Assembly: GCA_028877205.1 (NCBI GenBank)
Contig: JAPPHY010000016.1
Coordinates: 1-64,000 of the forward strand
Length of the DNA: 64,000 nt
DNA from: Chloroflexota bacterium
GTDB taxonomy: Bacteria > Chloroflexota > Dehalococcoidia > Lucifugimonadales > UBA2985
Direction of reading: 5' to 3'
The position numbers and the translations under genes were made by a program. Shown piece after piece: positions 1 through 64,000 of this stretch. Under the pieces are notes generated by a model. It did not search any database, was not told the DNA's origin, and saw only the letters and a list, made by a program, of their open reading frames with translations. Numbering within the stretch: position 1 is the first letter of the stretch; each line of letters begins with the position of its first letter.

Positions 1-399
1 GGCCGGAGCGACCTCACACTTGAGTTTCGCAAGGTGACCTCGCGGCATAGGGGGCACTTGGGAATTAGTCATGCCCGCATTGAGGAAGGAGGAACGCGCA
101 TCACGGTCAACCGGCAAGGACTCTGGCAGAACCTCTGGCCATATATGGACAAGGTGACGCTGACCGTTAGGATTCTTGCGGGAGGGAGGGATGGCACTCC
201 TATCTCCAATTGGTCTCCGGCCTTCCTGTTGGCCAACGACCAACAAGCCTGCGACCCTCTGCTTGCCAGGTTCGACCCGAACGATGACGGCACGATCGAG
301 CATACAGACATGAGGCTGGCAGTAGCCGATTTCTTCGGACCTTCGCCGACGTTGAGCTCGGCGGACATGCGGAGGCTGGTTGCCATTTACTTCCGATAG
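1..399 (+). CDS. C-terminal part of a secreted/surface protein with an EF-hand (dockerin-like) motif, 5' end outside window
   Basis: The frame is open from base 1 through the stop at 397-399, so this is probably the 3' end of a longer gene; a GTG at 34 is only a possible internal start. The end of the protein has a calcium-binding type loop (FDPNDDGTIE) followed by a helix, then a second helical stretch ending in LVAIYFR. This resembles dockerin/EF-hand tails placed at the C-terminus of exported proteins in environmental Chloroflexota. The preceding part (VTLTVRILAGG, then a Trp-Ser-Pro stretch) looks like the end of a beta-sandwich domain. Function of the whole protein cannot be judged from this fragment. 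Confidence 0.6.
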   Translation, partial: GRSDLTLEFRKVTSRHRGHLGISHARIEEGGTRITVNRQGLWQNLWPYMDKVTLTVRILAGGRDGTPISNWSPAFLLANDQQACDPLLARFDPNDDGTIEHTDMRLAVADFFGPSPTLSSADMRRLVAIYFR

Positions 400-577
400 G
401 TAGGAAGGAGTGGGGAGTGAAGCCGCGGCGAGGCAGACATAAACTCTGTCCCACAGCCATCCCATTGTGAAGCATTGCACATTCTGAATGACCGTGATAA
501 ACTTCACGCTTGGGCAGGGACTGCGGGATGCCACATAGGAGGCGCCCAGATCAGGTCCATGTTCCGGAGGAAGCAAA
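400..577. other. Intergenic space without recognised gene
   Basis: No convincing coding frame, tRNA or terminator is seen here. The only clear signal is a GGAGG ribosome binding site at 566-570 that belongs to the cytochrome gene starting at 578. Confidence 0.5.
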
Positions 578-1069
578 GTGAGGCAGGCTTGGGTAGTGAC
601 CATCGTAGTATTGCTGACTGCCGCCATAGGTTTGGCGTGCGGCGGCGGGGGTGCAGACCCCACCAACACCCCCGCGCCCACCACACCTCCCACCGCAACC
701 ACGGCGCCCGTGGAGCCAACAGCAACATCGGCCTCGGTGCCCGACCCCACCGAGCCGACGTCTGGCGGGGCCGTCGTAGAGGGTGACGCCGAGATCGGGA
801 AGGAGATTGCCACCAACCAGGGCTGCATCGCATGCCACAGCTGGGACGGCACCGAGATAGTCGGCCCCACCTGGAAGGGACTTTGGGGCACTACCAGGCA
901 GTTCGAGGACGGCGGCAGCGCAGTTGTGGACGAGGCTTTCGTGAAGGAGTCCATCAGGGAGCCGGACAAGAGGATTGAGGTAGGATTCCCCGCCGGTACA
1001 ATGCCCGTCCTGCCACTCAGCGATCAAGACATCGAGCACATCATAGCGCTGTTCAAGTCGCTCCAGTAG
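578..1069 (+). CDS. Mono-haem c-type cytochrome lipoprotein
   Basis: A 163-residue protein starting at GTG 578, eight bases after GGAGG. Residues 1-21 form a lipoprotein signal peptide ending in GLAC, so the mature protein should be lipid-anchored on the outer face of the membrane. A Thr/Pro-rich linker (about 25-65) precedes a small cytochrome c domain with the haem motif CIACH and a distal Met in GTMPVL. The domain resembles the stand-alone or CoxB-fused cytochrome c domains that pass electrons to terminal oxidases. No oxidase gene lies nearby, so the partner is unknown. The tail DIEHIIALFKSLQ is the usual C-terminal helix. Confidence 0.85.
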   Translation: MRQAWVVTIVVLLTAAIGLACGGGGADPTNTPAPTTPPTATTAPVEPTATSASVPDPTEPTSGGAVVEGDAEIGKEIATNQGCIACHSWDGTEIVGPTWKGLWGTTRQFEDGGSAVVDEAFVKESIREPDKRIEVGFPAGTMPVLPLSDQDIEHIIALFKSLQ

Positions 1070-1100
1070 AGTAGCAGGACTGGCAGAGCCTGGAGGCTCG

Positions 1101-1958
1101 CTAACCCGGACCATTCGCCTCGCCGCTCACGCCGTGGGCGGCGAGGTTTATTGTGCCCGCCATGTAGCCTGCTCCGAATCCGTTGTCTATGTTGACAACC
1201 GCTATTCCCGGGCTGCAGGCATTTAGCATGGCCAGCAGCGCGGCCAGTCCCTGAAAGCTGGCGCCATACCCGACGCTGGTTGGCACTGCGATAACGGGCG
1301 CCGACACAAGGCCGCCCACAAGGCTTGGCAGCGCGCCCTCCATTCCGGCCACCGCCACGACGACCCGCGCTTTGTGCAGCAGCGGCAGGCGCTCCAGCAG
1401 GCGATGCACGCCGGCAACGCCCACGTCCCACAGCCGCTCGACGCCGTTGCCCATGACCTCCGCGGTGACGGCCGCCTCCTCCGCCACAGGGAGATCGGAC
1501 GTGCCGGCTGCGACTACCAGAATGCCCGGCCGCGGCGGCTCCGTCGGCTCCGGCCCGGCGATGATTGCGCGTGCGGTCTCGTTGTAGCGGGCCTCCGGCA
1601 CGGCCTGCCTCACGGCTTCGAAGGCGTCTGGTGCCGCGCGCGTGATCAGTACGCGGGATGAAGCCTCCGCAAGCCTCCGCGCGATCTCGGCGAGCTGCTC
1701 GTGCGTCTTGCCCGGCGCGTATACCACCTCCGGGAACCCCGTGCGCAGCTCTCGGTGGTGGTCCACTTTTGCGAACTCAAGGTCCTCGTAGGGGAGGGTG
1801 CGCAGGCTGCCCATAGCATCTTCGATGCTCAGCTTGCCCTGCTGCACCTGCCGCAGGATATCCTCCAGACGCTGCGTGTCTATGGCGGCCTCCCTTGACA
1901 GGCGAAAGCGAATCGGCTGCCGGAGGCAGCCCCGCCTGTCGGTGCTCGTCACACGCAT
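1101..1958 (-). CDS. larB: LarB, nickel-pincer cofactor biosynthesis carboxylase
   Basis: LarB carboxylates and hydrolyses nicotinic acid adenine dinucleotide in the first step of making the nickel-pincer nucleotide cofactor of lactate racemase and related enzymes. The family pattern is clear: LPYEDLEFAKVDHHRELRTGFPEV near the N-terminus, then an AIR-carboxylase (PurE)-like domain with VVAAGTSDLPVAEEA, DVGVAGVHRL and GMEGALPSLVGG. The first ATG/GTG starts (1958, 1952) lack a ribosome binding site and add about 25 residues before the family's usual beginning. A strong GGAGG (1889-1893) lies five bases before an in-frame ATA at 1883, which matches family length (260 residues) and may be the real start. 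No larC or larE is in the window. Confidence 0.9.
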   Translation of the reverse strand: MRVTSTDRRGCLRQPIRFRLSREAAIDTQRLEDILRQVQQGKLSIEDAMGSLRTLPYEDLEFAKVDHHRELRTGFPEVVYAPGKTHEQLAEIARRLAEASSRVLITRAAPDAFEAVRQAVPEARYNETARAIIAGPEPTEPPRPGILVVAAGTSDLPVAEEAAVTAEVMGNGVERLWDVGVAGVHRLLERLPLLHKARVVVAVAGMEGALPSLVGGLVSAPVIAVPTSVGYGASFQGLAALLAMLNACSPGIAVVNIDNGFGAGYMAGTINLAAHGVSGEANGPG

Positions 1959-2020
1959 TGTACTACGGTTCGCTCTCGTCGTACCCCCTCGGATTGCGCC
2001 AAGGCGACGGTGCGCCTATC

Positions 2021-2518
2021 ATGATGCTGGGAGAAGCCGTGGACACTTACAGGTTCATCGTCGACGCCAACGTGGGCCGCCTTGCGAAGTGGCTCAGGAT
2101 CATGGGCTATGATGTCCTCTTTGTTCCCGGAATCGAGGACGCCGAGCTGGTGCGGTTGGCCCTGCAGGAGCGCCGCGCGATCATCACGCGGGACAGGCTC
2201 GTCATGCGCAGGCGCGCGATCGCCTCCGGCCGGCTGAGCGCTCTGCTTGTCAGCAGCGACAGGCTGGTTGAACAGTTGCGCCAGGTGGTCGAGGTCTACG
2301 GGCTGGACGCGTCAGGCGGGTTCTCGCGCTGCGTGGAGTGCAACGAGACGCTGCGCTCCGTCGAGCGGGCGGCGGCCCACGGCAGGGTGCCGGCGTACGT
2401 GTACGAGACGCAGGAGACATTCGTGGAGTGCCCTGTCTGCATGCGGCTGTATTGGCGCGGCACGCACTGGCGCAACATGGTCAGGGAGCTGGCCACGGTA
2501 GGAGGCGGCAGGAGTTGA
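2021..2518 (+). CDS. Mut7-C RNase-domain protein with zinc ribbon
   Basis: A 165-residue protein of the Mut7-C family (PIN-like nuclease fold fused to a zinc ribbon). The N-terminal half has the conserved RFIVDANVGRLAKWLR motif with the acidic catalytic Asp, and ITRDR further on. The C-terminal half has a CVEC...CPVC zinc ribbon followed by WRGTHW. Members are predicted ribonucleases; substrates are not known. The open frame extends to 1895, but the family begins just before RFIVDAN, so ATG 2021 (or 2024) is chosen. It is divergent from larB and overlaps the following deacetylase gene by three bases, suggesting translational coupling. Confidence 0.85.
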   Translation: MMLGEAVDTYRFIVDANVGRLAKWLRIMGYDVLFVPGIEDAELVRLALQERRAIITRDRLVMRRRAIASGRLSALLVSSDRLVEQLRQVVEVYGLDASGGFSRCVECNETLRSVERAAAHGRVPAYVYETQETFVECPVCMRLYWRGTHWRNMVRELATVGGGRS

Positions 2519-3639
2519 GCCGGCGCGCCGCGTTCGTATACCACGATCGCCTGTCCAGACATGTGCTTCGCGAAGGTCACGTGATGGTGCCCACGCGTCT
2601 GCGCTACACGTACGAGCTTCTGGAGTCGTACGGGGCCTTTACGATGCCCAACGCCGTGCTGGTGGAGCCGCGCCAGGCTACCGAGGAGGAGCTTCTCACC
2701 TTCCACACGCGGGAATACGTGGACGCCGTGCGAGACCTGAGCGAGGGCGAGGAACGCAGGGACGCCGCGGCTTACGGTTTCAGTGACCACGGTGACAACC
2801 CGGTCTACCCAGGCATGTACGAGGCGGCTCTCTGGTCGACGGGCGCGTCGCTCACAGGCGCCGAGATGCTGGCAAACGGCAGGGTGGATGTGGCCTTCAA
2901 CTGCTCGGGCGGTCTCCATCACGCCATGCCTGGACGGGCGTCCGGCTTCTGCATCTTCAACGACCCGGTGATCGCCATCAACGCGCTGCTGAAGCGAGGG
3001 ATGCGCGTGGCCTACGTGGACATCGACGCGCACCACGGCGACGGCGTACAGGCCGCGTTCTACGATTCAGATCGGGTGCTCACCGTCTCCCTGCACGAGT
3101 CCGGTTCCTACCTGTTTCCGGGCACCGGCTTCGTGGACGAGATGGGGGAGGGAAGCGGCCGCGGCTTCTCCGTCAACGTTCCGCTCTTTCCCTACACTGA
3201 CGACGAGACGTACCTCTGGACACTGCGAGCAGTGGTGGTTCCGCTGGTGCAGGCATTTCAGCCGGACGTGCTGGCGACGCAGCTTGGCATGGACCCGTAC
3301 TTCCGCGATCCCATCACGCACCTGGGCCTGACCGTGCAGGGACACGCCAGGCTGGTGGAGGAGCTTGGGCGTCTGTGCCCGCGGTGGCTGGCCTTCGGAG
3401 GAGGCGGCTACGACCTGTCCGCGGTGGCGCGTGGCTGGACACTGGATTTTGGCGTAATGCTGGAGACGGAGTGGCCGGACGAGATTCCTGAGACCTATCG
3501 CGAGCGCTACGGCCTGATAGCGCTAAGAGACGCGCAGGGGCCGTCGGTGGACGCAGCAATCCTGGAGCAGGGGCGTCGCTTCGCCGAGAGTACGGTTGAG
3601 GAGATCGAGAGGCTCATCTTCCCGCTTCACGGGATGTGA
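2515..3639 (+). CDS. AcuC/histone-deacetylase family protein
   Basis: A 374-residue class I/II histone deacetylase-fold enzyme, of the type that removes acetyl or other acyl groups from lysines or polyamines, like AcuC which acts on acetyl-CoA synthetase. Visible motifs are HTREYVDAV, GGLHHAMPGRASGFCIFND, the metal-binding DIDAHHGDG, and GGGGYD near the C-terminus, so the zinc ligands and charge-relay histidines appear intact. Start is TTG 2515, which overlaps the upstream stop (TTGA) and follows GGAG; a longer open frame back to 2338 is only the shadow of the preceding gene. The C-terminus (about 290-374) has the extra segment usual in AcuC. Confidence 0.88.
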   Translation: MSRRAAFVYHDRLSRHVLREGHVMVPTRLRYTYELLESYGAFTMPNAVLVEPRQATEEELLTFHTREYVDAVRDLSEGEERRDAAAYGFSDHGDNPVYPGMYEAALWSTGASLTGAEMLANGRVDVAFNCSGGLHHAMPGRASGFCIFNDPVIAINALLKRGMRVAYVDIDAHHGDGVQAAFYDSDRVLTVSLHESGSYLFPGTGFVDEMGEGSGRGFSVNVPLFPYTDDETYLWTLRAVVVPLVQAFQPDVLATQLGMDPYFRDPITHLGLTVQGHARLVEELGRLCPRWLAFGGGGYDLSAVARGWTLDFGVMLETEWPDEIPETYRERYGLIALRDAQGPSVDAAILEQGRRFAESTVEEIERLIFPLHGM

Positions 3640-3658
3640 CTCCGCCGCCGCCACTCGG

Positions 3659-3692
3659 CCCGCTCGTGGTGAGCTTGTCGAACCATGAGCGG
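3659..3692. repeat. Dispersed palindromic repeat, copy 1
   Basis: Imperfect inverted repeat beginning CCGCTCGTGGTGAGC and ending ACCATGAGCGG, 19 bases after the AcuC-like gene. The same core (GCTGAGCnTGTCGAA between complementary arms) recurs at 17704, 25903, 38091, 39162, 39207, 47846, 60611 and 60871. A more decayed copy may follow at 3718-3746. Confidence 0.8.
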
Positions 3693-3768
3693 ATAATCAC
3701 GACCCCAGGTCTTCCACTCACGCTGAGCATGCCAAAGGGTGCGCGGACGGCGTGGCGGTTCTGCCTGC

Positions 3769-5061
3769 TTAGTTGCCGCTGTTATCCGCGGAGCTGCCTC
3801 CCGCGTCCAGGCCGCTGTCGTAGCCTTCCAGGTAGCGGAAGAGGTCGCTATCGGCTGAGAGCACTAGTGTGGTCTGCTCATTCAGGAAGTTGGCGTAGGC
3901 CTCGAGGCTGCGCCGGAATGCGAAGAACTCCAGCGCCTCTGCCAGCGCTGCGGTGTCAAGTGGAGCGAGAGCCCCCTCCCCAGAAGCCCTAAGCCCTCGC
4001 AGCGCCTGAGTCCGTTCGAAGCCAAGAACCTCTTCGAGAGCCGCGAAATCCGCATCGGACATATTCTGCATGGCTTCGATGACGCCCGCGAGCGAGCCCG
4101 CTCCCAGGATGTTCCCGGCCCGTAGCTGTGCCTCCGTGCTGCCGGACAGAAGCTCGTCGTTGACTTCGTTGAGCTGGTCGAGCACGGACGGCTCCAGCGA
4201 CTCCAGCGCGTCCAGCGCGTCCAACGCTGCGGGCGAGAGGGCGGTAGTGCCGAGCACCCTTGCGAATATCTGGACGGCCTGTGCTTCACCCTCACCAGAG
4301 AGGATGTTGGCGTCCCTGTCGGCTTCTGCGCGAATTACGCGCACCCTGCGGTTCACGTCCGCAGTGATGGTGAGGTACTGCTCTTCGCCCTCGGCCCGCA
4401 GTCGCTGTGCCTGGACGGAGCGCTCGGAGCGCATCCGGTCGAATACGCTGGCCTCCGCCGCGGCTGGGAAGTCCGCGCGCTTGATGCGTATGTCCACGAC
4501 CTCGACACCCCACTGCTGCTCCTGGGTGTCCTCCTTCACGCTGTTGAGGGCTAGCTGCATCATTGCTTCGCGGCTGGGGAGGCCATCCGTGGTCTGCCTA
4601 GGGTTCACCAGGATGGTGCCGTCGTCCTGGGTTATGGGGTCTCCACCTATGATGTCTCGCCGGTCACGCACGCCAACCTCGTCTCGTATTGCGGAGACGG
4701 CCAGATCCCCGATACGCCGCGATGCGTTGGTCTCATCCCTGAGGCTCTCCAGGAACAGCGTTGGGTCCGTGATCTTGTAGCGGACGTAGGCGTCGATCTC
4801 CAGGAACTGGCTGTCCCTGTCAGGCATGGAAGCCACGGGAACGTCTATGCGGAGCAGTCTCCTGTCGAAGCGCACCACCGTCTCAACTGGAGACTTGAAC
4901 TTTAGCCCTGGGTTGACGACCTCTCGTTGCACTTGGCCGAAGCGGGTGATGACCACAAACTCGCGCTCGTCCACGGTATAGGCAAGGCCATACCCAGCGG
5001 CCTGCGCGAGGCCTGCCACCAGAACGATAACCAGCAGCGCTATTCCAAGAATTCTCAACAT
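3769..5061 (-). CDS. hflC: HflC, SPFH-domain membrane protein
   Basis: A 430-residue partner of HflK; together they form the membrane ring complex that surrounds and modulates FtsH protease in other bacteria. Residues 1-22 form an N-terminal membrane anchor, followed by the SPFH domain (VDEREFVVITRFGQ, GLKFKSPVE, RRLLRIDVP) and a long helical region rich in Arg/Glu (RSERSVQAQRLRAEGEE, IRAEADRDANIL). The last 130 or so residues are an acidic, Ala/Leu-rich tail beyond the normal end (E. coli HflC is about 334 residues). It starts three bases after the hflK stop, so the two are co-transcribed. No ftsH is seen here. Confidence 0.9.
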   Translation of the reverse strand: MLRILGIALLVIVLVAGLAQAAGYGLAYTVDEREFVVITRFGQVQREVVNPGLKFKSPVETVVRFDRRLLRIDVPVASMPDRDSQFLEIDAYVRYKITDPTLFLESLRDETNASRRIGDLAVSAIRDEVGVRDRRDIIGGDPITQDDGTILVNPRQTTDGLPSREAMMQLALNSVKEDTQEQQWGVEVVDIRIKRADFPAAAEASVFDRMRSERSVQAQRLRAEGEEQYLTITADVNRRVRVIRAEADRDANILSGEGEAQAVQIFARVLGTTALSPAALDALDALESLEPSVLDQLNEVNDELLSGSTEAQLRAGNILGAGSLAGVIEAMQNMSDADFAALEEVLGFERTQALRGLRASGEGALAPLDTAALAEALEFFAFRRSLEAYANFLNEQTTLVLSADSDLFRYLEGYDSGLDAGGSSADNSGN

Positions 5062-5063
5062 AG

Positions 5064-6125
5064 CTACGGGGTCCCATCCTGGGATAAGGGAAGGAATTGG
5101 AGCAGGTTGCCGTTGCTGTCCTCAGTGAGCACGAACTTGGTGAGGTCAGGCATGATGGTCTCCATGGCCTCCAGATAGAGGCGCTGCCGGGTGACGTCCG
5201 GCGCGCTCAGATACTCTTCCAGAACTGAGCGGAAGCGGTTGACCTCACCGGTGGCCCTTGCGATTCGCTCTGTCTTGAAGGCCTCTGCGGCCTGCACCAC
5301 CTGCGCGGCGTCACCCTCTGCCCTGGGGATGCGGTCCTGCTCGAAGGCCCTGGCCTCGTTGATGCGGCTCTCCCTGTCTACGCGAGCGTTCACAACGTCG
5401 TCGAACGCGGCGCGCACCTGGTCCGGCGGTCGGGTGGTCTGGAGCGCCACAGTGTTCACCTGGATGCCCGTCTCGTACAGGTCCAGGATCTTCTGAAGCT
5501 CCTCTCTGGTCTCGGACTCAACTGCCGGCCTGTTGACCACCAGGATATCGTCGATGCTGCGCTGTCCCACTACCTGCCGCAGGGCGGCCTCCGTGGCGTC
5601 CTTGAGCGTGCGCCCCTCGGGGTTGCCCTGCTCGATGCCGCGCAGAACCTCGCCGGGGTCGTCGACGCGGAAGAGGTAGCTCTCGAGGTTCGCGATCTGG
5701 TATTGGACTACCATCTGGACGTTGACGATGTTCAGGTCGCCGGTGATCATCAACGCCTCCACGGCCTGATCGGTTGCTGTACCTGTGGTGGTTGTCAAAA
5801 AGCCGAGCTCCATGTTGCGCGTGACGTCCACGTCAACGATGGTGCGGTTGCCGATGGGCTGTGGGAAGTACCAGTGCAGGCCGGGGCCTTCCGTGCTCTG
5901 GAAGTCGCCGAAGAACTGGAGGGCGGCCCGCGATCTGGGCCCCACCTGGTACAGGCCGCTGGCAAGCCAGGCGATGACCAGCAGCGCAAGCACGCCAAGG
6001 ATGATGAGCCGTACGCCGCCTCCGCCAAGGCGGTTGATGACGTTGTTGAATCCGGAGCCTATGCCCCGAAGGACCTCTTCAACCTGTACCTCGGGCCGCT
6101 GACGCTGGCCTCCCGGTTCGAACAT
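5064..6125 (-). CDS. hflK: HflK, SPFH-domain membrane protein
   Basis: A 353-residue protein with a short Gly/Gln-rich N-terminus, one membrane segment (about 37-62) and an SPFH domain (YQVGPRSRAALQFFG, GPGLHWYFPQPIG, VDVDVTRNMELGF). The helical stalk (REELQKILDLYETGIQV, ARAFEQDRIPRAEGDAAQVV, ARATGEVNRF) and the YLEAMETIMP end are typical of HflK. It is the first gene of the hflK-hflC pair and has a good promoter at 6194-6222. The usual long Gly-rich N-terminal extension of E. coli HflK is shortened. Confidence 0.9.
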   Translation of the reverse strand: MFEPGGQRQRPEVQVEEVLRGIGSGFNNVINRLGGGGVRLIILGVLALLVIAWLASGLYQVGPRSRAALQFFGDFQSTEGPGLHWYFPQPIGNRTIVDVDVTRNMELGFLTTTTGTATDQAVEALMITGDLNIVNVQMVVQYQIANLESYLFRVDDPGEVLRGIEQGNPEGRTLKDATEAALRQVVGQRSIDDILVVNRPAVESETREELQKILDLYETGIQVNTVALQTTRPPDQVRAAFDDVVNARVDRESRINEARAFEQDRIPRAEGDAAQVVQAAEAFKTERIARATGEVNRFRSVLEEYLSAPDVTRQRLYLEAMETIMPDLTKFVLTEDSNGNLLQFLPLSQDGTP

Positions 6126-6193
6126 TCCGCTAACGCTCTGTCTTTCCTGCGCCCCTCATGCCTTATGCGGGCGCTTGAATTGCACTGCCGTCC

Positions 6194-6222
6194 ATAATAC
6201 CACAGATTTGGAATTGTCCCAA
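6194..6222 (-). promoter_or_regulatory. Putative sigma-70 promoter of hflK-hflC
   Basis: On the minus strand TTGGGA (6222-6217) and TATTAT (6199-6194) are spaced by 17 bases. They lie about 70 bases upstream of the hflK ATG at 6125, between convergent-facing treT stop and hflK. Confidence 0.5.
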
Positions 6223-6256
6223 CAGCCCGGCCGCCATTTCGGCAGGCGGTGCTTGG

Positions 6257-7573
6257 CTACGCTCTTCCGGTTGCCCCTGCCACGCTGGGCGAGAAGGCCG
6301 CGCTATGCAGCCTGCTCCTGCGGCGGTCAAGGGAGCGGTACAGCTTCAGGTAGTCCTGCAGGTAGCGCGTTATCAGGAACCTCTTTCTCACAAGCTCTCG
6401 CCCCTGCATTCCCAGCCGGTCCGCCTTGTCCGGCTCCTTCAGCAGGCGGAGCGTCCAGTGAGCGCACTCCTCCGGCGAGCTGACCAGGTAGCCCGTCTTG
6501 CCGTGCAGCACCTGGAGCGGTATGCCTCCGGCCCTGCCGCCAACCACCGGCCGGCCCTTCCAGAGAGCCTCCGTCACGGCCAGCCCGAAGCCCTCTCGGA
6601 GCGACTTCTGGAGCACCACCTGCGCTCCCGACTGGAACGCGTTCACCTCCGCGTCTCCTATGCCGTTGAGCAGGTTGGGCAGGATATGGACGTCAGGGTC
6701 GCCGCCGGCAGAGGCCGAGACCTGGTCCAGGTAGGCCCAGCCCTCCGGGTCGTCGTCGGCGATGGCCACCAGAAACACAAGCTGGAGCGCTGGAAGGCTC
6801 GGCTTGATTAGCTGGTAGGACTCCAGCACGCCGATGGGGTCCTTCCATGCGTCCATGCGGGAAGCCTGGAGCATGAAGGGCCTGTCGGGGTCTACGTTGT
6901 AGCGGGTGAGCACCTCGCGGATCGTGTCTCGCGATATGGGGATGTTCTTCTCGCTGAGCGGGTCGATGGCGGGAGGAATCACACGGATGCGAGGCCCCGT
7001 CAGGTCCCGCTTGACAAACTGCTTGAGCGTGAACATGGCAGTGCCGTAATCGCCCAGGTAGGGCAGAAGCAGGTTCCAGGCCTCCGGCTGAGCGTTCGTG
7101 GAGTCGATGTGGCAGCGCCAGACCCACTTGGAGCCGCCGGACACCGCGCCGGCCTCCTTCAGATAGTGGAGAATGCCTGCCGGCTGAGGGTCATGGACTA
7201 CGACGTAATCGTAGTCACCTTCCATGAGCTCTGCCGAGCGCAGGTTGTAGTGCTTCCACGTCTCCCACATCTCCGGCGTCCACTCCATCTCCATGCCCTG
7301 CAGGCTGTTGTGGAGTGCCTTGGTGACCTGGTAGAACTCCGGCGCGCCCTCCATGACGTGCCACTCCGTGTGGACGCCCAGGTCGTTCATGAGGGGGACC
7401 ATCGACGAGAGTATCTCCGCGACGCCGCCGCCCCGCGCCGTGGCGTTGACGTGGAGCGTGCGAGAGCCTCGGAGAGGTTCTACGAGCCGCTGAATCTCGT
7501 CAATCGTTTCGTCGCCGACCAGCGGCCTGTAGTCTTCGAAGGACTTGGGTGACGTGGAAACCTGGGTCAGCAT
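6257..7573 (-). CDS. treT: Trehalose synthase TreT-type GT4 glycosyltransferase
   Basis: A 438-residue family 4 glycosyltransferase. TreT joins NDP-glucose and glucose to make trehalose (a compatible solute) and can run in reverse. The N-terminus LHVNATARGGGVAEILSS, then VVVHDPQPAG, WRCHIDST, VIPPAIDPLSEKN and the nucleotide-sugar site EGFGLAVTEALWKGRPVVGG (about 325-345) match TreT closely. It is a single gene, not in an operon, with a roughly 280-base structured region upstream. The ATG at 7573 follows AGGAAGGAG. Other GT4 enzymes such as sucrose-phosphate synthase lack the N-terminal GGGVAEIL form, so the call is fairly firm. Confidence 0.85.
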   Translation of the reverse strand: MLTQVSTSPKSFEDYRPLVGDETIDEIQRLVEPLRGSRTLHVNATARGGGVAEILSSMVPLMNDLGVHTEWHVMEGAPEFYQVTKALHNSLQGMEMEWTPEMWETWKHYNLRSAELMEGDYDYVVVHDPQPAGILHYLKEAGAVSGGSKWVWRCHIDSTNAQPEAWNLLLPYLGDYGTAMFTLKQFVKRDLTGPRIRVIPPAIDPLSEKNIPISRDTIREVLTRYNVDPDRPFMLQASRMDAWKDPIGVLESYQLIKPSLPALQLVFLVAIADDDPEGWAYLDQVSASAGGDPDVHILPNLLNGIGDAEVNAFQSGAQVVLQKSLREGFGLAVTEALWKGRPVVGGRAGGIPLQVLHGKTGYLVSSPEECAHWTLRLLKEPDKADRLGMQGRELVRKRFLITRYLQDYLKLYRSLDRRRSRLHSAAFSPSVAGATGRA

Positions 7574-7576
7574 CGT

Positions 7577-7764
7577 GACTCCTTCCTACGTTGTCGCCGG
7601 TCTCGCCGGGAGTCCGGCAACTACTTCTCTCCCCTGACAGGGTCGGAACACAGGTCGGGCGGAGAGGGTTCCGACGTCCACGTCCCGGGGATTCGGGCCA
7701 CAAATAATCCCGAGCCCCAGAATGAGGGACTCGGGTGAACCGTATCCCGCATTGCAGCTGCGGG
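7577..7764 (-). promoter_or_regulatory. Structured intergenic region, candidate RNA leader of treT
   Basis: Between treT and the divergent rhomboid gene lie several inverted repeats: GTCGGAAC (7642-7649) with GTTCCGAC (7668-7675); CCCGAG-CCC with GGG-CTCGGG (7709-7735); and CCCGCA (7746-7751) with TGCGGG (7759-7764). In the treT-strand reading, CTCTCC inside the first loop can also pair with GGAGAG just downstream, giving an H-type pseudoknot about 60-100 bases before the treT start. No known riboswitch consensus was recognised. It could equally serve the other strand or be DNA-level structure. Confidence 0.35.
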
Positions 7765-7975
7765 TCACGGGGCATCGCCAGAGCGTTCTAACATTCCGGC
7801 CAAGATGCTAAGGCTCGCACGTGGCACTTGTCAATAGTCCTGTCGGTGGTTGTAAGGGATGAGCGCCACACCTGCCGGCCGTAGCGGTATGCTATCATGC
7901 GATAAAGCAGCGGTCGGGTCGGGCAGCCGCATCCAAGCGAACGCCACCGCCTTTTGGAGCTCAGGAGACCGCCTG

Positions 7976-8770
7976 GTGATTCCCCTTTCGGATCCCGAAG
8001 TCGGGCGACACGCTACGCCATACGTGACCATGGCGCTCATCCTGGTGAACGCCCTGGTCTTCCTCTACGAGGTCGTCCTGGGCAACCCCGGACAGACCCT
8101 GTTCTACCACGAGTGGGGGCTTATTCCGGCAAAGCTGACTCAGGGCGCGGCGGAGTTCGGCGCGGTGTGCGACGGGGTCGTGTACCGCACGGCTTCCGGC
8201 AGGCTGGCGTGCGAGGGCACGGTTGTCCTCCTGGAGGCGCCGCACCATCCGTGGCTGACCATGTTCACCTCCATGTTCATCCACGGCGGATTCATGCACA
8301 TCGGCGGAAACATGCTCTACCTGTGGGTGTTCGGCGACAATATGGAGGCCAGGATGGGCCACGCGGGGTTCCTGGCGTTCTACCTCGCCTGCGGCGTGGC
8401 GGCGGCCTGGGCGCAGGTCGCCATCAATTCCGACAGCACGGCGCCGCTCATCGGAGCCAGCGGCGCCATAGCGGGAGTCCTCGGCGCGTACATCATGTTC
8501 TACCCGTATCACCGCATCAACACGCTGGTTGTTGCCTACTTCATCATGGTGATTCGTGTGCCGGCAATCTTTCTGCTGGGGTTCTGGTTCATCCTGCAGA
8601 ACATCCTGCCGGGCCTGGGCTCGCTCGGCTCGACAGGCGGAGGCGTGGCGTACTGGGCGCACGTGGGCGGCTTCGTTGCGGGCGCGGCGGCGTCCGCGCT
8701 CTACCTCAAGGCGACCGGGCAGGAGGTTTGGCCGGACCTTCGCCGAATGCCCTGGCGATGGTCTAGGTAG
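7976..8770 (+). CDS. Rhomboid family intramembrane serine protease
   Basis: A 264-residue polytopic protein. The rhomboid signature is complete: HGGFMHIGGNMLYLWVFGDNME, the nucleophile in GASGAIAG (Ser162) and the partner His in HVGGFVAG (about His229). Around six membrane segments are visible. The N-terminus IPLSDPEVGRHATPYVTMALILVNALVFLYE is the common start of this bacterial subgroup. GTG 7976 is chosen because AGGAG (7963-7967) lies eight bases before it and it removes a non-conserved extension that begins at 7859. Substrates unknown. Its stop overlaps the tail of the convergent next gene by eight bases. Confidence 0.88.
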   Translation: MIPLSDPEVGRHATPYVTMALILVNALVFLYEVVLGNPGQTLFYHEWGLIPAKLTQGAAEFGAVCDGVVYRTASGRLACEGTVVLLEAPHHPWLTMFTSMFIHGGFMHIGGNMLYLWVFGDNMEARMGHAGFLAFYLACGVAAAWAQVAINSDSTAPLIGASGAIAGVLGAYIMFYPYHRINTLVVAYFIMVIRVPAIFLLGFWFILQNILPGLGSLGSTGGGVAYWAHVGGFVAGAAASALYLKATGQEVWPDLRRMPWRWSR

Positions 8771-9440
8771 CAGATCCGCTCAGACTGCCCATCACAAGTG
8801 TGAGGGTGACTTGCGCGGCCAGCACAATGAGCAGGAACCTGATCTCGCCCATTCCCAGTGGGAAGCGGACCGCGCGGCTCTCGTGGAGGCTCGTCCAGTA
8901 CGCGTTGAGCGTTCGCTGAGCGCGCACCATCATGGTCGTGATCAGCGCCAGCCGGATGAGGCCCAGCACGATCATGCTCCGAAAGTCCACCTGGTTCCCG
9001 GATACCAGTACGATTACCCAGTAGAGCGCCATCAGTGTCACGCCCAGTGCCGGAGTCATCAGGGACTCAACGCCTCTCCTCTGCGCAAGCTCCTGGATAA
9101 CCGACAGGTGGCGATGAATGCGGAACAGACCATAGACGGGAACGAACATGGTAGCCGCGTGCCAGAACGGGTAGTGCAGATCCTTGGTCTCGCTCTGGAG
9201 TTGCTGCCACGTCTTGTACAGCCAGTAGAGCACGTAGACGCCGGACGTGACGATGGACAGGACGATGATTCGAGCGGTGCTGATCTGCAGCGCGTAGCCC
9301 TCGGCAAGAAGTGGCCGGCCTGGATCGTTCTCGCCCAACTCTGTGGGCGCCTGCACGAAGGTCTGGCCCCTGCAGTTGGTGCAGAAGTTGGCGTCTGCCG
9401 GATTAACCTGGGCGCACACGGCGCAGACCTTCTCGTCCAT
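8763..9440 (-). CDS. Zinc-ribbon, multi-spanning membrane protein of unknown function
   Basis: About 225 residues from ATG 9440. The N-terminus is a double CxxC zinc ribbon (CAVC...CTNC), followed by four or so hydrophobic segments (STARIIVLSIVTSGVYVLYWLYKTW, TPALGVTLMALYWVIVL, MIVLGLIRLALITTMMV, RFLLIVLAAQVTLTLVMG). The first of these, with SGVYVLYWLYKTWQ, resembles the DUF4234-type membrane domain. An upstream ATG (9500) gives an extension without family support. Function is not known. It lies just after radC on the same strand and could be transcribed with it. Confidence 0.65.
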   Translation of the reverse strand: MDEKVCAVCAQVNPADANFCTNCRGQTFVQAPTELGENDPGRPLLAEGYALQISTARIIVLSIVTSGVYVLYWLYKTWQQLQSETKDLHYPFWHAATMFVPVYGLFRIHRHLSVIQELAQRRGVESLMTPALGVTLMALYWVIVLVSGNQVDFRSMIVLGLIRLALITTMMVRAQRTLNAYWTSLHESRAVRFPLGMGEIRFLLIVLAAQVTLTLVMGSLSGSAT

Positions 9441-9502
9441 CGGTTTGTCTCTACTCTTGAGGCAGAGTGTTTCCCGGCTGGTACGGCGGGTGAGCCGCAC
9501 GC

Positions 9503-10213
9503 TCAGGACATGAGCCCCTTGTCCTTCAGGCTGACGAAGCCACGCTCGGCCACCACCACGTGGTCGAGCACCTCGATTTCCAGCAGGCGGCCGGCCTCCA
9601 CAAGCTGGCGCGTGACCTGTACGTCGTCGGTGCTTGGCGTTGGGTCGCCGGAGGGATGGTTGTGCACGATGATGATTGATGGGGCGTTGGAGCGCACGGC
9701 CTCCCGGAAGACCTCGCTGGCCCGCACGACTGCTGAGCCGACGTTGCCCTTGTAGACCTCCTCCGTGGACACCACTTGGTTCCTGGTATTGAGCACCAGC
9801 ACCCGCAGGTGTTCCTGGCTAAGGAAGGCCATCTCCGCCTGCACAAGGTCCGCCACATTCTGAGGGCCCTGGATGGTGGGACGCTCTATCTCGGGCACTG
9901 TGAGGAGCCTCCGCCCGAGCTCCAGGGCAGCCTTCAGCTCGGCGGCCTTTGCGTCTCCGAACCCGCGCACGCTCCTCAGGTCCTCGAAGCTGGCGCGGGC
10001 AAGCCCGGACAGCCCCTTGAACTGGAACAGGAGACGAGTGCTCAGGCTGAGCACGCTCTCCGACGGCAGGCCCGTGCGCAGGATGATGGCGAGAAGCTCG
10101 GCGTTGCTCAGGCGCGACGCCCCGTAGCTGCGCAGCCGCTCCCTGGGCCTTTCGCCGGCGGGGAGGTCACGGATCCGGGTCTCGTATGCTTGCGCTCCGC
10201 TATCGGTGGTCAT
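9503..10213 (-). CDS. radC: RadC-family JAB/MPN domain protein
   Basis: A 236-residue RadC homologue: N-terminal helix-hairpin-helix part ([41 protein letters not shown]) and C-terminal JAMM metal-binding domain with [14 protein letters not shown]. Despite the name, a role in DNA repair is not established for this family. ATG 10213 overlaps the stop of the preceding zinc-ribbon gene by four bases, so the two are translationally coupled; a longer frame to 10339 is the shadow of that gene. Confidence 0.9.
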
Positions 10214-10470
10214 TCCGCCTGCGCTTCGGCCGCGGCGCCCTCCGGCTCCTGACGGCCCGTCTCCTGGCAGCGGGAGCAGACGAACGAGTCGCGCTGCTCT
10301 GAGGCGATGCTCTGGGGCACGTTGCGAGTACGCCCGCAAACGGTGCAGGTGACCGGCTCCAATGGCTCGACCACTGCGCGAGGCTCGGAGGAGTGGCCCC
10401 GGAACCCGCGGTAGTCCGGGTCCAGGCGGCGCATCGCTTCGTACCGCTCCCTGTCCCTGCGACGACTCAT
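10210..10470 (-). CDS. Small zinc-ribbon protein, coupled to radC
   Basis: An 86-residue protein: an Arg-rich N-terminus ([25 protein letters not shown]), a central [11 protein letters not shown]...CSRCQ zinc ribbon, and an acidic Ala/Glu tail. The Cys pairs suggest a metal-binding nucleic-acid or ribosome-associated protein. It precedes radC with a four-base overlap. The function is unknown. Confidence 0.7.
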
Positions 10471-10518
10471 GGCTGTACGTGCTCCAGTCCCCGCATCAAG
10501 TGCGTGTCAAGCTTCTGC

Positions 10519-10575
10519 CTACCGCACACGGCGGTAGAAGGCAACGGGGCATTGCCCTACGGGGAGGGCAATGCC
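10519..10575 (-). terminator. Strong hairpins after rplL, probable terminator or attenuator
   Basis: Downstream of rplL on the minus strand an 11-bp perfect stem GGCATTGCCCT / AGGGCAATGCC (10548-10575) is followed by a second stem CTACCGC / GCGGTAG (10519-10537). There is no long T run, so it may be a partial terminator or processing site at the end of the ribosomal operon. Confidence 0.55.
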
Positions 10576-10607
10576 AGTGAGCGAGCCGGAAGTTTTGGGG
10601 GATGCGT

Positions 10608-10991
10608 CTACTGGACGGCGACTACGGCGCCGGCCTCTTCCAGCTTGGCCTTGATCTGCTCCGCGTCGTCCTTGGAGATTCCTTCCTTCACCGTCTGGGG
10701 CGCGCCTTCCACCAGGTCCTTGGCCTCCTTGAGGCCCAGGGTCGTCACCTCGCGCACGCCCTTGATGACGTTGATCTTGTTGGGGCCAATCTCCCTGAGG
10801 ACTACGTCGAACTCCGTCTTCTCCTCCGCGTCGGAGGCGGCGACGGACTGGACGCCTGCGACGGGGGCAGCCGCCACGGCCACCGGCGCCGCTGCGCTCA
10901 CGCCGAACTCCTCCTCCAGCATCTTGACGAGCTCCGCCAGCTCCAGCACTGACATGCCCTTCACTGCTTCAAGCACCTGATCCTTGTCCAT
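10608..10991 (-). CDS. rplL: Ribosomal protein L7/L12
   Basis: A 127-residue L7/L12 stalk protein: N-terminal dimerisation domain ([21 protein letters not shown]), Ala-rich hinge, and C-terminal factor-binding domain ([44 protein letters not shown]). It binds L10 and recruits translation factors such as EF-Tu. It is the last gene of the ribosomal operon here; the usual rpoB does not follow. Confidence 0.98.
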
Positions 10992-11036
10992 TGTCTGATC
11001 CTCCTCGATGACTTGTGTGCGGGACTTGCGAATGTG

Positions 11037-11759
11037 TTATGCGGGTTCTTCCGACTCGGAAGCCTCATCCGGCTCCGGGGCGTCGGCGGTCTCCTCGCTC
11101 GATTCCTCATCGGTAGTGTCAACTGCCTCCGCGACAGGCTCCGCGGCCGTGGCGTCTTCGGCGGCTGCGTCAGCTTCTGAGGCCGGAGCGTCGGCGGACT
11201 CAGCGGCGGGCTGCTCCTCGGCGGCGGCTGCCGCTGGGGCGCCGCCTCCCTGCTCGGAGGCTCGCTGGAGCACCGTCACGAGGCTGCGCAGCGGTGCGCT
11301 GAGCACGGTCACCAGCCCGGAGATGGGCGCCTGCATCTGCCCGAGAAGCCGTGAGAGAATCTCGTCGCGCGGCGGCAGCATGGCCAGGTTGACCACCTGC
11401 TCCGAGGTCAGGATCTGCGCGTCCATCACCGCGCCGTGGATCACCAGGGGCAGGCGGCTGGTCGTGATGTAGCCGTTGAGCCCCTTGGCGGCCTCGGTGG
11501 CGTCCCCGTATCCGTATGCGATCGCGGTCGGCCCCTGTAGGACACGCTCCACGCCATCCTTGCCCAGCTCCGCGGCGGCCCGCAGGGCCAGCGTGTTCTT
11601 GATGACGCGGTACTCTATGCCCAGCTCGCGCAGTCGAGCTCGCAGGTCCGTCATGTTGGACGCAGACATTCCCTGGTAGCCGGTCGCAATGGCTATGGTA
11701 CACCGGCTGAGCCGGGACTTGATGTCCTCTACCTGGCTTTCCTTCTGTGGCGTTGGCAT
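11037..11759 (-). CDS. rplJ: Ribosomal protein L10 with long acidic tail
   Basis: A 240-residue protein. Residues 1-175 match L10 (KESQVEDIKSRLS, AIATGYQGMSASNMTDLR, EYRVIKNTLALRAA), which anchors L7/L12 dimers to 23S rRNA. The remaining 65 or so residues are an Ala/Glu/Asp/Ser-rich, low-complexity acidic tail not found in most L10 proteins (usually about 165-175 residues). A long hairpin immediately upstream may act as the L10 autoregulatory leader. Confidence 0.97.
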   Translation of the reverse strand: MPTPQKESQVEDIKSRLSRCTIAIATGYQGMSASNMTDLRARLRELGIEYRVIKNTLALRAAAELGKDGVERVLQGPTAIAYGYGDATEAAKGLNGYITTSRLPLVIHGAVMDAQILTSEQVVNLAMLPPRDEILSRLLGQMQAPISGLVTVLSAPLRSLVTVLQRASEQGGGAPAAAAAEEQPAAESADAPASEADAAAEDATAAEPVAEAVDTTDEESSEETADAPEPDEASESEEPA

Positions 11760-11774
11760 TATGCTCCTCTAAAC

Positions 11775-11817
11775 GCTGCGGGGCTTCCCGGGCCGGAACA
11801 CCGGGGAGCCCCGCAGC
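11775..11817 (-). promoter_or_regulatory. Leader hairpin upstream of rplJ
   Basis: A perfect 11-bp stem GCTGCGGGGCT / AGCCCCGCAGC, extended by further GC pairs around GGCCGGAACACC, ends about 15 bases before the rplJ ATG (11759). Its place between rplA and rplJ is where the L10-(L7/L12) autoregulatory leader or an attenuator sits in other bacteria. The assignment is inferred from position. Confidence 0.55.
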
Positions 11818-11915
11818 AACCACTGCGTTTAGCTGTCCCTCTGTCCTGCCTCGGCGGGTCTTTCTTGCAGATTATGGCTTTGAAGCCCCCCGCTTTCTTC
11901 GGCGATTCTGAGCCG

Positions 11916-12626
11916 CTAGTTGTTCATTGCCAGCAATCTCGAAACGTCAAGCCTTATGCTTGGTCCCATAGTGGTGGTGAGGTATGCGGTCCTTATGAAC
12001 TGCCCCTTGACGGCGGAAGGGCGCGCCCTTACCACCGTGTCCACGAGCGAGTTCATGTTCTCCATGAGCATCTGCTTCTCGAAGCTGATCTTGCCAAGTG
12101 GCGCGTGGATTATGCCAGAGCGGTCCAGGCGAAACTCGATGCGGCCCTGCTTGGCCTCCTGGACTGCCCGCCCAAAGTCCTGTGCCTGCACCACTGTGCC
12201 GGCCCGCGGGTTGGGCATCAGCCCTCGGCGGCCCAGCACACGGCCGAGACGGCCGATCTTGCCCATCATGTCCGGCGTGGCTATGGCGACGTCGAACTCC
12301 AGCCAGCCACCCTCGATGCGCTGGATGATGTCGTCGTCACCGACGTGGTCAGCGCCGGCCTGCCGGGCTGCCGTGGCGGCCTCTCCTGCGGCGAACACCA
12401 GCACTCGCACCTCCTTGCCCAGCCCGTGGGGCAGAAGCGCCACTCCGCGGATCAGCTGGTCGGCGTGGCGCGGGTCGGAGCCGGTGCGGAGGTGTATCTC
12501 CAGTGTCTCGTCGAACTTCGCCCTGGCTGTCTCCTTTGCGAGATCCAGGGCCTCGTCCGGCGTATAGTTGCGGTCGCGGTCGACAGCCTTGATGGCTTCC
12601 TGGTGATGCTTGCCGTGCTTTGCCAT
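11916..12626 (-). CDS. rplA: Ribosomal protein L1
   Basis: A 236-residue L1 protein of the large-subunit stalk, with the family stretches YTPDEALDLAKETARAKFDETLEI, RGVALLPHGLGKEVRVLVFA, LGRVLGRRGLMPNPRAGTV and the C-terminal GPSIRLD. In other bacteria it also represses its own operon. It follows rplK by 26 bases. Confidence 0.98.
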   Translation of the reverse strand: MAKHGKHHQEAIKAVDRDRNYTPDEALDLAKETARAKFDETLEIHLRTGSDPRHADQLIRGVALLPHGLGKEVRVLVFAAGEAATAARQAGADHVGDDDIIQRIEGGWLEFDVAIATPDMMGKIGRLGRVLGRRGLMPNPRAGTVVQAQDFGRAVQEAKQGRIEFRLDRSGIIHAPLGKISFEKQMLMENMNSLVDTVVRARPSAVKGQFIRTAYLTTTMGPSIRLDVSRLLAMNN

Positions 12627-12652
12627 ACTACGCTTCCTTATCGAGATCGAGG

Positions 12653-13078
12653 CTAGTCAGCCACCTGCACGCCCATGCTGCGGGCGGTGCCTTCGATTAT
12701 CTTCATTGCCGCCTCGAGGTCCGGGGCGTTAAGGTCCGCCAGCTTGGTCTGGGCGATCTCCCGCACCTCGTCCCGCGAGATGCTTCCCACGGTCTCGGTG
12801 TTGGCGGTTGAGCTGCCCTTTTCGATACCGGCCGACCTTCGTATGAGATCGGACGCAGGGGGCGTGCGGGTCACGAATGTGAAAGAGCGGTCCTCGTAGA
12901 CGGTGATATGGACGGGCACGATGGTGCCCTCGCGCGTGGAGGTCTGCTCGTTGTACTCCTTCACGAACGCCATGATGTTGACGCCGTGCTGGCCGAGCGC
13001 GGGCCCGACGGGCGGCGCGGGGGTGGCCTTGCCGGCGGCGATCTGGAGCTTGACTACTGCGCGTACCTTCTTCGCCAT
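12653..13078 (-). CDS. rplK: Ribosomal protein L11
   Basis: A 141-residue L11, which binds the GTPase-associated centre of 23S rRNA. Typical stretches are [37 protein letters not shown], and the C-terminal RNA-binding part with [12 protein letters not shown] and [11 protein letters not shown]. It follows nusG by 10 bases. Confidence 0.98.
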
Positions 13079-13088
13079 TCGCGCTCTC

Positions 13089-13661
13089 CTACAGCTTCTC
13101 CACCTGGAGGAAGTCCAGCTCCACGGGCGTCTCCCTGCCGAAGAAGGAGACGAGTACGCTCACCTTGCCCCTGTCCGTCATCACCGTGTCCACAATGCCT
13201 ATGAAGTCCGTGAACGGGCCGTCCGTGATTCTCACGCTTTGCCCGGTGACGAAGCCCACCTTGACCCTGGGAGCCTCCGACTCCATCTGCTTGAGGATCC
13301 GGTCGACCTCCCGCTCCTCCAAGGGCACGGGCTTGGGCCTTCGTTCTCGCTCGTCCTCCGCCGAAACGAAGCCGGTCACGCCTGGCGTGTTGCGCACCAC
13401 GTGCCAACTGTCGTCGTCCATCTCCATCTGCACCAGGATGTAGCCCGGGAACACCTTGCGGCGCACGGAGCGGCGCCTGCCGCCCTTGATCTCGATCTCT
13501 TCCTCGGTGGGGACCACCACGTTGAAGATCCGGTCGCTGAAGTCCATCGACTCCACGCGCTGGGTCAGGTTCTTCTTGACCCGTTCCTCCTGCCCGGAGT
13601 AGGTGTGGATGATGTACCAGCGACCTCTTTCGTCGCGTAAGGTGGTGACTTCAGCTTCCAT
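13089..13661 (-). CDS. nusG: Transcription termination/antitermination factor NusG
   Basis: A 190-residue NusG: NGN domain ([49 protein letters not shown]) that binds RNA polymerase, then a KOW domain ([19 protein letters not shown]) that links to Rho or ribosomal protein S10. It lies between secE and rplK, the standard order. Confidence 0.98.
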
Positions 13662-13679
13662 GACGAACGGCGTCCTCTC

Positions 13680-13913
13680 CTATACCAGGAACCTGAACAG
13701 TCTGCCGAAGCCCATGTCCACGGCGCCCAGCAGCAGTCCAACGAACACGGATATGATGATGACCAGGATGGTCAGCCGCGTGGTCTGCTCGCGCGTGGGC
13801 CACACGACGCGCCTGAGCTCACCGACGGTCTCGCGGAAGAACTGCAGGCCGCCGGCTCCTCGCCGCGCCGAGTCGCCCGTGCGAAGGGAGCGCCCGGCAG
13901 GTACTCGGGCCAT
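13680..13913 (-). CDS. secE: SecE preprotein translocase subunit
   Basis: A 77-residue SecE. The amphipathic segment FFRETVGELRRVVWPTREQTTRLT and one membrane helix (ILVIIISVFVGLLLGAVDMGFG) are diagnostic. ATG 13913 is chosen because the open frame to 14045 is the shadow of rpmG. It is essential with SecY and SecG for protein export. Confidence 0.96.
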   Translation of the reverse strand: MARVPAGRSLRTGDSARRGAGGLQFFRETVGELRRVVWPTREQTTRLTILVIIISVFVGLLLGAVDMGFGRLFRFLV

Positions 13914-13918
13914 GACTG

Positions 13919-14089
13919 CTACCTGACCTCCCTGTGCGCCCTGTGCGACCGGCAACGCGGGCAGTACTTGGTGAGTTCCAGGCGCTGCGGGTCGCTGCGC
14001 TGGTTCTTCACCGTGGTGTAGTTCCGCTCGCGGCAGTCGCTGCACGCCAGGGTGATGATCGGTCTGACTTCGCCTCTTCGCTTTGGCAT
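13919..14089 (-). CDS. rpmG: Ribosomal protein L33
   Basis: A short gene of 56 codons: [12 protein letters not shown], then a CSDC...CPRC zinc-binding version of L33 with [21 protein letters not shown] between the pairs. It lies between tuf and secE, its normal place, five bases before the secE start. Confidence 0.95.
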
Positions 14090-14093
14090 GACC

Positions 14094-15296
<1,203 letters not shown>

Positions 15297-15332
15297 TCCT
15301 CTGATTACCTCCTTACGTTTGCCCGTTTTGCG

Positions 15333-15407
15333 TGGAGCCCACAACCGGAGTCGAACCGGTGACCCCGTTCTTACCAAGAACGTGCTCTACCTCTGAGCTA
15401 TGTGGGC
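15333..15407 (-). tRNA. tRNA-Thr (GGT)
   Basis: Full cloverleaf on the minus strand: acceptor GCCCACA / TGTGGGC, D stem GCTC/GAGC, anticodon loop TTGGTAA (anticodon GGT), T arm ACCGG-TTCGACT-CCGGT. A CCA end is encoded (15333-15335). Confidence 0.95.
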
Positions 15408-15442
15408 TTTTCGCTTTTCGACTTCTTTGCTCGCTCTCTGTC

Positions 15443-15530
15443 TGGTGGAGGGGGTAGGATTCGAACCTACGAAGCCCTTCCGGGCGCCAGATTTACAGTC
15501 TGGTGGTATTAGCCGCTCACCCACCCCTCC
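15443..15530 (-). tRNA. tRNA-Tyr (GTA)
   Basis: Class II tRNA on the minus strand with acceptor GGAGGGG / CCCCTCC, anticodon arm CAGA-CTGTAAA-TCTG (GTA), a long variable arm and T arm with GTTCGAATC. A CCA end is encoded. Confidence 0.95.
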
Positions 15531-15613
15531 TCGGGTGCTAGTGTATCACTCGTGTGTGGGCCTTCCAAGACCCCACTTTCTGTTCCCACCTCCGCACGTA
15601 GTTGTCCGGTTAC

Positions 15614-15686
15614 AGCCCGAGAGGGGATTCGAACCCGCTAACCTACCGATTACAAATCGGTTGCGCTGCCCTTGCGCCACTCGGGC
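15614..15686 (-). tRNA. tRNA-Thr (TGT)
   Basis: Minus-strand cloverleaf: acceptor GCCCGAG / CTCGGGC, anticodon arm CCGAT-TTGTAA-ATCGG (anticodon TGT), T arm GCGGG-TTCGAAT-CCCCT. No CCA is encoded. With the other two tRNAs it forms the Thr-Tyr-Thr-tuf arrangement. Confidence 0.93.
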
Positions 15687-15931
15687 ACTGCGTGCTGGCA
15701 TAACAACGCAACTTCCCCGGAGGGAAGCTGCACTCAATGATAGCACAACCGGCCTCGATTAGCCACAGCCTGAGCCGTAACGAACGGACTATAAGGGCAG
15801 CGCCTTCGGAAAGTCAATATGCGAGGGCATGGTTTCCGCCACGAAACGCCGACGGAATGCGGGAATCGTTGCGCGCTTGGGAGTGAGCCTCAGCCGCTAG
15901 GAAAGGACACGACAGGGCATAGGGCGGTAGT

Positions 15932-16609
15932 CTAAGGACAGTACTGATTCTGCAGAATAACGGCTTCAAATTCAGGCCGGACCTGCGTACTGCAAGAGGC
16001 ATCGACCTTGCCGCGTATCTCATCGAGGGACATTGCCACGTCTCTCCCATCGTCAGAGACCGCGGTTTCTCCCACGACCTTCCACTTCCCATACCCACCC
16101 TCGTACACTCTGTACACGTTCGGCCCCAGGTACCACTCGTCGTAGCCCTCCTTGTTGAGGAGACTCAGGAGGTACGTGTTGCCATGTAACAGCCGGACAT
16201 CTTCTCTCACCACTACTGAGCTTCCATCCGGCTCTGCGGGCAGTGCTACTGTTATCTGGTCCGGCCCGGAGCCCTTCAAGTACTGTGTTACATGAAACTG
16301 AGCGTAGTACCACAGGCTGATCGGAATAGTCGGAGTACCCTTCATTACCTCTTCGCCGGTGAAATCCTTTTTCAGGAATCTACCGGTGCCTACGGTTCCG
16401 ACTACGAACAGTTTTGACATGCGCGCCACCTCTTCGACGCTGAAGTCCGGATAGAGCCCTGGGCTGCTCGCACTATACCACTCACCTTCTGCAATGAATC
16501 TCTCGTTCTCTGTGGGAAGCGCTTCTCTGGCCCCTAAGGCGTAGAGCACCCCTGCGACGGCTAGTCCCAGAATGCCAAGAGTCGTTCCCAGGTAACTGAA
16601 GCGCCTCAA
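15932..16609 (-). CDS. Membrane-anchored or secreted protein of unknown function
   Basis: A 225-residue protein with one N-terminal hydrophobic segment (YLGTTLGILGLAVAGVLYALG), which acts as an anchor or signal peptide, and a soluble exported part. The soluble part has SLWYYAQFHVTQYLKGSGPDQITVALP and a Tyr-rich YEGGYGKWKVVGE. Two cysteines near the end (CSTQ..., QNQYCP) could form a disulfide. No family is recognised. It begins nine bases after the end of the selenoprotein gene, so it is probably co-transcribed with it. Confidence 0.6.
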   Translation of the reverse strand: MRRFSYLGTTLGILGLAVAGVLYALGAREALPTENERFIAEGEWYSASSPGLYPDFSVEEVARMSKLFVVGTVGTGRFLKKDFTGEEVMKGTPTIPISLWYYAQFHVTQYLKGSGPDQITVALPAEPDGSSVVVREDVRLLHGNTYLLSLLNKEGYDEWYLGPNVYRVYEGGYGKWKVVGETAVSDDGRDVAMSLDEIRGKVDASCSTQVRPEFEAVILQNQYCP

Positions 16610-16618
16610 CCCGCCGCC

Positions 16619-17644
16619 TCAGCCGCCAAGTCTGGACAGGATCGTAGACACCGACGGCCTGTCGCCCTTGGAGGCGCCTACGTACTTCCACAGGATTTCG
16701 CCGTCCACGCCCACGATGAAGGTTGCGGGCGAGGCCTCGCTGTCGCCCTGAAGGTTGTAGACTCCGTATGACGAGGGTACCTGTGCCGACAGGTCGTACA
16801 GGACGGGGAAGGGAATCTCCAGTCCCGTCACGGCGAACTCCGCATCGCTGAGGTTGTCCACGCTGATTGCCAGAACCTCAGCGTTCAACCCCTGAATCTG
16901 CCCGTACACACCTTTCAGCTCGCCGAGCTGAGCTCTGCAGAACGGTCACCAGAACCCTCGGTAGAACACGACCACAACCTGCCTGTCTCCCCTGTACGAC
17001 AGCAGCGAGTGGGACGACCCGGAAGCGGAGGGCAGGCTGAAGTTGGGCGCCAGGTCGCCCACGTCCGTGCCGATGGTGCGAGCCGGTGTCGGCGTTGAAA
17101 CGGGCACGGGCGTTGCAGTTGGGACAGGCACGGGAGTCGCGGTGGGCACGGGCACAGGCGTCGCAGTTGGGACAGGCACGGGAGTCGCGGTGGGCACGGG
17201 CACAGGCGTCGCAGTTGGGACAGACACGGGCGTCGCGGTGGGCACGGGCACCGGAGTCGCAGTTGGCGCGGGCGGTCGGGTGGCCGTAGGTAGAGGTGTG
17301 GGGGAGGGAACGGCTGTCGCGGTCGGAGCTTGTGTCGCTGTTGCCTCTACGGTCGCGGTTGGCTCAGCCGTCGGCATCGCGAATGGCAGTGGCGATGGCG
17401 TTGGCGTCGGGGCGTCGGTCGGAGGCGGCGTGTCCGTTGGAGAGAGCGTCGCCGTTGGGATGGAAGTGGTGATCGGAAGCGGCATAGCTGTGGGCTGAGG
17501 GGTGTCCGTGGGCGCAAGCGTGGGCGACGGCTCGGCGTGTGCGTCCATGGGCGTGTTCACAGGCGGCACAGGCGTGTCCTCAGTGCCGCAGGCGGCGAGG
17601 CCAAGAGAAACGATGCCAAGCAGCAGGACTGCAAACGTGCGCAT
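16619..17644 (-). CDS. Peroxiredoxin-like lipoprotein with in-frame UGA, probable selenoprotein
   Basis: Read through the UGA at 16948-16946, this is one 341-residue protein. Residues 1-19 are a lipoprotein signal ending in LAAC. A long Thr/Pro/Val-rich linker with 8-residue repeats (PTATPVPV) runs to about 185. The C-terminal AhpC/TSA-like thioredoxin fold starts with GDLAPNFSLPSASG. The active-site strand reads VVVFYRGFW-UGA-PFCRAQL, where relatives have W-C-P-x-C-R, so UGA sits exactly on the first redox Cys. The same frame continues through ELKGVYGQIQGLNAEVLAISVD, PFPVLYDL and SPATFIVGVDGEILWKYVG to a normal domain end. A hairpin follows the UGA. It probably reduces peroxides or disulfides outside the cytoplasm. 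A nonsense mutation is the main alternative. Confidence 0.8.
16916..16930 (-). promoter_or_regulatory. SECIS-like hairpin after the UGA of the peroxiredoxin-like gene
   Basis: CAGCTC-GGC-GAGCTG forms a six-pair stem with a three-base loop starting 15 bases after the UGA, placing the apical loop about 21-24 bases downstream. Bacterial SECIS elements lie inside the coding region at about this distance. The sequence does not prove SelB binding. Confidence 0.5.
17098..17272 (-). repeat. 24-base tandem repeats encoding a Thr/Pro/Val linker
   Basis: Near-identical 24-base units, in alternating pairs (48-base period), encode PTATPVPV repeats in the linker between the lipid anchor and the redox domain. 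Such arrays change length readily. Confidence 0.85.
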
Positions 17645-17650
17645 GAGTCA

Positions 17651-17656
17651 AGTATA
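17651..17656 (-). promoter_or_regulatory. Extended -10 element just before the selenoprotein start
   Basis: On the minus strand TGGTATACT is an extended -10 box (TGnTATACT) whose end is only six bases from the ATG at 17644. Transcription would begin at or next to the A of the start codon, implying a leaderless mRNA. No ribosome binding site is visible before this ATG, which fits. Confidence 0.4.
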
Positions 17657-17703
17657 CCATGCTATCTGATTGCGCCAGCCCGGAGCGGCGCCTTGAATCC
17701 CAT

Positions 17704-17738
17704 CCGCTCATGGTGAGCATGTCGAACCATTAGAGCGG
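17704..17738. repeat. Dispersed palindromic repeat, copy 2
   Basis: CCGCTCATGGTGAGC...GTCGAACCATTAGAGCGG, a slightly decayed member of the family described at 3659, between the selenoprotein gene and the divergent MmgE/PrpD gene. Confidence 0.75.
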
Positions 17739-17872
17739 AAGGGCAGAGGGCATAGGTGTGTCAAGGCTCGGTAGGATACATAGGTGTGGCCTTGCCCATC
17801 CTCCCGGTGGCCGCTAGAATTGCCCGCGTGAGCCAGTCGCGGCTCGCGCAGCCCCCACCGGAGGTCAATGGC

Positions 17873-19294
17873 ATGGCCGAATCGCAGGGAGACTGGTATG
17901 CATCGCTATTCGCATCCTACGCCCACGCCTCGCGCTTCGAGCAGCTTCCTGAGGCCACAGTCCACGAGATTAAGCGCCGGGTGCTGGACAGCATCGGCGT
18001 GGCGATGGCTGCGTTCGACGAAGACGCGCCGACGGTGGCCAGGGCGTATGCGCTGGAGCTGCCTCACCCGGCGGGCGCAACGCTCTGGGGCACAGGCGCC
18101 CGCGTCACACCGGAGGCCGCCTCGCTGGCAAACGGCGTGATGGTGCGCTACCTGGACTTCAACGACACCTACCTCTCACGGGAGCCGCTGCACCCCAGCG
18201 ACGTGATTCCCGGCCTCATGGCGCTTTGCCAGTGGCGAGACCGCCCCGTGCGTGACCTCGTCGCCGGCGTTGCCGTGGCATACGAGATCGGCGTGGCCCT
18301 GTGCGACTCCGTGAGCCTTCGCTCTCGAGGCTGGGATCACGTGAACTACATCGCTGTGGCCGCGGCGTGCGGAGCTGGGACGCTGCTCGGCCTCACGCCT
18401 TCGCAGATCGAGCACGCCATCTCCATCGCCACCGTGCCCCACGCTTCGATGCGACAGACAAGAGCGGGCGAGCTTTCTATGTGGAAGGGAGCCGCCGCCG
18501 CCAACTCCACGCGCAATGCGGTCTTCGCCGCGCTCCTGGCGGAGAAGGGATTCACCGGGCCATTCCAGCCCTTCCAGGGCGAGATGGGCTTCCTTCGCCA
18601 GCTTCTGCAAGTAGACGATTTCGACAGCGCTCCGTTCCAGCCGCTGGAGGGGGGCGCGCCGCCGTCCCGCATCCTGGACTCGTACATCAAGAGGTGGCCG
18701 GTCGAGTACCACGCACAGAGCGCAGTGGACATCGCCGTAGACCTGCGGCAGCAGCTTGGTGCCTCAGACTCGGCGGACGCCGTGGCCGGTGCCGTGCAGT
18801 CCCTCCACATCGACACGTTTGGCGCGGCCTACGAGATTATCGCGATGGACCAGGAGAAGTGGGCTCCCCGCACTCGCGAGACGGCGGACCACTCCATGCC
18901 CTATATCGTGGCAGTCGCGCTGCTGGACGGCTTCGTGGATAGCGGGTCGTTCTCAGACGAGCGGCTGGTGGATCCGCGTGTCAGGTCGATCCTGGATAGG
19001 AGCACGCTGCGAATGGACCCGGAGCTCGACAAGGGCTACCCGGAGGGCATACCCAATCGAATCACCCTGACAGCCGCGGACGGCCGGAAGCTGGTGGGCG
19101 AGCAGAGCTATCCGAGAGGCCACTTCCACAACCGAATGAGCGACGCGGAAGTCGAGGCGAAGCTGCTCTCGAACGTGGAGGGCCGCTGGAGCGAGGCACA
19201 GTCTCGGCGCGTGATCGACCTTGTGATGAGCCTGGAGCGGCAGTCGAGCCTGGACGCCCTCCTGTCGGCGATGGCTGAGAACGCTGCCGGCTAG
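17873..19294 (+). CDS. MmgE/PrpD family dehydratase
   Basis: A 473-residue member of the MmgE/PrpD family, which includes 2-methylcitrate dehydratase and cis-aconitate decarboxylase. Typical regions are HEIKRRVLDSIGVAMAAF, LDFNDTYLSREPLHPSDVIPGLMAL, AYEIGVALCDS, WDHVNYIAVAAACGAGTLLGL and, later, KRWPVEYHAQSAVDIAVDL. ATG 17873 has GGAGG (17860-17864) at the proper distance; the frame is open back to 17756. It is followed 19 bases later by a citrate synthase gene, so the two probably form an operon acting on methylcitrate or a similar tricarboxylate. The exact substrate cannot be read from sequence. Confidence 0.85.
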   Translation: MAESQGDWYASLFASYAHASRFEQLPEATVHEIKRRVLDSIGVAMAAFDEDAPTVARAYALELPHPAGATLWGTGARVTPEAASLANGVMVRYLDFNDTYLSREPLHPSDVIPGLMALCQWRDRPVRDLVAGVAVAYEIGVALCDSVSLRSRGWDHVNYIAVAAACGAGTLLGLTPSQIEHAISIATVPHASMRQTRAGELSMWKGAAAANSTRNAVFAALLAEKGFTGPFQPFQGEMGFLRQLLQVDDFDSAPFQPLEGGAPPSRILDSYIKRWPVEYHAQSAVDIAVDLRQQLGASDSADAVAGAVQSLHIDTFGAAYEIIAMDQEKWAPRTRETADHSMPYIVAVALLDGFVDSGSFSDERLVDPRVRSILDRSTLRMDPELDKGYPEGIPNRITLTAADGRKLVGEQSYPRGHFHNRMSDAEVEAKLLSNVEGRWSEAQSRRVIDLVMSLERQSSLDALLSAMAENAAG

Positions 19295-19313
19295 ACTCTG
19301 GTAGGGGGTTGGC

Positions 19314-20468
19314 ATGGTGACTCCGCAATACAGCCCGGGCCTGGAGGGCGTCATCTCCAACGTCACGCGGCTATCGTACCTGGACGTGGACGATGAAGTC
19401 ATCCTGATACGGGGATACGACCTGATCGATCTGGCGCGCAGCCTGAAGTACGTGGACGTGGCGCACCTGGTCATGTACGGCGATCTGCCGGACGAGGCCG
19501 CCGCCCAGTCCCTCTGCGACGCCCTAAAGACGCAGTGTGAGCTGCCGGAGGACGCCTACCGCCTGCTGGAGCTGCTGCCCAAAGACACGAATGTCATGGA
19601 CGCCCTGCGGACGGGTATCTCGTTCCTGGCCGGCTACGAGGACCCGGACCTGCTGATGGACACCTCGCGGGAGGCAAACCTCGCCAAGGGCGTGAGATTG
19701 CTCGCGCGAGCACCTGCGATCGCGGTGAACGCGTATCGAGCATTGAACGACCTGCCTGTCGTACGGCCGGACCCGTCGCTTGGGTACGCCGAGAACTTCC
19801 TGTACATGATTCGCGGAGAGAAGCCGGACGCCGAGTCGCTGGAGGGGTTCGACCGTATTCTCACGTGCTACATTGAGCACGAGATGGCAAACTCCACGTT
19901 CGCCGCGCGTGTAATTGGCTCCACGCTCGCAGACGTGTACGGCGCCTTGACCGGCGCGGTGGCGTCGCTCAAGGGGCCGCTGCACGGAGGCGCAAACGAG
20001 GCCGCGATCTCGATGCTGCTGGACATCCTCCACAACGGCGGCGAGGCCGCGGCTGACGAGTACGTGATGGACAAGCTCCGGCAGCGGGCGCGTATCATGG
20101 GGTTCGGGCACCGCGTGTACATGCGCCGCTACGATCCGCGTGCCCTGTTCCTGCGCGACTACATCGAGGCGCTGGCCGACCACAGGCCGGAGGGCCGCGA
20201 GCTTCACGCCATCTACCGCACGGTGGAGGAGGTGATGCTACGCGAGCGAGGGCTGTACCCCAACGCCGACTACCCGATCGCGCTGCTCTTCTACCTGCTG
20301 GACATTCCGGTGCCGCTGGACACGCCGATCTTCCAGTGCGCCCGGATTGCGGGCCTGGTTGCCCACGTGATCGAGCAGCAGGAGGAGAACCGGCTGTTCA
20401 GGCCTCGCGTGCAGTACGAGGGGCCGCGCGGCCTGCACGCACCTAGCGGGCCCATCGCGCAGTGCTAG
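19314..20468 (+). CDS. Citrate synthase family enzyme (citrate or 2-methylcitrate synthase)
   Basis: A 384-residue citrate synthase of the short type. Catalytic motifs are present: EHEMANSTFAAR, LKGPLHGGANEAA (His), GFGHRVYMRRYDPRA (His) and PNADYP (Asp). It condenses an acyl-CoA with oxaloacetate. The neighbouring PrpD-family gene suggests propionyl-CoA and the methylcitrate route, but no prpB lyase is in the window, so plain citrate synthase is also possible. The 384-residue length fits both. Confidence 0.88.
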   Translation: MVTPQYSPGLEGVISNVTRLSYLDVDDEVILIRGYDLIDLARSLKYVDVAHLVMYGDLPDEAAAQSLCDALKTQCELPEDAYRLLELLPKDTNVMDALRTGISFLAGYEDPDLLMDTSREANLAKGVRLLARAPAIAVNAYRALNDLPVVRPDPSLGYAENFLYMIRGEKPDAESLEGFDRILTCYIEHEMANSTFAARVIGSTLADVYGALTGAVASLKGPLHGGANEAAISMLLDILHNGGEAAADEYVMDKLRQRARIMGFGHRVYMRRYDPRALFLRDYIEALADHRPEGRELHAIYRTVEEVMLRERGLYPNADYPIALLFYLLDIPVPLDTPIFQCARIAGLVAHVIEQQEENRLFRPRVQYEGPRGLHAPSGPIAQC

Positions 20469-20679
20469 CCGGGTAGGGGCCCGAGTGTCCTGACTCGCCT
20501 GTGGCTTCCCGAAATCGTACCGGACGCGCCCTGTAGATTCGGAATACGCAGGGCGGTTGCCGCCGCGGGTGTCGACGAGGCCGCTACCATGCGCTTGCAG
20601 CTACGAACTACGCTTGACTATCCCGTGCGTATGACCTATGATTCTGGCAGTTTCAGCAAATCCAGAGTGGAGGTGTACT

Positions 20680-21093
20680 ATGCCCAAGCAGTCGCCCGTA
20701 CCTGACGAGGTGGACAAGCCCTTCTGGGACGCCGCTAACGAGGACCGTCTGGTGGTCCAGAACTGCATAGACTGCGACAGATTGCAGCACCCCCCCGTTG
20801 CAAAGTGTCCCGATTGTGACCCCGGCACCAACCTGGAGTGGAAGGAGATGAGCGGGCGCGGCAGGGTCTACGGCTACGGAGTCATGTACGACTGCCCCGT
20901 CACCATCCTGGCCGAGGACCAGCCCTTCAACATTGCCGTGGTCGAGTTGGAAGAAGACCCTGGCATCAAGATGCTCTCGCATCTGCCAGGCACTCCCGTT
21001 GACGATGTGCCCGTGGGCGCTGCCGTAGAGGTGGTGTTCGAGGTCACGCCCACGACCGGCCAGAAGGTCCCCGAGTGGCGAGTGGTCGGCTGA
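20680..21093 (+). CDS. DUF35 zinc-ribbon/OB-fold protein, thiolase partner (pair 1)
   Basis: A 137-residue protein of the DUF35 (ChsH2-type) family. The N-terminus has the substrate-end motif DKPFWDAANEDRLVVQNCIDCDRLQHPP, the zinc ribbon uses CxxC and CPDC, and an OB-fold follows (GRGRVYGYGVM, PFNIAVVELEEDPGIKML). ATG 20680 follows GGAGGT; the upstream frame to 20638 is not needed. These proteins pair with thiolase-like subunits, and the next gene (21142) is such a thiolase. A second, homologous pair is at 41114-42930. Confidence 0.88.
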   Translation: MPKQSPVPDEVDKPFWDAANEDRLVVQNCIDCDRLQHPPVAKCPDCDPGTNLEWKEMSGRGRVYGYGVMYDCPVTILAEDQPFNIAVVELEEDPGIKMLSHLPGTPVDDVPVGAAVEVVFEVTPTTGQKVPEWRVVG

Positions 21094-21141
21094 CCGCGTC
21101 ACCCTCGCACGATCCCCATCTGTAGAAAAGGGAGGTGAGGT

Positions 21142-22464
21142 ATGCCGACTCAGAACGCACCTGCTTCTATGTACAGAAGCACCGAGGGACTAGGCATTTG
21201 GGAGCACAAGGGCAAGGTGGCGGCCGTCGGGATAGGCCACTCGCCGACCGCACGGCGATGGGATGAGACCACCGACACCAGCCTCGGCGCATGGAGCATC
21301 CTCGCGCTCCGCAGGGCGATTGAGGACGCGGGCGTGCGGCCGGACGAGGTCGACGGGCTGGTGATGGCGCAGGAGACGTCCACCGGCTCACCCTGGCCCT
21401 CCGACAAGCCCATCCCCGAGGACTTTCTCAACACCTACAAGTCCACCGACAACCCGCTCGACGGCATCGCCCGGCTCAGCGCCGACTGGATCCTGATGAA
21501 CATGCCGGAGCTGACCAACGTTAACTTCACCATGTACGGCCCCGGCTGCATGTCCAACGCAGTAGTTACTGCGGCGCAGGCCGTAGGAGAAGGTCTGACT
21601 GAGGTCTGTCTTGTCCTGAAGGGCTGGCACAACTTCGGCGGGCGGTACTACGTGGGGCAGGGCGCCGCCGGAGGCAACACGGTAACCGGGCCCGGCAAGT
21701 ACTCGACGCTGTGGGGCACCGTGGCGTGCTACACAACCGCCATGCAGTTCGAGGCGTACTGCCGCAAGTACGGCAAGAACCACGACATGATGGCGCCCTT
21801 CGTGGTGAACGAGAAGCGCAACGGCCTGATGTTCCCGGAGGGCTTCTGGGCGCAGCATCGGCCTGAGGTCCTGACTGTCGAGGACTACCTGGCGGCCCGC
21901 TGGATCGCCAAGCCCGCCAATCTCTTCGACAACGACATTCCCATCATGGCCTCGGCCGCGTACCTCTTCACCACGCCGGAGCGAGCGAAGGACATGAAGC
22001 AGAAGCCGGTCTACATCCTCAATGTCGCGTCGGACAGGACGCGGGTCCGCAGCTTCGGCCCAACGCTGGAGGAGGCGGAGGCCGCCACGGACGAGACCGG
22101 TCGCAAGATATACGAGGGCTCGGGCCTTTCGCCAAGCGACCTGTCGTTCGAGAACATGTACGACGGCTTCACGCTGTTCCACCAGTTCCACCTGGAGGGC
22201 ATCCGGTTTGCAGGGGTGCAGCGCGGCGAGGCGCTGGACTTCTACGCCACTGACATCACGATTGAGGGGCCGAACCCCGCGTCGCCGAGCGGCGGAAACG
22301 CGGGTGCCGGACGCACTCGCTTCTGGATGCACACCGACTCGATCCAGCAGATCCAGGGCAGGGCGGGCGCTCGCCAGATTAGCAAGCCGGCGGAGATCGG
22401 CGTGTCCGGCGGACCTACGCCCACGGGCGGCAACTTCACCGTGTGGAGTTCGACACCCGGCTAG
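21142..22464 (+). CDS. Thiolase-fold protein, DUF35 partner (pair 1)
   Basis: A 440-residue thiolase of the SCP2-thiolase-like/acetyl-CoA acetyltransferase type. The first half has AVGIGHSPTARRWDETTDTS, GLVMAQETS and the likely nucleophile Cys in YGPGCMSNAVVTAAQAV; the second has FENMYDGFTLFHQFHLEG. The usual C-terminal region (GGN...GR-x-HG-x) reads GGNAGAGRTRFWMH, so the second catalytic His may be shifted or lost. It probably cleaves or forms a beta-ketoacyl-CoA bond with the DUF35 protein just upstream, as in steroid side-chain and related degradation systems. The true substrate is unknown. Confidence 0.82.
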   Translation: MPTQNAPASMYRSTEGLGIWEHKGKVAAVGIGHSPTARRWDETTDTSLGAWSILALRRAIEDAGVRPDEVDGLVMAQETSTGSPWPSDKPIPEDFLNTYKSTDNPLDGIARLSADWILMNMPELTNVNFTMYGPGCMSNAVVTAAQAVGEGLTEVCLVLKGWHNFGGRYYVGQGAAGGNTVTGPGKYSTLWGTVACYTTAMQFEAYCRKYGKNHDMMAPFVVNEKRNGLMFPEGFWAQHRPEVLTVEDYLAARWIAKPANLFDNDIPIMASAAYLFTTPERAKDMKQKPVYILNVASDRTRVRSFGPTLEEAEAATDETGRKIYEGSGLSPSDLSFENMYDGFTLFHQFHLEGIRFAGVQRGEALDFYATDITIEGPNPASPSGGNAGAGRTRFWMHTDSIQQIQGRAGARQISKPAEIGVSGGPTPTGGNFTVWSSTPG

Positions 22465-22490
22465 ACCAGGGACACGATCGCCAACCGAGG

Positions 22491-22548
22491 TACACATGAA
22501 GCTCCTGCCTTTGGGCGGCAACGCTCGGAGGCAGGACGCTTATGTGTA
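22491..22548. other. Large imperfect hairpin between thiolase and MFS genes
   Basis: TACACAT-GAAGC-TCCTGCCT pairs with AGGCAGGA-CGCTT-ATGTGTA across an 18-base loop (about 19 pairs with two single-base bulges). There is no T tract, so it is not a standard terminator. It could be a regulatory RNA element, a processing site or a remnant of a small mobile repeat. Confidence 0.6.
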
Positions 22549-22626
22549 GGCGAACGAGATGACTGACACCCTCCGTGGCAGGGCATAGCGTCCTCTCGGA
22601 AACGGCTATAGGCAGAGGAGAGCGCC

Positions 22627-23841
22627 ATACAGCGCCCGGAGGCCAGCTCCTATCGCTGGGTAATTGCGGGGGCCCTACTGCCCCTCCATGTTGCCATTGG
22701 CCTCAACCTGTTCTCGGCCGCACCGCTCTTTCCGATTATCATCGAGGAGTACGGCGTATCGAGGAGCGCGGTCAGCCTCCTCATGGTGCTGGTCTTCCTG
22801 GCGTTCACCCTCTGCCTCATACCGGGCGGCATCGTATCCTCCAGGCTGGGGACCAGGCGAGCGGTCATCGTGAGCGGAGTGCTGATGTCGGCGGGAGCGC
22901 TGACCCCTCTGACGACCGACATCCCTACGCTGCTGCCGCTGCGCATCAGCTTCGGCATTGGCGGGGCCATCCTGCTGCCGTCAACCGCCTCGCTGATAGT
23001 CGAGTGGTTCAGGCCCACGGAGCGGGGAGTGATGAACGCGATGATGCTGGCGGCGCAAGGCACGGGTGTGGCCACCGCCATGTTCCTGAGTGTGCCGCTG
23101 GCGGAGGCGATGGAGTGGCGAGTCGTGCTCATGATCTACGGGTTCGTCGCATTCACGGCCATGCTGGTCTGGCTAGCTCTAGGCCGCGGCGGTCGCGCCG
23201 ACCCGGCCGCGAGCCAGACCATGTCCGCGAGGTCAGTGCTGGCCGCCCTGCGGGAGCGGAACACTCTCCTGCTGTCGTTTGCGCTCGTGGGGCCTTTCGC
23301 GATGTTCATCGGCTACAGCTCATGGCTGCCCACCTACTACAACGAGGTGTTCGACATGCCGCTGCAGCAGGCGACCGCGATACTCGCGCTGCTGCCGCTG
23401 ATGGGCATAGTCGTGAATCTGCTGTCGGGCTTCCTCCTGGCGCGGCTCGGCCTCCACAGGCCGATGCTGGCCGTCCCGGGCCTGCTGTTCCCCATCGGGG
23501 CGTTCGGCGCGTTCTACTTCAACAACACGCCAGTCATCCTCGCCTCGATCGTCCTGCTTGGATTCAGCTTCTGGCTGTTCCTGCCCACCGTGTTCACCAT
23601 TGCGATGGAGCTGCCGGGAGTGGACATGGAGCGGGTGGCGCTGGTCACGGCCGCCGTTCTGACGATCGGCAACGCCTCGACGGTGCTCTCACCGTTCCTG
23701 GTCGGCGTGGCCACGGACGCGCTGGGCGCTTACGAGCCGAGCCTGGCGGTGCTGGCGGCCATGCCGTTGACCGCGGTGATCGCGGCGCGCAGCCTGCCGG
23801 AGACGGGGCATCGCGCGCGCAGGCGGGTGTCCGCCGGCTGA
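22627..23841 (+). CDS. MFS transporter
   Basis: A 12-segment major facilitator carrier, about 404 residues if started at 22627. Homology-like content extends upstream of the first ATG (22783): WVIAGALLPLHVAIGLNLFSAAPLFPIII is a classic first MFS helix. No ATG, GTG or TTG exists between the in-frame stop at 22609 and 22783, while ATA 22627 has AGAGGAG seven bases before it, so an ATA start is likely. Conserved loops include PGGIVSSRLGTRRAV and GRGGRADP. Substrate unknown; the position beside the thiolase genes suggests an organic acid. Confidence 0.82.
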   Translation: MQRPEASSYRWVIAGALLPLHVAIGLNLFSAAPLFPIIIEEYGVSRSAVSLLMVLVFLAFTLCLIPGGIVSSRLGTRRAVIVSGVLMSAGALTPLTTDIPTLLPLRISFGIGGAILLPSTASLIVEWFRPTERGVMNAMMLAAQGTGVATAMFLSVPLAEAMEWRVVLMIYGFVAFTAMLVWLALGRGGRADPAASQTMSARSVLAALRERNTLLLSFALVGPFAMFIGYSSWLPTYYNEVFDMPLQQATAILALLPLMGIVVNLLSGFLLARLGLHRPMLAVPGLLFPIGAFGAFYFNNTPVILASIVLLGFSFWLFLPTVFTIAMELPGVDMERVALVTAAVLTIGNASTVLSPFLVGVATDALGAYEPSLAVLAAMPLTAVIAARSLPETGHRARRRVSAG

Positions 23842-23968
23842 GGGCGGCGAGGCTCCACATCTTCGCTTCCCGTCGGACGTTGCCTCTCCTTGCGCGGTTC
23901 ACCCACCACGGCTAAACTTGCACGGAGCGGTTGAGGCCGCTTCCCAACTCGAACGCGGGGAGGTTGGA

Positions 23969-24931
23969 ATGGCAACAGTGAACACTGTCCTCGGGCCGGT
24001 GGATGCCGGCGACCTGGGCTTCACCCTGATGCACGAGCACGTGCGGGAAAGCTCGGCCGGAGTTCCGTACACATTCTTCGACCTGTTCGACCACGAGGAG
24101 GACGTGGAGGAGCGCGTTGCTGCTCTCAACGAGGCGGCCGCGGAGGGCGTTGGGGCCATCGTGGACGTGACCACTATGGACCTGGGCCGCGACATGAGGC
24201 TGCTGAAAGACGTTGCCGCTGAGGCCAACCTCCACATCGTGATATGCACCGGCGTGTGGCTGGACATACCTCGCGCCATCGCGAACGGCACGACCCCGGA
24301 CCGGCTCGCGGGGTCGTTCGTGCGGGAGATTGAGGAGGGCATTGAGGGGACGGGCATCCGCGCCGGAGTGATCAAGGTTGCGACCGACGTCGGGAACGTG
24401 GAGGACGGCAAACTGGCGCCGTCGAATGAGCTGATCCTCCGCGCTGCGGCGCGCGCTTGCAACCGGACCGGCATGCCGATCTCCACGCACACATCGTCCA
24501 TAGCCCAGACTGGCAACCTGCAAATGGCCGTGTTCGAGGAGGAGGGCGTGGACATGGGCCGGGTGTGCATCGGCCACAGCAACGATACGGACGACATGGA
24601 CTACCTGCTGGGCATCGTGTCCAGGGGGTGCTTCCTGGGCATGGACCACTTTCCCGGCGGCGCGCGGGGCGGCCTGAGCTGGGAGGAGCGGACGCAGGTG
24701 ATCAAGAAGCTGGTTGACCTCGGACACGCCTCGCAGGTGACCATGTCCCACGACTACGGCAGCTGGAAGCCGATCCTGCCCGAAAACGCCGGCCGCAGGA
24801 GCGAGAACAACCCGGACGGATACAGCTTCATCAGTCGCCGGGTGCTTCCCAGGCTGAGGGAGCTCGGCGTGAGCGACGATGCGATTACCACGATGATGGT
24901 GGACGCGCCCAGGCGGTTCTTCGGCGGGTAG
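23969..24931 (+). CDS. Phosphotriesterase-family amidohydrolase
   Basis: A 320-residue TIM-barrel hydrolase of the phosphotriesterase (PTE/PhP) family with the binuclear metal site complete: MHEHV (two His), the bridging Lys in AGVIKVATD, STHTS and GHSND (two His), and the Asp in SHDYGSW. Many members hydrolyse lactones or esters rather than phosphotriesters. ATG 23969 has GGAGGT nearby; the frame is open from 23918. The following gene encodes an AEC-type carrier that might export or import its substrate. Confidence 0.88.
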   Translation: MATVNTVLGPVDAGDLGFTLMHEHVRESSAGVPYTFFDLFDHEEDVEERVAALNEAAAEGVGAIVDVTTMDLGRDMRLLKDVAAEANLHIVICTGVWLDIPRAIANGTTPDRLAGSFVREIEEGIEGTGIRAGVIKVATDVGNVEDGKLAPSNELILRAAARACNRTGMPISTHTSSIAQTGNLQMAVFEEEGVDMGRVCIGHSNDTDDMDYLLGIVSRGCFLGMDHFPGGARGGLSWEERTQVIKKLVDLGHASQVTMSHDYGSWKPILPENAGRRSENNPDGYSFISRRVLPRLRELGVSDDAITTMMVDAPRRFFGG

Positions 24932-24969
24932 CGGGCTGAGAGCGGCCCCGGCCTGCCGGCAAAGTTGCC

Positions 24970-25884
24970 ATGCTGGACGTTTTCATCAATGTCATCATGC
25001 CGGTATTCCTGGTGGCCGTGCTCGCCGCGGCGTTCCAGCGCTGGAGGAAGGCGCCCGTAGGACCCCTGAGCCAGGTCACTCTCTACCTGCTGACCCCCGC
25101 GCTCATTTTCACGTCGCTGGTGGAGCAGGAGATTCCTCCCTCCGCCACCTTCAGGATCGTTTCAACGCTCCTGGTCGCCAACGCATTCATCATCGCAACA
25201 AGCCTGGTCGTGAGCTTTGCGCTGCGGCACAACCGCGCCATGCGAAGCGCGTTCGTGCTCTCTACCGGCTTCCCCAACGCCGGCAACATGGCGCTGCCCG
25301 TATTGCTGCTGGCCTTCGGCGAGGAGGGCCTGGCCGTGGGGGTCATCGTGTTCGTAACGATGGCGATAATGGGGCAGTCGCTCGGCGTGTTCATAGCTGC
25401 GGGGAGCAGCCTGAATCCGCTGGACTCGCTGAAGCAGATCTTCAAGCTGCCCGCCATCTACGGTATCATCGCTGCGCTGGTGGTGAGGGCGGCCGGCGTA
25501 GAGCTGCCGCACGTGGTGTACAGCCCCATTGAACTGCTGGCGCAAGCCTCGATTCCCATGATGCTGGTGGTGCTTGGGTTCCAGCTGGGCGGCGAGATCC
25601 GACTGGAGAGCGCGGCAAGCCTGACTGCGGCCGTGATGGTGAGGCTGCTGGCATCCGTGCCGCTGGCCTACCTGTCGGCCACCCTACTGGGCCTGGACGA
25701 CCTGGCGCGCGGCGTGGTGATGACCGTTTACGCGATGCCGGTCGCGGTGTTCACCATCATCCTGGCCACAGAGTTCAAGACGCATCCGCGGTTCGTGACC
25801 AACGCGGTGGTGACCAGCACCTTTGCGAGTACCCTGACGCTGGCAGTGGTGATACAGGTGGTTAAGGACCTGCTGGCCGGGTGA
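24970..25884 (+). CDS. AEC-family permease
   Basis: A 304-residue membrane protein of the auxin efflux carrier family (AEC), with about ten hydrophobic segments. Features include QVTLYLLTPALIFTSLVEQEIP near the start, STGFPNAGNMALPVLLLAFGEEGL with the family's Pro/Asn-rich turn, and MTVYAMPVAVFTIILATEF near the end. Relatives in bacteria move malate, malonate or other organic anions. It lies 38 bases after the phosphotriesterase gene on the same strand. Confidence 0.87.
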   Translation: MLDVFINVIMPVFLVAVLAAAFQRWRKAPVGPLSQVTLYLLTPALIFTSLVEQEIPPSATFRIVSTLLVANAFIIATSLVVSFALRHNRAMRSAFVLSTGFPNAGNMALPVLLLAFGEEGLAVGVIVFVTMAIMGQSLGVFIAAGSSLNPLDSLKQIFKLPAIYGIIAALVVRAAGVELPHVVYSPIELLAQASIPMMLVVLGFQLGGEIRLESAASLTAAVMVRLLASVPLAYLSATLLGLDDLARGVVMTVYAMPVAVFTIILATEFKTHPRFVTNAVVTSTFASTLTLAVVIQVVKDLLAG

Positions 25885-25902
25885 CTGCGCGATATTCTTG
25901 CC

Positions 25903-25937
25903 CCCGCTCGTGCTGAGCCAGTCGAAGCACGAGCGGG
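25903..25937. repeat. Dispersed palindromic repeat, copy 3
   Basis: A nearly perfect copy: CCCGCTCGTGCTGAGCC-A-GTCGAAGCACGAGCGGG, 18 bases after the AEC gene, with fully complementary outer arms. Confidence 0.85.
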
Positions 25938-25963
25938 CGAATGAGTGCAGAGTCAGCCGGCTG

Positions 25964-26635
25964 CTACAAGGAGCCGGCTATGATATCCACGATGCGCTTC
26001 CGGGGCAGCAGGTGCGTGTTGAGCATCAGGTGGAAGCCCATCGGGTCGTCGGCTTCGACGTTGAAGTACCGACGGAAGTACTCGAGCCGTGCCTGCTCCG
26101 CGCCCTCCATCAGGAGCGTAGCCTCCTCGGTCGTGATACCCTCTCGCAGCGCGACCACCTCGGCGCGGGACTCGTTCTCAGACACAAGCCCGACGTGAAG
26201 CGCGTCCGGGTGGTTCCGCAGTATCACGTTGCCTGCCCTGCCTACGATGACCACCTCGCCGGAGTCCGCCAGGTCGCGGATGACCTCCACGGTGGCCTCC
26301 AGGAACTGGTCATCATCTATATGCAAGCTTCCCGCGGCGCGCCCGGCCATCAGCTCCCGGTAGTCCTGGCTGAGTCCGAAAGGGGAGAACGGGTCGCCCA
26401 GCGCGCCCGATGCTCCCATGCGGTTGATTATTCTGGTGAGCGCTGACAGGACGCGGGGGCCCGAGATTGCAGGGTTCTCCTTGGCCTCCAGCACTTCTTC
26501 AGTGGTGCCCAGGCGCTTGGCTGCCTCACCGAGCACCTGGCGGTCCAGGTACGTATAGCCGAGCCGTGCGGCAACCTCCATGCCAATCTCCGGCGCCCCG
26601 CTGCCTCGCTGCCCGTTGATGGTAACGATAGCCAT
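25964..26635 (-). CDS. Cytidylate-kinase-like family protein
   Basis: A 223-residue protein of the cytidylate kinase-like family (AAA-type P-loop NTPase fold). The N-terminus VTINGQRGSGAPEIGMEVAARLGYTYLDRQVL holds a modified P-loop, then VIVGRAGNVILRNHPDALHVGLVS and a Lys-poor lid region. True cytidylate kinases have a more canonical GxPGSGK loop, so a different nucleotide or phosphate acceptor is likely. It overlaps nothing and is followed on the same strand by small genes leading to the lone sdhA. Confidence 0.8.
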   Translation of the reverse strand: MAIVTINGQRGSGAPEIGMEVAARLGYTYLDRQVLGEAAKRLGTTEEVLEAKENPAISGPRVLSALTRIINRMGASGALGDPFSPFGLSQDYRELMAGRAAGSLHIDDDQFLEATVEVIRDLADSGEVVIVGRAGNVILRNHPDALHVGLVSENESRAEVVALREGITTEEATLLMEGAEQARLEYFRRYFNVEADDPMGFHLMLNTHLLPRKRIVDIIAGSL

Positions 26636-26677
26636 GCCTGTGCCTCCTTTCGGCTGCGCTGGTGGTATGTCCGACGG

Positions 26678-26983
26678 CTATGCTCCGCGCTCGCTGGGTT
26701 CTGCGCCCGCGGCGCGCTTGGCCTGGTTGGCAAGGTCCTCGATGTATATGCGATCGAAGTCGCCATAGTGGCCACTGCTCTCGTCGTCACGGAGTGGCTC
26801 CGCCCACATGTAGCGCACGTCTCGCCAGTCGAGCGGGAACTGAGGGTTGTCGAAGAACGACCGCACGGCGTCGAAAGGCGAGGCCGCTTCCACGTAGCCC
26901 ATCATCTGGAAGTTCTCGTAGACGTTGCCCCCGTGGGCCAGGAACTCCCCCTTCATGGCGGCCAGCACGATGAACTTTTCCAC
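26678..26983 (-). CDS. Small protein of unknown function beside the lone sdhA
   Basis: A 101-residue soluble protein (MEKFIVLAAMKGEFLAHGGNVYENFQMMGYVEAASPFDAV...), without signal or membrane segment. The order SPFDAVRSFFDNPQFPLDWRDVRYMWAEPL suggests a compact alpha-beta domain. No family is recognised. It starts 32 bases after the sdhA-like stop on the same strand, so a functional link to that gene is possible. Confidence 0.6.
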   Translation of the reverse strand: MEKFIVLAAMKGEFLAHGGNVYENFQMMGYVEAASPFDAVRSFFDNPQFPLDWRDVRYMWAEPLRDDESSGHYGDFDRIYIEDLANQAKRAAGAEPSERGA

Positions 26984-27014
26984 GCGGCCCCTCCTGTGGA
27001 AGCTGCGTTGCGCT

Positions 27015-28691
27015 CTAGTACGACCTGACCTGAGGCTCCCACTGGGTGATTGTGACCGGTACGTAGTCCAGCTTGGGCCCGTCCGCTGACTGGCTCACCA
27101 TGATGTGCTTGAGCCATTTCTCGTCGTCCCGCTGAGGGAACTCCGTCATGAAGTGCGCGCCCCGGCTCTCCTTGCGCTCCAGCGCGCTCACCACGATAGT
27201 CTCCGCGCACTCCAGCATGAAGCCGAGCTCCAGCGTAGCAATGAGGTTCGTGTTGAACACCTTGCCCTTGTCCTGAACGGGGACCGTCCCGTACCGTTCG
27301 TTGAGGCCGCGAATCTTCTCCAAGGCCGTCTGCATGCCTTCGACCGTACGGAAGACCGCAACGTAGTCGTTCATGGTGGTTCCCAGCTCCAGACGGATGG
27401 CGGCCGGCGTGTCGCCATTGTCCTGCCGGCCAAGGAGCTCCTTGATGTGATCTTCGTCGACGGACAGGCGCGACTCCGGTATGTCTGCGCGTGCGGTCTC
27501 GCGGGAGTAGATGGCGGCTGCTTCGCCGGACCTGCGCCCGAACACAATTGTGTCCAGCAGCGAGTTCGCGCCGAGTCGGTTGCCTCCGTGAACGCTCACG
27601 CAGGCGCACTCGCCGGCGGCATAGAGGCCGGGCAGAGGAGTGGCGCCGTCCACGTCGGTCTTGACGCCGCCCATCTGGTAGTGCATACCGGGGCGCACGG
27701 GCACTGGCTGCTCCGCTAGGTCGATTCCCAGGAAGTCCATCGACACCTCGTTGATGTACTGGAGGCGCTCGTGGATCTTCTCTCGCCCAAGGTGGCGCAG
27801 ATCGAGGAGGACGCAGCCGTCCACGCCGCGGCCCTCGTTGATCTCCGTCTGCTCCGCCCTGGAGACGACGTCGCGTGAGGCCAGCTCCATCATGTTGGGG
27901 GCGTACTTCTCCATGAAGCGCTCGCCGTTGGCGTTGATGAGGTGCGCGCCCTCGCCGCGTGCTGCCTCGGTGATGAGGACGCCGTTGCTCTTGAGCGTGG
28001 TCGGGTGGTACTGGACCATCTCCATGTCCATCAGGGGCGCGCCTGCGCGGTAGGCCAGAGCCATGCCGTCGCCGGTGCATATCAGTGCGTTGGTGGTCGG
28101 CTCGTACAGGCGTCCCAGGCCTCCCGCGGCCAGAATCACGGCCCCGGACTTGATGACGTGCAGCTGCCCGCTCATCATGTCCATTGCGATGACGCCCTGA
28201 CACCGGCCGTCCTCAACTATCAGGGACGTGACGAACCACTCCTCGTACACGCGGGTGCCGGACTTGACCAGCTGCTCGTACATGACGTGGAGCATGGCCT
28301 GACCTGTGAAGTCGGCGACGAAGAAGGTGCGGGCTCGCTGCTGGCCGCCGAAGTTGCGAGTGCCGAGCCGTCCGTTCTCGTCGCGGCTAAAAATTACGCC
28401 GTAGTGCTCCTGCTCGATGATGGCGCGCCCGGCTTCGCTGCAGAGGACTTCTATCGCGTCCTGGTCTCCAAGGTAGTCGCTGCCCTTGACGGTCTCGAAC
28501 GCGTGCTCCTCCCAGGTGTCGCCTCGATCCGTGAGTGCAGCGTTGATCCCGCCCTGCGCGGCGTTGGAGTGGCTGCGAACGGGGTGAACCTTGGTGATGA
28601 CGGCTGCGTCGGCGCCGGCTTGATTGGCCGCCAGGGCGGCGCGCAGTCCCGCGAGACCGGCGCCGATTACCAGGACATCGTGTTCGAACAT
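27015..28691 (-). CDS. sdhA: Succinate dehydrogenase/fumarate reductase flavoprotein paralogue, lone copy
   Basis: A 558-residue FAD-binding flavoprotein. The FAD motif VIGAGLAGLRAALAANQAG, the covalent-flavin His region KVHPVRSHSNAAQGGINAA and active-site GVLITEAARGEGAHL are all present, so it is probably catalytic (succinate/fumarate oxidoreductase, perhaps NADH- or quinone-linked). No SdhB or anchor is adjacent, unlike the second copy at 62911, with which it shares the end ITxWxPQVRSY. It may partner with that complex's SdhB, form an L-aspartate-oxidase-like or fumarate-reducing enzyme, or act alone. Confidence 0.88.
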   Translation of the reverse strand: MFEHDVLVIGAGLAGLRAALAANQAGADAAVITKVHPVRSHSNAAQGGINAALTDRGDTWEEHAFETVKGSDYLGDQDAIEVLCSEAGRAIIEQEHYGVIFSRDENGRLGTRNFGGQQRARTFFVADFTGQAMLHVMYEQLVKSGTRVYEEWFVTSLIVEDGRCQGVIAMDMMSGQLHVIKSGAVILAAGGLGRLYEPTTNALICTGDGMALAYRAGAPLMDMEMVQYHPTTLKSNGVLITEAARGEGAHLINANGERFMEKYAPNMMELASRDVVSRAEQTEINEGRGVDGCVLLDLRHLGREKIHERLQYINEVSMDFLGIDLAEQPVPVRPGMHYQMGGVKTDVDGATPLPGLYAAGECACVSVHGGNRLGANSLLDTIVFGRRSGEAAAIYSRETARADIPESRLSVDEDHIKELLGRQDNGDTPAAIRLELGTTMNDYVAVFRTVEGMQTALEKIRGLNERYGTVPVQDKGKVFNTNLIATLELGFMLECAETIVVSALERKESRGAHFMTEFPQRDDEKWLKHIMVSQSADGPKLDYVPVTITQWEPQVRSY

Positions 28692-28972
28692 GCTAAGTCC
28701 TCCGGAGAACTGCTATGTAGAAGGTTCGTCGAGTGGCGAAGTGTCGAAATGAGCCGTGCCATAATATATCACGCATACCGGAATGCCGCCATAGCCGGAC
28801 TGCCACTGCGCGACGATGGGCCGCCCGGAGGTGCGCTGGGTGCCCGCGGCCCTTCGCCTTGACGCACGTGCGGGATGGCCCTATCCTTGCTGGAAGCGCG
28901 CGATGAGGCGTTTCGCAACCCGGCGCGCCACGATTCCATGGAGCCAGCTCGCATGAATTCCGGGGCCGTCAG

Positions 28973-30325
28973 TTGACGCGCCAACCGCTTCCCATCCCAC
29001 TTCCATCCGGTATGTACTACGGGTGGGTCATCGTGGCCATTGCATGGCTGGCCAACATGGTGGCCGCCACCATGAACCCGGTGGTCTTCTCCATCTTCAT
29101 TGATCCCATGAGGGAGGAGTTGGGCCTCAGCCTCAGCGGCATTGCCTGGGCCATAAGCATTCGTATGCTGACTGGAGGCGCCGCAGCTCCCATCATGGGG
29201 AGGCTCATTGACAGCTACGGGGCGCGATGGTTGGGCTTCCTGGGCGGGCTGATGGGAGGCGCCGTCCTCATTTGCCTGTACTATGTGGACAACATCTGGC
29301 TGATCTACGCGTTGTTCGCCGTCAGCGGCATCTCCGGCTTTGGCACGTTCGGAGGCCAGCTGCTCACCATCGTGCCCGTGGCCAACTGGTTCGTTGCGAA
29401 GCGAGGCCGGGCCACGTCCATCGCCGCAACCGGGCTGGGCGCAGGCACCGCTCTCGGCGTTCCGCTCGGCCTGTACCTCATCAACACCGTGGGATGGCGA
29501 TGGGCATGGGTTGTCTTTGGCGTGGCCATTTGGGTGGTCATTCTCCCCGGCTATGCCTTCCTGATGCGACGCCGGCCGGAAGATCTGGGCCTGCTGCCGG
29601 ACGGTCGTCAACCGCAGCCAGCGGAGGCTGCGGGCGAGGCCGGCGAAGCTCCTGCGGCTGCTGCGCCGGAGGATGAGGTGAACTGGACACTTGGCCAGGC
29701 CATGCGGACGCCTGTGCTGTGGTTCATTCTCCTCACGCTCACGGTCTACATGTTCTCCTCGTCGGGCGTGCTATTCCTGCGAGTCCCGTACTGGAACGAA
29801 CTGGGAGTCGCGGCGGAGCACATTGCTCTGGGAGTTGCCGCAGACCCGTTTACGGTCATCTTCGCCATGCTGCTGTTCGGGTTCCTGGCCGAGCGATACC
29901 CGGTGCGGTTCATGGCAGTGATCGGAGGCATCTGGCGGGCGATCTCAATGGTGCCGCTGGCAATCGGAGGCAGCCACGCGGCGAACGTGTATATACACAA
30001 CGTGACGTGGGGAATAGGGTCCGGCGCGTTCGCCGCATCGCAGAACCTGATGATCCCGAACTACTACGGGCGCATGGCACAGGGCGCGATCAGGGGAATC
30101 TCACTGCCGTTGATGATCGCCGCAGGCGCGCTGGGCGCGCCTGCAACCGCCTATCTTGTGGACTCGGGAGTGGGAGCGGGCGTGATCTGGCAGATTGGCC
30201 TGTGGATGATGCTCGCCGCAGGAATAGTGTTCTTCTTCCTCAAGCCGCCCAAGCCGTTGCCGTCGATGAGGGCGGAGATGGAGGCCGCAGCCGCAGCCCG
30301 CGGCGAGGGCACTTCGCAGACCTAG
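28973..30325 (+). CDS. MFS transporter (OFA/monocarboxylate type)
   Basis: A 450-residue major facilitator carrier with the start motif GMYYGWVIVAIAWLANMV common in oxalate/formate-type and monocarboxylate carriers. Further motifs are GRLIDSYGARW in the loop between helices 2 and 3, VPVANWFVAKRGRATSIAATG, and RRRPEDLGLLPDG in the central cytoplasmic loop. TTG 28973 is the longest start; ATG 29012 is an alternative that begins right at MYYGW. It is divergent from the lone sdhA, about 280 bases away. Confidence 0.88.
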   Translation: MTRQPLPIPLPSGMYYGWVIVAIAWLANMVAATMNPVVFSIFIDPMREELGLSLSGIAWAISIRMLTGGAAAPIMGRLIDSYGARWLGFLGGLMGGAVLICLYYVDNIWLIYALFAVSGISGFGTFGGQLLTIVPVANWFVAKRGRATSIAATGLGAGTALGVPLGLYLINTVGWRWAWVVFGVAIWVVILPGYAFLMRRRPEDLGLLPDGRQPQPAEAAGEAGEAPAAAAPEDEVNWTLGQAMRTPVLWFILLTLTVYMFSSSGVLFLRVPYWNELGVAAEHIALGVAADPFTVIFAMLLFGFLAERYPVRFMAVIGGIWRAISMVPLAIGGSHAANVYIHNVTWGIGSGAFAASQNLMIPNYYGRMAQGAIRGISLPLMIAAGALGAPATAYLVDSGVGAGVIWQIGLWMMLAAGIVFFFLKPPKPLPSMRAEMEAAAAARGEGTSQT

Positions 30326-30451
30326 GCTTCGAGTTGACGGGCGGATACGCCTGCGCAGGGCTGGGGCAGGTTGCGGCGCAGACGGCGGCAGGGGTATAAT
30401 TTGTGTGCCGGGCGCCGCCCGCGGCGTCGATCTTCCCCGTGGAGGAGCATC

Positions 30452-30682
30452 ATGGTATCGACCGTGCCAATCGTATACACAATCCAGGGTTGCGACGCCT
30501 GCGTGAAGCTGCTTGACAAGTGGAACGCGGACGGCGTGGTGTTCGAGGAGCGCCGGGCCGACCTGAGCCAGGACATCATGGAGGAGGCCAGGAAGTACGG
30601 GGACGTTGTCCCCATCGTGCGCTATCCGGACGGCAGGGTGGAGGAGGGCTTCGAGGGCGGCATAGGCTGCTTCATCGGCTAG
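30452..30682 (+). CDS. Glutaredoxin-like protein
   Basis: A 76-residue thioredoxin-fold protein with the dithiol CDAC in TIQGCDACVKLLDKWN and the cis-Pro region DVVPIVRYPDGRVEEGFEGG. ATG 30452 follows GGAGG; the open frame from 30371 is spurious. It is followed 49 bases later by a thioredoxin-like gene, so the two are probably co-transcribed and work in thiol redox exchange in the cytoplasm. Confidence 0.8.
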   Translation: MVSTVPIVYTIQGCDACVKLLDKWNADGVVFEERRADLSQDIMEEARKYGDVVPIVRYPDGRVEEGFEGGIGCFIG

Positions 30683-30731
30683 CCCGCCGGCAATTCGACA
30701 AGCTGCTTGAAGAGAAGAGTAAGGAGGAGAT

Positions 30732-31319
30732 ATGGCTGAGAAGACGACCGTTGTAACGCCGGAGAGGTATGCCCAGGGATTCAACTACAGCGACTACCTG
30801 GCGCAGATCAAGGTCAACCAGGACCGGTTTGCCATGTACGACGAGACCGCAGTGGAGGCCGTGACGGACGATGACGCCGGCTTCTTCAAGTCGGCTGTGG
30901 AGAAGGGCTGCTCACGCGTTGTGGTGATCGGTGAGGACTGGTGCCCGGACGTGTATCGCGGCATGCCCGTCATCGGGCGCATTGCGGCGGTGTCCGGCAT
31001 GGACATGAAGGTGTTCGCCAGGGACGAGAACCTGGACATTGCAGACGAGTTCCTGAACAGGGGCGAGTTCCGCTCGATTCCCACACTGGTCTTCTACAAC
31101 GCCGACCAGGAGTACCTGTGCCACTGGATCGAGAGGCCGGACTCCGTCACGCAGGAGATGGCGGACATTACCAAGGCCGTGGAGACCGAGCTGGCCGGCC
31201 AGAGCGAAGAGGCCGTGCGCGACGCCCGCAGGGAGCGCGTCAACGCCCGCTTCCCGGAGTGGCAGAAGGAGACCGTCAGGGACATCCGCGCCCTGCTGTC
31301 CCAGACGCTGGGTATGTAG
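30732..31319 (+). CDS. Thioredoxin-family protein
   Basis: A 195-residue soluble protein with a thioredoxin fold. The redox site reads EDWCPDVYRGMPVI, where one Cys is followed by Pro and Asp, so it is a monothiol-like or modified site rather than CxxC. SIPTLVFYN marks the cis-Pro loop and ARDENLDIADEF the connecting helix. Relatives are annotated thioredoxin family protein of unknown role. The preceding small glutaredoxin-like gene could be its partner. Confidence 0.8.
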   Translation: MAEKTTVVTPERYAQGFNYSDYLAQIKVNQDRFAMYDETAVEAVTDDDAGFFKSAVEKGCSRVVVIGEDWCPDVYRGMPVIGRIAAVSGMDMKVFARDENLDIADEFLNRGEFRSIPTLVFYNADQEYLCHWIERPDSVTQEMADITKAVETELAGQSEEAVRDARRERVNARFPEWQKETVRDIRALLSQTLGM

Positions 31320-31393
31320 CCCGCAACTCTGACAGGGTAGTGAGGAATCCGCCCCGCGCCGTCAGCACAGACGCGCGGGGCGGTTCGCGTTTG

Positions 31394-32665
31394 TCACGTG
31401 ACAGCATGCTTGGCGACGCTTTGGGCCGCCCGATGCCTGCGACGCGGACTTGTCTCCGGTATGAGCAGCCCGCCGACCACCAGCGTGAGCGGGAACCCCA
31501 CTATGCTCAGCAGCCCCACCTGCAAGGAGCCCGTCGCCTCCTGGATGACGCCCACAATCGGAGGCCCCAGGGCGCCGACGATTGGCAGCACGGTCATTCC
31601 AAGTCCGGTGGCCACTGCCGTCTCCCTCGGCGAGAGATGGAGGTCGAACGGGATGGTTCGGATGATCGGCACCCAGATCATGGCGTTCCAACCTGCAACC
31701 AGCAGCAGGATTCCTGCAACCACGGTGATCTCGGTGGTGTAGAGCGCAATGTAGATGGGCGGCAGGAGCAATCCGGGCACCCACAGGAAGGGCTTCCGAC
31801 GCCCCGCGAGGTTGGAGAGGGGGCCTGCAAGGAATGATGCGGCGATGCCTCCCGCTGGAAACAGCATCATCAGCGCGCCCACGGCCTTCAGAGAGAGTCC
31901 CAGGTTGTCGAGCGCAAGCGTGGGCCAGAAGGTCATCAGGGCTCCCCACGCCAGCGCAGCTCCGGAAGGCGCAGCCGCCAGCACCCACAGAAACCTGTAC
32001 CGGCGGAGCACGCGTAGGGGAGATGCGCCACGGGCGCGTTCCGTCTCCGGCGCGGTGGGCCTCGCCCGCTCTCGGCCCACCCACGTCCACAGCGCCGCGC
32101 CCACCAGCAGGCCGGCACCCAGCCCGATATATACGTTTCGCCAACCTGAAAGCACGTCCATCAGGACGGGGATCAGCCCCACGGCCGCCAGCTGCCCGAT
32201 GGACATGATTCCGATGGTCAGGCTCATTACCACGGCCACTCGCGCTGTGCTGAACCACTGGTGCACCAGAAGCACCTCTGCCTGCACTCGACAGACCACC
32301 ACAGTCACGAAGACGAACCGGGCGACAAGCAGCACGCCAAAGCTCGGCGCCCACCCTTGGACCAGCAGCAAGATGCCGGCCAGGAATGTCGAGTAGAACG
32401 TCACCCACTTGGGGCTGAAGCGGGACAGCCATATGCTGGCAGGTAGCGACACCAACGCCGAGCCCAGGAACCAGGATGCGCCCAGCAGTCCCGCCTCAAT
32501 TGGGGAAATGCCCAGCTCTTCGGTCATGGGAGGCAGCATGACGCCCAGCGAAACAGCTGCCAGGGGGATCAGGAGGTTTACGGCCCAGAGGAACCCCATG
32601 ACCACCCAACCGTAGCCCTCGGAGCGCGTCCTGAACTGTATGACCTGCGCGAGTGTGCCGTTCAT
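31394..32665 (-). CDS. MFS transporter
   Basis: A 423-residue carrier with twelve predicted membrane segments and the opening YGWVVMGFLWAVNLLIPLA. The loop between helices 2 and 3 reads SIWLSRFSPKWVT, less canonical than in the other copies. It is the last gene in a minus-strand run after the Gfo/Idh oxidoreductase. Its ATG 32665 lies 53 bases beyond the repeated segment at 32718. Substrate unknown. Confidence 0.85.
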   Translation of the reverse strand: MNGTLAQVIQFRTRSEGYGWVVMGFLWAVNLLIPLAAVSLGVMLPPMTEELGISPIEAGLLGASWFLGSALVSLPASIWLSRFSPKWVTFYSTFLAGILLLVQGWAPSFGVLLVARFVFVTVVVCRVQAEVLLVHQWFSTARVAVVMSLTIGIMSIGQLAAVGLIPVLMDVLSGWRNVYIGLGAGLLVGAALWTWVGRERARPTAPETERARGASPLRVLRRYRFLWVLAAAPSGAALAWGALMTFWPTLALDNLGLSLKAVGALMMLFPAGGIAASFLAGPLSNLAGRRKPFLWVPGLLLPPIYIALYTTEITVVAGILLLVAGWNAMIWVPIIRTIPFDLHLSPRETAVATGLGMTVLPIVGALGPPIVGVIQEATGSLQVGLLSIVGFPLTLVVGGLLIPETSPRRRHRAAQSVAKHAVT

Positions 32666-32717
32666 TGATCTCGATCTAGCCCGTCAGCCCATTCCTGCGC
32701 CAACGATACAATTGTGT

Positions 32718-32830
32718 GGAGTATGACACAAAGTTGGCTCGCAGGGCTATAGAGCCGCCGAATAGGCCGCCGTCATGGCCGCTTGACCAATGCGAATGTG
32801 CTCCAGCTCGTTCGCGCGCTGGAACCCCTG
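32718..32830 (-). pseudogene. Decayed duplicate of the GNAT gene 3' end and its downstream spacer
   Basis: This stretch aligns with 33908-34048: TATGACACAA, GCCGCTTGACCA, GAATGTnCTCC and CTGGAAnCC occur in the same order, about three quarters of bases identical by eye. In minus-strand reading it is the end of the GNAT gene (EDIHMVKRL), with an inserted base in the CATGGTCAAG part that breaks the frame and a deletion of about 24 bases. Confidence 0.6.
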
Positions 32831-32850
32831 TCCGGACAACTGCCGCGCGC

Positions 32851-33837
32851 TCATGCCTCCACCTCTGCCGGGCCGCCGCTTCGCACGCTCTCGTCGAACG
32901 CCGTAGCCGCAGCATGCACGCGACCCAGCACGTCGGGTCCGGTACGGCTGCGGCACTCGCCCCTGACCGCACCCAGGAAAGCCGCGACGCACTCCCTCAT
33001 CCCCGCGAACCCGTAAACCGGCAGCGCCGGGGACGCCTCGGCCTCGACCCAGTCAGATGAGCCAGTGCGGTACCTGTACCGACCAGTCATCATGTCTGCC
33101 TCGGCATCGCCCTCCAGGGCGGCGACCTCCAGCCGGAGGGACATACTCTCATGACCGCGCAAGTTGAACGACCACTCTCCCACGGCCCCGTCGTACTCGA
33201 CAAGGGCCAAGCCGGCCTCCACAGCCCTCTCGAATCTCGGCCGGGCGCCGGTCACGTCGACACGACGGGGCCGGCAGTCTATCAGTGCGTCGATTGGGTC
33301 AAGGTAACAGGTGCTCAGTTCTGAGGCCATCTCGCCCCTCTCCACCGCGTCCTGGTCCCACGTCAGCGCCCAGTCGCAGCGCTGCACCACCCTCACTGAC
33401 AGGACGGGCCCCAGCCGGTCGTCGAGCAGCTGGGCGACTGCCCCGACGACGGGGTTGTACCGCAGCTCCATGTCCGCGTGGAATACGAGGTCCAACCGCC
33501 CTGCGAGTTCCAGCAGCCCTGCGACCCGCGCATCGCCCGGTTGCGGAGGCTCGAGAAAGACGTGCTTCCCAGCCTCGATGGCGGCGATGGCGACCTCGGA
33601 CACGAGCTCCGATGGCAGTCCGATCATGACTGCGTCCACGTCGGCCTCCCGTACGAGCCGGAAGGGGTCGTCGAACAGTGCCGTCCCTTCACCAAAGCGC
33701 TCCGACGCCAGCCGCCGCGTCGCCTCGGTTCGAGCCGCAATTGCCCCTATCGCCACGTCGCCGTCATCGAGGAGCGCTGGAACGTACGCCTCCTTCGCCC
33801 AGCTGCCATAGCCAACCAACCCTATGCTGACCGTCAC
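32851..33837 (-). CDS. Gfo/Idh/MocA-family oxidoreductase
   Basis: A 328-residue NAD(P)-dependent dehydrogenase, with the Rossmann motif GLVGYGSWAKEAYVPALL, the EPP-type segment HVFLEPPQPGDARV and a C-terminal alpha/beta dimerisation domain. Usual substrates are sugars or inositols. GTG 33837 follows AGGAG by six bases, so the frame's extension to 33921 is discarded. It is flanked on both sides by copies of the GNAT 3' region, pointing to a local duplication or insertion. Confidence 0.83.
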   Translation of the reverse strand: MTVSIGLVGYGSWAKEAYVPALLDDGDVAIGAIAARTEATRRLASERFGEGTALFDDPFRLVREADVDAVMIGLPSELVSEVAIAAIEAGKHVFLEPPQPGDARVAGLLELAGRLDLVFHADMELRYNPVVGAVAQLLDDRLGPVLSVRVVQRCDWALTWDQDAVERGEMASELSTCYLDPIDALIDCRPRRVDVTGARPRFERAVEAGLALVEYDGAVGEWSFNLRGHESMSLRLEVAALEGDAEADMMTGRYRYRTGSSDWVEAEASPALPVYGFAGMRECVAAFLGAVRGECRSRTGPDVLGRVHAAATAFDESVRSGGPAEVEA

Positions 33838-33907
33838 GTGTCGCTCCTGACTCCAGTCGATACTAGACTGGCCTGCCAACCGAATCGGGCCCGGCGATGG
33901 CAAGAGT

Positions 33908-34000
33908 GAAGTATGACACAATGTCGGCTTGGCGGGCCATAGCTCCGCCGCGCTGGACTCCGTTCACAGCCGCTTGACCATGTGAATGTCCTCCGGCTCC
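33908..34000. repeat. Duplicated segment (intact copy), GNAT 3' end plus spacer
   Basis: Direct repeat of 32718-32810 covering the last codons of the GNAT gene and the spacer up to the oxidoreductase gene. The TTGTGTCATACT core at its end may be part of a promoter for the gene that follows in each copy. Confidence 0.6.
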
Positions 34001-34524
34001 AGTGCCAGCAGCTCAGGGTCCGGTTCATCCGCTACCTGGAATCCGTTGCGCAGGTAGAAGCCGACCGCGGACTCCGTCGGCGCGGAGGTAACGTATACGG
34101 CTGTGGCCCCATGTTCACGCGCCACCGGGAGCAGCGCCTCCAGTAGCTCTGCGCCCAGACCCGCTCGCCGGTGCGTCCTGGACACGTGGAGGAAGGCGAG
34201 CTGCGCCATACCCTCGTGGAGGCGGGGCAGAAGTACACCGATGGCGGCCATACAGTCTCCGTCGTATGCGCCCATCGCCACAGCGCCCCTGTCCATGTGG
34301 CCGCGGCAGAATGCGATCTTGGCAGGCACCGTGTGGTCGCCCTCGCCGTCCGGGCGCCAGGGAGGAATGTCCCAGTGGACGTCGATGCGCCGGAGCGAGC
34401 CGTCGTGCATCTCGTAGCCCACGCGCACCTCCTCCGACCGGTCGATGTCGCCGATGCTGTGCAGGTCGGCGGGGGAGAGCCACGCGTACCGGAGGTCGGC
34501 GTTCTGTAATTGTGGTTGCTGCAT
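33964..34524 (-). CDS. GNAT-family N-acetyltransferase
   Basis: A 186-residue acetyltransferase. The acetyl-CoA-binding motif reads HVSRTHRRAGLGAELLEALLPVAREHGA (RxxGxG/A), followed by AVYVTSAPTESAVGFYLRNGF. ATG 34524 is chosen over 34566 because relatives begin close to it. The acceptor substrate is unknown. Confidence 0.82.
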   Translation of the reverse strand: MQQPQLQNADLRYAWLSPADLHSIGDIDRSEEVRVGYEMHDGSLRRIDVHWDIPPWRPDGEGDHTVPAKIAFCRGHMDRGAVAMGAYDGDCMAAIGVLLPRLHEGMAQLAFLHVSRTHRRAGLGAELLEALLPVAREHGATAVYVTSAPTESAVGFYLRNGFQVADEPDPELLALEPEDIHMVKRL

Positions 34525-34698
34525 GGTGGACACTCTCAGGAAGAACGATGCGTGACAGCCTAACACCGGCGGGCATGGGGGTCAATGGCAGCGAGGAGCG
34601 CATCCATGCCGGTTGACAGCGCGGGGTGTTGATAATAGCATGGCTTGCGTTGCCTGCGAGCCCGCTGTTTTCCTTGAGAATGACACCCATGCGTCAAC

Positions 34699-36000
34699 AT
34701 GCGTGAAGAGAAAACACCCACCACGCCGCCCTCCAGGAAGCGCGGGGTCTACTACGGGTGGGTGATTGTAATCGTCATTGGGCTCGGCGGCTTCACGCAG
34801 AGCGCGGAGTCCTACCCCATCCTCGGGGTGTTCCTGAAGCCCATGACGGAGGAGTTCGGCTGGACGCGCAGCGACTTCGCCGGCGCGACCCTGCTGGGCA
34901 CCATGATGGGCGGCATCGTGGCTCTCAAGGCAGGCCCAATGATCGACCGGCTGGGCGCCCGTTGGATCCTCACAGTTACGTTCGCAGTGCTGGGAAGCAC
35001 ACTGGTTCTCCTGGCCCTAATCCAGACGCTGTGGCAGTTCTACTTCCTCCAGATAGTCGGCCGGGCGCTGACGATGGGTATTCTGGCGCTGGCCCTGGGA
35101 GTGGTGGTGCCCAAGTGGTTTGTGGCCAAGCGCGGTCGCGCCGTGGCCTTTGGCGGACTTGGTCAGCGAATCGGCAACGCGGTCACGCCTCTCTACGTTC
35201 AGTACCTGGTATTGCAGGGCAGCTGGAGGCACGCCACGGCCGTCGCCGGGATCCTGATGTGGGTCGTGTCCATGATACCAATCGCCATATTCCTGAGGCG
35301 GAGGCCGGAGGACATGGGTCTGAGGCCGGACGGCGCGGATCCGGAAGAGGAGGGACGCCGGGAGCAGACGGGCGACTCGGGTGCTGTGAACGCGGCCCGC
35401 GAGGAGACGTCGCTGACCAGGGCGCAGGCTCTGAGACACCGCTCCTTCTACCTGCTAACGGTGGCGTTCTCGCTGGTTTTCGTGGCTGCGCCCGCGCTCA
35501 ACCTGCACATGCTGCCGTACATGACGGACCAGGGCATAGCCGAGGGGTATGCAGTGGTCGCGGTGGCGCTGCAATCCATCTGCGCGGGAATCGGCTCGAT
35601 AGTGACCGGCTTCCTGTCCGAGCGGATCACCGCCAGGCGCACACTGGTGGGCATCCTGGCGATGATGAGCCTGGGCTTTCTTGGGCTGCTGCTGGTGCAT
35701 GAAGCTTGGCAGGCGATGCTGTGGGGCATCTACTACGGCCTGTCGTTCGGGGGCATGTTCATACTCCAGCAGGTCATCTTCGCCGACTTCTACGGCAGGG
35801 ACAACGTGGGAGCCATCCGCGGGGTGGTGTGGCCGATACAGTTGGTGTTCAATGCCTCCGGGCCTTTCGTTGCGGCGCTGGCGTTTGACCGGCTGGGCAG
35901 CTACACGCTGATATTCCAGCTCTTCGCGGCATGCGTCATGATCGCCAGCATCCTGCTTGTCCTGGCGAAGCCTCCCGCTGAGCAGGCCCGGTCGCAGTAG
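34699..36000 (+). CDS. MFS transporter (OFA/monocarboxylate type)
   Basis: A 433-residue carrier opening with RGVYYGWVIVIVIGLGGFTQ, very like the copy at 28973. The helix 2-3 loop is GPMIDRLGARWILT and the motif VPKWFVAKRGRAVAFGGLGQRIGNAVTPL follows. A charged central loop (RRRPEDMGLRPDGADPEEEGRREQ) separates two six-helix halves. It is divergent from the GNAT gene and convergent with the next MFS gene, whose stop lies six bases away. Confidence 0.87.
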   Translation: MREEKTPTTPPSRKRGVYYGWVIVIVIGLGGFTQSAESYPILGVFLKPMTEEFGWTRSDFAGATLLGTMMGGIVALKAGPMIDRLGARWILTVTFAVLGSTLVLLALIQTLWQFYFLQIVGRALTMGILALALGVVVPKWFVAKRGRAVAFGGLGQRIGNAVTPLYVQYLVLQGSWRHATAVAGILMWVVSMIPIAIFLRRRPEDMGLRPDGADPEEEGRREQTGDSGAVNAAREETSLTRAQALRHRSFYLLTVAFSLVFVAAPALNLHMLPYMTDQGIAEGYAVVAVALQSICAGIGSIVTGFLSERITARRTLVGILAMMSLGFLGLLLVHEAWQAMLWGIYYGLSFGGMFILQQVIFADFYGRDNVGAIRGVVWPIQLVFNASGPFVAALAFDRLGSYTLIFQLFAACVMIASILLVLAKPPAEQARSQ

Positions 36001-36006
36001 CCGGCC

Positions 36007-37233
36007 TCACTGCCGCTCCCGGATGAACGGCAGGGTCAGAGCGAGCACGGCCGACAGCCCTGCCAGGAACAGCACTCCCGGCTCGAGCATCCCGGCGGCG
36101 TCGCGGATCACGCCGAGCAGGAACGGCCCGCCGAACCCACCAATCTCCGCAGCCGCGAAGAACAGCCCTCCCGCTGCACCCATTCGCACCGCGCCCACGC
36201 CGCGCGTCTCCATGAGTATGAGCGTGAGCACGGGCATCATCGGCGCTCGAACCACGCCCGACAGCACGAGAACGACCACGAGAGGCGCACCTGTCAGCGT
36301 CGCCAGTCCGAGCGCGGTGCCGGCGGCCACCAGGAGCATGACTGCCATAGCGAGCGCCCTGCGGCCCTGCCGCGCGGTTGCAGGGATGGCTAGCAGGCCG
36401 GCCGCACCCGCCAGGGTGGACGCGGCGGTCCAGAAGCCGGCCTGAGAGAGCGTCATGCCGCGGTCCTGCAGCAGCGTAGGCAGCCAGTTGTTCAGGGCGT
36501 GGTTCAGCAGGAACGTGGCCACGGCCAGCACGACGATAATCTGTACGTTCCGGATTCTCAGCAGCTCACCCAGCAGGCCGAATGCCGAGACCGGCGCCGC
36601 GTCCGGGCGGCTGTCGACGTCCTCGGGGGTTCGCACGTCGCGGGCCAGCGCCCACCACAGCAGCATAATGACCAGGACCACGGCGCCGTACACGATCGAT
36701 ATGCCTCGCCATGACCCGGTGAGCGGCATCACCACGCCGGCCGCGGTTGCCAGTGCAATGGCCATGCCGGAGATTGGGCCTGTGGTGTAGATTCCGGCTG
36801 CCAGACCTCGCTGGTTGCCTTGGAACCACACTGAGACCACCTTGGGTGCTCCAACCGAGATGATGGGGCCGCCCACGCCGAACAGCGCAACTGCAAGGAA
36901 GAGCGTGGGGAAGTCCAATGCCAGTCCTCGCAGCACCAGCGACAGCCAGACGACGAATATGCCGATGCCTAGAGAGCGTCGGACGCCCAGCCGGTCAATG
37001 AGCGCGCCGAGCGGATATGCCGTGCCGATGTAGACCAGCTGCCACGCGCCGAGCACCAGCCCCATCTGGCTATAGGTCATGTCAAGGTCCTTGACGATGG
37101 GGTCTACCAGTGGGGCAATTGTGCCGGCAGTCACGCCGAACGAGACGTACAGCAGCCACACCAGTGCCAGCATGAGCCAGCGCAGCGGGCTGGCGCTGGG
37201 AACGAAGGCTGAGGCCTCCGCGGGGCTGCTCAT
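36007..37233 (-). CDS. MFS transporter
   Basis: A 408-residue carrier of the major facilitator type. Opening helix: [25 protein letters not shown]; helix 2-3 loop [14 protein letters not shown]. Twelve segments are visible and the middle loop contains [17 protein letters not shown] 37233 is chosen; the frame to 37338 overlaps the divergent monooxygenase start. It is convergent with the MFS gene at 34699. Confidence 0.85.
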
Positions 37234-37337
37234 GGTATGCGTGGGCAGGATTGCAATGGAGGCTCCATATATCGGATACTTGGAACCAAACGCCGGTCCA
37301 AACCGCGTGGGACCGCATCCAATTGAGGAGGGAACCA

Positions 37338-37616
37338 ATGACGGTCAGGCTTATAGTAAACATGGAGGCCGCTCCGGGCAAGCGCGAGGAGCTAATCGCC
37401 ACGTTCGCAGAGCTGAGCCCCAAGGTTCGCGAGGAGCCGGGCTGCGAGCAGTACGAGCTCTACCAGAGCACCGAACAGCCGGACCAGTTCGCGCTCATGG
37501 AGCGGTGGACGGACCAGGACGCCCTCACCGTTCACGGCCAGGTGCTGCGGGAGCGCGGCGTGGACCTGGCGTCGCTGCGCACCGGGCAATCGCAGGTGGA
37601 GCGATACGAGGAGTAA
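37338..37616 (+). CDS. Antibiotic-biosynthesis-monooxygenase (ABM) domain protein
   Basis: A 92-residue dimeric ferredoxin-like-fold protein of the ABM family, with [49 protein letters not shown] and a conserved His in LTVHGQVL. Members act as small monooxygenases, haem-degrading or aldolase-like enzymes, or have no known activity. ATG 37338 has GAGGAGGG at the right distance. It is followed by msrB 50 bases later. Confidence 0.82.
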
Positions 37617-37666
37617 CCGCCGACTGCCCGCGGCACAGTAGACCGCTATCGAAGGGAGGTTGCGCG

Positions 37667-38044
37667 ATGACCCAACCCGCATATAACGAACTCACACCCG
37701 AGGAGCGGTATGTTATCGAGATGAAGGGGACGGAGCGGCCCTTCTCCGGCGAGTACGACGACTTCTACGAGGACGGCAAGTACATCTGCCGCCGCTGCAA
37801 CGCGGACCTGTACCGCTCAGAGGACAAGTTCGACGCCTTCTGCGGCTGGCCGGCCTTCGACGACGAGGTGCCGGGCGCGGTCACCCGCCTGCCGGACCCG
37901 GACGGCTTCCGCACGGAAATCGAGTGCGCCAAGTGCGGCGGCCACCTCGGCCACGTTTTTCTCGGCGAGTACCTGACGGACAAGAACACGCGCCACTGTG
38001 TCAATTCACTCTCCATCAGGTTCGTGCCGGAGGACAAAGAGTAG
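37667..38044 (+). CDS. msrB: Peptide-methionine (R)-S-oxide reductase MsrB
   Basis: A 125-residue MsrB that repairs R-methionine sulfoxide. Two CxxC zinc sites (CRRC and [12 protein letters not shown]), [11 protein letters not shown] and the catalytic Cys in [11 protein letters not shown] are all visible; the catalytic position is Cys, not Sec. ATG 37667 follows AAGGGAGG. A longer frame from 37079 is the antisense of the MFS gene. Confidence 0.94.
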
Positions 38045-38090
38045 CGCCGCTCTCCCTCCGACTAGCCCAGAGCGAACGGAGCAATATCAA

Positions 38091-38123
38091 CCGTTCGTGC
38101 TGAGCCGGTCGAAGCACGAACGG
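38091..38123. repeat. Dispersed palindromic repeat, copy 4
   Basis: CCGTTCGTGCTGAGCC-G-GTCGAAGCACGAACGG, with perfectly complementary arms, between msrB and the convergent dehydrogenase gene. Confidence 0.87.
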
Positions 38124-38141
38124 CACCAAGCCGACGCCCGC

Positions 38142-39089
38142 CTATACGATAGAAGTGCGCAGCGTCCCCTGCTGCCAGTCGCGAATGTTGCGGATGGCGA
38201 GCTCCAGTCCGGCCCGGTTGGCCTGCGGTGTGTTGGCCGCGTTGTGAGGGGAGAGCACCACGCTATCCAGCGTGGTGAGCGGATGGGCGGCGGGCAGCGG
38301 CTCAATCGCGAACACGTCCAGGCCCGCCCCGCCGATGCGGCCCGCCTGCAGCGCTGCGACCAGCGCGTCCTCGTCCACCACGGCTCCGCGCCCCACGTTG
38401 ACCAGTATCGCAGTTGGTTTCATCAACGCCAGCTCGCGCGCTCCGAATAAGCCCTCGGTTTCCGCGCTCAGAGGCAGCTGAAGCGACACAACGTCAGAGC
38501 GGGCCAGCAGCTCATCCAGCCCAACGAACCGAGCGCCGTACTCCTGCGCTCGCTCCTCCGACGGGTTGAACGTCCAGGCGATGGCGTCCATGCCCAGACC
38601 CCTGCCAACCGCGATGACGCGCTGCCCAATTGGGCCCGTGCCCACCACCCCCAGTGTTGCGCCGTGCAGCTGCCCAACGGGCTCCTGCGGCCACCCGCCG
38701 CGTCGTACCGAAGCGTCCAGCATCGGCATGCGATGGGCGACGGCGAGGGCCAGCGCAATCGCCTTCTCGGCCACCGTCGCCGCGGAGTATCCGGGCGTGT
38801 TGGTCACAGTAATGCCTCGCTGCCGGCAGGCGTCCAGATCGACGTTGTCGACGCCGATGCCGAACACGGCAATGTGCCTCAACCGCGGGCACGCCTCCAG
38901 CACAGCCCGGATAAACGGGCTGGCCGCGAAAGAGAGCGCCACGTCGGCCTCCGCGATGCGCTCGGCAAGCAGTGCCTCGGTGTAGGCGCCCGATTCGTGG
39001 ACGCGCAGCGTGCCAAGCTCTCGAAGCTGCGGCTCCAAGCCAGAATCGGCCACAATCCTCGCGGCGTCGTCCGGTACAACGATGTTCAT
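38142..39089 (-). CDS. D-2-hydroxyacid dehydrogenase family protein
   Basis: A 315-residue enzyme of the phosphoglycerate/glycerate dehydrogenase family. The NAD site is TLGVVGTGPIGQRVIAVG, the catalytic Arg lies in ILVNVGRGAVVDEDAL, Glu in FAIEPLP and His in SPHNAANT. It probably reduces or oxidises a small 2-hydroxy acid; phosphoglycerate dehydrogenase has an extra regulatory domain that is absent here. Confidence 0.87.
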   Translation of the reverse strand: MNIVVPDDAARIVADSGLEPQLRELGTLRVHESGAYTEALLAERIAEADVALSFAASPFIRAVLEACPRLRHIAVFGIGVDNVDLDACRQRGITVTNTPGYSAATVAEKAIALALAVAHRMPMLDASVRRGGWPQEPVGQLHGATLGVVGTGPIGQRVIAVGRGLGMDAIAWTFNPSEERAQEYGARFVGLDELLARSDVVSLQLPLSAETEGLFGARELALMKPTAILVNVGRGAVVDEDALVAALQAGRIGGAGLDVFAIEPLPAAHPLTTLDSVVLSPHNAANTPQANRAGLELAIRNIRDWQQGTLRTSIV

Positions 39090-39161
39090 TCGACGGCCTC
39101 CGATGCGTTGGCTGCCGTGTATTGTAGCGGCTGCGTGGCGGTGTGCGGCGGCCAGTTGCCA

Positions 39162-39194
39162 CCGCCCGCCCTTCGACTGGCTCAGGACGAGCGG
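39162..39194. repeat. Dispersed palindromic repeat, copy 5 (inverted orientation)
   Basis: CCGCCCGCCCTTCGACTGGCTCAGGACGAGCGG, the family sequence in reverse orientation, upstream of the epimerase gene. Confidence 0.75.
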
Positions 39195-39206
39195 ACACGG
39201 TATCCT

Positions 39207-39237
39207 CGTTCGTGCTGAGCTTGTTGAAGCATGAACG
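39207..39237. repeat. Dispersed palindromic repeat, copy 6
   Basis: CGTTCGTGCTGAGC...GTTGAAGCATGAACG, 12 bases after copy 5 and in the opposite direction, so the two form a longer palindromic pair. Confidence 0.75.
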
Positions 39238-39311
39238 CCGCCACACCCTCTCGGCGCGTGCTAGAATGGGGCTGCCCGGCGCAACGGAGTCGCACACGCA
39301 GGAGGTCGAGA

Positions 39312-40304
39312 ATGAACACGCTGGTAATGGGAGGCACACGCTTCAACGGGCTTCACCTGGTGCATGAGCTGGTGCGCTGCGGGCATAGCGTTACCACGCT
39401 CAACCGCGGCATGACCGAGGCCAAACTGCCCAGGGAGGTGCGCCGCCTGTACGCGGACCGGAAGGATCATGCGCAGCTGAAGGATGTCCTGGGCGGCGAG
39501 GACTTCGACGTTGTCTTCGACATCAGCGCCTACGTGCTGGAGGACGTGCAGAGCATGGTGGACATCTTCGAGGGGCGAACCGGGCACTACATCTTCGCCA
39601 GCTCCACCGTGGTCTACGCCGCGACCAACATCCTGCCGATCGACGAGCACTTTGCGGTGGACAGCACGCCGCGCCAGTCCGACTACGGGCGCAACAAGCT
39701 CATCTGCGAGGACTTCCTGACGCGGGCGTTCAGGCAGCGGCGCTTCCCGATGTCGGTGGCTCGGTTCTCTATGGTGTTCGGGCCGGACAACGGGATAATC
39801 GACCGGGAGCAGAGAATGTTCATGCGGCTGCTGCTGGGGCGCAAGATTCTGGTGCCTGGCCGCGGCACCACGCTGAGCCAGATCGGCCACGTTGACGACG
39901 AAGCCAGGGCTATGCGCTTGATGGCGCTCAACCCGCGCACCTACGGCGAGATATACAACGTGACGGGCAAGGACTACTTCAGTGACGAGGGGTACGTGGA
40001 CACGTGCGCTCGGGCGGTGGGCGTCGAGGCTGACAAGCTGTTCGTGCCTGCGGAGGTGATGGATGAACTCTCAGGCGACCAGCGTCGCCCGCTGATCCAG
40101 AGGCTCGCGCCGTACATCCATCGCTGGGACGAGAGCACGGTGTTCGGCATGAGCAAGCTGCGCAACCACATCGGCTACGAGCCGGAGTACACGTTCGAGT
40201 CGGCGGTGGAGCAGACGTACGAATGGTTCGTGTCGCAGGGTCTGGACAAACAGCGCGAGTACGACTTCTCGTCAGAGGATGAGCTGATAGCGCGTCTGAG
40301 CTGA
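39312..40304 (+). CDS. NAD-dependent epimerase/reductase (SDR family)
   Basis: A 330-residue extended short-chain dehydrogenase. The Rossmann start is LVMGGTRFNGLHLVHEL, the active-site Ser lies in FASSTVVYA and the Tyr/Lys pair in SDYGRNKLICED. C-terminal part with GHVDDEARAMRLM resembles the chloroplast-type (CRB/atypical) nucleoside-sugar epimerases. ATG 39312 has AGGAGGT nearby; the frame is open from 39231. Confidence 0.82.
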   Translation: MNTLVMGGTRFNGLHLVHELVRCGHSVTTLNRGMTEAKLPREVRRLYADRKDHAQLKDVLGGEDFDVVFDISAYVLEDVQSMVDIFEGRTGHYIFASSTVVYAATNILPIDEHFAVDSTPRQSDYGRNKLICEDFLTRAFRQRRFPMSVARFSMVFGPDNGIIDREQRMFMRLLLGRKILVPGRGTTLSQIGHVDDEARAMRLMALNPRTYGEIYNVTGKDYFSDEGYVDTCARAVGVEADKLFVPAEVMDELSGDQRRPLIQRLAPYIHRWDESTVFGMSKLRNHIGYEPEYTFESAVEQTYEWFVSQGLDKQREYDFSSEDELIARLS

Positions 40305-40318
40305 GAGTGCGGCCGCTG

Positions 40319-41029
40319 CTAGCCCCAAGTGTCCCGCGCCTGCTCGAAGCCGTGGATGGTGGCCTCCCAGGTGGAAGTGTCCAGGATGGCGTAGGTGCGC
40401 AGCGTCGACCGCTTGGGGTCGCGCGGCTGCCCAAGGGAGCCGGGGTTGACTATCAACTGACCGTCTACGCGCGTGACCATCGTGCGGTGGGTGTGGCCTA
40501 CGATCAGGACGTCCGCCTTGGCCTCGGGCAGCAGGTGGTTGGGAATCTTGGCCAGGCGGCCCGCGGCGCTGCTGTTGTCGTCAGTGCCGCCGCCGGCCAC
40601 CATCGCGTCCGCGCCGTCGGATACCGGCGCGAGGCGGTCGCCCTCGCCGGGCAGGAACACGCCCGCGCGTCCGCCGTGCTCGCCGCCGGTCGGGTCCAGA
40701 GGGCTGGTGTGCATCATCATGACGCGCTTGCCGTCGATGGGCCACTCGAGCATGAGCGGCATCTGGCGCAGGTGCGTAAGGTTGTCCGGCTTGATCTGCC
40801 CGGAGTTTCGCAGCATGAGACCGGCGGAAGAGAGAATGGCCGTGTCGTGGTTTCCCCGGACAACCGGAATGCGATACCTCTGCATCAGCTCCGAGATCTC
40901 ATTGGAGAACCGGTACTGGAGGTTGAGGTCGCCGGCGCAGATCACCTGGTCGACGCCTCGCAACTCTTTCAGCGCCGTCTCCAAGGCCGTCACGTCGCAG
41001 TGGATGTCCGAAATGATGCCGATCTTCAA
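40319..41029 (-). CDS. Metallophosphoesterase (YfcE/calcineurin-like)
   Basis: A 236-residue phosphoesterase with all the family metal-binding motifs: GIISDIHCD, CAGDLN, VRGNHDT, MMHTS and VGHTHR. An insert of about 45 residues (TGGEHGG to SAAGRLAK) between MMHTS and GHTH is larger than in YfcE. Substrates of these enzymes are phosphomonoesters or diesters. It is convergent with the epimerase gene. Confidence 0.88.
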   Translation of the reverse strand: MKIGIISDIHCDVTALETALKELRGVDQVICAGDLNLQYRFSNEISELMQRYRIPVVRGNHDTAILSSAGLMLRNSGQIKPDNLTHLRQMPLMLEWPIDGKRVMMMHTSPLDPTGGEHGGRAGVFLPGEGDRLAPVSDGADAMVAGGGTDDNSSAAGRLAKIPNHLLPEAKADVLIVGHTHRTMVTRVDGQLIVNPGSLGQPRDPKRSTLRTYAILDTSTWEATIHGFEQARDTWG

Positions 41030-41113
41030 GTGACCTTCTCCGATTCGTTGGGTATTGCGCGAGGGCCGGGCCTGCCCGCAACCGGACGGTGGTCCGGCCC
41101 TCGCATCAGTGCG

Positions 41114-42331
41114 CTACTCGCGGGTGCAGATGAAACTGGAGGCGCTGCCGAACGGGCCCGTCTCGCAGAGTGCCACGTCCAGCTTCTTTAGCTCTCCGTC
41201 CGGCCGGGGCAGCTGCCTGACGCCGGCCGTGCCCATCATCTGGTTGGCTGTCTCCCACACGTTGGTCATGCCGTGGATGCGGCCATTGCCGAGGTTGCCG
41301 CCCGCCGTGTTCAGAGGGTGCGGGCCTTCCAGGGCGATGTTCTCCGGCTGGCACCACAGGTGTGCCTCACCGCGCGGGGCGAATCCGAATGCCTCGAGCC
41401 ACATCCAGACCATAGGGCTGAAGCCGTCGTACACGTGCTTCAGGTCGACGTCCTCCGGCTTCAGGCCCGCGCTCTCGTACAGGTTCTTGGCCTGCCAGTC
41501 GTTCATCTCCTCCAGGCCCTCCAGCGAGTCCGTGACGCCGCCCCTGCTGCGGTGCATGGGTATGGCTGCGATGCCGGAGATGTAGCCGCCGGGGTGCGGC
41601 GTGTCCTTCGCGCGGTCCTCGGTTGTCATCACGACCGCCTGCACGCCGTCAACCGGCATGTCGTTGTCGAACACGCACATGGGATAGGCGATGAGGCGAG
41701 AGTTGATGTAGTCGTCGTAGGTGATCTGGCGGCCGTTCCAGACGGCGTAGGGGTTGAACTGCGCGTTGCGATGGGCGTTCAGCACGTAGCCTGCCATCGA
41801 CTCGCGCTTTGCGCCGTACTTGGCCAGGTACCGCTGGTAGGTGATTGCCTGGCCTGAGCCGCCCACGCCGTGGCCGTACACGGTGGTCATGGAGGCTGCG
41901 CCGCTGGCCATTCTGCCGCTGACCTGCCGGTATCGCACGCCTGCCGGGTGGTGGCCCGTGCGGATGACCAGGGCGTAGTTGCACACGCCCGCGCCCAGGG
42001 CCATCGCTGCAAGCTGAGGGCCCGCGCAGGAGCCGGCGGCCGGGCTATCGGTCTGGATCCAGTGCTTGATGTTGTTCCAGTTGACCACGGACATCATGTG
42101 GGGCACGTCCAGCCACACCTTGATGTCGCCGCGCTGGTTGGGACCCCAGTTGGGGTCCGCCCAGATGTAGATGCCGTCGATGTCGTCGACGGAGAGGCCC
42201 GCGTCCTCGATCGCCATGAGGGCCGCCTCGTTGGCTCGATGCGACTTGGTGCCGTCGAAGTAGCGGCGGCACATCGTGCTTCCCGACCCCACGAATACCG
42301 GTCTCTTGCCCTTGGGCCACTGGATAGGCAT
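41114..42331 (-). CDS. Thiolase-fold protein, DUF35 partner (pair 2)
   Basis: A 405-residue thiolase of the SCP2-like type. The nucleophile Cys is probably in PAAGSCAGPQLAAMALG, and the C-terminal motif HPLNTAGGNLGNGRIHGMTNVWE keeps a His that pair 1 seems to lack. It forms an operon with the DUF35 gene upstream. It probably acts as acyl-CoA thiolase or aldolase in breakdown of a large organic substrate. Confidence 0.85.
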   Translation of the reverse strand: MPIQWPKGKRPVFVGSGSTMCRRYFDGTKSHRANEAALMAIEDAGLSVDDIDGIYIWADPNWGPNQRGDIKVWLDVPHMMSVVNWNNIKHWIQTDSPAAGSCAGPQLAAMALGAGVCNYALVIRTGHHPAGVRYRQVSGRMASGAASMTTVYGHGVGGSGQAITYQRYLAKYGAKRESMAGYVLNAHRNAQFNPYAVWNGRQITYDDYINSRLIAYPMCVFDNDMPVDGVQAVVMTTEDRAKDTPHPGGYISGIAAIPMHRSRGGVTDSLEGLEEMNDWQAKNLYESAGLKPEDVDLKHVYDGFSPMVWMWLEAFGFAPRGEAHLWCQPENIALEGPHPLNTAGGNLGNGRIHGMTNVWETANQMMGTAGVRQLPRPDGELKKLDVALCETGPFGSASSFICTRE

Positions 42332-42378
42332 GATGCCTCCCTTCTCTCTTTAGCGTTGCGTTGTGCGGATGGCCGTGC

Positions 42379-42930
42379 CTACGAAGAGCGCGGCTGGAAC
42401 TGAAGGATCTTCTGTTCGTCGCTCACCGTGTCGAAGACCGCCTCGAGAGGCATGCCGGTCTCCAGCCCGCCGCCCATTGCATCGTACTCGTGGTTCAGGA
42501 TGTTGCTCATCAGGAGCAGGTCCGGCTGCTCCTCGAGCTCCACCATGATGACGGCGTACGGGACCTTCTCCTCGAAGCCTGAAACGGAGGTGTCGTAGCA
42601 GATGTAGTAGCAGTAGAGCGTGCCCCGGCCGCTGGTCTCCTCCCACTTCAGCTCCGCGTTGCGGTCGCCGCAGTAGTTGCAGAGGGCAACGGGAGGGTGG
42701 TTGTACTTCAGGCAGTCCTCTTTCTGGCACCGCTGGAGAACGAGCTTGCCCTCATTGGCGCCGTCCCAGTAGGGTTGGTTGTCCGGGGTGGGCACAGGAG
42801 TCACGTTATATGGCGCCATGGTGCTGTGAAACAGGTGGTCCGAGTCGCCGACGAGCGGGGCAGCAGCGCCGCCCAACACCGTCGCGTGCGTTCCCAGGGG
42901 TCCAACCGGTGGTCCTTCCTGGCTGGTCAA
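42379..42930 (-). CDS. DUF35 zinc-ribbon/OB-fold protein, thiolase partner (pair 2)
   Basis: A 183-residue DUF35 protein: PDNQPYWDGANEGKLVLQRCQKEDCLKYNHPPVALCNYCG with four cysteines for zinc, then the OB-fold (SGRGTLYCYYICYD, VPYAVIMVELEEQPDLLLM). TTG 42930 has AAAGGAGG six bases before it, better than the internal ATG 42819, so the protein has a 37-residue N-terminal extension. It precedes and probably binds the thiolase at 41114. Confidence 0.85.
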   Translation of the reverse strand: MTSQEGPPVGPLGTHATVLGGAAAPLVGDSDHLFHSTMAPYNVTPVPTPDNQPYWDGANEGKLVLQRCQKEDCLKYNHPPVALCNYCGDRNAELKWEETSGRGTLYCYYICYDTSVSGFEEKVPYAVIMVELEEQPDLLLMSNILNHEYDAMGGGLETGMPLEAVFDTVSDEQKILQFQPRSS

Positions 42931-43066
42931 GGCTTGCCTCCTTTCTTGGTGAACCGGAGTCCATGCGAGGCGGCGCAGTGCAGGGGTGAGTGTTGCGCCG
43001 CAAGAGCAATCCTAGTTTGACGGCGTGGCGTTGTCAACCGCTGAGGCCGCCCCGCCCCGGCCGCAG

Positions 43067-44425
43067 CTATCGCGCAGCCAGCATGTCGTAGGCCAGGGCC
43101 AGCATGACCCCGGTCCCGTTGAGCAGGCTCTTGATGCCAATGGACTCGTTCGTCCCGTGCGCGAAGGTCAGGGCCGGGTCGTCCTCGGGATGCGCGCCGG
43201 TGAAGCCGTAGGTAACCGTGCCAAGGGAACGGGTGAACCGTGAGTCGGTGAAGCCGGTGCTGATGGAGGGGATCATTTGGACGTCCTCAAGTCCCAGGGC
43301 GCTGGCCGTGGCTTGCCTGATTCGCCGGGCGAAGTCGGTCTCGAACGGTGAAGAGTTGGGCACGGCCATGTAGTCCACCTGAAAGTCCACGCCCGGGATG
43401 CCATCCAGCAGCCGGCCGAGCTCCTCGCGCAGGTGCGTCTCGTCCTGGTGGGGCAGCGTCCGCACGTCGCAGGTCAGCCGCACGGTCTCCGGCACGCTGT
43501 TCGACTTGACGCCGCCCCTGACTATGGTGGGCGTCACTGTCATGCGGGAGAGCGCCCTCAACACGCTGGCCAGGGATGGGTTCTTGGTCTGCAGCTCCGC
43601 GATTATCTCGTCCACGTTGGAGGCGGTGGCCAGATGCTCGATCGCCAGGTCGGACAGGTGGCGGAACACTTCGGCGGAGGTGTCCCGCTCCGGCTCGTAC
43701 TCCTCGATGCGGCTCAGCACCTGGGAGAGCGCGTAGAGGGCGTTGTCGCCTCGCCACGGCACGGAGGCGTGGGCGCTTGCGCCTCGTATGTCTATTTCCA
43801 CCTGGAGCCGTCCCTTCTCGCCGGTGCCGAGGACGTAGGCGAAGCCTTGGCCCACCTTCACCGGTACACCGCCGCCCTCGTTGACTGCGAAGGGCGCTGC
43901 AATCATGTCCGGGTGGTGCTCGGCCAGCCAGCCGAACCCGTACCGGCCGCCGTGCTCCTCGTCGGCGCCGGAGGCCAGCAGCAGGTCATCAGCAAGCTCC
44001 ACGCCGCTGCGCTTCAGCAGAATCATGGCCATGATCTGGGCCGTGAGGAGGCCCTTGCAGTCCGAGGCGCCGCGGCCGTAGATGCGGTCGTCGTCTATCG
44101 TGGCGCTGAACGGAGGGTGCCTCCACTTGCTCTCGTCCTCCACTGGCACAACGTCCGTGTGGGACATGAACATGAGGGCCGCGTTGCCGGACCGCCCCGG
44201 AAGCCGGGCGATGAGGTTTCCGCGGCCCGGCGCCGATTCCAGTATCTCGCAAGGGATGCCTTCCCTTGCCAGGCACCGCTGGACCGCAAGGCAAACCTCC
44301 GTCTCGTTGCCCGTGGGCATGACACCGCTGTTCACGGAGGGAATCCGCACCAGCTCCTGCTCAAGCGCGATTATCTCGTCGCGGTGGGCGTCCACTTGCA
44401 TTAGGAGTTCGGCCAAGTTCGGCAT
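43067..44425 (-). CDS. M20-family metallopeptidase/deacylase
   Basis: A 452-residue enzyme of the ArgE/DapE/carboxypeptidase G2 family. The zinc ligands appear in MSHTDVVPV, GRGASDCKG (Asp) and DEEHGGRYGF (Glu), with a His in AHASVPWRGDNA and near HGTNESIG. It hydrolyses N-acyl amino acids or short peptides. ATG 44425 has a good GGGAG site. Confidence 0.88.
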   Translation of the reverse strand: MPNLAELLMQVDAHRDEIIALEQELVRIPSVNSGVMPTGNETEVCLAVQRCLAREGIPCEILESAPGRGNLIARLPGRSGNAALMFMSHTDVVPVEDESKWRHPPFSATIDDDRIYGRGASDCKGLLTAQIMAMILLKRSGVELADDLLLASGADEEHGGRYGFGWLAEHHPDMIAAPFAVNEGGGVPVKVGQGFAYVLGTGEKGRLQVEIDIRGASAHASVPWRGDNALYALSQVLSRIEEYEPERDTSAEVFRHLSDLAIEHLATASNVDEIIAELQTKNPSLASVLRALSRMTVTPTIVRGGVKSNSVPETVRLTCDVRTLPHQDETHLREELGRLLDGIPGVDFQVDYMAVPNSSPFETDFARRIRQATASALGLEDVQMIPSISTGFTDSRFTRSLGTVTYGFTGAHPEDDPALTFAHGTNESIGIKSLLNGTGVMLALAYDMLAAR

Positions 44426-44484
44426 TAGTCTCCCTTCTATCCCTGGTCAGCCCGTTCCTCTAAACGAAGTCGCCCCCGTACTCT

Positions 44485-45816
44485 TCAGGAGGGGCGCTCG
44501 TTGGGCTCTGCAGATGGAGACGAGCCGCCCGCCTCCGCCTCCACAGGCTCCAGCGGTAGCCGCGGACGGCGTGCGATGAAGAGCGAAACCGCACCCAGCG
44601 CCAGGAACAGGGCCACAATCTGGAATCCTAGGCGGTAGCTGTCGAAGGTGTCCACCATGAATCCCACGAATATGGGGCCGCTGACGGTGCCCGGCAGGTC
44701 CACGAACTGGAGTAGGCCGCTGATGGTCCCGAAGTTGCGGCGCCCGTAGAAGTGGGCGACGATGGCCTGTCGCAGCGCGGCGGAGCCGCCATAGGCCGGA
44801 CCGAGCAGCAGGATGTATAGAGGCGCCCACCCGAGGCTCGGGATAAGGGACATGGCCAAGACGCCTATGCCCTGCACCAGCAGCAGCAGCGCCAGCAGGA
44901 CGCGGATGTTCAGATAGTCGCCGATCCAGCCGAAAATGACGCGACCCGGCACCGAGATTAGCAGCGTGATCGAGGCCAGCCAAGCGGCGTATACGGGAGT
45001 TGCGCCCATCTCCTCGATGAGGAACGGGACGTGGTATATGGCGGCGACGGTGACGGTCACGGACCAGCTCGCGAAGGCGATGGCCAGCATCCAGAAGGAG
45101 AGCGACCTGAGAGCCTGCCGCGGCGTGAGCTCGATCTCCAAGGGCTCGTGGCTGCCGGACCTGTCACGGCTTGGGGCCTCCACGGGCAGAGGCTCGCCGT
45201 CCGGGTGCATGCCGACCTGTTCCGGCCGGTGATGGACGAGCGAGACCAGCGGGATTCCGACGAGCCAGTAGGCCAGGCCGGCCATCACGGCGGCCGACCT
45301 CCAACCATACATCTGAGTGAGCCAGCCAACGACGACCACGGCGCTTCCGCCGAGGCCTATGCCTGCGAGCAGTATGCCCAGCGCCCGGGCCCGCTTGCGC
45401 ACGAACCAGTTGGCAACCGCGACATTGATGGGCCGCCCTCCGCCGAAGCTGGATGCCGTGGCAATCACCATGAAGACGGCATAGAGCATCCAGAGGGAGG
45501 TAACCCAGCTGAGGAGGAAGAAGGCAAAGCCCATCGTGATGATGCCGAAGTAGAGCAGCGGGCGAGGGCCGTAGCGGTCGATGAGCCAGCCGGCGAGGGG
45601 AGCGATGAGGCCGCCTTCCAGTCGAGCGAGGCCCACGACGCCGCCGAGGGCAGCGCGGCTGGCGCCAAGCTCATGGAGAAGCGGAACGAAGTAAATGCCG
45701 AAGCCGTAGGTGTAGAATGCGCCGTTCAGTATGGCGATGGAGATGCCGACGGCAACGATCCACCAGCCGTAGAAGACGCGCCTTACGCCCGGAATGCTCT
45801 CAACGAACGCGGCCAT
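44485..45816 (-). CDS. MFS transporter (OFA/monocarboxylate type)
   Basis: A 443-residue carrier beginning GVRRVFYGWWIVAVGISIAILNGAF, like those at 28973 and 34699. The helix 2-3 loop is GWLIDRYGPRPLLY, and VANWFVRKRARALGILLAG and VHHRPEQVGMHPDGE follow. ATG 45816 is taken; ATG 45834 is possible. It lies beside the M20 peptidase, which suggests uptake of an acyl-amino acid or its product, an inference from position only. Confidence 0.85.
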   Translation of the reverse strand: MAAFVESIPGVRRVFYGWWIVAVGISIAILNGAFYTYGFGIYFVPLLHELGASRAALGGVVGLARLEGGLIAPLAGWLIDRYGPRPLLYFGIITMGFAFFLLSWVTSLWMLYAVFMVIATASSFGGGRPINVAVANWFVRKRARALGILLAGIGLGGSAVVVVGWLTQMYGWRSAAVMAGLAYWLVGIPLVSLVHHRPEQVGMHPDGEPLPVEAPSRDRSGSHEPLEIELTPRQALRSLSFWMLAIAFASWSVTVTVAAIYHVPFLIEEMGATPVYAAWLASITLLISVPGRVIFGWIGDYLNIRVLLALLLLVQGIGVLAMSLIPSLGWAPLYILLLGPAYGGSAALRQAIVAHFYGRRNFGTISGLLQFVDLPGTVSGPIFVGFMVDTFDSYRLGFQIVALFLALGAVSLFIARRPRLPLEPVEAEAGGSSPSAEPNERPS

Positions 45817-45972
45817 CCCTTTGCTCCGCCACACGGGATGGGGAAACGCCTCCGGCGCAGCCTGCGGCCGGGCCGGGTCATGGCAGGGCCATTGGCATAT
45901 TATGCCTTGGGGCGTGTGAGGTCAACCGCGGTGGGGAGGCCGCCGCGGCGAGCGCGCGTCGTCGACGGCCTG

Positions 45973-46212
45973 CTACAGGAGGAGCCGCGGCGATTCCGCA
46001 AGGTCAAGCCTGCCGTCCACGGAGCAGGCATCGGCGGGACGGTGGTCCGCGCCGTCCCGGTTGAGTTCAATGCGCAGGCGCGCCGCCACCGCCGTCACGT
46101 CGGCATGGCGTCCGCGCAGCCTGATCATCACCCGCTCTGGCGTCAAAGTGGCCGCGGCCACGTGATCCGATGCAATGTCGCCTTCCGGTATGAGGAGAGC
46201 GCTGCCAACCAT
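45973..46212 (-). CDS. Small protein of unknown function
   Basis: A 79-residue protein starting at ATG 46212, eight bases after GGAGG. MVGSALLIPEGDIASDHVAAATLTPERVMIRLRGRHADVTAVAARL suggests a small beta-rich domain. No family is recognised. A frame open to 46266 has no ribosome binding site. Confidence 0.45.
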   Translation of the reverse strand: MVGSALLIPEGDIASDHVAAATLTPERVMIRLRGRHADVTAVAARLRIELNRDGADHRPADACSVDGRLDLAESPRLLL

Positions 46213-46368
46213 CACCATCACCTCCCTTTCGACGCCATTGTAGAACAAGTGTGCTGTCATTGTCAAGCCCTACAGTCAGCGGGCCTCGAGGGGGAGACGG
46301 TGAGCGTCGAATTGCGGCGGAGCATTCGCGAGGAGGGAAGTCGGTGTACGTGAAGTCGGAGGTTAGGG

Positions 46369-47163
46369 CTAGCTGCCCGCGCCGCTCGCCAGGTCGGCGA
46401 ACACCTTGGGCCAGTCGCCCTCGCCCTCGCCGAGGCCGGCGCGATAGGTGATGACACCGTTGTGATCGACGGCGACCTTCGTGGACTGCCTGATGATTTC
46501 AAGGCTGCGCAAGACGTTGTTGTCGACCACTGCGACCGGGAAGGGGAGCTCCTCCTTGGCGCGATGGTCCTCCAGCTTGCCGATTCCCTCGGTCAGGTCC
46601 TGGCCAATGGCGTACAGGTCAACGCTCTTCGAGAACTCCGGGTAGTCCAGCTTCAGGCGCCGCAACTCGGCGCGACATACCGGTCACCACGTTGTGAAGA
46701 AGTAGAGGAAGACCGGCTTGCCTTGGTGCGCCAGCAACTCCGTCGACACCCTGCTGCCGTCCACAAGAGTCATCTCGAAGTGAGGCAGCGTGTTGCCTAC
46801 GTTGACCCCGACGGGCGGGGCCGATGGCGCAGCGGTTGCCGTGGGCGCTTCGGTCGGGTCGGCCGGCGGCTCGGTGGGGGAGGCGGCGAGAGTGCCGGAG
46901 ACGGTGGCTTCGGGTTCAAGCCCCGCAGACGGCTCGGTTGTTGCGCTGACGGATCCAGTTGTTGGGTCGGCCGGCGTGGCGGTTGGTTCGGCAGCGGGTG
47001 CGGTTGTTGCCGTAGCGGCGGGCGCCTCGGTGGGTGCGGTGGTGGCCGTTGCCGGAGTGGTCGCGGTTGGTTCTGGATCGGAACCACATGCCGCGCTCAC
47101 GGCGAACAGTAGGACTGCGACCAGTGCCAGGATGCGTAACGCTGGGTTGCGCCGGACGGTCAT
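46369..47163 (-). CDS. TlpA/thioredoxin-like lipoprotein with in-frame UGA, probable selenoprotein
   Basis: Read through the UGA at 46686-46684 this is one 264-residue protein. It starts with a lipoprotein signal (VAVLLFAVSAAC), a Thr/Ala/Pro-rich linker to about 125, then a thioredoxin fold (VNVGNTLPHFEMTLVDGSRVS). The active-site strand is VFLYFFTTW-UGA-PVCRAELRRLK, where TlpA-like proteins have W-C-P-x-C, so UGA replaces the first active Cys (residue 160). The frame continues with VDLYAIGQDLTEGIGKL, LPFPVAVVDN and VAVDHNGVITYRAG to a normal end. A 6-bp hairpin follows the UGA. It would exchange disulfides or reduce peroxides outside the cytoplasm. A premature stop is the alternative, but the precise position and a second case at 16946 argue against it. 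Confidence 0.82.
46657..46673 (-). promoter_or_regulatory. SECIS-like hairpin after the UGA of the thioredoxin-like gene
   Basis: GCGCCG-AGTTG-CGGCGC forms a six-pair GC-rich stem with a five-base loop containing GU, starting 10 bases after the UGA and with its loop 17-21 bases downstream. Distance and loop fit bacterial SECIS elements. Confidence 0.6.
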
Positions 47164-47395
47164 CGCTTGTGCGCTCAAGCTCGGCGGCCCTCCTCGTAGA
47201 CCAGTGCCTCTAGCTGAATGATACCATCCGAATGACGCCGTGCAAGTCTGCGCAGGTTGAGCATTCCTTAAGTTTTGCTTACGGCTGGATGGCCTCGCGG
47301 TTCGCGGGATTTCTCCGCGCGGCGCAGCTAGAGAGTATCGAGAAATCGAGGGCGCGGGGGCCGTTGACGGCCGCGACTATGGTGCGGAGTAAAGT

Positions 47396-47749
47396 TGGTG
47401 GAGACGGGGGAGAGTCGAACTCCCCGTCCAGAGAGCTTCCCGCTGAAATCTACTACAGGCTTGTCCGGCGCTTGATTCTCGCTACCCCGGTCTCCCTGCC
47501 GGCCGGAGTACCCGGGTAGCCAGCCGGTGGTCTTGGTCCCTCGCTACCGGCGTTGCGCGGGCTGCACCTCGACTTATGGCGCCCACTCCTTACCTTCGAG
47601 GAGAGGTGAGGGTGGACGTGGCAGCCGTGTTAGGCCGCCAGGGCTACTTGCTTTTCGCCAGTTACTTTTTTGCCGCCTTGTTCACGGGGTGGACGGCACC
47701 CCGGCCTGCAATTCCGCGAGACCACCCCCTGTCGAGACCACGCGTCCCC
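47396..47749 (-). ncRNA. ssrA: Transfer-messenger RNA
   Basis: A 354-base tmRNA on the minus strand. Acceptor ends GGGGACG / CGTCTCC-A-CCA pair, the T arm GGGGAGTTCGACTCTCCCC is present, and the CCA is encoded. The open frame GGC AAA AAA GTA ACT GGC GAA AAG CAA ends in GTA GCC CTG GCG GCC TAA, giving the tag GKKVTGEKQVALAA after the charged Ala. It rescues stalled ribosomes with SmpB, whose gene lies 145 bases upstream. Confidence 0.95.
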
Positions 47750-47769
47750 ATTAGATGTGCAACACGGTC

Positions 47770-47775
47770 ATTATA
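47770..47775 (-). promoter_or_regulatory. -10 box of ssrA
   Basis: A perfect TATAAT on the minus strand, about 20 bases before the mature tmRNA 5' end at 47749, so a short leader would be removed by RNase P. A clear -35 box is not seen. Confidence 0.55.
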
Positions 47776-47845
47776 GCACAGGGCGACCTATCGATTGATC
47801 GTCGCTCTACTCCCGGCCGGCCAAAGGTGAATGGACACGTTTGGG

Positions 47846-47879
47846 CCCGCTCGTTCTGAGCCTGTCGAAGGACGGGCGG
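47846..47879. repeat. Dispersed palindromic repeat, copy 7
   Basis: CCCGCTCGTTCTGAGCC-T-GTCGAAGGACGGGCGG, between ssrA and smpB. Confidence 0.8.
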
Positions 47880-47893
47880 AGTTTGGAGTACCA

Positions 47894-48400
47894 TCAGCCT
47901 CGAGATGCCGCGCGCATGGCGCGGCCCGCCTCGCGCTCCTGATCGCGGTCGAGGATGGCACGGCGCTTGTCGTGCAGCCTGCGCCCCCGTGCCAGGCCCA
48001 CCTGCACCTTGGCGTAGTGGCCCTTGATGTACACGCGCAGCGGCACGAGCGTCAGGCCTTTCTGGGATGTGACGCCCGCCAGGTGGCCGATCTCCTTGGC
48101 GTGAAGCAGAAGCTTGCGAGGACGGGTCGGCTCGTGGTTGTGGATGTTGCCCTGCTCATACGGGGCGATGTGGGAGTTCATCAGCCACACCTCGCCGTCC
48201 TCGGCCTTGGCGAAGGCGTGCTGGATGTTCATCTTGCCGGAGCGCACGGACTTGATCTCCGTTCCGGTGAGAGCCAGGCCGGCCTCCACCGTCTCCAGGA
48301 TGTCGTAGTCGTGGTAGGCGCGCCGGTTCTGCGTGACGGCGCCGGTCTGGCTCTTCGGCTTTGCCTTAGGGTTGGCTCGCTTGGATCTGGACTTTGGCAT
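47894..48400 (-). CDS. smpB: SsrA-binding protein SmpB
   Basis: A 168-residue SmpB, which brings tmRNA to stalled ribosomes. Family segments are NRRAYHDYDILETVEAGLALTGTEIKSVRSGKMNI, NSHIAPYEQGNIHNHEPTRPRKLLLH, VYIKGHYAKVQVGLARGRRLHDKR. The basic N-terminal and C-terminal tails are present. It is followed by ssrA on the same strand. Confidence 0.96.
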   Translation of the reverse strand: MPKSRSKRANPKAKPKSQTGAVTQNRRAYHDYDILETVEAGLALTGTEIKSVRSGKMNIQHAFAKAEDGEVWLMNSHIAPYEQGNIHNHEPTRPRKLLLHAKEIGHLAGVTSQKGLTLVPLRVYIKGHYAKVQVGLARGRRLHDKRRAILDRDQEREAGRAMRAASRG

Positions 48401-48424
48401 CGTAGTGGTCTCTCTCGATCGCGC

Positions 48425-49723
48425 CTATGGTGCGCCGGCCGCCACTTGGGACTGCAGGTATTCCACGGCTCGATCCAGCTGGAGGTCCTGGTCTTCGTCC
48501 GTACCCGGCTCAACTTCGATGTCCGGCGCCAGCCCCTCACCCTCGATGAGGTGGCCGTCGGGTGAGTACCACCGCCCGATGGTGCAGTACAGCCCGGAGC
48601 CGTCCACCAGATTGTGCGGCAGGTTTACGCTGCCCTTCCCGAACGTGTTCTCGCCGATAAGGACGGCCCTGTCGTGATCCCGCAACGCTCCGGCTAGCAC
48701 CTCGCTGCCGCTGGCGCTGCCATTGTTTACCAGCACGACTAAGGGAATGTCAGGGGCGAGGCCGTCGGGTCTCACCTCGTATTCGATGCGGTGGTCGTTG
48801 CCGTCCACGGAGTAGAGCACCAGGCCGTCCACTAGGAACTGGCTGGCAATGTTCACGGTGGTGGAGAGCAGGCCACCGGGGTTGTTCCTCAGGTCGAGTA
48901 TCATGGCCCTGACGCCCATCTCGATGGCCTTCTCGATTGTGGCGGTCATCTGCTCGTCGGTGTTGCTCGAGAATGACGAGATCTCCACGTGAGCGATGCC
49001 GTCTGGAAGCAGCCGCCACTCCACGCTCGTGATCTCGATGGTGCCGCGCACTATCTCGATCTCGACAGGCTCCTCTGCGCCCTCGTGCAGCACCCGGAGC
49101 CGGACCGGTGTTCCCTCCGGCCCGCGAATTCGGAGCACCGACTCCGTGACAGTCCAGCCCTCGGTGCTTTCGCCGTCGACTGCCAGGATAACGTCGCCCG
49201 GTCTGATGCCCGCGCGCTCCGCGGGTGTATCCGGGAGAGGCGCCGTGATCGTTATTCGCTCGTCCTTGAGGCCCACGGTGGCCCCGATACCTCCGAACTT
49301 GCCCTCGCTGTCCTCAGAGTAGAGGGCGTATTCGTCAGGAGTGAAGAACGTGGTATAGGGGTCGTCCACGACGTCCAGCATGGCCTCGATGGCCACAAGC
49401 GAGAGATGTTCCGAGTCAGGCTGGTCCAGCACCGTTGCCTGGCTGGTCATGGCGTCGATGGCGGCCGCGCCCAAGGCCTCCACGTCAAGCGTCTCCCTTT
49501 CCACGAAGCAGCTGTCCAGGGTGTTCCACACCTCCACGATGGCGTTGTGGTCCGTAGACGCGTCCGCTCCTGAAAGCTGCTCCCACACGTCCACGACTGC
49601 CGAGATGTCAGCCGGAGGTGTGGGCGTGGGCTCGGCAGGCGTCGCGCACGCAACCAAGCCGACCGCCAAGGATAGCAGGGCGCCGGCTGTGAGCGGAACG
49701 GATCTGAGACTGCTACCACGCAC
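48425..49723 (-). CDS. C-terminal processing (S41) peptidase, lipoprotein
   Basis: A 432-residue S41 peptidase. A lipoprotein signal (LTAGALLSLAVGLVAC) places it outside the cytoplasmic membrane. A PDZ domain (RAGIRPGDVILAVDGESTEG) and the catalytic domain (MILDLRNNPGGLLSTTVNIASQF) follow, with the nucleophile Ser in NNGSASGSEVLAGALRDHDRA and the Lys in IGENTFGKGSVN. The start is uncertain: GTG 49723 gives a normal lipoprotein signal; the frame continues to 49777. A TAGAAT box (49752-49757) suggests transcription starts near 49745. The gene upstream of smpB on the same strand; a role in protein quality control is likely. Confidence 0.88.
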   Translation of the reverse strand: MRGSSLRSVPLTAGALLSLAVGLVACATPAEPTPTPPADISAVVDVWEQLSGADASTDHNAIVEVWNTLDSCFVERETLDVEALGAAAIDAMTSQATVLDQPDSEHLSLVAIEAMLDVVDDPYTTFFTPDEYALYSEDSEGKFGGIGATVGLKDERITITAPLPDTPAERAGIRPGDVILAVDGESTEGWTVTESVLRIRGPEGTPVRLRVLHEGAEEPVEIEIVRGTIEITSVEWRLLPDGIAHVEISSFSSNTDEQMTATIEKAIEMGVRAMILDLRNNPGGLLSTTVNIASQFLVDGLVLYSVDGNDHRIEYEVRPDGLAPDIPLVVLVNNGSASGSEVLAGALRDHDRAVLIGENTFGKGSVNLPHNLVDGSGLYCTIGRWYSPDGHLIEGEGLAPDIEVEPGTDEDQDLQLDRAVEYLQSQVAAGAP

Positions 49724-49751
49724 AGGTTGTTCTCGAAGGGGTGATACCTCA

Positions 49752-49757
49752 ATTCTA
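49752..49757 (-). promoter_or_regulatory. Extended -10 element before the S41 peptidase gene
   Basis: TGCTAGAAT on the minus strand is an extended -10 box about 30 bases before GTG 49723. Confidence 0.35.
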
Positions 49758-49874
49758 GCACACCCAGGCTTGCACACTCCGATGGAATTTTCGCTCCGGG
49801 CTGAGGCTCACTCCCGAGCGATGATACGTAGCGATTGAATGCCGCAAACTGCAGGCGTTTGTGGTGATTTTCAC

Positions 49875-49903
49875 TTGCTAACAGGCTTGCCCTGTGCTAT
49901 ATT
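49875..49903 (+). promoter_or_regulatory. Promoter of the nuo operon
   Basis: TTGCTA (49875-49880) and TATATT (49898-49903) are spaced by exactly 17 bases, with a TGC before the -10 box. nuoA begins 33 bases further on. Confidence 0.6.
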
Positions 49904-49935
49904 CCTTCCGATGTTTGACGCGGAGGTAACGGCCT

Positions 49936-50319
49936 GTGCTTGAGGACTATTTCCGCCAGTACGGCCTCATCGCCGTCTTCACCGTCGTAGCGGTGGTGCT
50001 GCCGGGCACGCTGCTCGTGGTATCGTGGCTGTTCTCCTACATTCGCGTCCGACCCAAGAAACCCACCGCGACCAAGAAGAACCCCTACGAGTGCGGTATG
50101 GAGCTCATAGGAGACCGCTGGCCGCAGTTCAACTTCCGCTACTACATGTTCGCCATCCTCTTCGTCATCTTCGACGTCGAGACGATCTTCATCTACCCCT
50201 GGGCCGTACACTTTGGCCAGCTTGGGCTTTTCGCCTTCATTGAGATGCTGGTCTTCATCCTTATCCTGGTGGTGGGCTGGGCCTACGCGTGGAGGTACAA
50301 GGCTCTGGAGTGGAGGTAG
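49936..50319 (+). CDS. nuoA: NADH-quinone oxidoreductase subunit A
   Basis: A 127-residue NuoA with three membrane helices and the conserved loop [38 protein letters not shown], which lies near the quinone-site switch. GTG 49936 has GGAGGT upstream. It is the first gene of the complex I operon. Confidence 0.95.
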
Positions 50320-50322
50320 ACT

Positions 50323-50970
50323 ATGTCGCTTGAAATGCAGCCCGGCCGAACTTCCGGCGAGCAAGTGCCCGGTGTGACGGTACCCCTGTATTCCACCACA
50401 TGGGAGTTGGACCGCGAGGAAGGGGCGGAAATCAACGACATGAAGGCGACGCACATCGAGCCGTTCGCCCGCGATTACATCCAGGTCGACCCGGAATTCG
50501 AGCGCAACGTGGTCATCACGTCCGTAGACGCTCTCCTGAACTGGAGCCGCAAGTCGTCCGTGTTCCCCATGACGTTCGGGCTCGCGTGCTGCGCCTTCGA
50601 GATGATCGCCAGCGCGATGTCCAGGTTCGACATCTCCCGATTCGGCATGGAGGCCATGCGCGCCTCGCCGAGGCAGGCCGACCTGATGATCGTGGCCGGC
50701 ACGGTGACCTGGAAGATGGCTCCGGCCATCCGCCGCCTCTACGACCAGATGCCGGAACCGAAGTGGGTCATCTCGATGGGCGTGTGCGCCACGAGCGGCG
50801 GCCCCTACTACCAGGGCTACAGCGTGGTGCCCGGTGTAAACCGCATCGTTCCGGTGGACGTCTACGTGCCGGGCTGCCCGCCAAGGCCGGACGCCCTCCT
50901 GTACGGCATTATGCAACTCCACGAGAAGATCAAGAAGTACAGCCTCTTCGGCAAAGCCGCGGGTGCGTAG
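50323..50970 (+). CDS. nuoB: NADH-quinone oxidoreductase subunit B
   Basis: A 215-residue NuoB that carries cluster N2, the last iron-sulfur centre before quinone. Ligands are in [20 protein letters not shown] and [17 protein letters not shown] 50323 gives a 40-residue N-terminal extension relative to many NuoB; an internal ATG (50440) begins at the family's usual point. Confidence 0.96.
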
Positions 50971-51423
50971 ATGACTTCGACCCTGAGCGCAGACCTGATT
51001 GCCAGCCGCCTGGCGGAAGCCGTCCCCGGCGCGGTGGAGGAGTCCAACGAACGCGACGTCTGGGTCAAGGCCGAGTCCGTACTCGATGTGTGTGGCTTCC
51101 TGAAGGACGACGCCGACCTCAAGTTCGACTACCTGGTGTCAATCTCCGCGGTGGACTACATAGAGCACTTCGAGGTTGTGTACCACCTGGTGTCGATGCC
51201 CCACAACCACGGCGCGGTGGTCAGGACCAGGTGCTGGGGCAGGGAAGAGCCGAGCGTGCCGTCCGTGACCGGCCTGTGGCAGGGAGCCGACTTCCAGGAG
51301 CGCGAGGTCTACGACCTCATGGGCGTCAGCTTCACAGGCCACGTAAACCTGAAGCGGTTGCTGCTGTGGGAGGGCTACCCAGGTCATCCTCAGCGCAAGG
51401 ACTACCTGGAACCTCCAAGGTAG
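50971..51423 (+). CDS. nuoC: NADH-quinone oxidoreductase subunit C
   Basis: A 150-residue NuoC (30-kDa subunit), separate from NuoD. Signature near the end: ADFQEREVYDLMGVSFTGHVNLKRLLLWEGYPGHPQRKDY. It starts directly after the nuoB stop. Confidence 0.95.
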   Translation: MTSTLSADLIASRLAEAVPGAVEESNERDVWVKAESVLDVCGFLKDDADLKFDYLVSISAVDYIEHFEVVYHLVSMPHNHGAVVRTRCWGREEPSVPSVTGLWQGADFQEREVYDLMGVSFTGHVNLKRLLLWEGYPGHPQRKDYLEPPR

Positions 51424-51460
51424 CGCAAGACGAGCGAGATTCCCGGAGAATTAGCGAAAG

Positions 51461-52564
51461 ATGACCCTCCGTACCGAGCCGGTTACCATCAATCTGGGGC
51501 CACAGCACCCCAGCACTCACGGCGTCTTTCGAATGCGTATCACATTCGATGGCGAGGTGATCCTGGACGTGGAGCCGGTCTTCGGCTACCTGCACCGCGG
51601 CTCTGAGAAGCTGGCGGAGGAGCGCACCTACGCCCAAGTGGTCACGCTCACGGACCGCCTCGACTACGTGTCCTCCATGTCCAACAACCTGGCCTACGTG
51701 CTGGCCGTGGAGAAGCTGGCCGGCATTCAGCCGCCGGAGCGGGCGATGTACCTCCGCGTCATCGCTGCGGAGCTCCAGCGCATCTCCAGCCACCTGGTGG
51801 CCACCGGCTTCTTCCTGAACGACCTTGGCGCACTGGCAACGCCTCTCATGTACTGCTTCCGGGAGCGCGAGAAGATACTCGACCTGTTCGAGATGCTGTG
51901 CGGCGCGCGCATCACGCTGAGCTACATGCGCGTCGGAGGCGTGTTCCAGGACGCGCCGACCGAGTTCTGGCCCGCCATTCGAGACTTCCTGAGCTTCATG
52001 CCGGAGTACGTAGACGAGTACGAGAAAATGCTCACCGGCAACGAGATCCTGCTGTCCCGCACCAAGGACGTCGGAATTCTGGCCGGCGAAACGGCCATCA
52101 ACTGCTCCGCCAGCGGCCCAGTGCTCCGTTCTGCCGGCGTGAACTGGGATCTGCGCAAGGCGGATCCCTACGACGTGTACGACCGGCTGGAGTTCGACGT
52201 GCCGGTTGGCACCGTTGGTGACAACTACGACCGCTACCTGCTGCGCATCGCGGAGATCAGGCAGTCGCTGCGCATCATTGAGCAGTGCGTTGACCAGATA
52301 CCGGAGGGCCCCGTTCGCGAGAGGATACCCAATCTTGTGCGGCCGCCGGTTGGCGACGCTTACGCCCACGTCGAGTCGCCGAAGGGTGAGCTTGGCTTCT
52401 ACCTGGTCAGCGACGGCAGCATCGCGCCGTACAGGTGCAAGATCCGGTCGCCGTCGCTCATCAACCTGACCGTGCTGCGTGACATCCTCATCGGCTGGAA
52501 GCTGGCTGACATGATCGTCACGTTCGGCAGCATCGACATCAACATGGGTGAGGTGGACAGGTAG
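51461..52564 (+). CDS. nuoD: NADH-quinone oxidoreductase subunit D
   Basis: A 367-residue 49-kDa subunit. NLGPQHPSTHGVFRM (His-Pro quinone-site loop), YLHRGSEKLAEERTY, ERAMYLRVIAAELQRISSHL and the end DINMGEVDR are typical. It forms the quinone pocket with NuoB. Confidence 0.97.
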   Translation: MTLRTEPVTINLGPQHPSTHGVFRMRITFDGEVILDVEPVFGYLHRGSEKLAEERTYAQVVTLTDRLDYVSSMSNNLAYVLAVEKLAGIQPPERAMYLRVIAAELQRISSHLVATGFFLNDLGALATPLMYCFREREKILDLFEMLCGARITLSYMRVGGVFQDAPTEFWPAIRDFLSFMPEYVDEYEKMLTGNEILLSRTKDVGILAGETAINCSASGPVLRSAGVNWDLRKADPYDVYDRLEFDVPVGTVGDNYDRYLLRIAEIRQSLRIIEQCVDQIPEGPVRERIPNLVRPPVGDAYAHVESPKGELGFYLVSDGSIAPYRCKIRSPSLINLTVLRDILIGWKLADMIVTFGSIDINMGEVDR

Positions 52565-52566
52565 CG

Positions 52567-53784
52567 ATGGGAGGCTACACGCCATTCAGGGAGGCCAACG
52601 CCTTCTTCGGCAACCTCTACGACCTGTTCGCGGGGTTGAACGTGTTCGGCGTCTCGCTGATTCCGGAGTGGCTCGCGTACTTCGTCGCGGGCTTCCTGGT
52701 CATCTTCATTGTAATCAACGTGGTGGTGATTACTACCACCGTGGGCACCTGGGTCGAGCGCCGTCTCATCGGCCGGATTCAGTCGAGGCTCGGCCCCAAC
52801 CGGTGGGGCCCGTTCGGCCTCCTGACGCCGGTGGCCGACGCCCTGAAGCTGCTCACCAAGGAGGACACCAGGCCGGAGGGCGTGGACGGCTGGGTGTTCA
52901 ATCTCGCACCCCTGGTGTTCATACTCGGCCCTCTATTGGTCTTTGCCGTCATCCCGTTCGGCAAGAACACCTACGTCGCAGACCTGAACATCGGCATTCT
53001 ATTCATTATCGCCGTGACCACCGTGCCTACCATCGCCATGTTCATGGCCGGCTGGGGCTCGGGCAACCGGTACTCGCTCTTCGGCGCCATGCGCGGCGTC
53101 GCGCAGCTGGTCAGCTACGAGGTGCCGCTGGTGCTGTCGATCGTCGGCGTGTTGCTGCTGGCCGGCTCGCTTTCGCTGGTGGACATAGTGGAGAGCCAGC
53201 GAATTCCCTTCATCCTCATCCAGCCGTTGGGCTTCTTCATCTTCATTGTGGCGATTTCGGCGGAGATGAACCGCTCGCCGTTCGACATAGTGGAAGCGGA
53301 CTCGGAGCTGGTGGCAGGGTTCCACACCGAGTACAGCGGCATGAAGTGGGGCACGTTCCAGCTGGCGGAGTTCATCGCGCCGTTCGGCGCCGCTTCAATC
53401 ATCACGACGCTGTTCCTCAAGGGCTGGGAGGGACCGGTGCTGCCCTCGCACCTGTGGTTCTTCATCAAGGTGTGGGCCATCTGGTTCATTCTTCTCTGGG
53501 TCAGGGCCACTCTGCCGAGACTTCGAGTGGACCAGATCATGGCACTGGCGTGGAAGTTCCTCTTCCCGCTCGGGCTGATCAACCTGTTCATAACGGCCGG
53601 GCTGCTCCTGATATGGGAAGACCCCACCACCATCCAGCTATGGGCAATGGGCGGCATCAACTGGGTGATCGCGCTGGTGTGCCTGGTGGTGTCCTCTCAC
53701 CTGATGTCGGACAAGCTGACCGCACGGCCGCCTCTGGCTCCGGTGCCGGGAAGATCGAGCGGTCGTGCTCAGGAGGCCAGATGA
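52567..53784 (+). CDS. nuoH: NADH-quinone oxidoreductase subunit H
   Basis: A 405-residue membrane subunit with eight or nine helices. Conserved parts are ERRLIGRIQSRLGPNRWGPFGLLTPVADALKLLTKED, NRSPFDIVEADSELVAGFHTEYSGMKWG and WVRATLPRLRVDQIM. It links the hydrophilic arm to the proton channels. Confidence 0.97.
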   Translation: MGGYTPFREANAFFGNLYDLFAGLNVFGVSLIPEWLAYFVAGFLVIFIVINVVVITTTVGTWVERRLIGRIQSRLGPNRWGPFGLLTPVADALKLLTKEDTRPEGVDGWVFNLAPLVFILGPLLVFAVIPFGKNTYVADLNIGILFIIAVTTVPTIAMFMAGWGSGNRYSLFGAMRGVAQLVSYEVPLVLSIVGVLLLAGSLSLVDIVESQRIPFILIQPLGFFIFIVAISAEMNRSPFDIVEADSELVAGFHTEYSGMKWGTFQLAEFIAPFGAASIITTLFLKGWEGPVLPSHLWFFIKVWAIWFILLWVRATLPRLRVDQIMALAWKFLFPLGLINLFITAGLLLIWEDPTTIQLWAMGGINWVIALVCLVVSSHLMSDKLTARPPLAPVPGRSSGRAQEAR

Positions 53785-53785
53785 T

Positions 53786-54286
53786 ATGTATGGCATAGGA
53801 ATTGCAAAGGGACTGATGGTCACGCTGACCAACCTGTTCAGGAAGCCGTTCACGATCCAGTATCCTGAGGAGGCGGTGCCGCAGTCGCCCCGCTTCCGCG
53901 GCGAGGAGTTCGCCTGGTACGAGGAGAGGTGCACGGGCTGCGCAAGCTGCGCCAAGTACTGCCCGCTGGGCATCATTCGGATAGTGACGCACCCCGGCGG
54001 CGCGAACGTGCCGGAGGGCGACTCCTACGCAATCGACGTGTTCGACATCGACATAGGCCGGTGCATGTTCTGCGGCCTATGCGTGGAGGCCTGCCCCTAT
54101 GACGCGCTGTTCATGGGCAGCGGCTTCGAGCGGGGGCAGTACCGCCGCGACGACCTGATCATCACGGTGGACGAGCTCCGCAGCTCCGAGAGACGTCCCA
54201 GCACCTGGTTCCGGCCCCAGCTGGAGGAGCGCGATTACCGCCCCCAGGGCGGTGAGCCCCTTTCTTGGGAAGAGGTCGGCCGCTAG
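53786..54286 (+). CDS. nuoI: NADH-quinone oxidoreductase subunit I
   Basis: A 166-residue ferredoxin-like subunit with two [4Fe-4S] motifs: CTGCASCAKYCPLGI and CMFCGLCVEACPYDAL, which carry electrons to NuoB. ATG 53786 begins two bases after the nuoH stop. A TTG or ATG start at 53765 in the same frame would overlap nuoH and is not needed. Confidence 0.95.
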   Translation: MYGIGIAKGLMVTLTNLFRKPFTIQYPEEAVPQSPRFRGEEFAWYEERCTGCASCAKYCPLGIIRIVTHPGGANVPEGDSYAIDVFDIDIGRCMFCGLCVEACPYDALFMGSGFERGQYRRDDLIITVDELRSSERRPSTWFRPQLEERDYRPQGGEPLSWEEVGR

Positions 54287-54853
54287 ATGTTTCCGCTGGA
54301 CATCGCCTTCTGGGGCCTGGCTGCCGTGGGGATAGTCTCCGCGCTGGCCGTGGTATCTGAGAGGGATATCTTCAGAGCGGCCCTGTTCCTTGTAGTCTCC
54401 TTCCTGGTGGTCGCAGGGATGTTCGTGCTGCTCAACGCCGAGTTCCTCGCGGTTGTGCAGGTGCTCGTGTACGTGGGCGCTATCTCCGTACTCATCATTT
54501 TCGCCATAATGCTCACGCGGAACGCCCAGGACGGCAATCCGTTCAACAGGTTCCAGCTGCCGGCGCTCATGCTGTCGGGGCTGGTGTTCGCGGCCATCGC
54601 CTTCGCTGTGGTGGTCACCGACTGGAATGAGTGGGGCAACCTGGGCTTCGCGGTCGCGCCCGGCGAGGCTGCTTCTGTGGATCCCAGTCACACGGAAGAG
54701 GGCATCCGGGACGTCTTCGGTGACACCACCCAGGTCATAGCCCGGCTTCTCCTACAGGACTTCGTACTGCCCATGGAGGCGGCCTCCGTCGTGCTGCTTG
54801 CGGCGGTGATAGGCGCGCTGGCACTGGTGCGGGAGAGGGAGGGTGAGTCCTGA
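54287..54853 (+). CDS. nuoJ: NADH-quinone oxidoreductase subunit J
   Basis: A 188-residue membrane subunit with five helices. The pattern IFRAALFLVVSFLVVAGMFVLLNAEFLAVVQVLVYVGAISVLIIFAIMLTRN is characteristic. ATG 54287 directly follows the nuoI stop. Confidence 0.95.
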   Translation: MFPLDIAFWGLAAVGIVSALAVVSERDIFRAALFLVVSFLVVAGMFVLLNAEFLAVVQVLVYVGAISVLIIFAIMLTRNAQDGNPFNRFQLPALMLSGLVFAAIAFAVVVTDWNEWGNLGFAVAPGEAASVDPSHTEEGIRDVFGDTTQVIARLLLQDFVLPMEAASVVLLAAVIGALALVREREGES

Positions 54854-55248
54854 GCCTGGAGAACTTCCTTCTCGTATCCGCGGTGATCTTCAGCATCGGG
54901 CTGTACGGCGCGCTCTCAAAGAAGAACGTGATCGCGGTCCTCATGTCGATCGAGCTCATGTTCAACGCCGTCAACATTGCGCTGCTGGCGTTCAGCCGGT
55001 ACGTGGTGCCGCAAAGGATTGCCGTCGACCCGGCAGGCGCTGAGGCCGAGATTGCAAACGCGATGATGTCGGAGGGAGTGGCGCTCGGCGAGACGGTGCT
55101 GAGCAGCCTCCTGACGGGCCACATTTTCGCCGTATTCATCATTACCATTGCCGCCGCGGAGGTTGCGCTCGGGTTGGGCATCGTAATAGCCATGTACCGC
55201 AACAGATCGTCGGTGGACGTTACTCAGGCCAACATGATGAGTGGTTAG
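54850..55248 (+). CDS. nuoK: NADH-quinone oxidoreductase subunit K, probable CTG start
   Basis: A 132-residue subunit with three helices: SLENFLLVSAVIFSIGLYGALSKKNVIAVLMSIELMFNAVNIALLAFSRY. The family starts about here, but the frame has no ATG, GTG or TTG before GTG 54883, which would cut half of helix 1. CTG 54850 overlaps the nuoJ stop (CTGA) and has GGAGGG seven bases upstream, so it is the likely start. The protein is longer than E. coli NuoK (100 residues) at the hydrophilic loop after SRYVVPQ. Confidence 0.88.
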   Translation: MSLENFLLVSAVIFSIGLYGALSKKNVIAVLMSIELMFNAVNIALLAFSRYVVPQRIAVDPAGAEAEIANAMMSEGVALGETVLSSLLTGHIFAVFIITIAAAEVALGLGIVIAMYRNRSSVDVTQANMMSG

Positions 55249-55254
55249 TACGCT

Positions 55255-55449
55255 ATGTGGGTTGATTTCAAGAAGGCGCCAAACCTGATGATCGCGGAGA
55301 TGTGGAAGGAGCTCCTCGAGGGAGAGGGTCTGCCCGCGCAGATCCTGCCTGAGGGTGACATCCTCTCCTGGGGCGAGCGAGTGCCCTACCGCGTAATGGT
55401 CCCGCGGGGCAGGGAGCACGTGGCTGAGGAGATCCTTCGCAAGCTGTAG
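55255..55449 (+). CDS. Small DUF2007-like protein inside the nuo operon
   Basis: A 64-residue soluble protein, MWVDFKKAPNLMIAEMWKELLEGEGLPAQILPEG..., ending in PYRVMVPRGREHVAEEILRKL. This layout is that of DUF2007 putative signalling or binding domains. It starts six bases after nuoK and lies before nuoL, so it is co-transcribed. A role in complex I assembly or regulation is inferred from position only. Confidence 0.75.
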   Translation: MWVDFKKAPNLMIAEMWKELLEGEGLPAQILPEGDILSWGERVPYRVMVPRGREHVAEEILRKL

Positions 55450-55507
55450 GGCAGAAGCCTCGCAGTGCGGCACATCGAAATGACTAAGGGAGCGGCATAA
55501 CAGCATC

Positions 55508-57511
55508 ATGACTGAAGGAGCAGCCTGGGCCATACTCTTTCTTCCCCTGGCCTCATTCCTTGTCATCGCGCTCGTCATCAGGCCCTTCCTGAACCGCTAC
55601 GACAGCCTGAGCGGCTACGTGACCATCCTCGCAATTGGAGCCGCGTTCGTGCTATCCCTTATGGCCCTGGCGGAGGTCGCGAGCGGCAAGGGCGAGATCG
55701 GATGGGCGGCGCACTCCTGGCTGGTCATCGGCAGCCTGGACATCTCGGTCGGCATACTCATGGACCCGCTGACCGCGATCATGCTGGTTGTGGTGAGCGG
55801 AGTCAGTCTTGCCGTGCAGATTTACTCGCAGGGCTACATGAAAGGCGACTCCGGGTACTCCCGCTACTTCGCCTTCATGTCCCTGTTCACGGCGTCCATG
55901 CTGGGGCTGGTCCTGTCCCGTAACATCATCCAGGTGTACGTCTTCTGGGAGCTCGTGGGTCTTTCCTCCTACCTGCTCATCGGCTTCTGGCACGACAGGC
56001 CGTCCGCGGCGGCAGCGGCGAAGAAGGCGTTCCTGGTCACGAGACTCGGCGACGTGGGCTTCATGCTGGCCATCCTGTATCTGTTCTTCAACCGGGAAGC
56101 GTTCCTCAGTCAGGGACTCAACCCCTTCGAGATCGGGCACATCAACCTGCTGGCCCAGGGAGGCGAGCTGGCGGGCGCGCAGATAGTGGCGATGGGCAGC
56201 GGCGTTGCAACGTGGGTCGCGCTGGGCATCTTCGCCGGCGCGGTGGGCAAGTCGGCGCAGTTCCCGCTGCACGTGTGGCTGCCGGACGCAATGGAAGGCC
56301 CGACGCCGGTCAGCGCGCTCATCCACGCGGCGACGATGGTCGTGGCAGGTGTGTTCCTGGTGGCGCGTTTCTTCCCGCTGTTCGAGGCCTCTACCACTGC
56401 GATGGGCGTGGTGGCGGCGATCGGCGCATTCACGGCGTTCTTCGCGGCCACAATGGGCCTGGTGATGTTCGACATCAAACGCGTCCTCGCGTACTCCACA
56501 GTGAGCCAGCTGGGATACATGATGCTGGCCCTGGGCGTGGGCGCATACGAGGCCGCAATCTTTCACCTGTTCAACCACGCCTTCTTCAAGGCGCTCCTTT
56601 TCCTGGGCTCCGGCAGCGTGAACCACGCCACTGGGACGTTCGACATGCGATACATGGGCGGCCTGAGGAGGCACATGCCCTGGACTTACATCACGTTCCT
56701 CATTGCCGCGCTCAGCATCTGTGGTCTCTTCCCGTTGGCGGGCTTCTGGAGCAAGGATGAGATCCTGGTCGCGGCGTGGAACTTCGGCGGTGGGCTGGGC
56801 CAGGTCGTGTTCTGGCTGGCACTGGTGACCGCCTTCATGACCGCGTTCTACATCTTCCGGGCTTTGTTCATGACGTTCCACGGCGAGTTCCAGGGCGGCG
56901 TCGAGGCCGAGCACGGCGGCCACAACGGTGGAGGCCACGGAGTACACCTTGCGGAGTCGCCGATGGTGATGGTGCTCCCGATGGCCGTCCTGGCCGTCCT
57001 GTCGATCGTGTCCGGCTTCATGGCCAACCCGCTCAACTCGGCGTGGGGCCTGGGAGTGATACCTGCGCACTGGTTCGTCGACTTCCTGGACCACGTCGAG
57101 CTGGTGTCCCTGCACGCCGCGAAGTTTAATCTCGTGATGGCTGCACTGGGGACGGCGGTGGCGCTGGCGGGCATCGGTCTGGCGTACCTGATGTACTACC
57201 GGCGCAGCGTCGATCCCGACGACATCGCCGCTGGCATGGGACCGGGGTACACGGCCGCGGTGCACAAGTACTACTTCGACAACCTCTACGAAGATGTGGT
57301 CACACGCGGGCTCTTCTATCGAGGGCTGGCGCTGGCAACGGACTGGATAGACAGGAACATCGTGGACATGGCGGGCACGGCCATCGCCTGGGTGGGCAGG
57401 AACATGGGGCGGGCTATCGGCAAGCTGGAGACTGGGCAGGTGCAGGCCTACGGGGCGGGCATATCCGCGGGACTGGTGCTTATCGTCGTGGTGTTTGTGA
57501 TATGGAGTTGA
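55508..57511 (+). CDS. nuoL: NADH-quinone oxidoreductase subunit L
   Basis: A 667-residue antiporter-like subunit. VYVFWELVGLSSYLLIGFWHDRPSAAAAAKKAFLVTRLGDVGFM, GAVGKSAQFPLHVWLPDAMEGPTPVSALIHAATMV and AYSTVSQLGYMMLALG hold the key Glu and Lys residues of the proton channel. The long lateral helix follows near the C-terminus. A His-rich linker (HGGHNGGGHGVH) is present around residues 470-482. Confidence 0.97.
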   Translation: MTEGAAWAILFLPLASFLVIALVIRPFLNRYDSLSGYVTILAIGAAFVLSLMALAEVASGKGEIGWAAHSWLVIGSLDISVGILMDPLTAIMLVVVSGVSLAVQIYSQGYMKGDSGYSRYFAFMSLFTASMLGLVLSRNIIQVYVFWELVGLSSYLLIGFWHDRPSAAAAAKKAFLVTRLGDVGFMLAILYLFFNREAFLSQGLNPFEIGHINLLAQGGELAGAQIVAMGSGVATWVALGIFAGAVGKSAQFPLHVWLPDAMEGPTPVSALIHAATMVVAGVFLVARFFPLFEASTTAMGVVAAIGAFTAFFAATMGLVMFDIKRVLAYSTVSQLGYMMLALGVGAYEAAIFHLFNHAFFKALLFLGSGSVNHATGTFDMRYMGGLRRHMPWTYITFLIAALSICGLFPLAGFWSKDEILVAAWNFGGGLGQVVFWLALVTAFMTAFYIFRALFMTFHGEFQGGVEAEHGGHNGGGHGVHLAESPMVMVLPMAVLAVLSIVSGFMANPLNSAWGLGVIPAHWFVDFLDHVELVSLHAAKFNLVMAALGTAVALAGIGLAYLMYYRRSVDPDDIAAGMGPGYTAAVHKYYFDNLYEDVVTRGLFYRGLALATDWIDRNIVDMAGTAIAWVGRNMGRAIGKLETGQVQAYGAGISAGLVLIVVVFVIWS

Positions 57512-57533
57512 GAACGGTACAGAGGGTAGCTGA

Positions 57534-59027
57534 GTGCTTTCTGCCATAGTCTTCTTTCCGCTAATCTCTGCGGGCATAATCCTGGTGCTGCTGAGGGACG
57601 CCAGGCAGATAAAGGTGTTCGCTCTGGCGGTGACGGTGCTGGAGCTTGCGCTGGCGATCGCCATCTTCGTTGTGTTCCGCGTGGAGGACTACAACGTTGT
57701 GGACAACATGGAGTTGGTGGAGGATGTGAGTTGGATTGCAGCGCTGGACATTCGTTATCACCTGGGAGTGGACGGCCTGAGCGTGCCCCTGGTGCTGCTC
57801 ACGGCGCTGCTCGGAATGTGCGCTGCCTTCGCATCCTGGAGTGTGACTCACCGGGTGAAGGAGTACTTCGTTTGGCTGCTGGTGCTTCAGACGGCGGTCA
57901 CCGGCGTGTTCGTCTCGCTGGACGCCGTGCTGTTCTTCATCTTCTGGGAGCTGGAGCTCCTGCCTATGTACTTCCTCATCTCGATTTGGGGAAGCGGGCG
58001 GCGAGAGTACTCCGCGATGAAGTTCATCATATTCACCCTGCTCGGCAGCGCCTTCATGTTTGTGGGCATTCTCGCGTTGTACTTCTCGACCGGCACGTTC
58101 AACCTCGTGGAGCTGCAGGGCGTGGAAGGCGCGCGGCTGCTGCTCCCGGCGGGAGCCATCTTCGCCTTCCTCTTCATTGGATTCGCGGTCAAGCTGCCGG
58201 TGTGGCCCGTTCACACTTGGCTACCCGACGCCCACACGGACGCTCCGACCGCCGTGAGCGTGATGCTCGCAGGCGTACTGCTGAAGATGGGCGGCTACGG
58301 CATGATACGGCTGGCGGTGGGCATGTTCCCCGGCCGGGCACAGGAGTACGCCTGGCTGCTTGCGGTGCTCGCCATCATCAGCGTGCTGTACGGTGCAGTG
58401 GTGACGATTCGCCAGACCGACCTCAAACGACTGGTGGCGTTTAGCAGCATTAGCCACATGGGTTACGTGCTGCTGGGCATTGCGTCGGTGGTGGGAGCCG
58501 GCGGCGTGGTGAACGCCGTTGGGCTGACCGGCGCTGCGATGCAGATGTTCACTCACGGCACCATCACCGGCCTCCTGTTCCTGGTGGTGGGACTGGTGTA
58601 CGAGAAGGCTCACACGCGCCACATTCCTGACATGGGAGGGCTGGCCTCCAACATGCCCGTTATCGCGGTGGTGTTCCTGCTCGCGGGTCTCGCATCGCTT
58701 GGCCTTCCCGGCACGAGCGGCTTCGTGTCTGAGCTGCTCGTGTTCCTGGGCACCTTCGAGGTCTGGGGTTGGATCACCGCCCTTGCGGTCTTTGCAATCG
58801 TGCTGACGGCCGGATACATCCTGTGGATGCTGCAGCGGGCGTTCTTCGGCCCGCAGCTGCCCCGGTTCGCAGGCGTGGGCGACACCACCGCCCTCGAGGC
58901 CGTTCCCATGGTCGCCCTGGTCGCAGCTATCATGGTGGTGGGCGTGTACCCGGCGGTAGTCTCCGACGTATTCGCCCTGGGCCTTGAGCCCATAGTCACA
59001 TCGCTTCAGCAGGGGGCAGTCCCCTAG
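57534..59027 (+). CDS. nuoM: NADH-quinone oxidoreductase subunit M
   Basis: A 497-residue antiporter-like subunit: FFIFWELELLPMYFLISIWGSGRREYSAMKFIIFTLLGSAFM, KLPVWPVHTWLPDAHTDAPTAVSVMLAGVLLKMGGYGM and AFSSISHMGYVLLG contain the proton-channel Glu/Lys residues. GTG 57534 follows nuoL after 22 bases. Confidence 0.97.
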   Translation: MLSAIVFFPLISAGIILVLLRDARQIKVFALAVTVLELALAIAIFVVFRVEDYNVVDNMELVEDVSWIAALDIRYHLGVDGLSVPLVLLTALLGMCAAFASWSVTHRVKEYFVWLLVLQTAVTGVFVSLDAVLFFIFWELELLPMYFLISIWGSGRREYSAMKFIIFTLLGSAFMFVGILALYFSTGTFNLVELQGVEGARLLLPAGAIFAFLFIGFAVKLPVWPVHTWLPDAHTDAPTAVSVMLAGVLLKMGGYGMIRLAVGMFPGRAQEYAWLLAVLAIISVLYGAVVTIRQTDLKRLVAFSSISHMGYVLLGIASVVGAGGVVNAVGLTGAAMQMFTHGTITGLLFLVVGLVYEKAHTRHIPDMGGLASNMPVIAVVFLLAGLASLGLPGTSGFVSELLVFLGTFEVWGWITALAVFAIVLTAGYILWMLQRAFFGPQLPRFAGVGDTTALEAVPMVALVAAIMVVGVYPAVVSDVFALGLEPIVTSLQQGAVP

Positions 59028-59039
59028 CGGGGAATCGAC

Positions 59040-60524
59040 ATGACGCTTCACGACGTATATCTGCTCTCTCCCGAGCTGTCGCTTGCGGCGCTGGGGCTGG
59101 TGGTCATCCTGGTGGACATGACCTTCCGCAACAAGGGCCTGCTAGCCATAGTCTCGGTGGTGGGACTGGCGGTGCCGATTGCGCTCAGCCTCATCCTGTG
59201 GTCCGACCTCGGTGGTGAGCCGGGTGCACAGATGACCGGCATCTTCGGCACGCTGGCCGTCGACAAGTTCAGCCTCTTCATCAAGTTCCTGGTTCTGGGC
59301 GTAGTCGGCCTGGTCATCATGTCCTCAGTAGGCTACGTGTCCAATATTCGATTCTTCCCGGGCGAGTACCACGGACTGATGCTGTTCTCGGCCAGCGGCA
59401 TGATGCTGCTTGCCGCGACCACGGATCTGATCTCGATCTACATTGCGCTGGAGCTGACCTCCCTGCCCCTCGCTGCGCTGGCCGCCTTCCAGAGGGACTC
59501 GCGCTCCACGGAGGCGGGAATGAAGTTCCTGCTCCTGAGCGCCATGAGCTCTGCCGTACTCCTGTATGGCATGGCGCTGGTCTACGGCTTCACAGGCACC
59601 ACGCATCTTGACGGCATACTCGAGAGGCTCGGCCAGGCGCTGGACCCGTCTGTGCCTTTCGGCAGCTACGGCCTGTTCATTGGCGTGGTGATGGTGGTGG
59701 CAGGCTTCGGGTTCAAGATATCGGCGGTGCCGTTCCAGATGTGGGTGCCGGACGTGTACGAGGGAGCGCCCACGCCAGTCACGGCGTACCTGTCCGTTGC
59801 GAGCAAGGCGGCTGGATTCGCGGTCATTCTGCGAGTGTTCTACGTGGCATTCGGCGAGATCAGCCTCGACTGGTCCGGCCTGTTCGCCGTGCTCAGCGCG
59901 CTATCGATGACGGTCGGGAACCTGGTAGCGATCGCGCAGCGCAACATCAAGCGGATGCTGGCCTACAGCACCATTGCCCACGCGGGCTACCTGCTGGCGG
60001 GTGTGGCGGCGATCGCCGCCCGCGTGCCGGAGGGCGAGTCGTCGATCGGGCCCAGCGGCGTGCTCTTCTACCTGGTGGGTTACGCCTTCACCAACCTTGC
60101 CGCCTTCTTCGCCATAATCGCGATCTCCAACCGCACGGGCAGCGAGATGATAAGCAGCTTCGCCGGGATGGGACGGCGAGCGCCCTTACTGGCAATCGTG
60201 CTTGCCTTCGCGATGGTGTCGCTGCTCGGCATACCACCGACGGCGGGCTTCATGGGCAAGCTGTACGTGTTCAGCGCCGCGATGAAGGCCGACCTGGCGT
60301 GGCTCGTCGTGGTGGGCGTTGTGAACAGCGCCGTGTCCGCGTACTACTACCTGCGTGTGGTGCGGGTGATGTACATGACGGATCCGGAGGACGAAGAGCG
60401 CGTGCCGGTGGTCCGCGTGCCTATGGTTGCGCTGTATCTGACGGGCCTCGGTATACTGGCGCTGGGCGTTTTCCCCGGCCCCATCATGAACGTAGCTGAG
60501 AAGGCTGCGGGGGTGCTGTTCTAG
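59040..60524 (+). CDS. nuoN: NADH-quinone oxidoreductase subunit N
   Basis: A 494-residue antiporter-like subunit: DLISIYIALELTSLPLAALAAFQRDSRSTEAGMKFLLLSAMSSA, FKISAVPFQMWVPDVYEGAPTPVTAYLSVASKAAGFA and LAYSTIAHAGYLLAG. It ends the operon; nuoE, F and G are absent. Confidence 0.97.
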   Translation: MTLHDVYLLSPELSLAALGLVVILVDMTFRNKGLLAIVSVVGLAVPIALSLILWSDLGGEPGAQMTGIFGTLAVDKFSLFIKFLVLGVVGLVIMSSVGYVSNIRFFPGEYHGLMLFSASGMMLLAATTDLISIYIALELTSLPLAALAAFQRDSRSTEAGMKFLLLSAMSSAVLLYGMALVYGFTGTTHLDGILERLGQALDPSVPFGSYGLFIGVVMVVAGFGFKISAVPFQMWVPDVYEGAPTPVTAYLSVASKAAGFAVILRVFYVAFGEISLDWSGLFAVLSALSMTVGNLVAIAQRNIKRMLAYSTIAHAGYLLAGVAAIAARVPEGESSIGPSGVLFYLVGYAFTNLAAFFAIIAISNRTGSEMISSFAGMGRRAPLLAIVLAFAMVSLLGIPPTAGFMGKLYVFSAAMKADLAWLVVVGVVNSAVSAYYYLRVVRVMYMTDPEDEERVPVVRVPMVALYLTGLGILALGVFPGPIMNVAEKAAGVLF

Positions 60525-60610
60525 CGATCCCCGGGCTGCAGCAGCAGCGTGCGGCTCTGGTTTCTCCCCGTTCCTCTACTCCCGCGAGGGCAGGAGTTCA
60601 CTCAGCAGCA

Positions 60611-60645
60611 CTCGCTCGTCCTGAGCCTGTCAAAGGGCGTGAGGG
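60611..60645. repeat. Dispersed palindromic repeat, copy 8
   Basis: CTCGCTCGTCCTGAGCCTGTCAAAGGGCGTGAGGG, a decayed copy of the family first described at 3659. Confidence 0.7.
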
Positions 60646-60673
60646 AGTACACCCGAGTCGTTCATTACCCACC

Positions 60674-60846
60674 GTCATTCCGAGCCCATTCGGCTACGCT
60701 CAGGGTAAACTCAGCGCAGCGGAGTCGAGGAATCTAGGAGTTTCGCCACACCGTGCGACCGCCCGTCCCAAGAAGCACGCGAGGCATCATTTGGGGAAGC
60801 CGAGGTGCGCAGTTACCTTGGATTCCTCGACTGTGCTCGGAATGAC
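60674..60846. repeat. Inverted repeat pair of a second short repeat family
   Basis: GTCATTCCGAG (60674-60684) and GTCGAGGAATC (60724-60734) are mirrored by GATTCCTCGAC (60821-60831) and CTCGGAATGAC (60836-60846), so the element folds back on itself. The type GTCATTCCGAG...GAGGAATC is a common short intergenic repeat in many genomes. No open frame lies inside. Confidence 0.7.
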
Positions 60847-60870
60847 CTGAGCGAGGCGCGTTCGTTATCT

Positions 60871-60909
60871 GCCCGCTCAAGTGGTTCGACAGGCTCACCA
60901 TGAGCGGGC
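60871..60909. repeat. Dispersed palindromic repeat, copy 9 (inverted)
   Basis: GCCCGCTCAAGTGGTTCGACAGGCTCACCATGAGCGGGC, complementary at its ends and reversed relative to copy 8. Confidence 0.75.
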
Positions 60910-61008
60910 TAGGTGGCGGTGCGGACGCTCATATAGTTGACACGCTTCACCCCTGTATCAGGTACGGGCCGGGGCTATGAGCGGGCTGTCAGGCAAGAGC
61001 CGAACGCG

Positions 61009-61893
61009 CTAGGCGGAGAGCGCCACGCTGCTGAGGAGCTTCTTGGCGGAGATGATGTGCTTGTTGAGGCCCATGCTCTTGGCGTCCATGCCCATCGCCA
61101 GGCCAAGGACCTGCGGCAGGTGAAGAATTGGCAGGTCGATGGAGGTCTTGCGCATGGAGGCCGCCTTGGGCTGGAATCCGTCCAGATTCAGGTGGCACAG
61201 CGGGCAGGGCGTGACCATGGCGTCGGCGCCGAGTCCCTTGGCCTCGAGGGTGTGGTTGGCCACCATCGACACGGAGTTGCGCTCGTTGATGGTGAGGATG
61301 GGGAAGCCGCAGCAGCGTGTCTTGCCAGCGTACTCGACGGACTCCGCGCCCAGGGTCTCGATGACGCGCTCCAGCGAGTCCTCGCGCTCGGGGTGCTCGT
61401 CGAAGCCGAGCGCGCCGGTGGGCCGGATGATGTAGCAGCCGTAGAAGGGGGCCATCCGGAGCCCTTGCAGGGGAGTGGTGATGAAGGTCTTGAGGGTGTC
61501 CAGTCCCAAGTCCTCCACCAGTATCCACAGCAGGTGCTTGACCACCACCTCGCCCTTGTACTCCAGCCCCTCCTCAGCCAGGACCTCGTTGATCTCGGCC
61601 ATGTAGGCGGGGTCGTCGGCCATGCGCTTGTGCGCCTGGCTCATGGTGCCCTGGCAGGTGCTGCAGATGGTCATAATGGGCAGACCCATGTCCTCCGCCA
61701 TTGCGAACGTGCGAGCGTTGAGGGCATCGCCAAGGAGCTGGTTCTTCTCCTGCAGGACGCCGGCGCCGGTGCAGGCCGCGCCTTCCATGACCTCAAGCTC
61801 CAGGCCAAGTCGCTCGCAGACCTTCACGGCCGCGGGATACAGCTCCGGGCAGCCTCCGCGTGAGACGCAGCCGGGGAAGAACGCGTACTTCAT
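61009..61893 (-). CDS. SdhE/HdrB-like subunit with two CCG domains
   Basis: A 294-residue protein of the heterodisulfide reductase subunit B family. The first CCG domain reads FFPGCVSRGG...EGAACTGAG...ICSTCQG (one Cys of the CCG triad is missing), the second YGCYIIRP...KTRCCGFPIL...TPCPLCHLN. In archaeal and other non-classical succinate dehydrogenases the SdhE subunit with this domain replaces the usual membrane anchor and binds an unusual iron-sulfur cluster near the quinone. The start ATG 61893 overlaps the end of sdhB by four bases, confirming an operon. No hydrophobic anchor subunit follows within the window, so membrane attachment is unclear. Confidence 0.85.
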   Translation of the reverse strand: MKYAFFPGCVSRGGCPELYPAAVKVCERLGLELEVMEGAACTGAGVLQEKNQLLGDALNARTFAMAEDMGLPIMTICSTCQGTMSQAHKRMADDPAYMAEINEVLAEEGLEYKGEVVVKHLLWILVEDLGLDTLKTFITTPLQGLRMAPFYGCYIIRPTGALGFDEHPEREDSLERVIETLGAESVEYAGKTRCCGFPILTINERNSVSMVANHTLEAKGLGADAMVTPCPLCHLNLDGFQPKAASMRKTSIDLPILHLPQVLGLAMGMDAKSMGLNKHIISAKKLLSSVALSA

Positions 61894-62843
61894 CGCTTAC
61901 CCTCCACTTTGTCGAACAGCCGGCGGACCTTGTCCTTGCCGGGTATGGCCTTGTGAATTATTGGTGGCGTCTTGCCACGCAGGAACGCACGCAAGCCGAC
62001 CAGCGAAAGCCCCATCATGGCCTGGACGTTGAACACCCCGAACGTCCTCAGCGGCAGCTTGAGCTCGTCCAGGCGGCCGCTGTGCTTTATCGAGTCCGTG
62101 AACGCCTCTGTGTGGCGGGCACCGTTGTTGTTGCTGAACCCAGCCTCTATTGCCATGTCACGCAGCCCCATGATGCGGTCCATGGGGGCAACGCCCTTGG
62201 GGCAGACCTGAACGCACTCCATGCAGCGGGTGCAGTCCCAGATGCCGCCCGGCTGGCTGTACATCTGGAGACGGCTGCGGTCGGCGTCATCCCTGGGGTC
62301 GCCGACGAAGCGGTAGGCCTTGGCGAGGGCCGCCGGGCCCAGGAACCGCTGGTCGACCTCGATTGCGGTGCAGTCGGATACGCACGCCCCGCACATGATG
62401 CAGCTCATCACGCCGGCCAGGTGGAGCATCGTCTCGTTCGGCGCGAGGTACTCGGCCTCCGGTTCCTCTCCCTCCGGCTGAAGGTAGGGCTTCACGGCAC
62501 GCACGCGGTCCCAGAACGGCTTCATGTCCGATACCAGGTCCTTTACCACGGGCAGGTTGCCCATCGGCTCGACAGTGACCTGGTTCTGGGCGTTTGCCAC
62601 GTCCCGGACCTTGGTCTTGCACACCAGCTTGGCATGGCCGTTGACCCGCATGGAGCAGGAGCCGCAGATCGAGGCCCGGCAGGAGCAGCGGAGGGCCAGG
62701 CTGCCGTCCACTTCCTCTCTGACCTTGATGAGGGCATCCAGAACGGTGAAGTAGTCCTCCACCTCCAGGTTGTACTCCTGGAAGCGGGACTCCGGGCTCT
62801 CCGACTCAGGGTCAAACCGCCTGACGTTTAGCGTTACGTCCAT
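61890..62843 (-). CDS. sdhB: Succinate dehydrogenase/fumarate reductase iron-sulfur subunit
   Basis: A 317-residue SdhB. The N-terminal plant-type ferredoxin domain has CSCRASICGSCSMRVNG and LVCKTKV for the [2Fe-2S] cluster; CIMCGACVSDC and CTRCMECVQVCPKGV bind two more clusters. It passes electrons from SdhA to the quinone site. The protein is about 70 residues longer than E. coli SdhB, because of a C-terminal tail (ending FDKVEGKR). It lies between sdhA and sdhE. Confidence 0.93.
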   Translation of the reverse strand: MDVTLNVRRFDPESESPESRFQEYNLEVEDYFTVLDALIKVREEVDGSLALRCSCRASICGSCSMRVNGHAKLVCKTKVRDVANAQNQVTVEPMGNLPVVKDLVSDMKPFWDRVRAVKPYLQPEGEEPEAEYLAPNETMLHLAGVMSCIMCGACVSDCTAIEVDQRFLGPAALAKAYRFVGDPRDDADRSRLQMYSQPGGIWDCTRCMECVQVCPKGVAPMDRIMGLRDMAIEAGFSNNNGARHTEAFTDSIKHSGRLDELKLPLRTFGVFNVQAMMGLSLVGLRAFLRGKTPPIIHKAIPGKDKVRRLFDKVEGKR

Positions 62844-62910
62844 CCGATTCCTCCTGGAAGGGCACCGCCGTGCTCGGCGCTCACAACGCCTCCTTCGGCG
62901 GGCCTCACTG

Positions 62911-64000
62911 CTAGTACGACCTCACCTGCGGCTGCCACTCCGTGATGGTGACCGGGCCAAACTCCAGGCGCGGTCCGTCCGGCGTGTGCAGCGCAATCGT
63001 GTGCTTTAGCCAGCCATCGTCATCGCGTTCCGGGTAGTCACGCCTTGCGTGGGCTCCCCGGCTCTCGCGGCGCTCGAGGCTGCTTGTCACCATGACCTCG
63101 GCCAAGTCCAGCATGTTGTCCAGCTCCAGCGCCGAGACCAAGTCCGTATTGAACACGCTGCCGTGGTCCTGTATCGATACAGCCTCAAATCGATTCTTCA
63201 GGTCGTGCAGTGCGTCGACGCCTGCGCCCAGGCCGGCGGCGTCCCGAAAGATTCCGGCGTGCTCCTGCATTGCGGCACCCAGCTCCCTGCGTAGTGCGGC
63301 CGTCCTGATGCCGCGATCGCTGCGGCTGAGCAACGCGTCGATGCGTTCGGCCTGTTCGCGAGCGATGGCCGGAGTCAGGTTCACAAAGTGCTCCTCCGCG
63401 GCCTCCTGCGCGGCTGTCCTGCCCGCGCGCCTGCCGAAGACCACGGTCTCCAGCAGTGAGTTGCCGCCGAGCCGGTTCGCCCCGTGGACGGACACGCAGG
63501 CGCACTCGCCGGCAGCGTAGAGGCCAGGCAGGGTGGAGCGTCCGTCGACGTCCGTCTTCACGCCTCCCATCTGGTAGTGCATACCGGGCCGGATGGGCAC
63601 GGTCTCAGTGACCAGGTCGACTCCCGCCAGATCCATGGCAAGCTCGTGAATCTGGTTGAGCTTGGTCATGATCAGGTCCCGGCCCAGGTGGCGCAGGTCC
63701 AGCATTACGCATCCATTCACGTCCCTGCCGGAGTCAATCTCCACCTGCTCCGCACGGGACACCACGTCCCTGGAGGCCAGCTCGAGCCGCTCCGGGGCGT
63801 AGTCCGACATGAACCTCTCGCCGAGGGCGTTGAGCAGGTGGCCGCCCTCGCCGCGCGCTCCCTCCGTGATGAGGACGCCGCTGGGGAACAGGGTAGTGGG
63901 GTGGAACTGCGTGAACTCCATGTCCATAAGCGCCGCGCCGGCGCGGTAGGCCAGCGCCATACCGTCGCCGGTGCAGATGAGGCCGTTGGTGGACGGCTCG
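62911..64000 (-). CDS. sdhA: Succinate dehydrogenase flavoprotein subunit, C-terminal part, 5' end outside window
   Basis: A partial gene. The frame is open through base 64000 (STNGLICTGDGMALAYRAGAALMDMEF...), and ATG 63960 is internal. Present are HPTTLFPSGVLITEGARGEGGHL, RPGMHYQMGGVKTDVDGRSTLPGLYAAGECACVSVHGANRLGGNSLLETVVFGRR (active-site region and FAD contacts) and the end TITEWQPQVRSY. It is a paralogue of the lone copy at 27015. With sdhB and sdhE it forms a three-gene unit. Confidence 0.92.
   Translation of the reverse strand, partial: EPSTNGLICTGDGMALAYRAGAALMDMEFTQFHPTTLFPSGVLITEGARGEGGHLLNALGERFMSDYAPERLELASRDVVSRAEQVEIDSGRDVNGCVMLDLRHLGRDLIMTKLNQIHELAMDLAGVDLVTETVPIRPGMHYQMGGVKTDVDGRSTLPGLYAAGECACVSVHGANRLGGNSLLETVVFGRRAGRTAAQEAAEEHFVNLTPAIAREQAERIDALLSRSDRGIRTAALRRELGAAMQEHAGIFRDAAGLGAGVDALHDLKNRFEAVSIQDHGSVFNTDLVSALELDNMLDLAEVMVTSSLERRESRGAHARRDYPERDDDGWLKHTIALHTPDGPRLEFGPVTITEWQPQVRSY

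Follow-up and report, generated by a model that had tools for sequence, protein, structure and literature searches.

Selenoproteins with a UxxC motif have already been catalogued, in both TlpA-like and AhpC/TSA forms. The thiol-disulfide isomerase-like selenoprotein from the Sargasso Sea (cd02966, TlpA-like, UxxC; PMC1088965, listed in PMC13188914) resembles the protein described here in its TlpA-like fold, its UxxC motif, its marine metagenome origin and the bacterial SECIS behind its UGA; it comprised only four sequences in 2005, the available portion of that report names no lineage, and the likeness is one of published descriptions (PMC1088965). Similarly, the Prx-like thiol:disulfide oxidoreductase selenoprotein (PF00578, UxxC or UxxU; WP_010940744.1, PMC9312934) shares the Pfam AhpC-TSA assignment and the UxxC motif, but, compared by description, the present protein is nearer to ResA than to Prx by fold and profile. 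ResA, CcmG and TlpA have the same fold (4nmu, 1st9), a WCxxCxxE motif and a membrane-anchored extracytoplasmic domain, which is also predicted here; in contrast to them, the present protein replaces the first Cys by Sec and the cis-proline by Ser or Ala, and its genome is one in which no CcdA or DsbD was found. Etrx1 and Etrx2 of Streptococcus pneumoniae are likewise lipoproteins with a thioredoxin fold, and Etrx structures are among the fold matches, but they carry Cys instead of Sec and work with CcdA and MsrAB2 as partners (PMC3914529).

The gene in question lies in a window of 64,000 nucleotides, the whole stretch of DNA analysed, from a Chloroflexota bacterium of the class Dehalococcoidia whose genome assembly is 2.0 Mb and 96% complete. 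It is almost certainly a selenoprotein gene, a reading drawn from genome comparison, because the Sec machinery is present, the UGA stands at an identical codon in relatives, the frame continues behind it, the SECIS covaries, and two of the three close Cys homologues come from genomes that lack SelA.

Gene layout and the in-frame UGA

The earlier note placed a TlpA/thioredoxin-like lipoprotein, with W-UGA-P-V-C-R in its thioredoxin-fold domain, at 46369-47163. The coordinates are correct; what had been left unsaid is that the gene is read from the minus strand. A plus-strand reading of 46369-47163 was rejected, a meaningful protein being absent from it. The TGA is found at 46686-46684, within TTW-U-PVCRAEL, as described. 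It is the single in-frame TGA of the gene and corresponds to residue 160 (context FTTW-U-PVCRAEL), so that a table 11 reading stops after 159 residues. The features are as follows.

46369..47163, minus strand: predicted selenoprotein gene including its stop codon, encoding 264 aa when UGA is decoded as Sec
47178, minus strand: candidate alternative start TTG, ten bases after GAGGAGG, which would add MSAQA
47086..47163, minus strand: predicted signal peptide with lipobox-like SAAC (Cys26), from the sequence and a modelled helix at 8-18
46810..47085, minus strand: low-complexity Thr/Ala/Pro/Glu linker, of varying length among homologues (alignment)
46372..46809, minus strand: thioredoxin-fold domain, ResA/TlpA-like (PF00578 match 122-240, PDB comparison, model)
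46684..46686, minus strand: in-frame UGA, putative Sec160, first position of UxxC (translation, homologue alignment)
46675..46677, minus strand: Cys163, second UxxC residue, invariant across the family (alignment)
46657..46673, minus strand: bacterial SECIS hairpin with a stem of 6 bp and the loop AGUUG, UGA-to-loop spacing 16 nt
46664..46666, minus strand: GUU of the SECIS apical loop, G21 T22 T23 invariant in 27 sequences

It is plausible that the true start lies five codons earlier, at TTG 47178. Directly upstream of the gene is a tmRNA gene (47396-47749, minus strand, 138.8 bits, tag GEKQVALAA). The window also holds another selenoprotein gene (16619-17644, minus strand, UGA at 16946-16948), which encodes an AhpC/TSA lipoprotein with the motif FWUPFCRAQL; its frame later hits a further TGA (16619-16621), beyond which the open frame goes on.

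Fold, active site and electron partners

The label of a TlpA/thioredoxin-like lipoprotein is backed by Pfam, by PDB comparison and by the predicted fold. In Pfam, AhpC-TSA gives the best match (55 bits), followed by Redoxin (43 bits), while against PDB sequences ResA ranks first for the single sequence and second for the profile. AlphaFold2 modelled the domain with a pLDDT mostly of 92-98, and the best fold match of the model is ResA (4nmu, 1su9), with TM 0.85-0.89 over the target. The ResA model NF002854 scores 48.4 bits and its cut-off of 170 bits is not reached; the DsbE cut-off is likewise far above the NCBIfam score.

The alignment shows the TlpA/ResA-like C/UxxC active site behind a Trp, and Cys163 and W251 are invariant in the family alignment. 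From the motif alignment, Glu166 would be the counterpart of ResA Glu80, and this ResA-like Glu occurs in 19 of 23 members. At the cis-proline position before beta-strand 3, the 23 members, Cys forms included, have Ser (16), Ala (6) or Asp (1). It has been reported that the cis-proline of the thioredoxin fold is very widely conserved, that it may preclude metal binding, and that Arg takes its place in peroxiredoxins (PMC2757866). Its absence from the family argues against routine disulfide-reductase chemistry.

Meanwhile, the usual electron partners were sought. Neither DsbD/CcdA (PF02683) nor VKOR is detectable in the source genome, and DsbD/CcdA is also missing from several complete or near-complete Sec-form relatives, e.g., G009, G014 and G018; within the order, DsbD_TM is patchy, and just 13 of 60 relatives have a match above the cut-off. 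A standard reductase role would thus lack its usual partner. One DsbD_TM match (G039:C81:8192-8734) itself contains one in-frame TGA and is possibly another selenoprotein.

These results bear on what kind of selenoprotein is encoded. That it serves mainly as a Prx-like peroxidase, or as a redox protein that binds a metal or a cluster, instead of as a disulfide reductase of the ResA/TlpA kind, is a tenable if somewhat doubtful alternative, for which the AhpC-TSA match, the Ser or Ala that 22 of 23 members carry instead of the cis-proline and the failure to find DsbD/CcdA and VKOR in the source genome all speak. However, the peroxiredoxin PxxxTxxC/U motif is absent, FTTWUPVC standing at the active site, and no family member has Arg at the cis-proline position, whereas the UxxC pair together with Glu166 is thioredoxin-like and the best fold match is ResA, not Prx.

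Conservation of the UGA and its hairpin

The gene was compared with its best homologues carrying one TGA in frame in 60 relatives, and the alignment shows TGA exactly at the Sec160 codon in 24 loci besides the window gene. One of these, L049 in G025, looks related to the 16619-17644 gene, with the UGA at the same place, and was set aside as a likely relative of that gene, leaving 23 genomes of the order. When 400 genomes of the phylum were searched with a profile, two further UGA members came up, G115 and G227 (173-193 bits), after which scores drop to 103 bits or less and mostly belong to ordinary Cys TlpA-like proteins; the identical UGA codon is therefore present in 25 other genomes, 23 from the order and two from elsewhere in the phylum. 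Tandem Sec-form duplicates (L034, L035 and L038, in G014, G046 and G009) each have their own UGA and SECIS. A scan of genome contigs yielded nothing but distant Cys homologues from Woesearchaeota and a single Omnitrophota fragment. A conserved gene neighbourhood was sought across the loci and not found, a neighbour being common only to pairs or small sets; at some loci we read the neighbour as a Cys TlpA gene that has the cis-proline, or as a gene resembling antibiotic-biosynthesis monooxygenases.

The earlier note had looked to a frameshift or a TGG codon in related strains, or to a missing Sec pathway, as signs against selenocysteine. No frameshift was found in the relatives. Cys codons, TGT or TGC, occupy the Sec160 position in L026, L039, L040, L050, L052 and two Woesearchaeota, and TGG in none of the aligned homologues. 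The source genome contains SelB (345 bits), SelA (552 bits), SelD (366 bits) and tRNA-Sec (70 bits), all above curated cut-offs, and its SelD (L008, G000:C7:68355-69275) is itself a selenoprotein with an in-frame UGA at the active site, GU-ASK. Among genomes of the order that carry the Sec form, all but G044, a fragmentary genome, have SelA above the cut-off. SelA is absent from two of the three genomes with a close Cys homologue, G034 (97% complete) and G045 (91%); G026 has Cys together with SelA. In the tree, the Sec form of G008 and the Cys form of G045, two genomes of one family, come out as well-supported sisters, and this pair reads as a natural Sec/Cys exchange accompanying the loss of the Sec machinery. 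The tree is too unsettled for counting Sec/Cys switches, and G008/G045 is the only well-supported pair of Sec and Cys sisters.

A 6-bp GC hairpin with a GU-containing loop downstream of the UGA had also been described, and it is present as GCGCCG-AGUUG-CGGCGC, 11-27 bases past the UGA (46673-46657). This same hairpin is what RNAfold predicts at minimum energy (42 nt, -17.7 kcal/mol, z -2.1; hairpin alone -10.5 kcal/mol). The published criteria for a bacterial SECIS are an apical loop of 3-9 nt, an upper stem of 4-16 bp, G within the first two loop positions, a spacing of 16-37 nt and an energy of at most -7.5 kcal/mol (PMC13188914); the hairpin agrees with all four published structural rules, having a loop of 5 nt, 6 bp, G in second place and a spacing of 16 nt. 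The idea that SECIS features are shared by both window genes holds for these general bacterial rules and fails for the sequence: a common SECIS sequence was rejected, since the loops and spacings differ (AGUUG and 16 nt here, GGC and 21 nt in the 16619-17644 gene). The GC-rich window has 1722 TGA triplets, counting both strands; 18% of them are followed by a hairpin fitting generic bacterial-SECIS rules and 2.7% by one of at least 6 bp with a G[GU] loop, so the hairpin by itself is suggestive only. The case goes beyond chance because the UGA recurs at the same codon in 25 other genomes and the hairpin covaries.

Covariation was assessed in a gapless alignment of 27 Sec sequences, L049 left out, with stem columns 14-20/24-30. 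Standard pairs make up 83% of the stem, compared with 34-62% when the partners are slid by 1-3 columns; two-sided changes occur in six of the seven stem pairs, e.g., C-G to U-A and G-C to A-U, giving 22 two-sided change cells in the stem vs 0-6 in the slid controls, and the covariation score is 0.351 against 0.138 +/- 0.022 in shuffles. In addition, the loop GUU spans codons +6 and +7. Of 21 Sec genes, 20 write Leu at +7 as TTG or TTA, compared with 61 of 329 Leu codons in the rest of these genes (p 4.5e-13, which is optimistic as the sequences are related), and GAG encodes Glu at +6 in 20/20 cases vs 197/287 in the rest of the genes (p 7e-4). Judging from codon usage, selection acts on the RNA beyond that on the protein and keeps the loop GUU even though this requires a rare Leu codon.

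It can be seen from the above how the remaining explanations fare. That the UGA is a genuine stop, a sequencing or assembly error in a Cys gene (TGC/TGT), or the mark of a decaying gene is extremely improbable: TGA is one base from TGC and TGT, and Cys homologues exist, but 25 other genomes carry the same UGA with a covarying hairpin, and the frame is conserved on both sides of it, as the earlier note had proposed: the reading frames that follow it stay open over a constant length, 101-104 aa in nearly all homologues, and in them third codon positions change more than second positions in 6/7 pairs compared, which fits coding constraint. Reassignment of UGA in the lineage, e.g., to Trp, with no part for selenium, is more improbable still, as nothing beyond the in-frame UGA itself speaks for it, the UGA aligns with the catalytic Cys and never with Trp, the preceding Trp is written TGG in 22 of 25 UGA loci, and tRNA-Sec, SelA, SelB and SelD accompany the covarying SECIS.

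Proposed function and meaning for the lineage

The selenoprotein reading of the earlier note is thus supported by the conserved UGA, the complete Sec pathway and the covarying hairpin. As a whole, a selenoprotein that is an exported lipoprotein and acts as a UxxC oxidoreductase or peroxide reductase is very probably the right description. SelB with Sec-tRNA(Sec) would bind the hairpin right behind the UGA, leading to the insertion of selenocysteine; the product would be exported, lipidated and anchored in the membrane, with the Thr/Ala/Pro linker keeping the soluble ResA/TlpA-like thioredoxin domain off the membrane. The Sec160/Cys163 pair would most likely serve an extracytoplasmic thiol-disulfide oxidoreductase or a thiol-dependent peroxide reductase, in which Sec160 would attack the substrate and Cys163 would resolve the selenylsulfide. 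Counted against this description are the missing DsbD/CcdA and cis-proline, the Sec form without full SelA in G044, and the Cys form with SelA in G026.

A more far-reaching proposal, which we consider rather unlikely, is that this is a lineage-wide selenolipoprotein family of a Dehalococcoidia order in which the loss of the cis-proline and the absence of DsbD/CcdA mark a chemistry unlike that of ResA/TlpA, such as peroxide reduction or a metal or Fe-S cluster at the open UxxC, fed by some other transmembrane electron route.

The version of this lineage and its distribution appear to be undescribed. The reviews of prokaryotic selenoproteins that were searched do not mention Chloroflexi, and among the papers searched there was none in which "selenoprotein" and "SAR202" occur together, the order being probably the marine SAR202 group. 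Automatic annotation that takes UGA for a stop will split such genes in two or miss them, so that selenium use goes unseen throughout an order of uncultivated Dehalococcoidia. Within this one order, the family provides Sec and Cys variants as a natural series, together with decay of the SECIS and loss of SelA.
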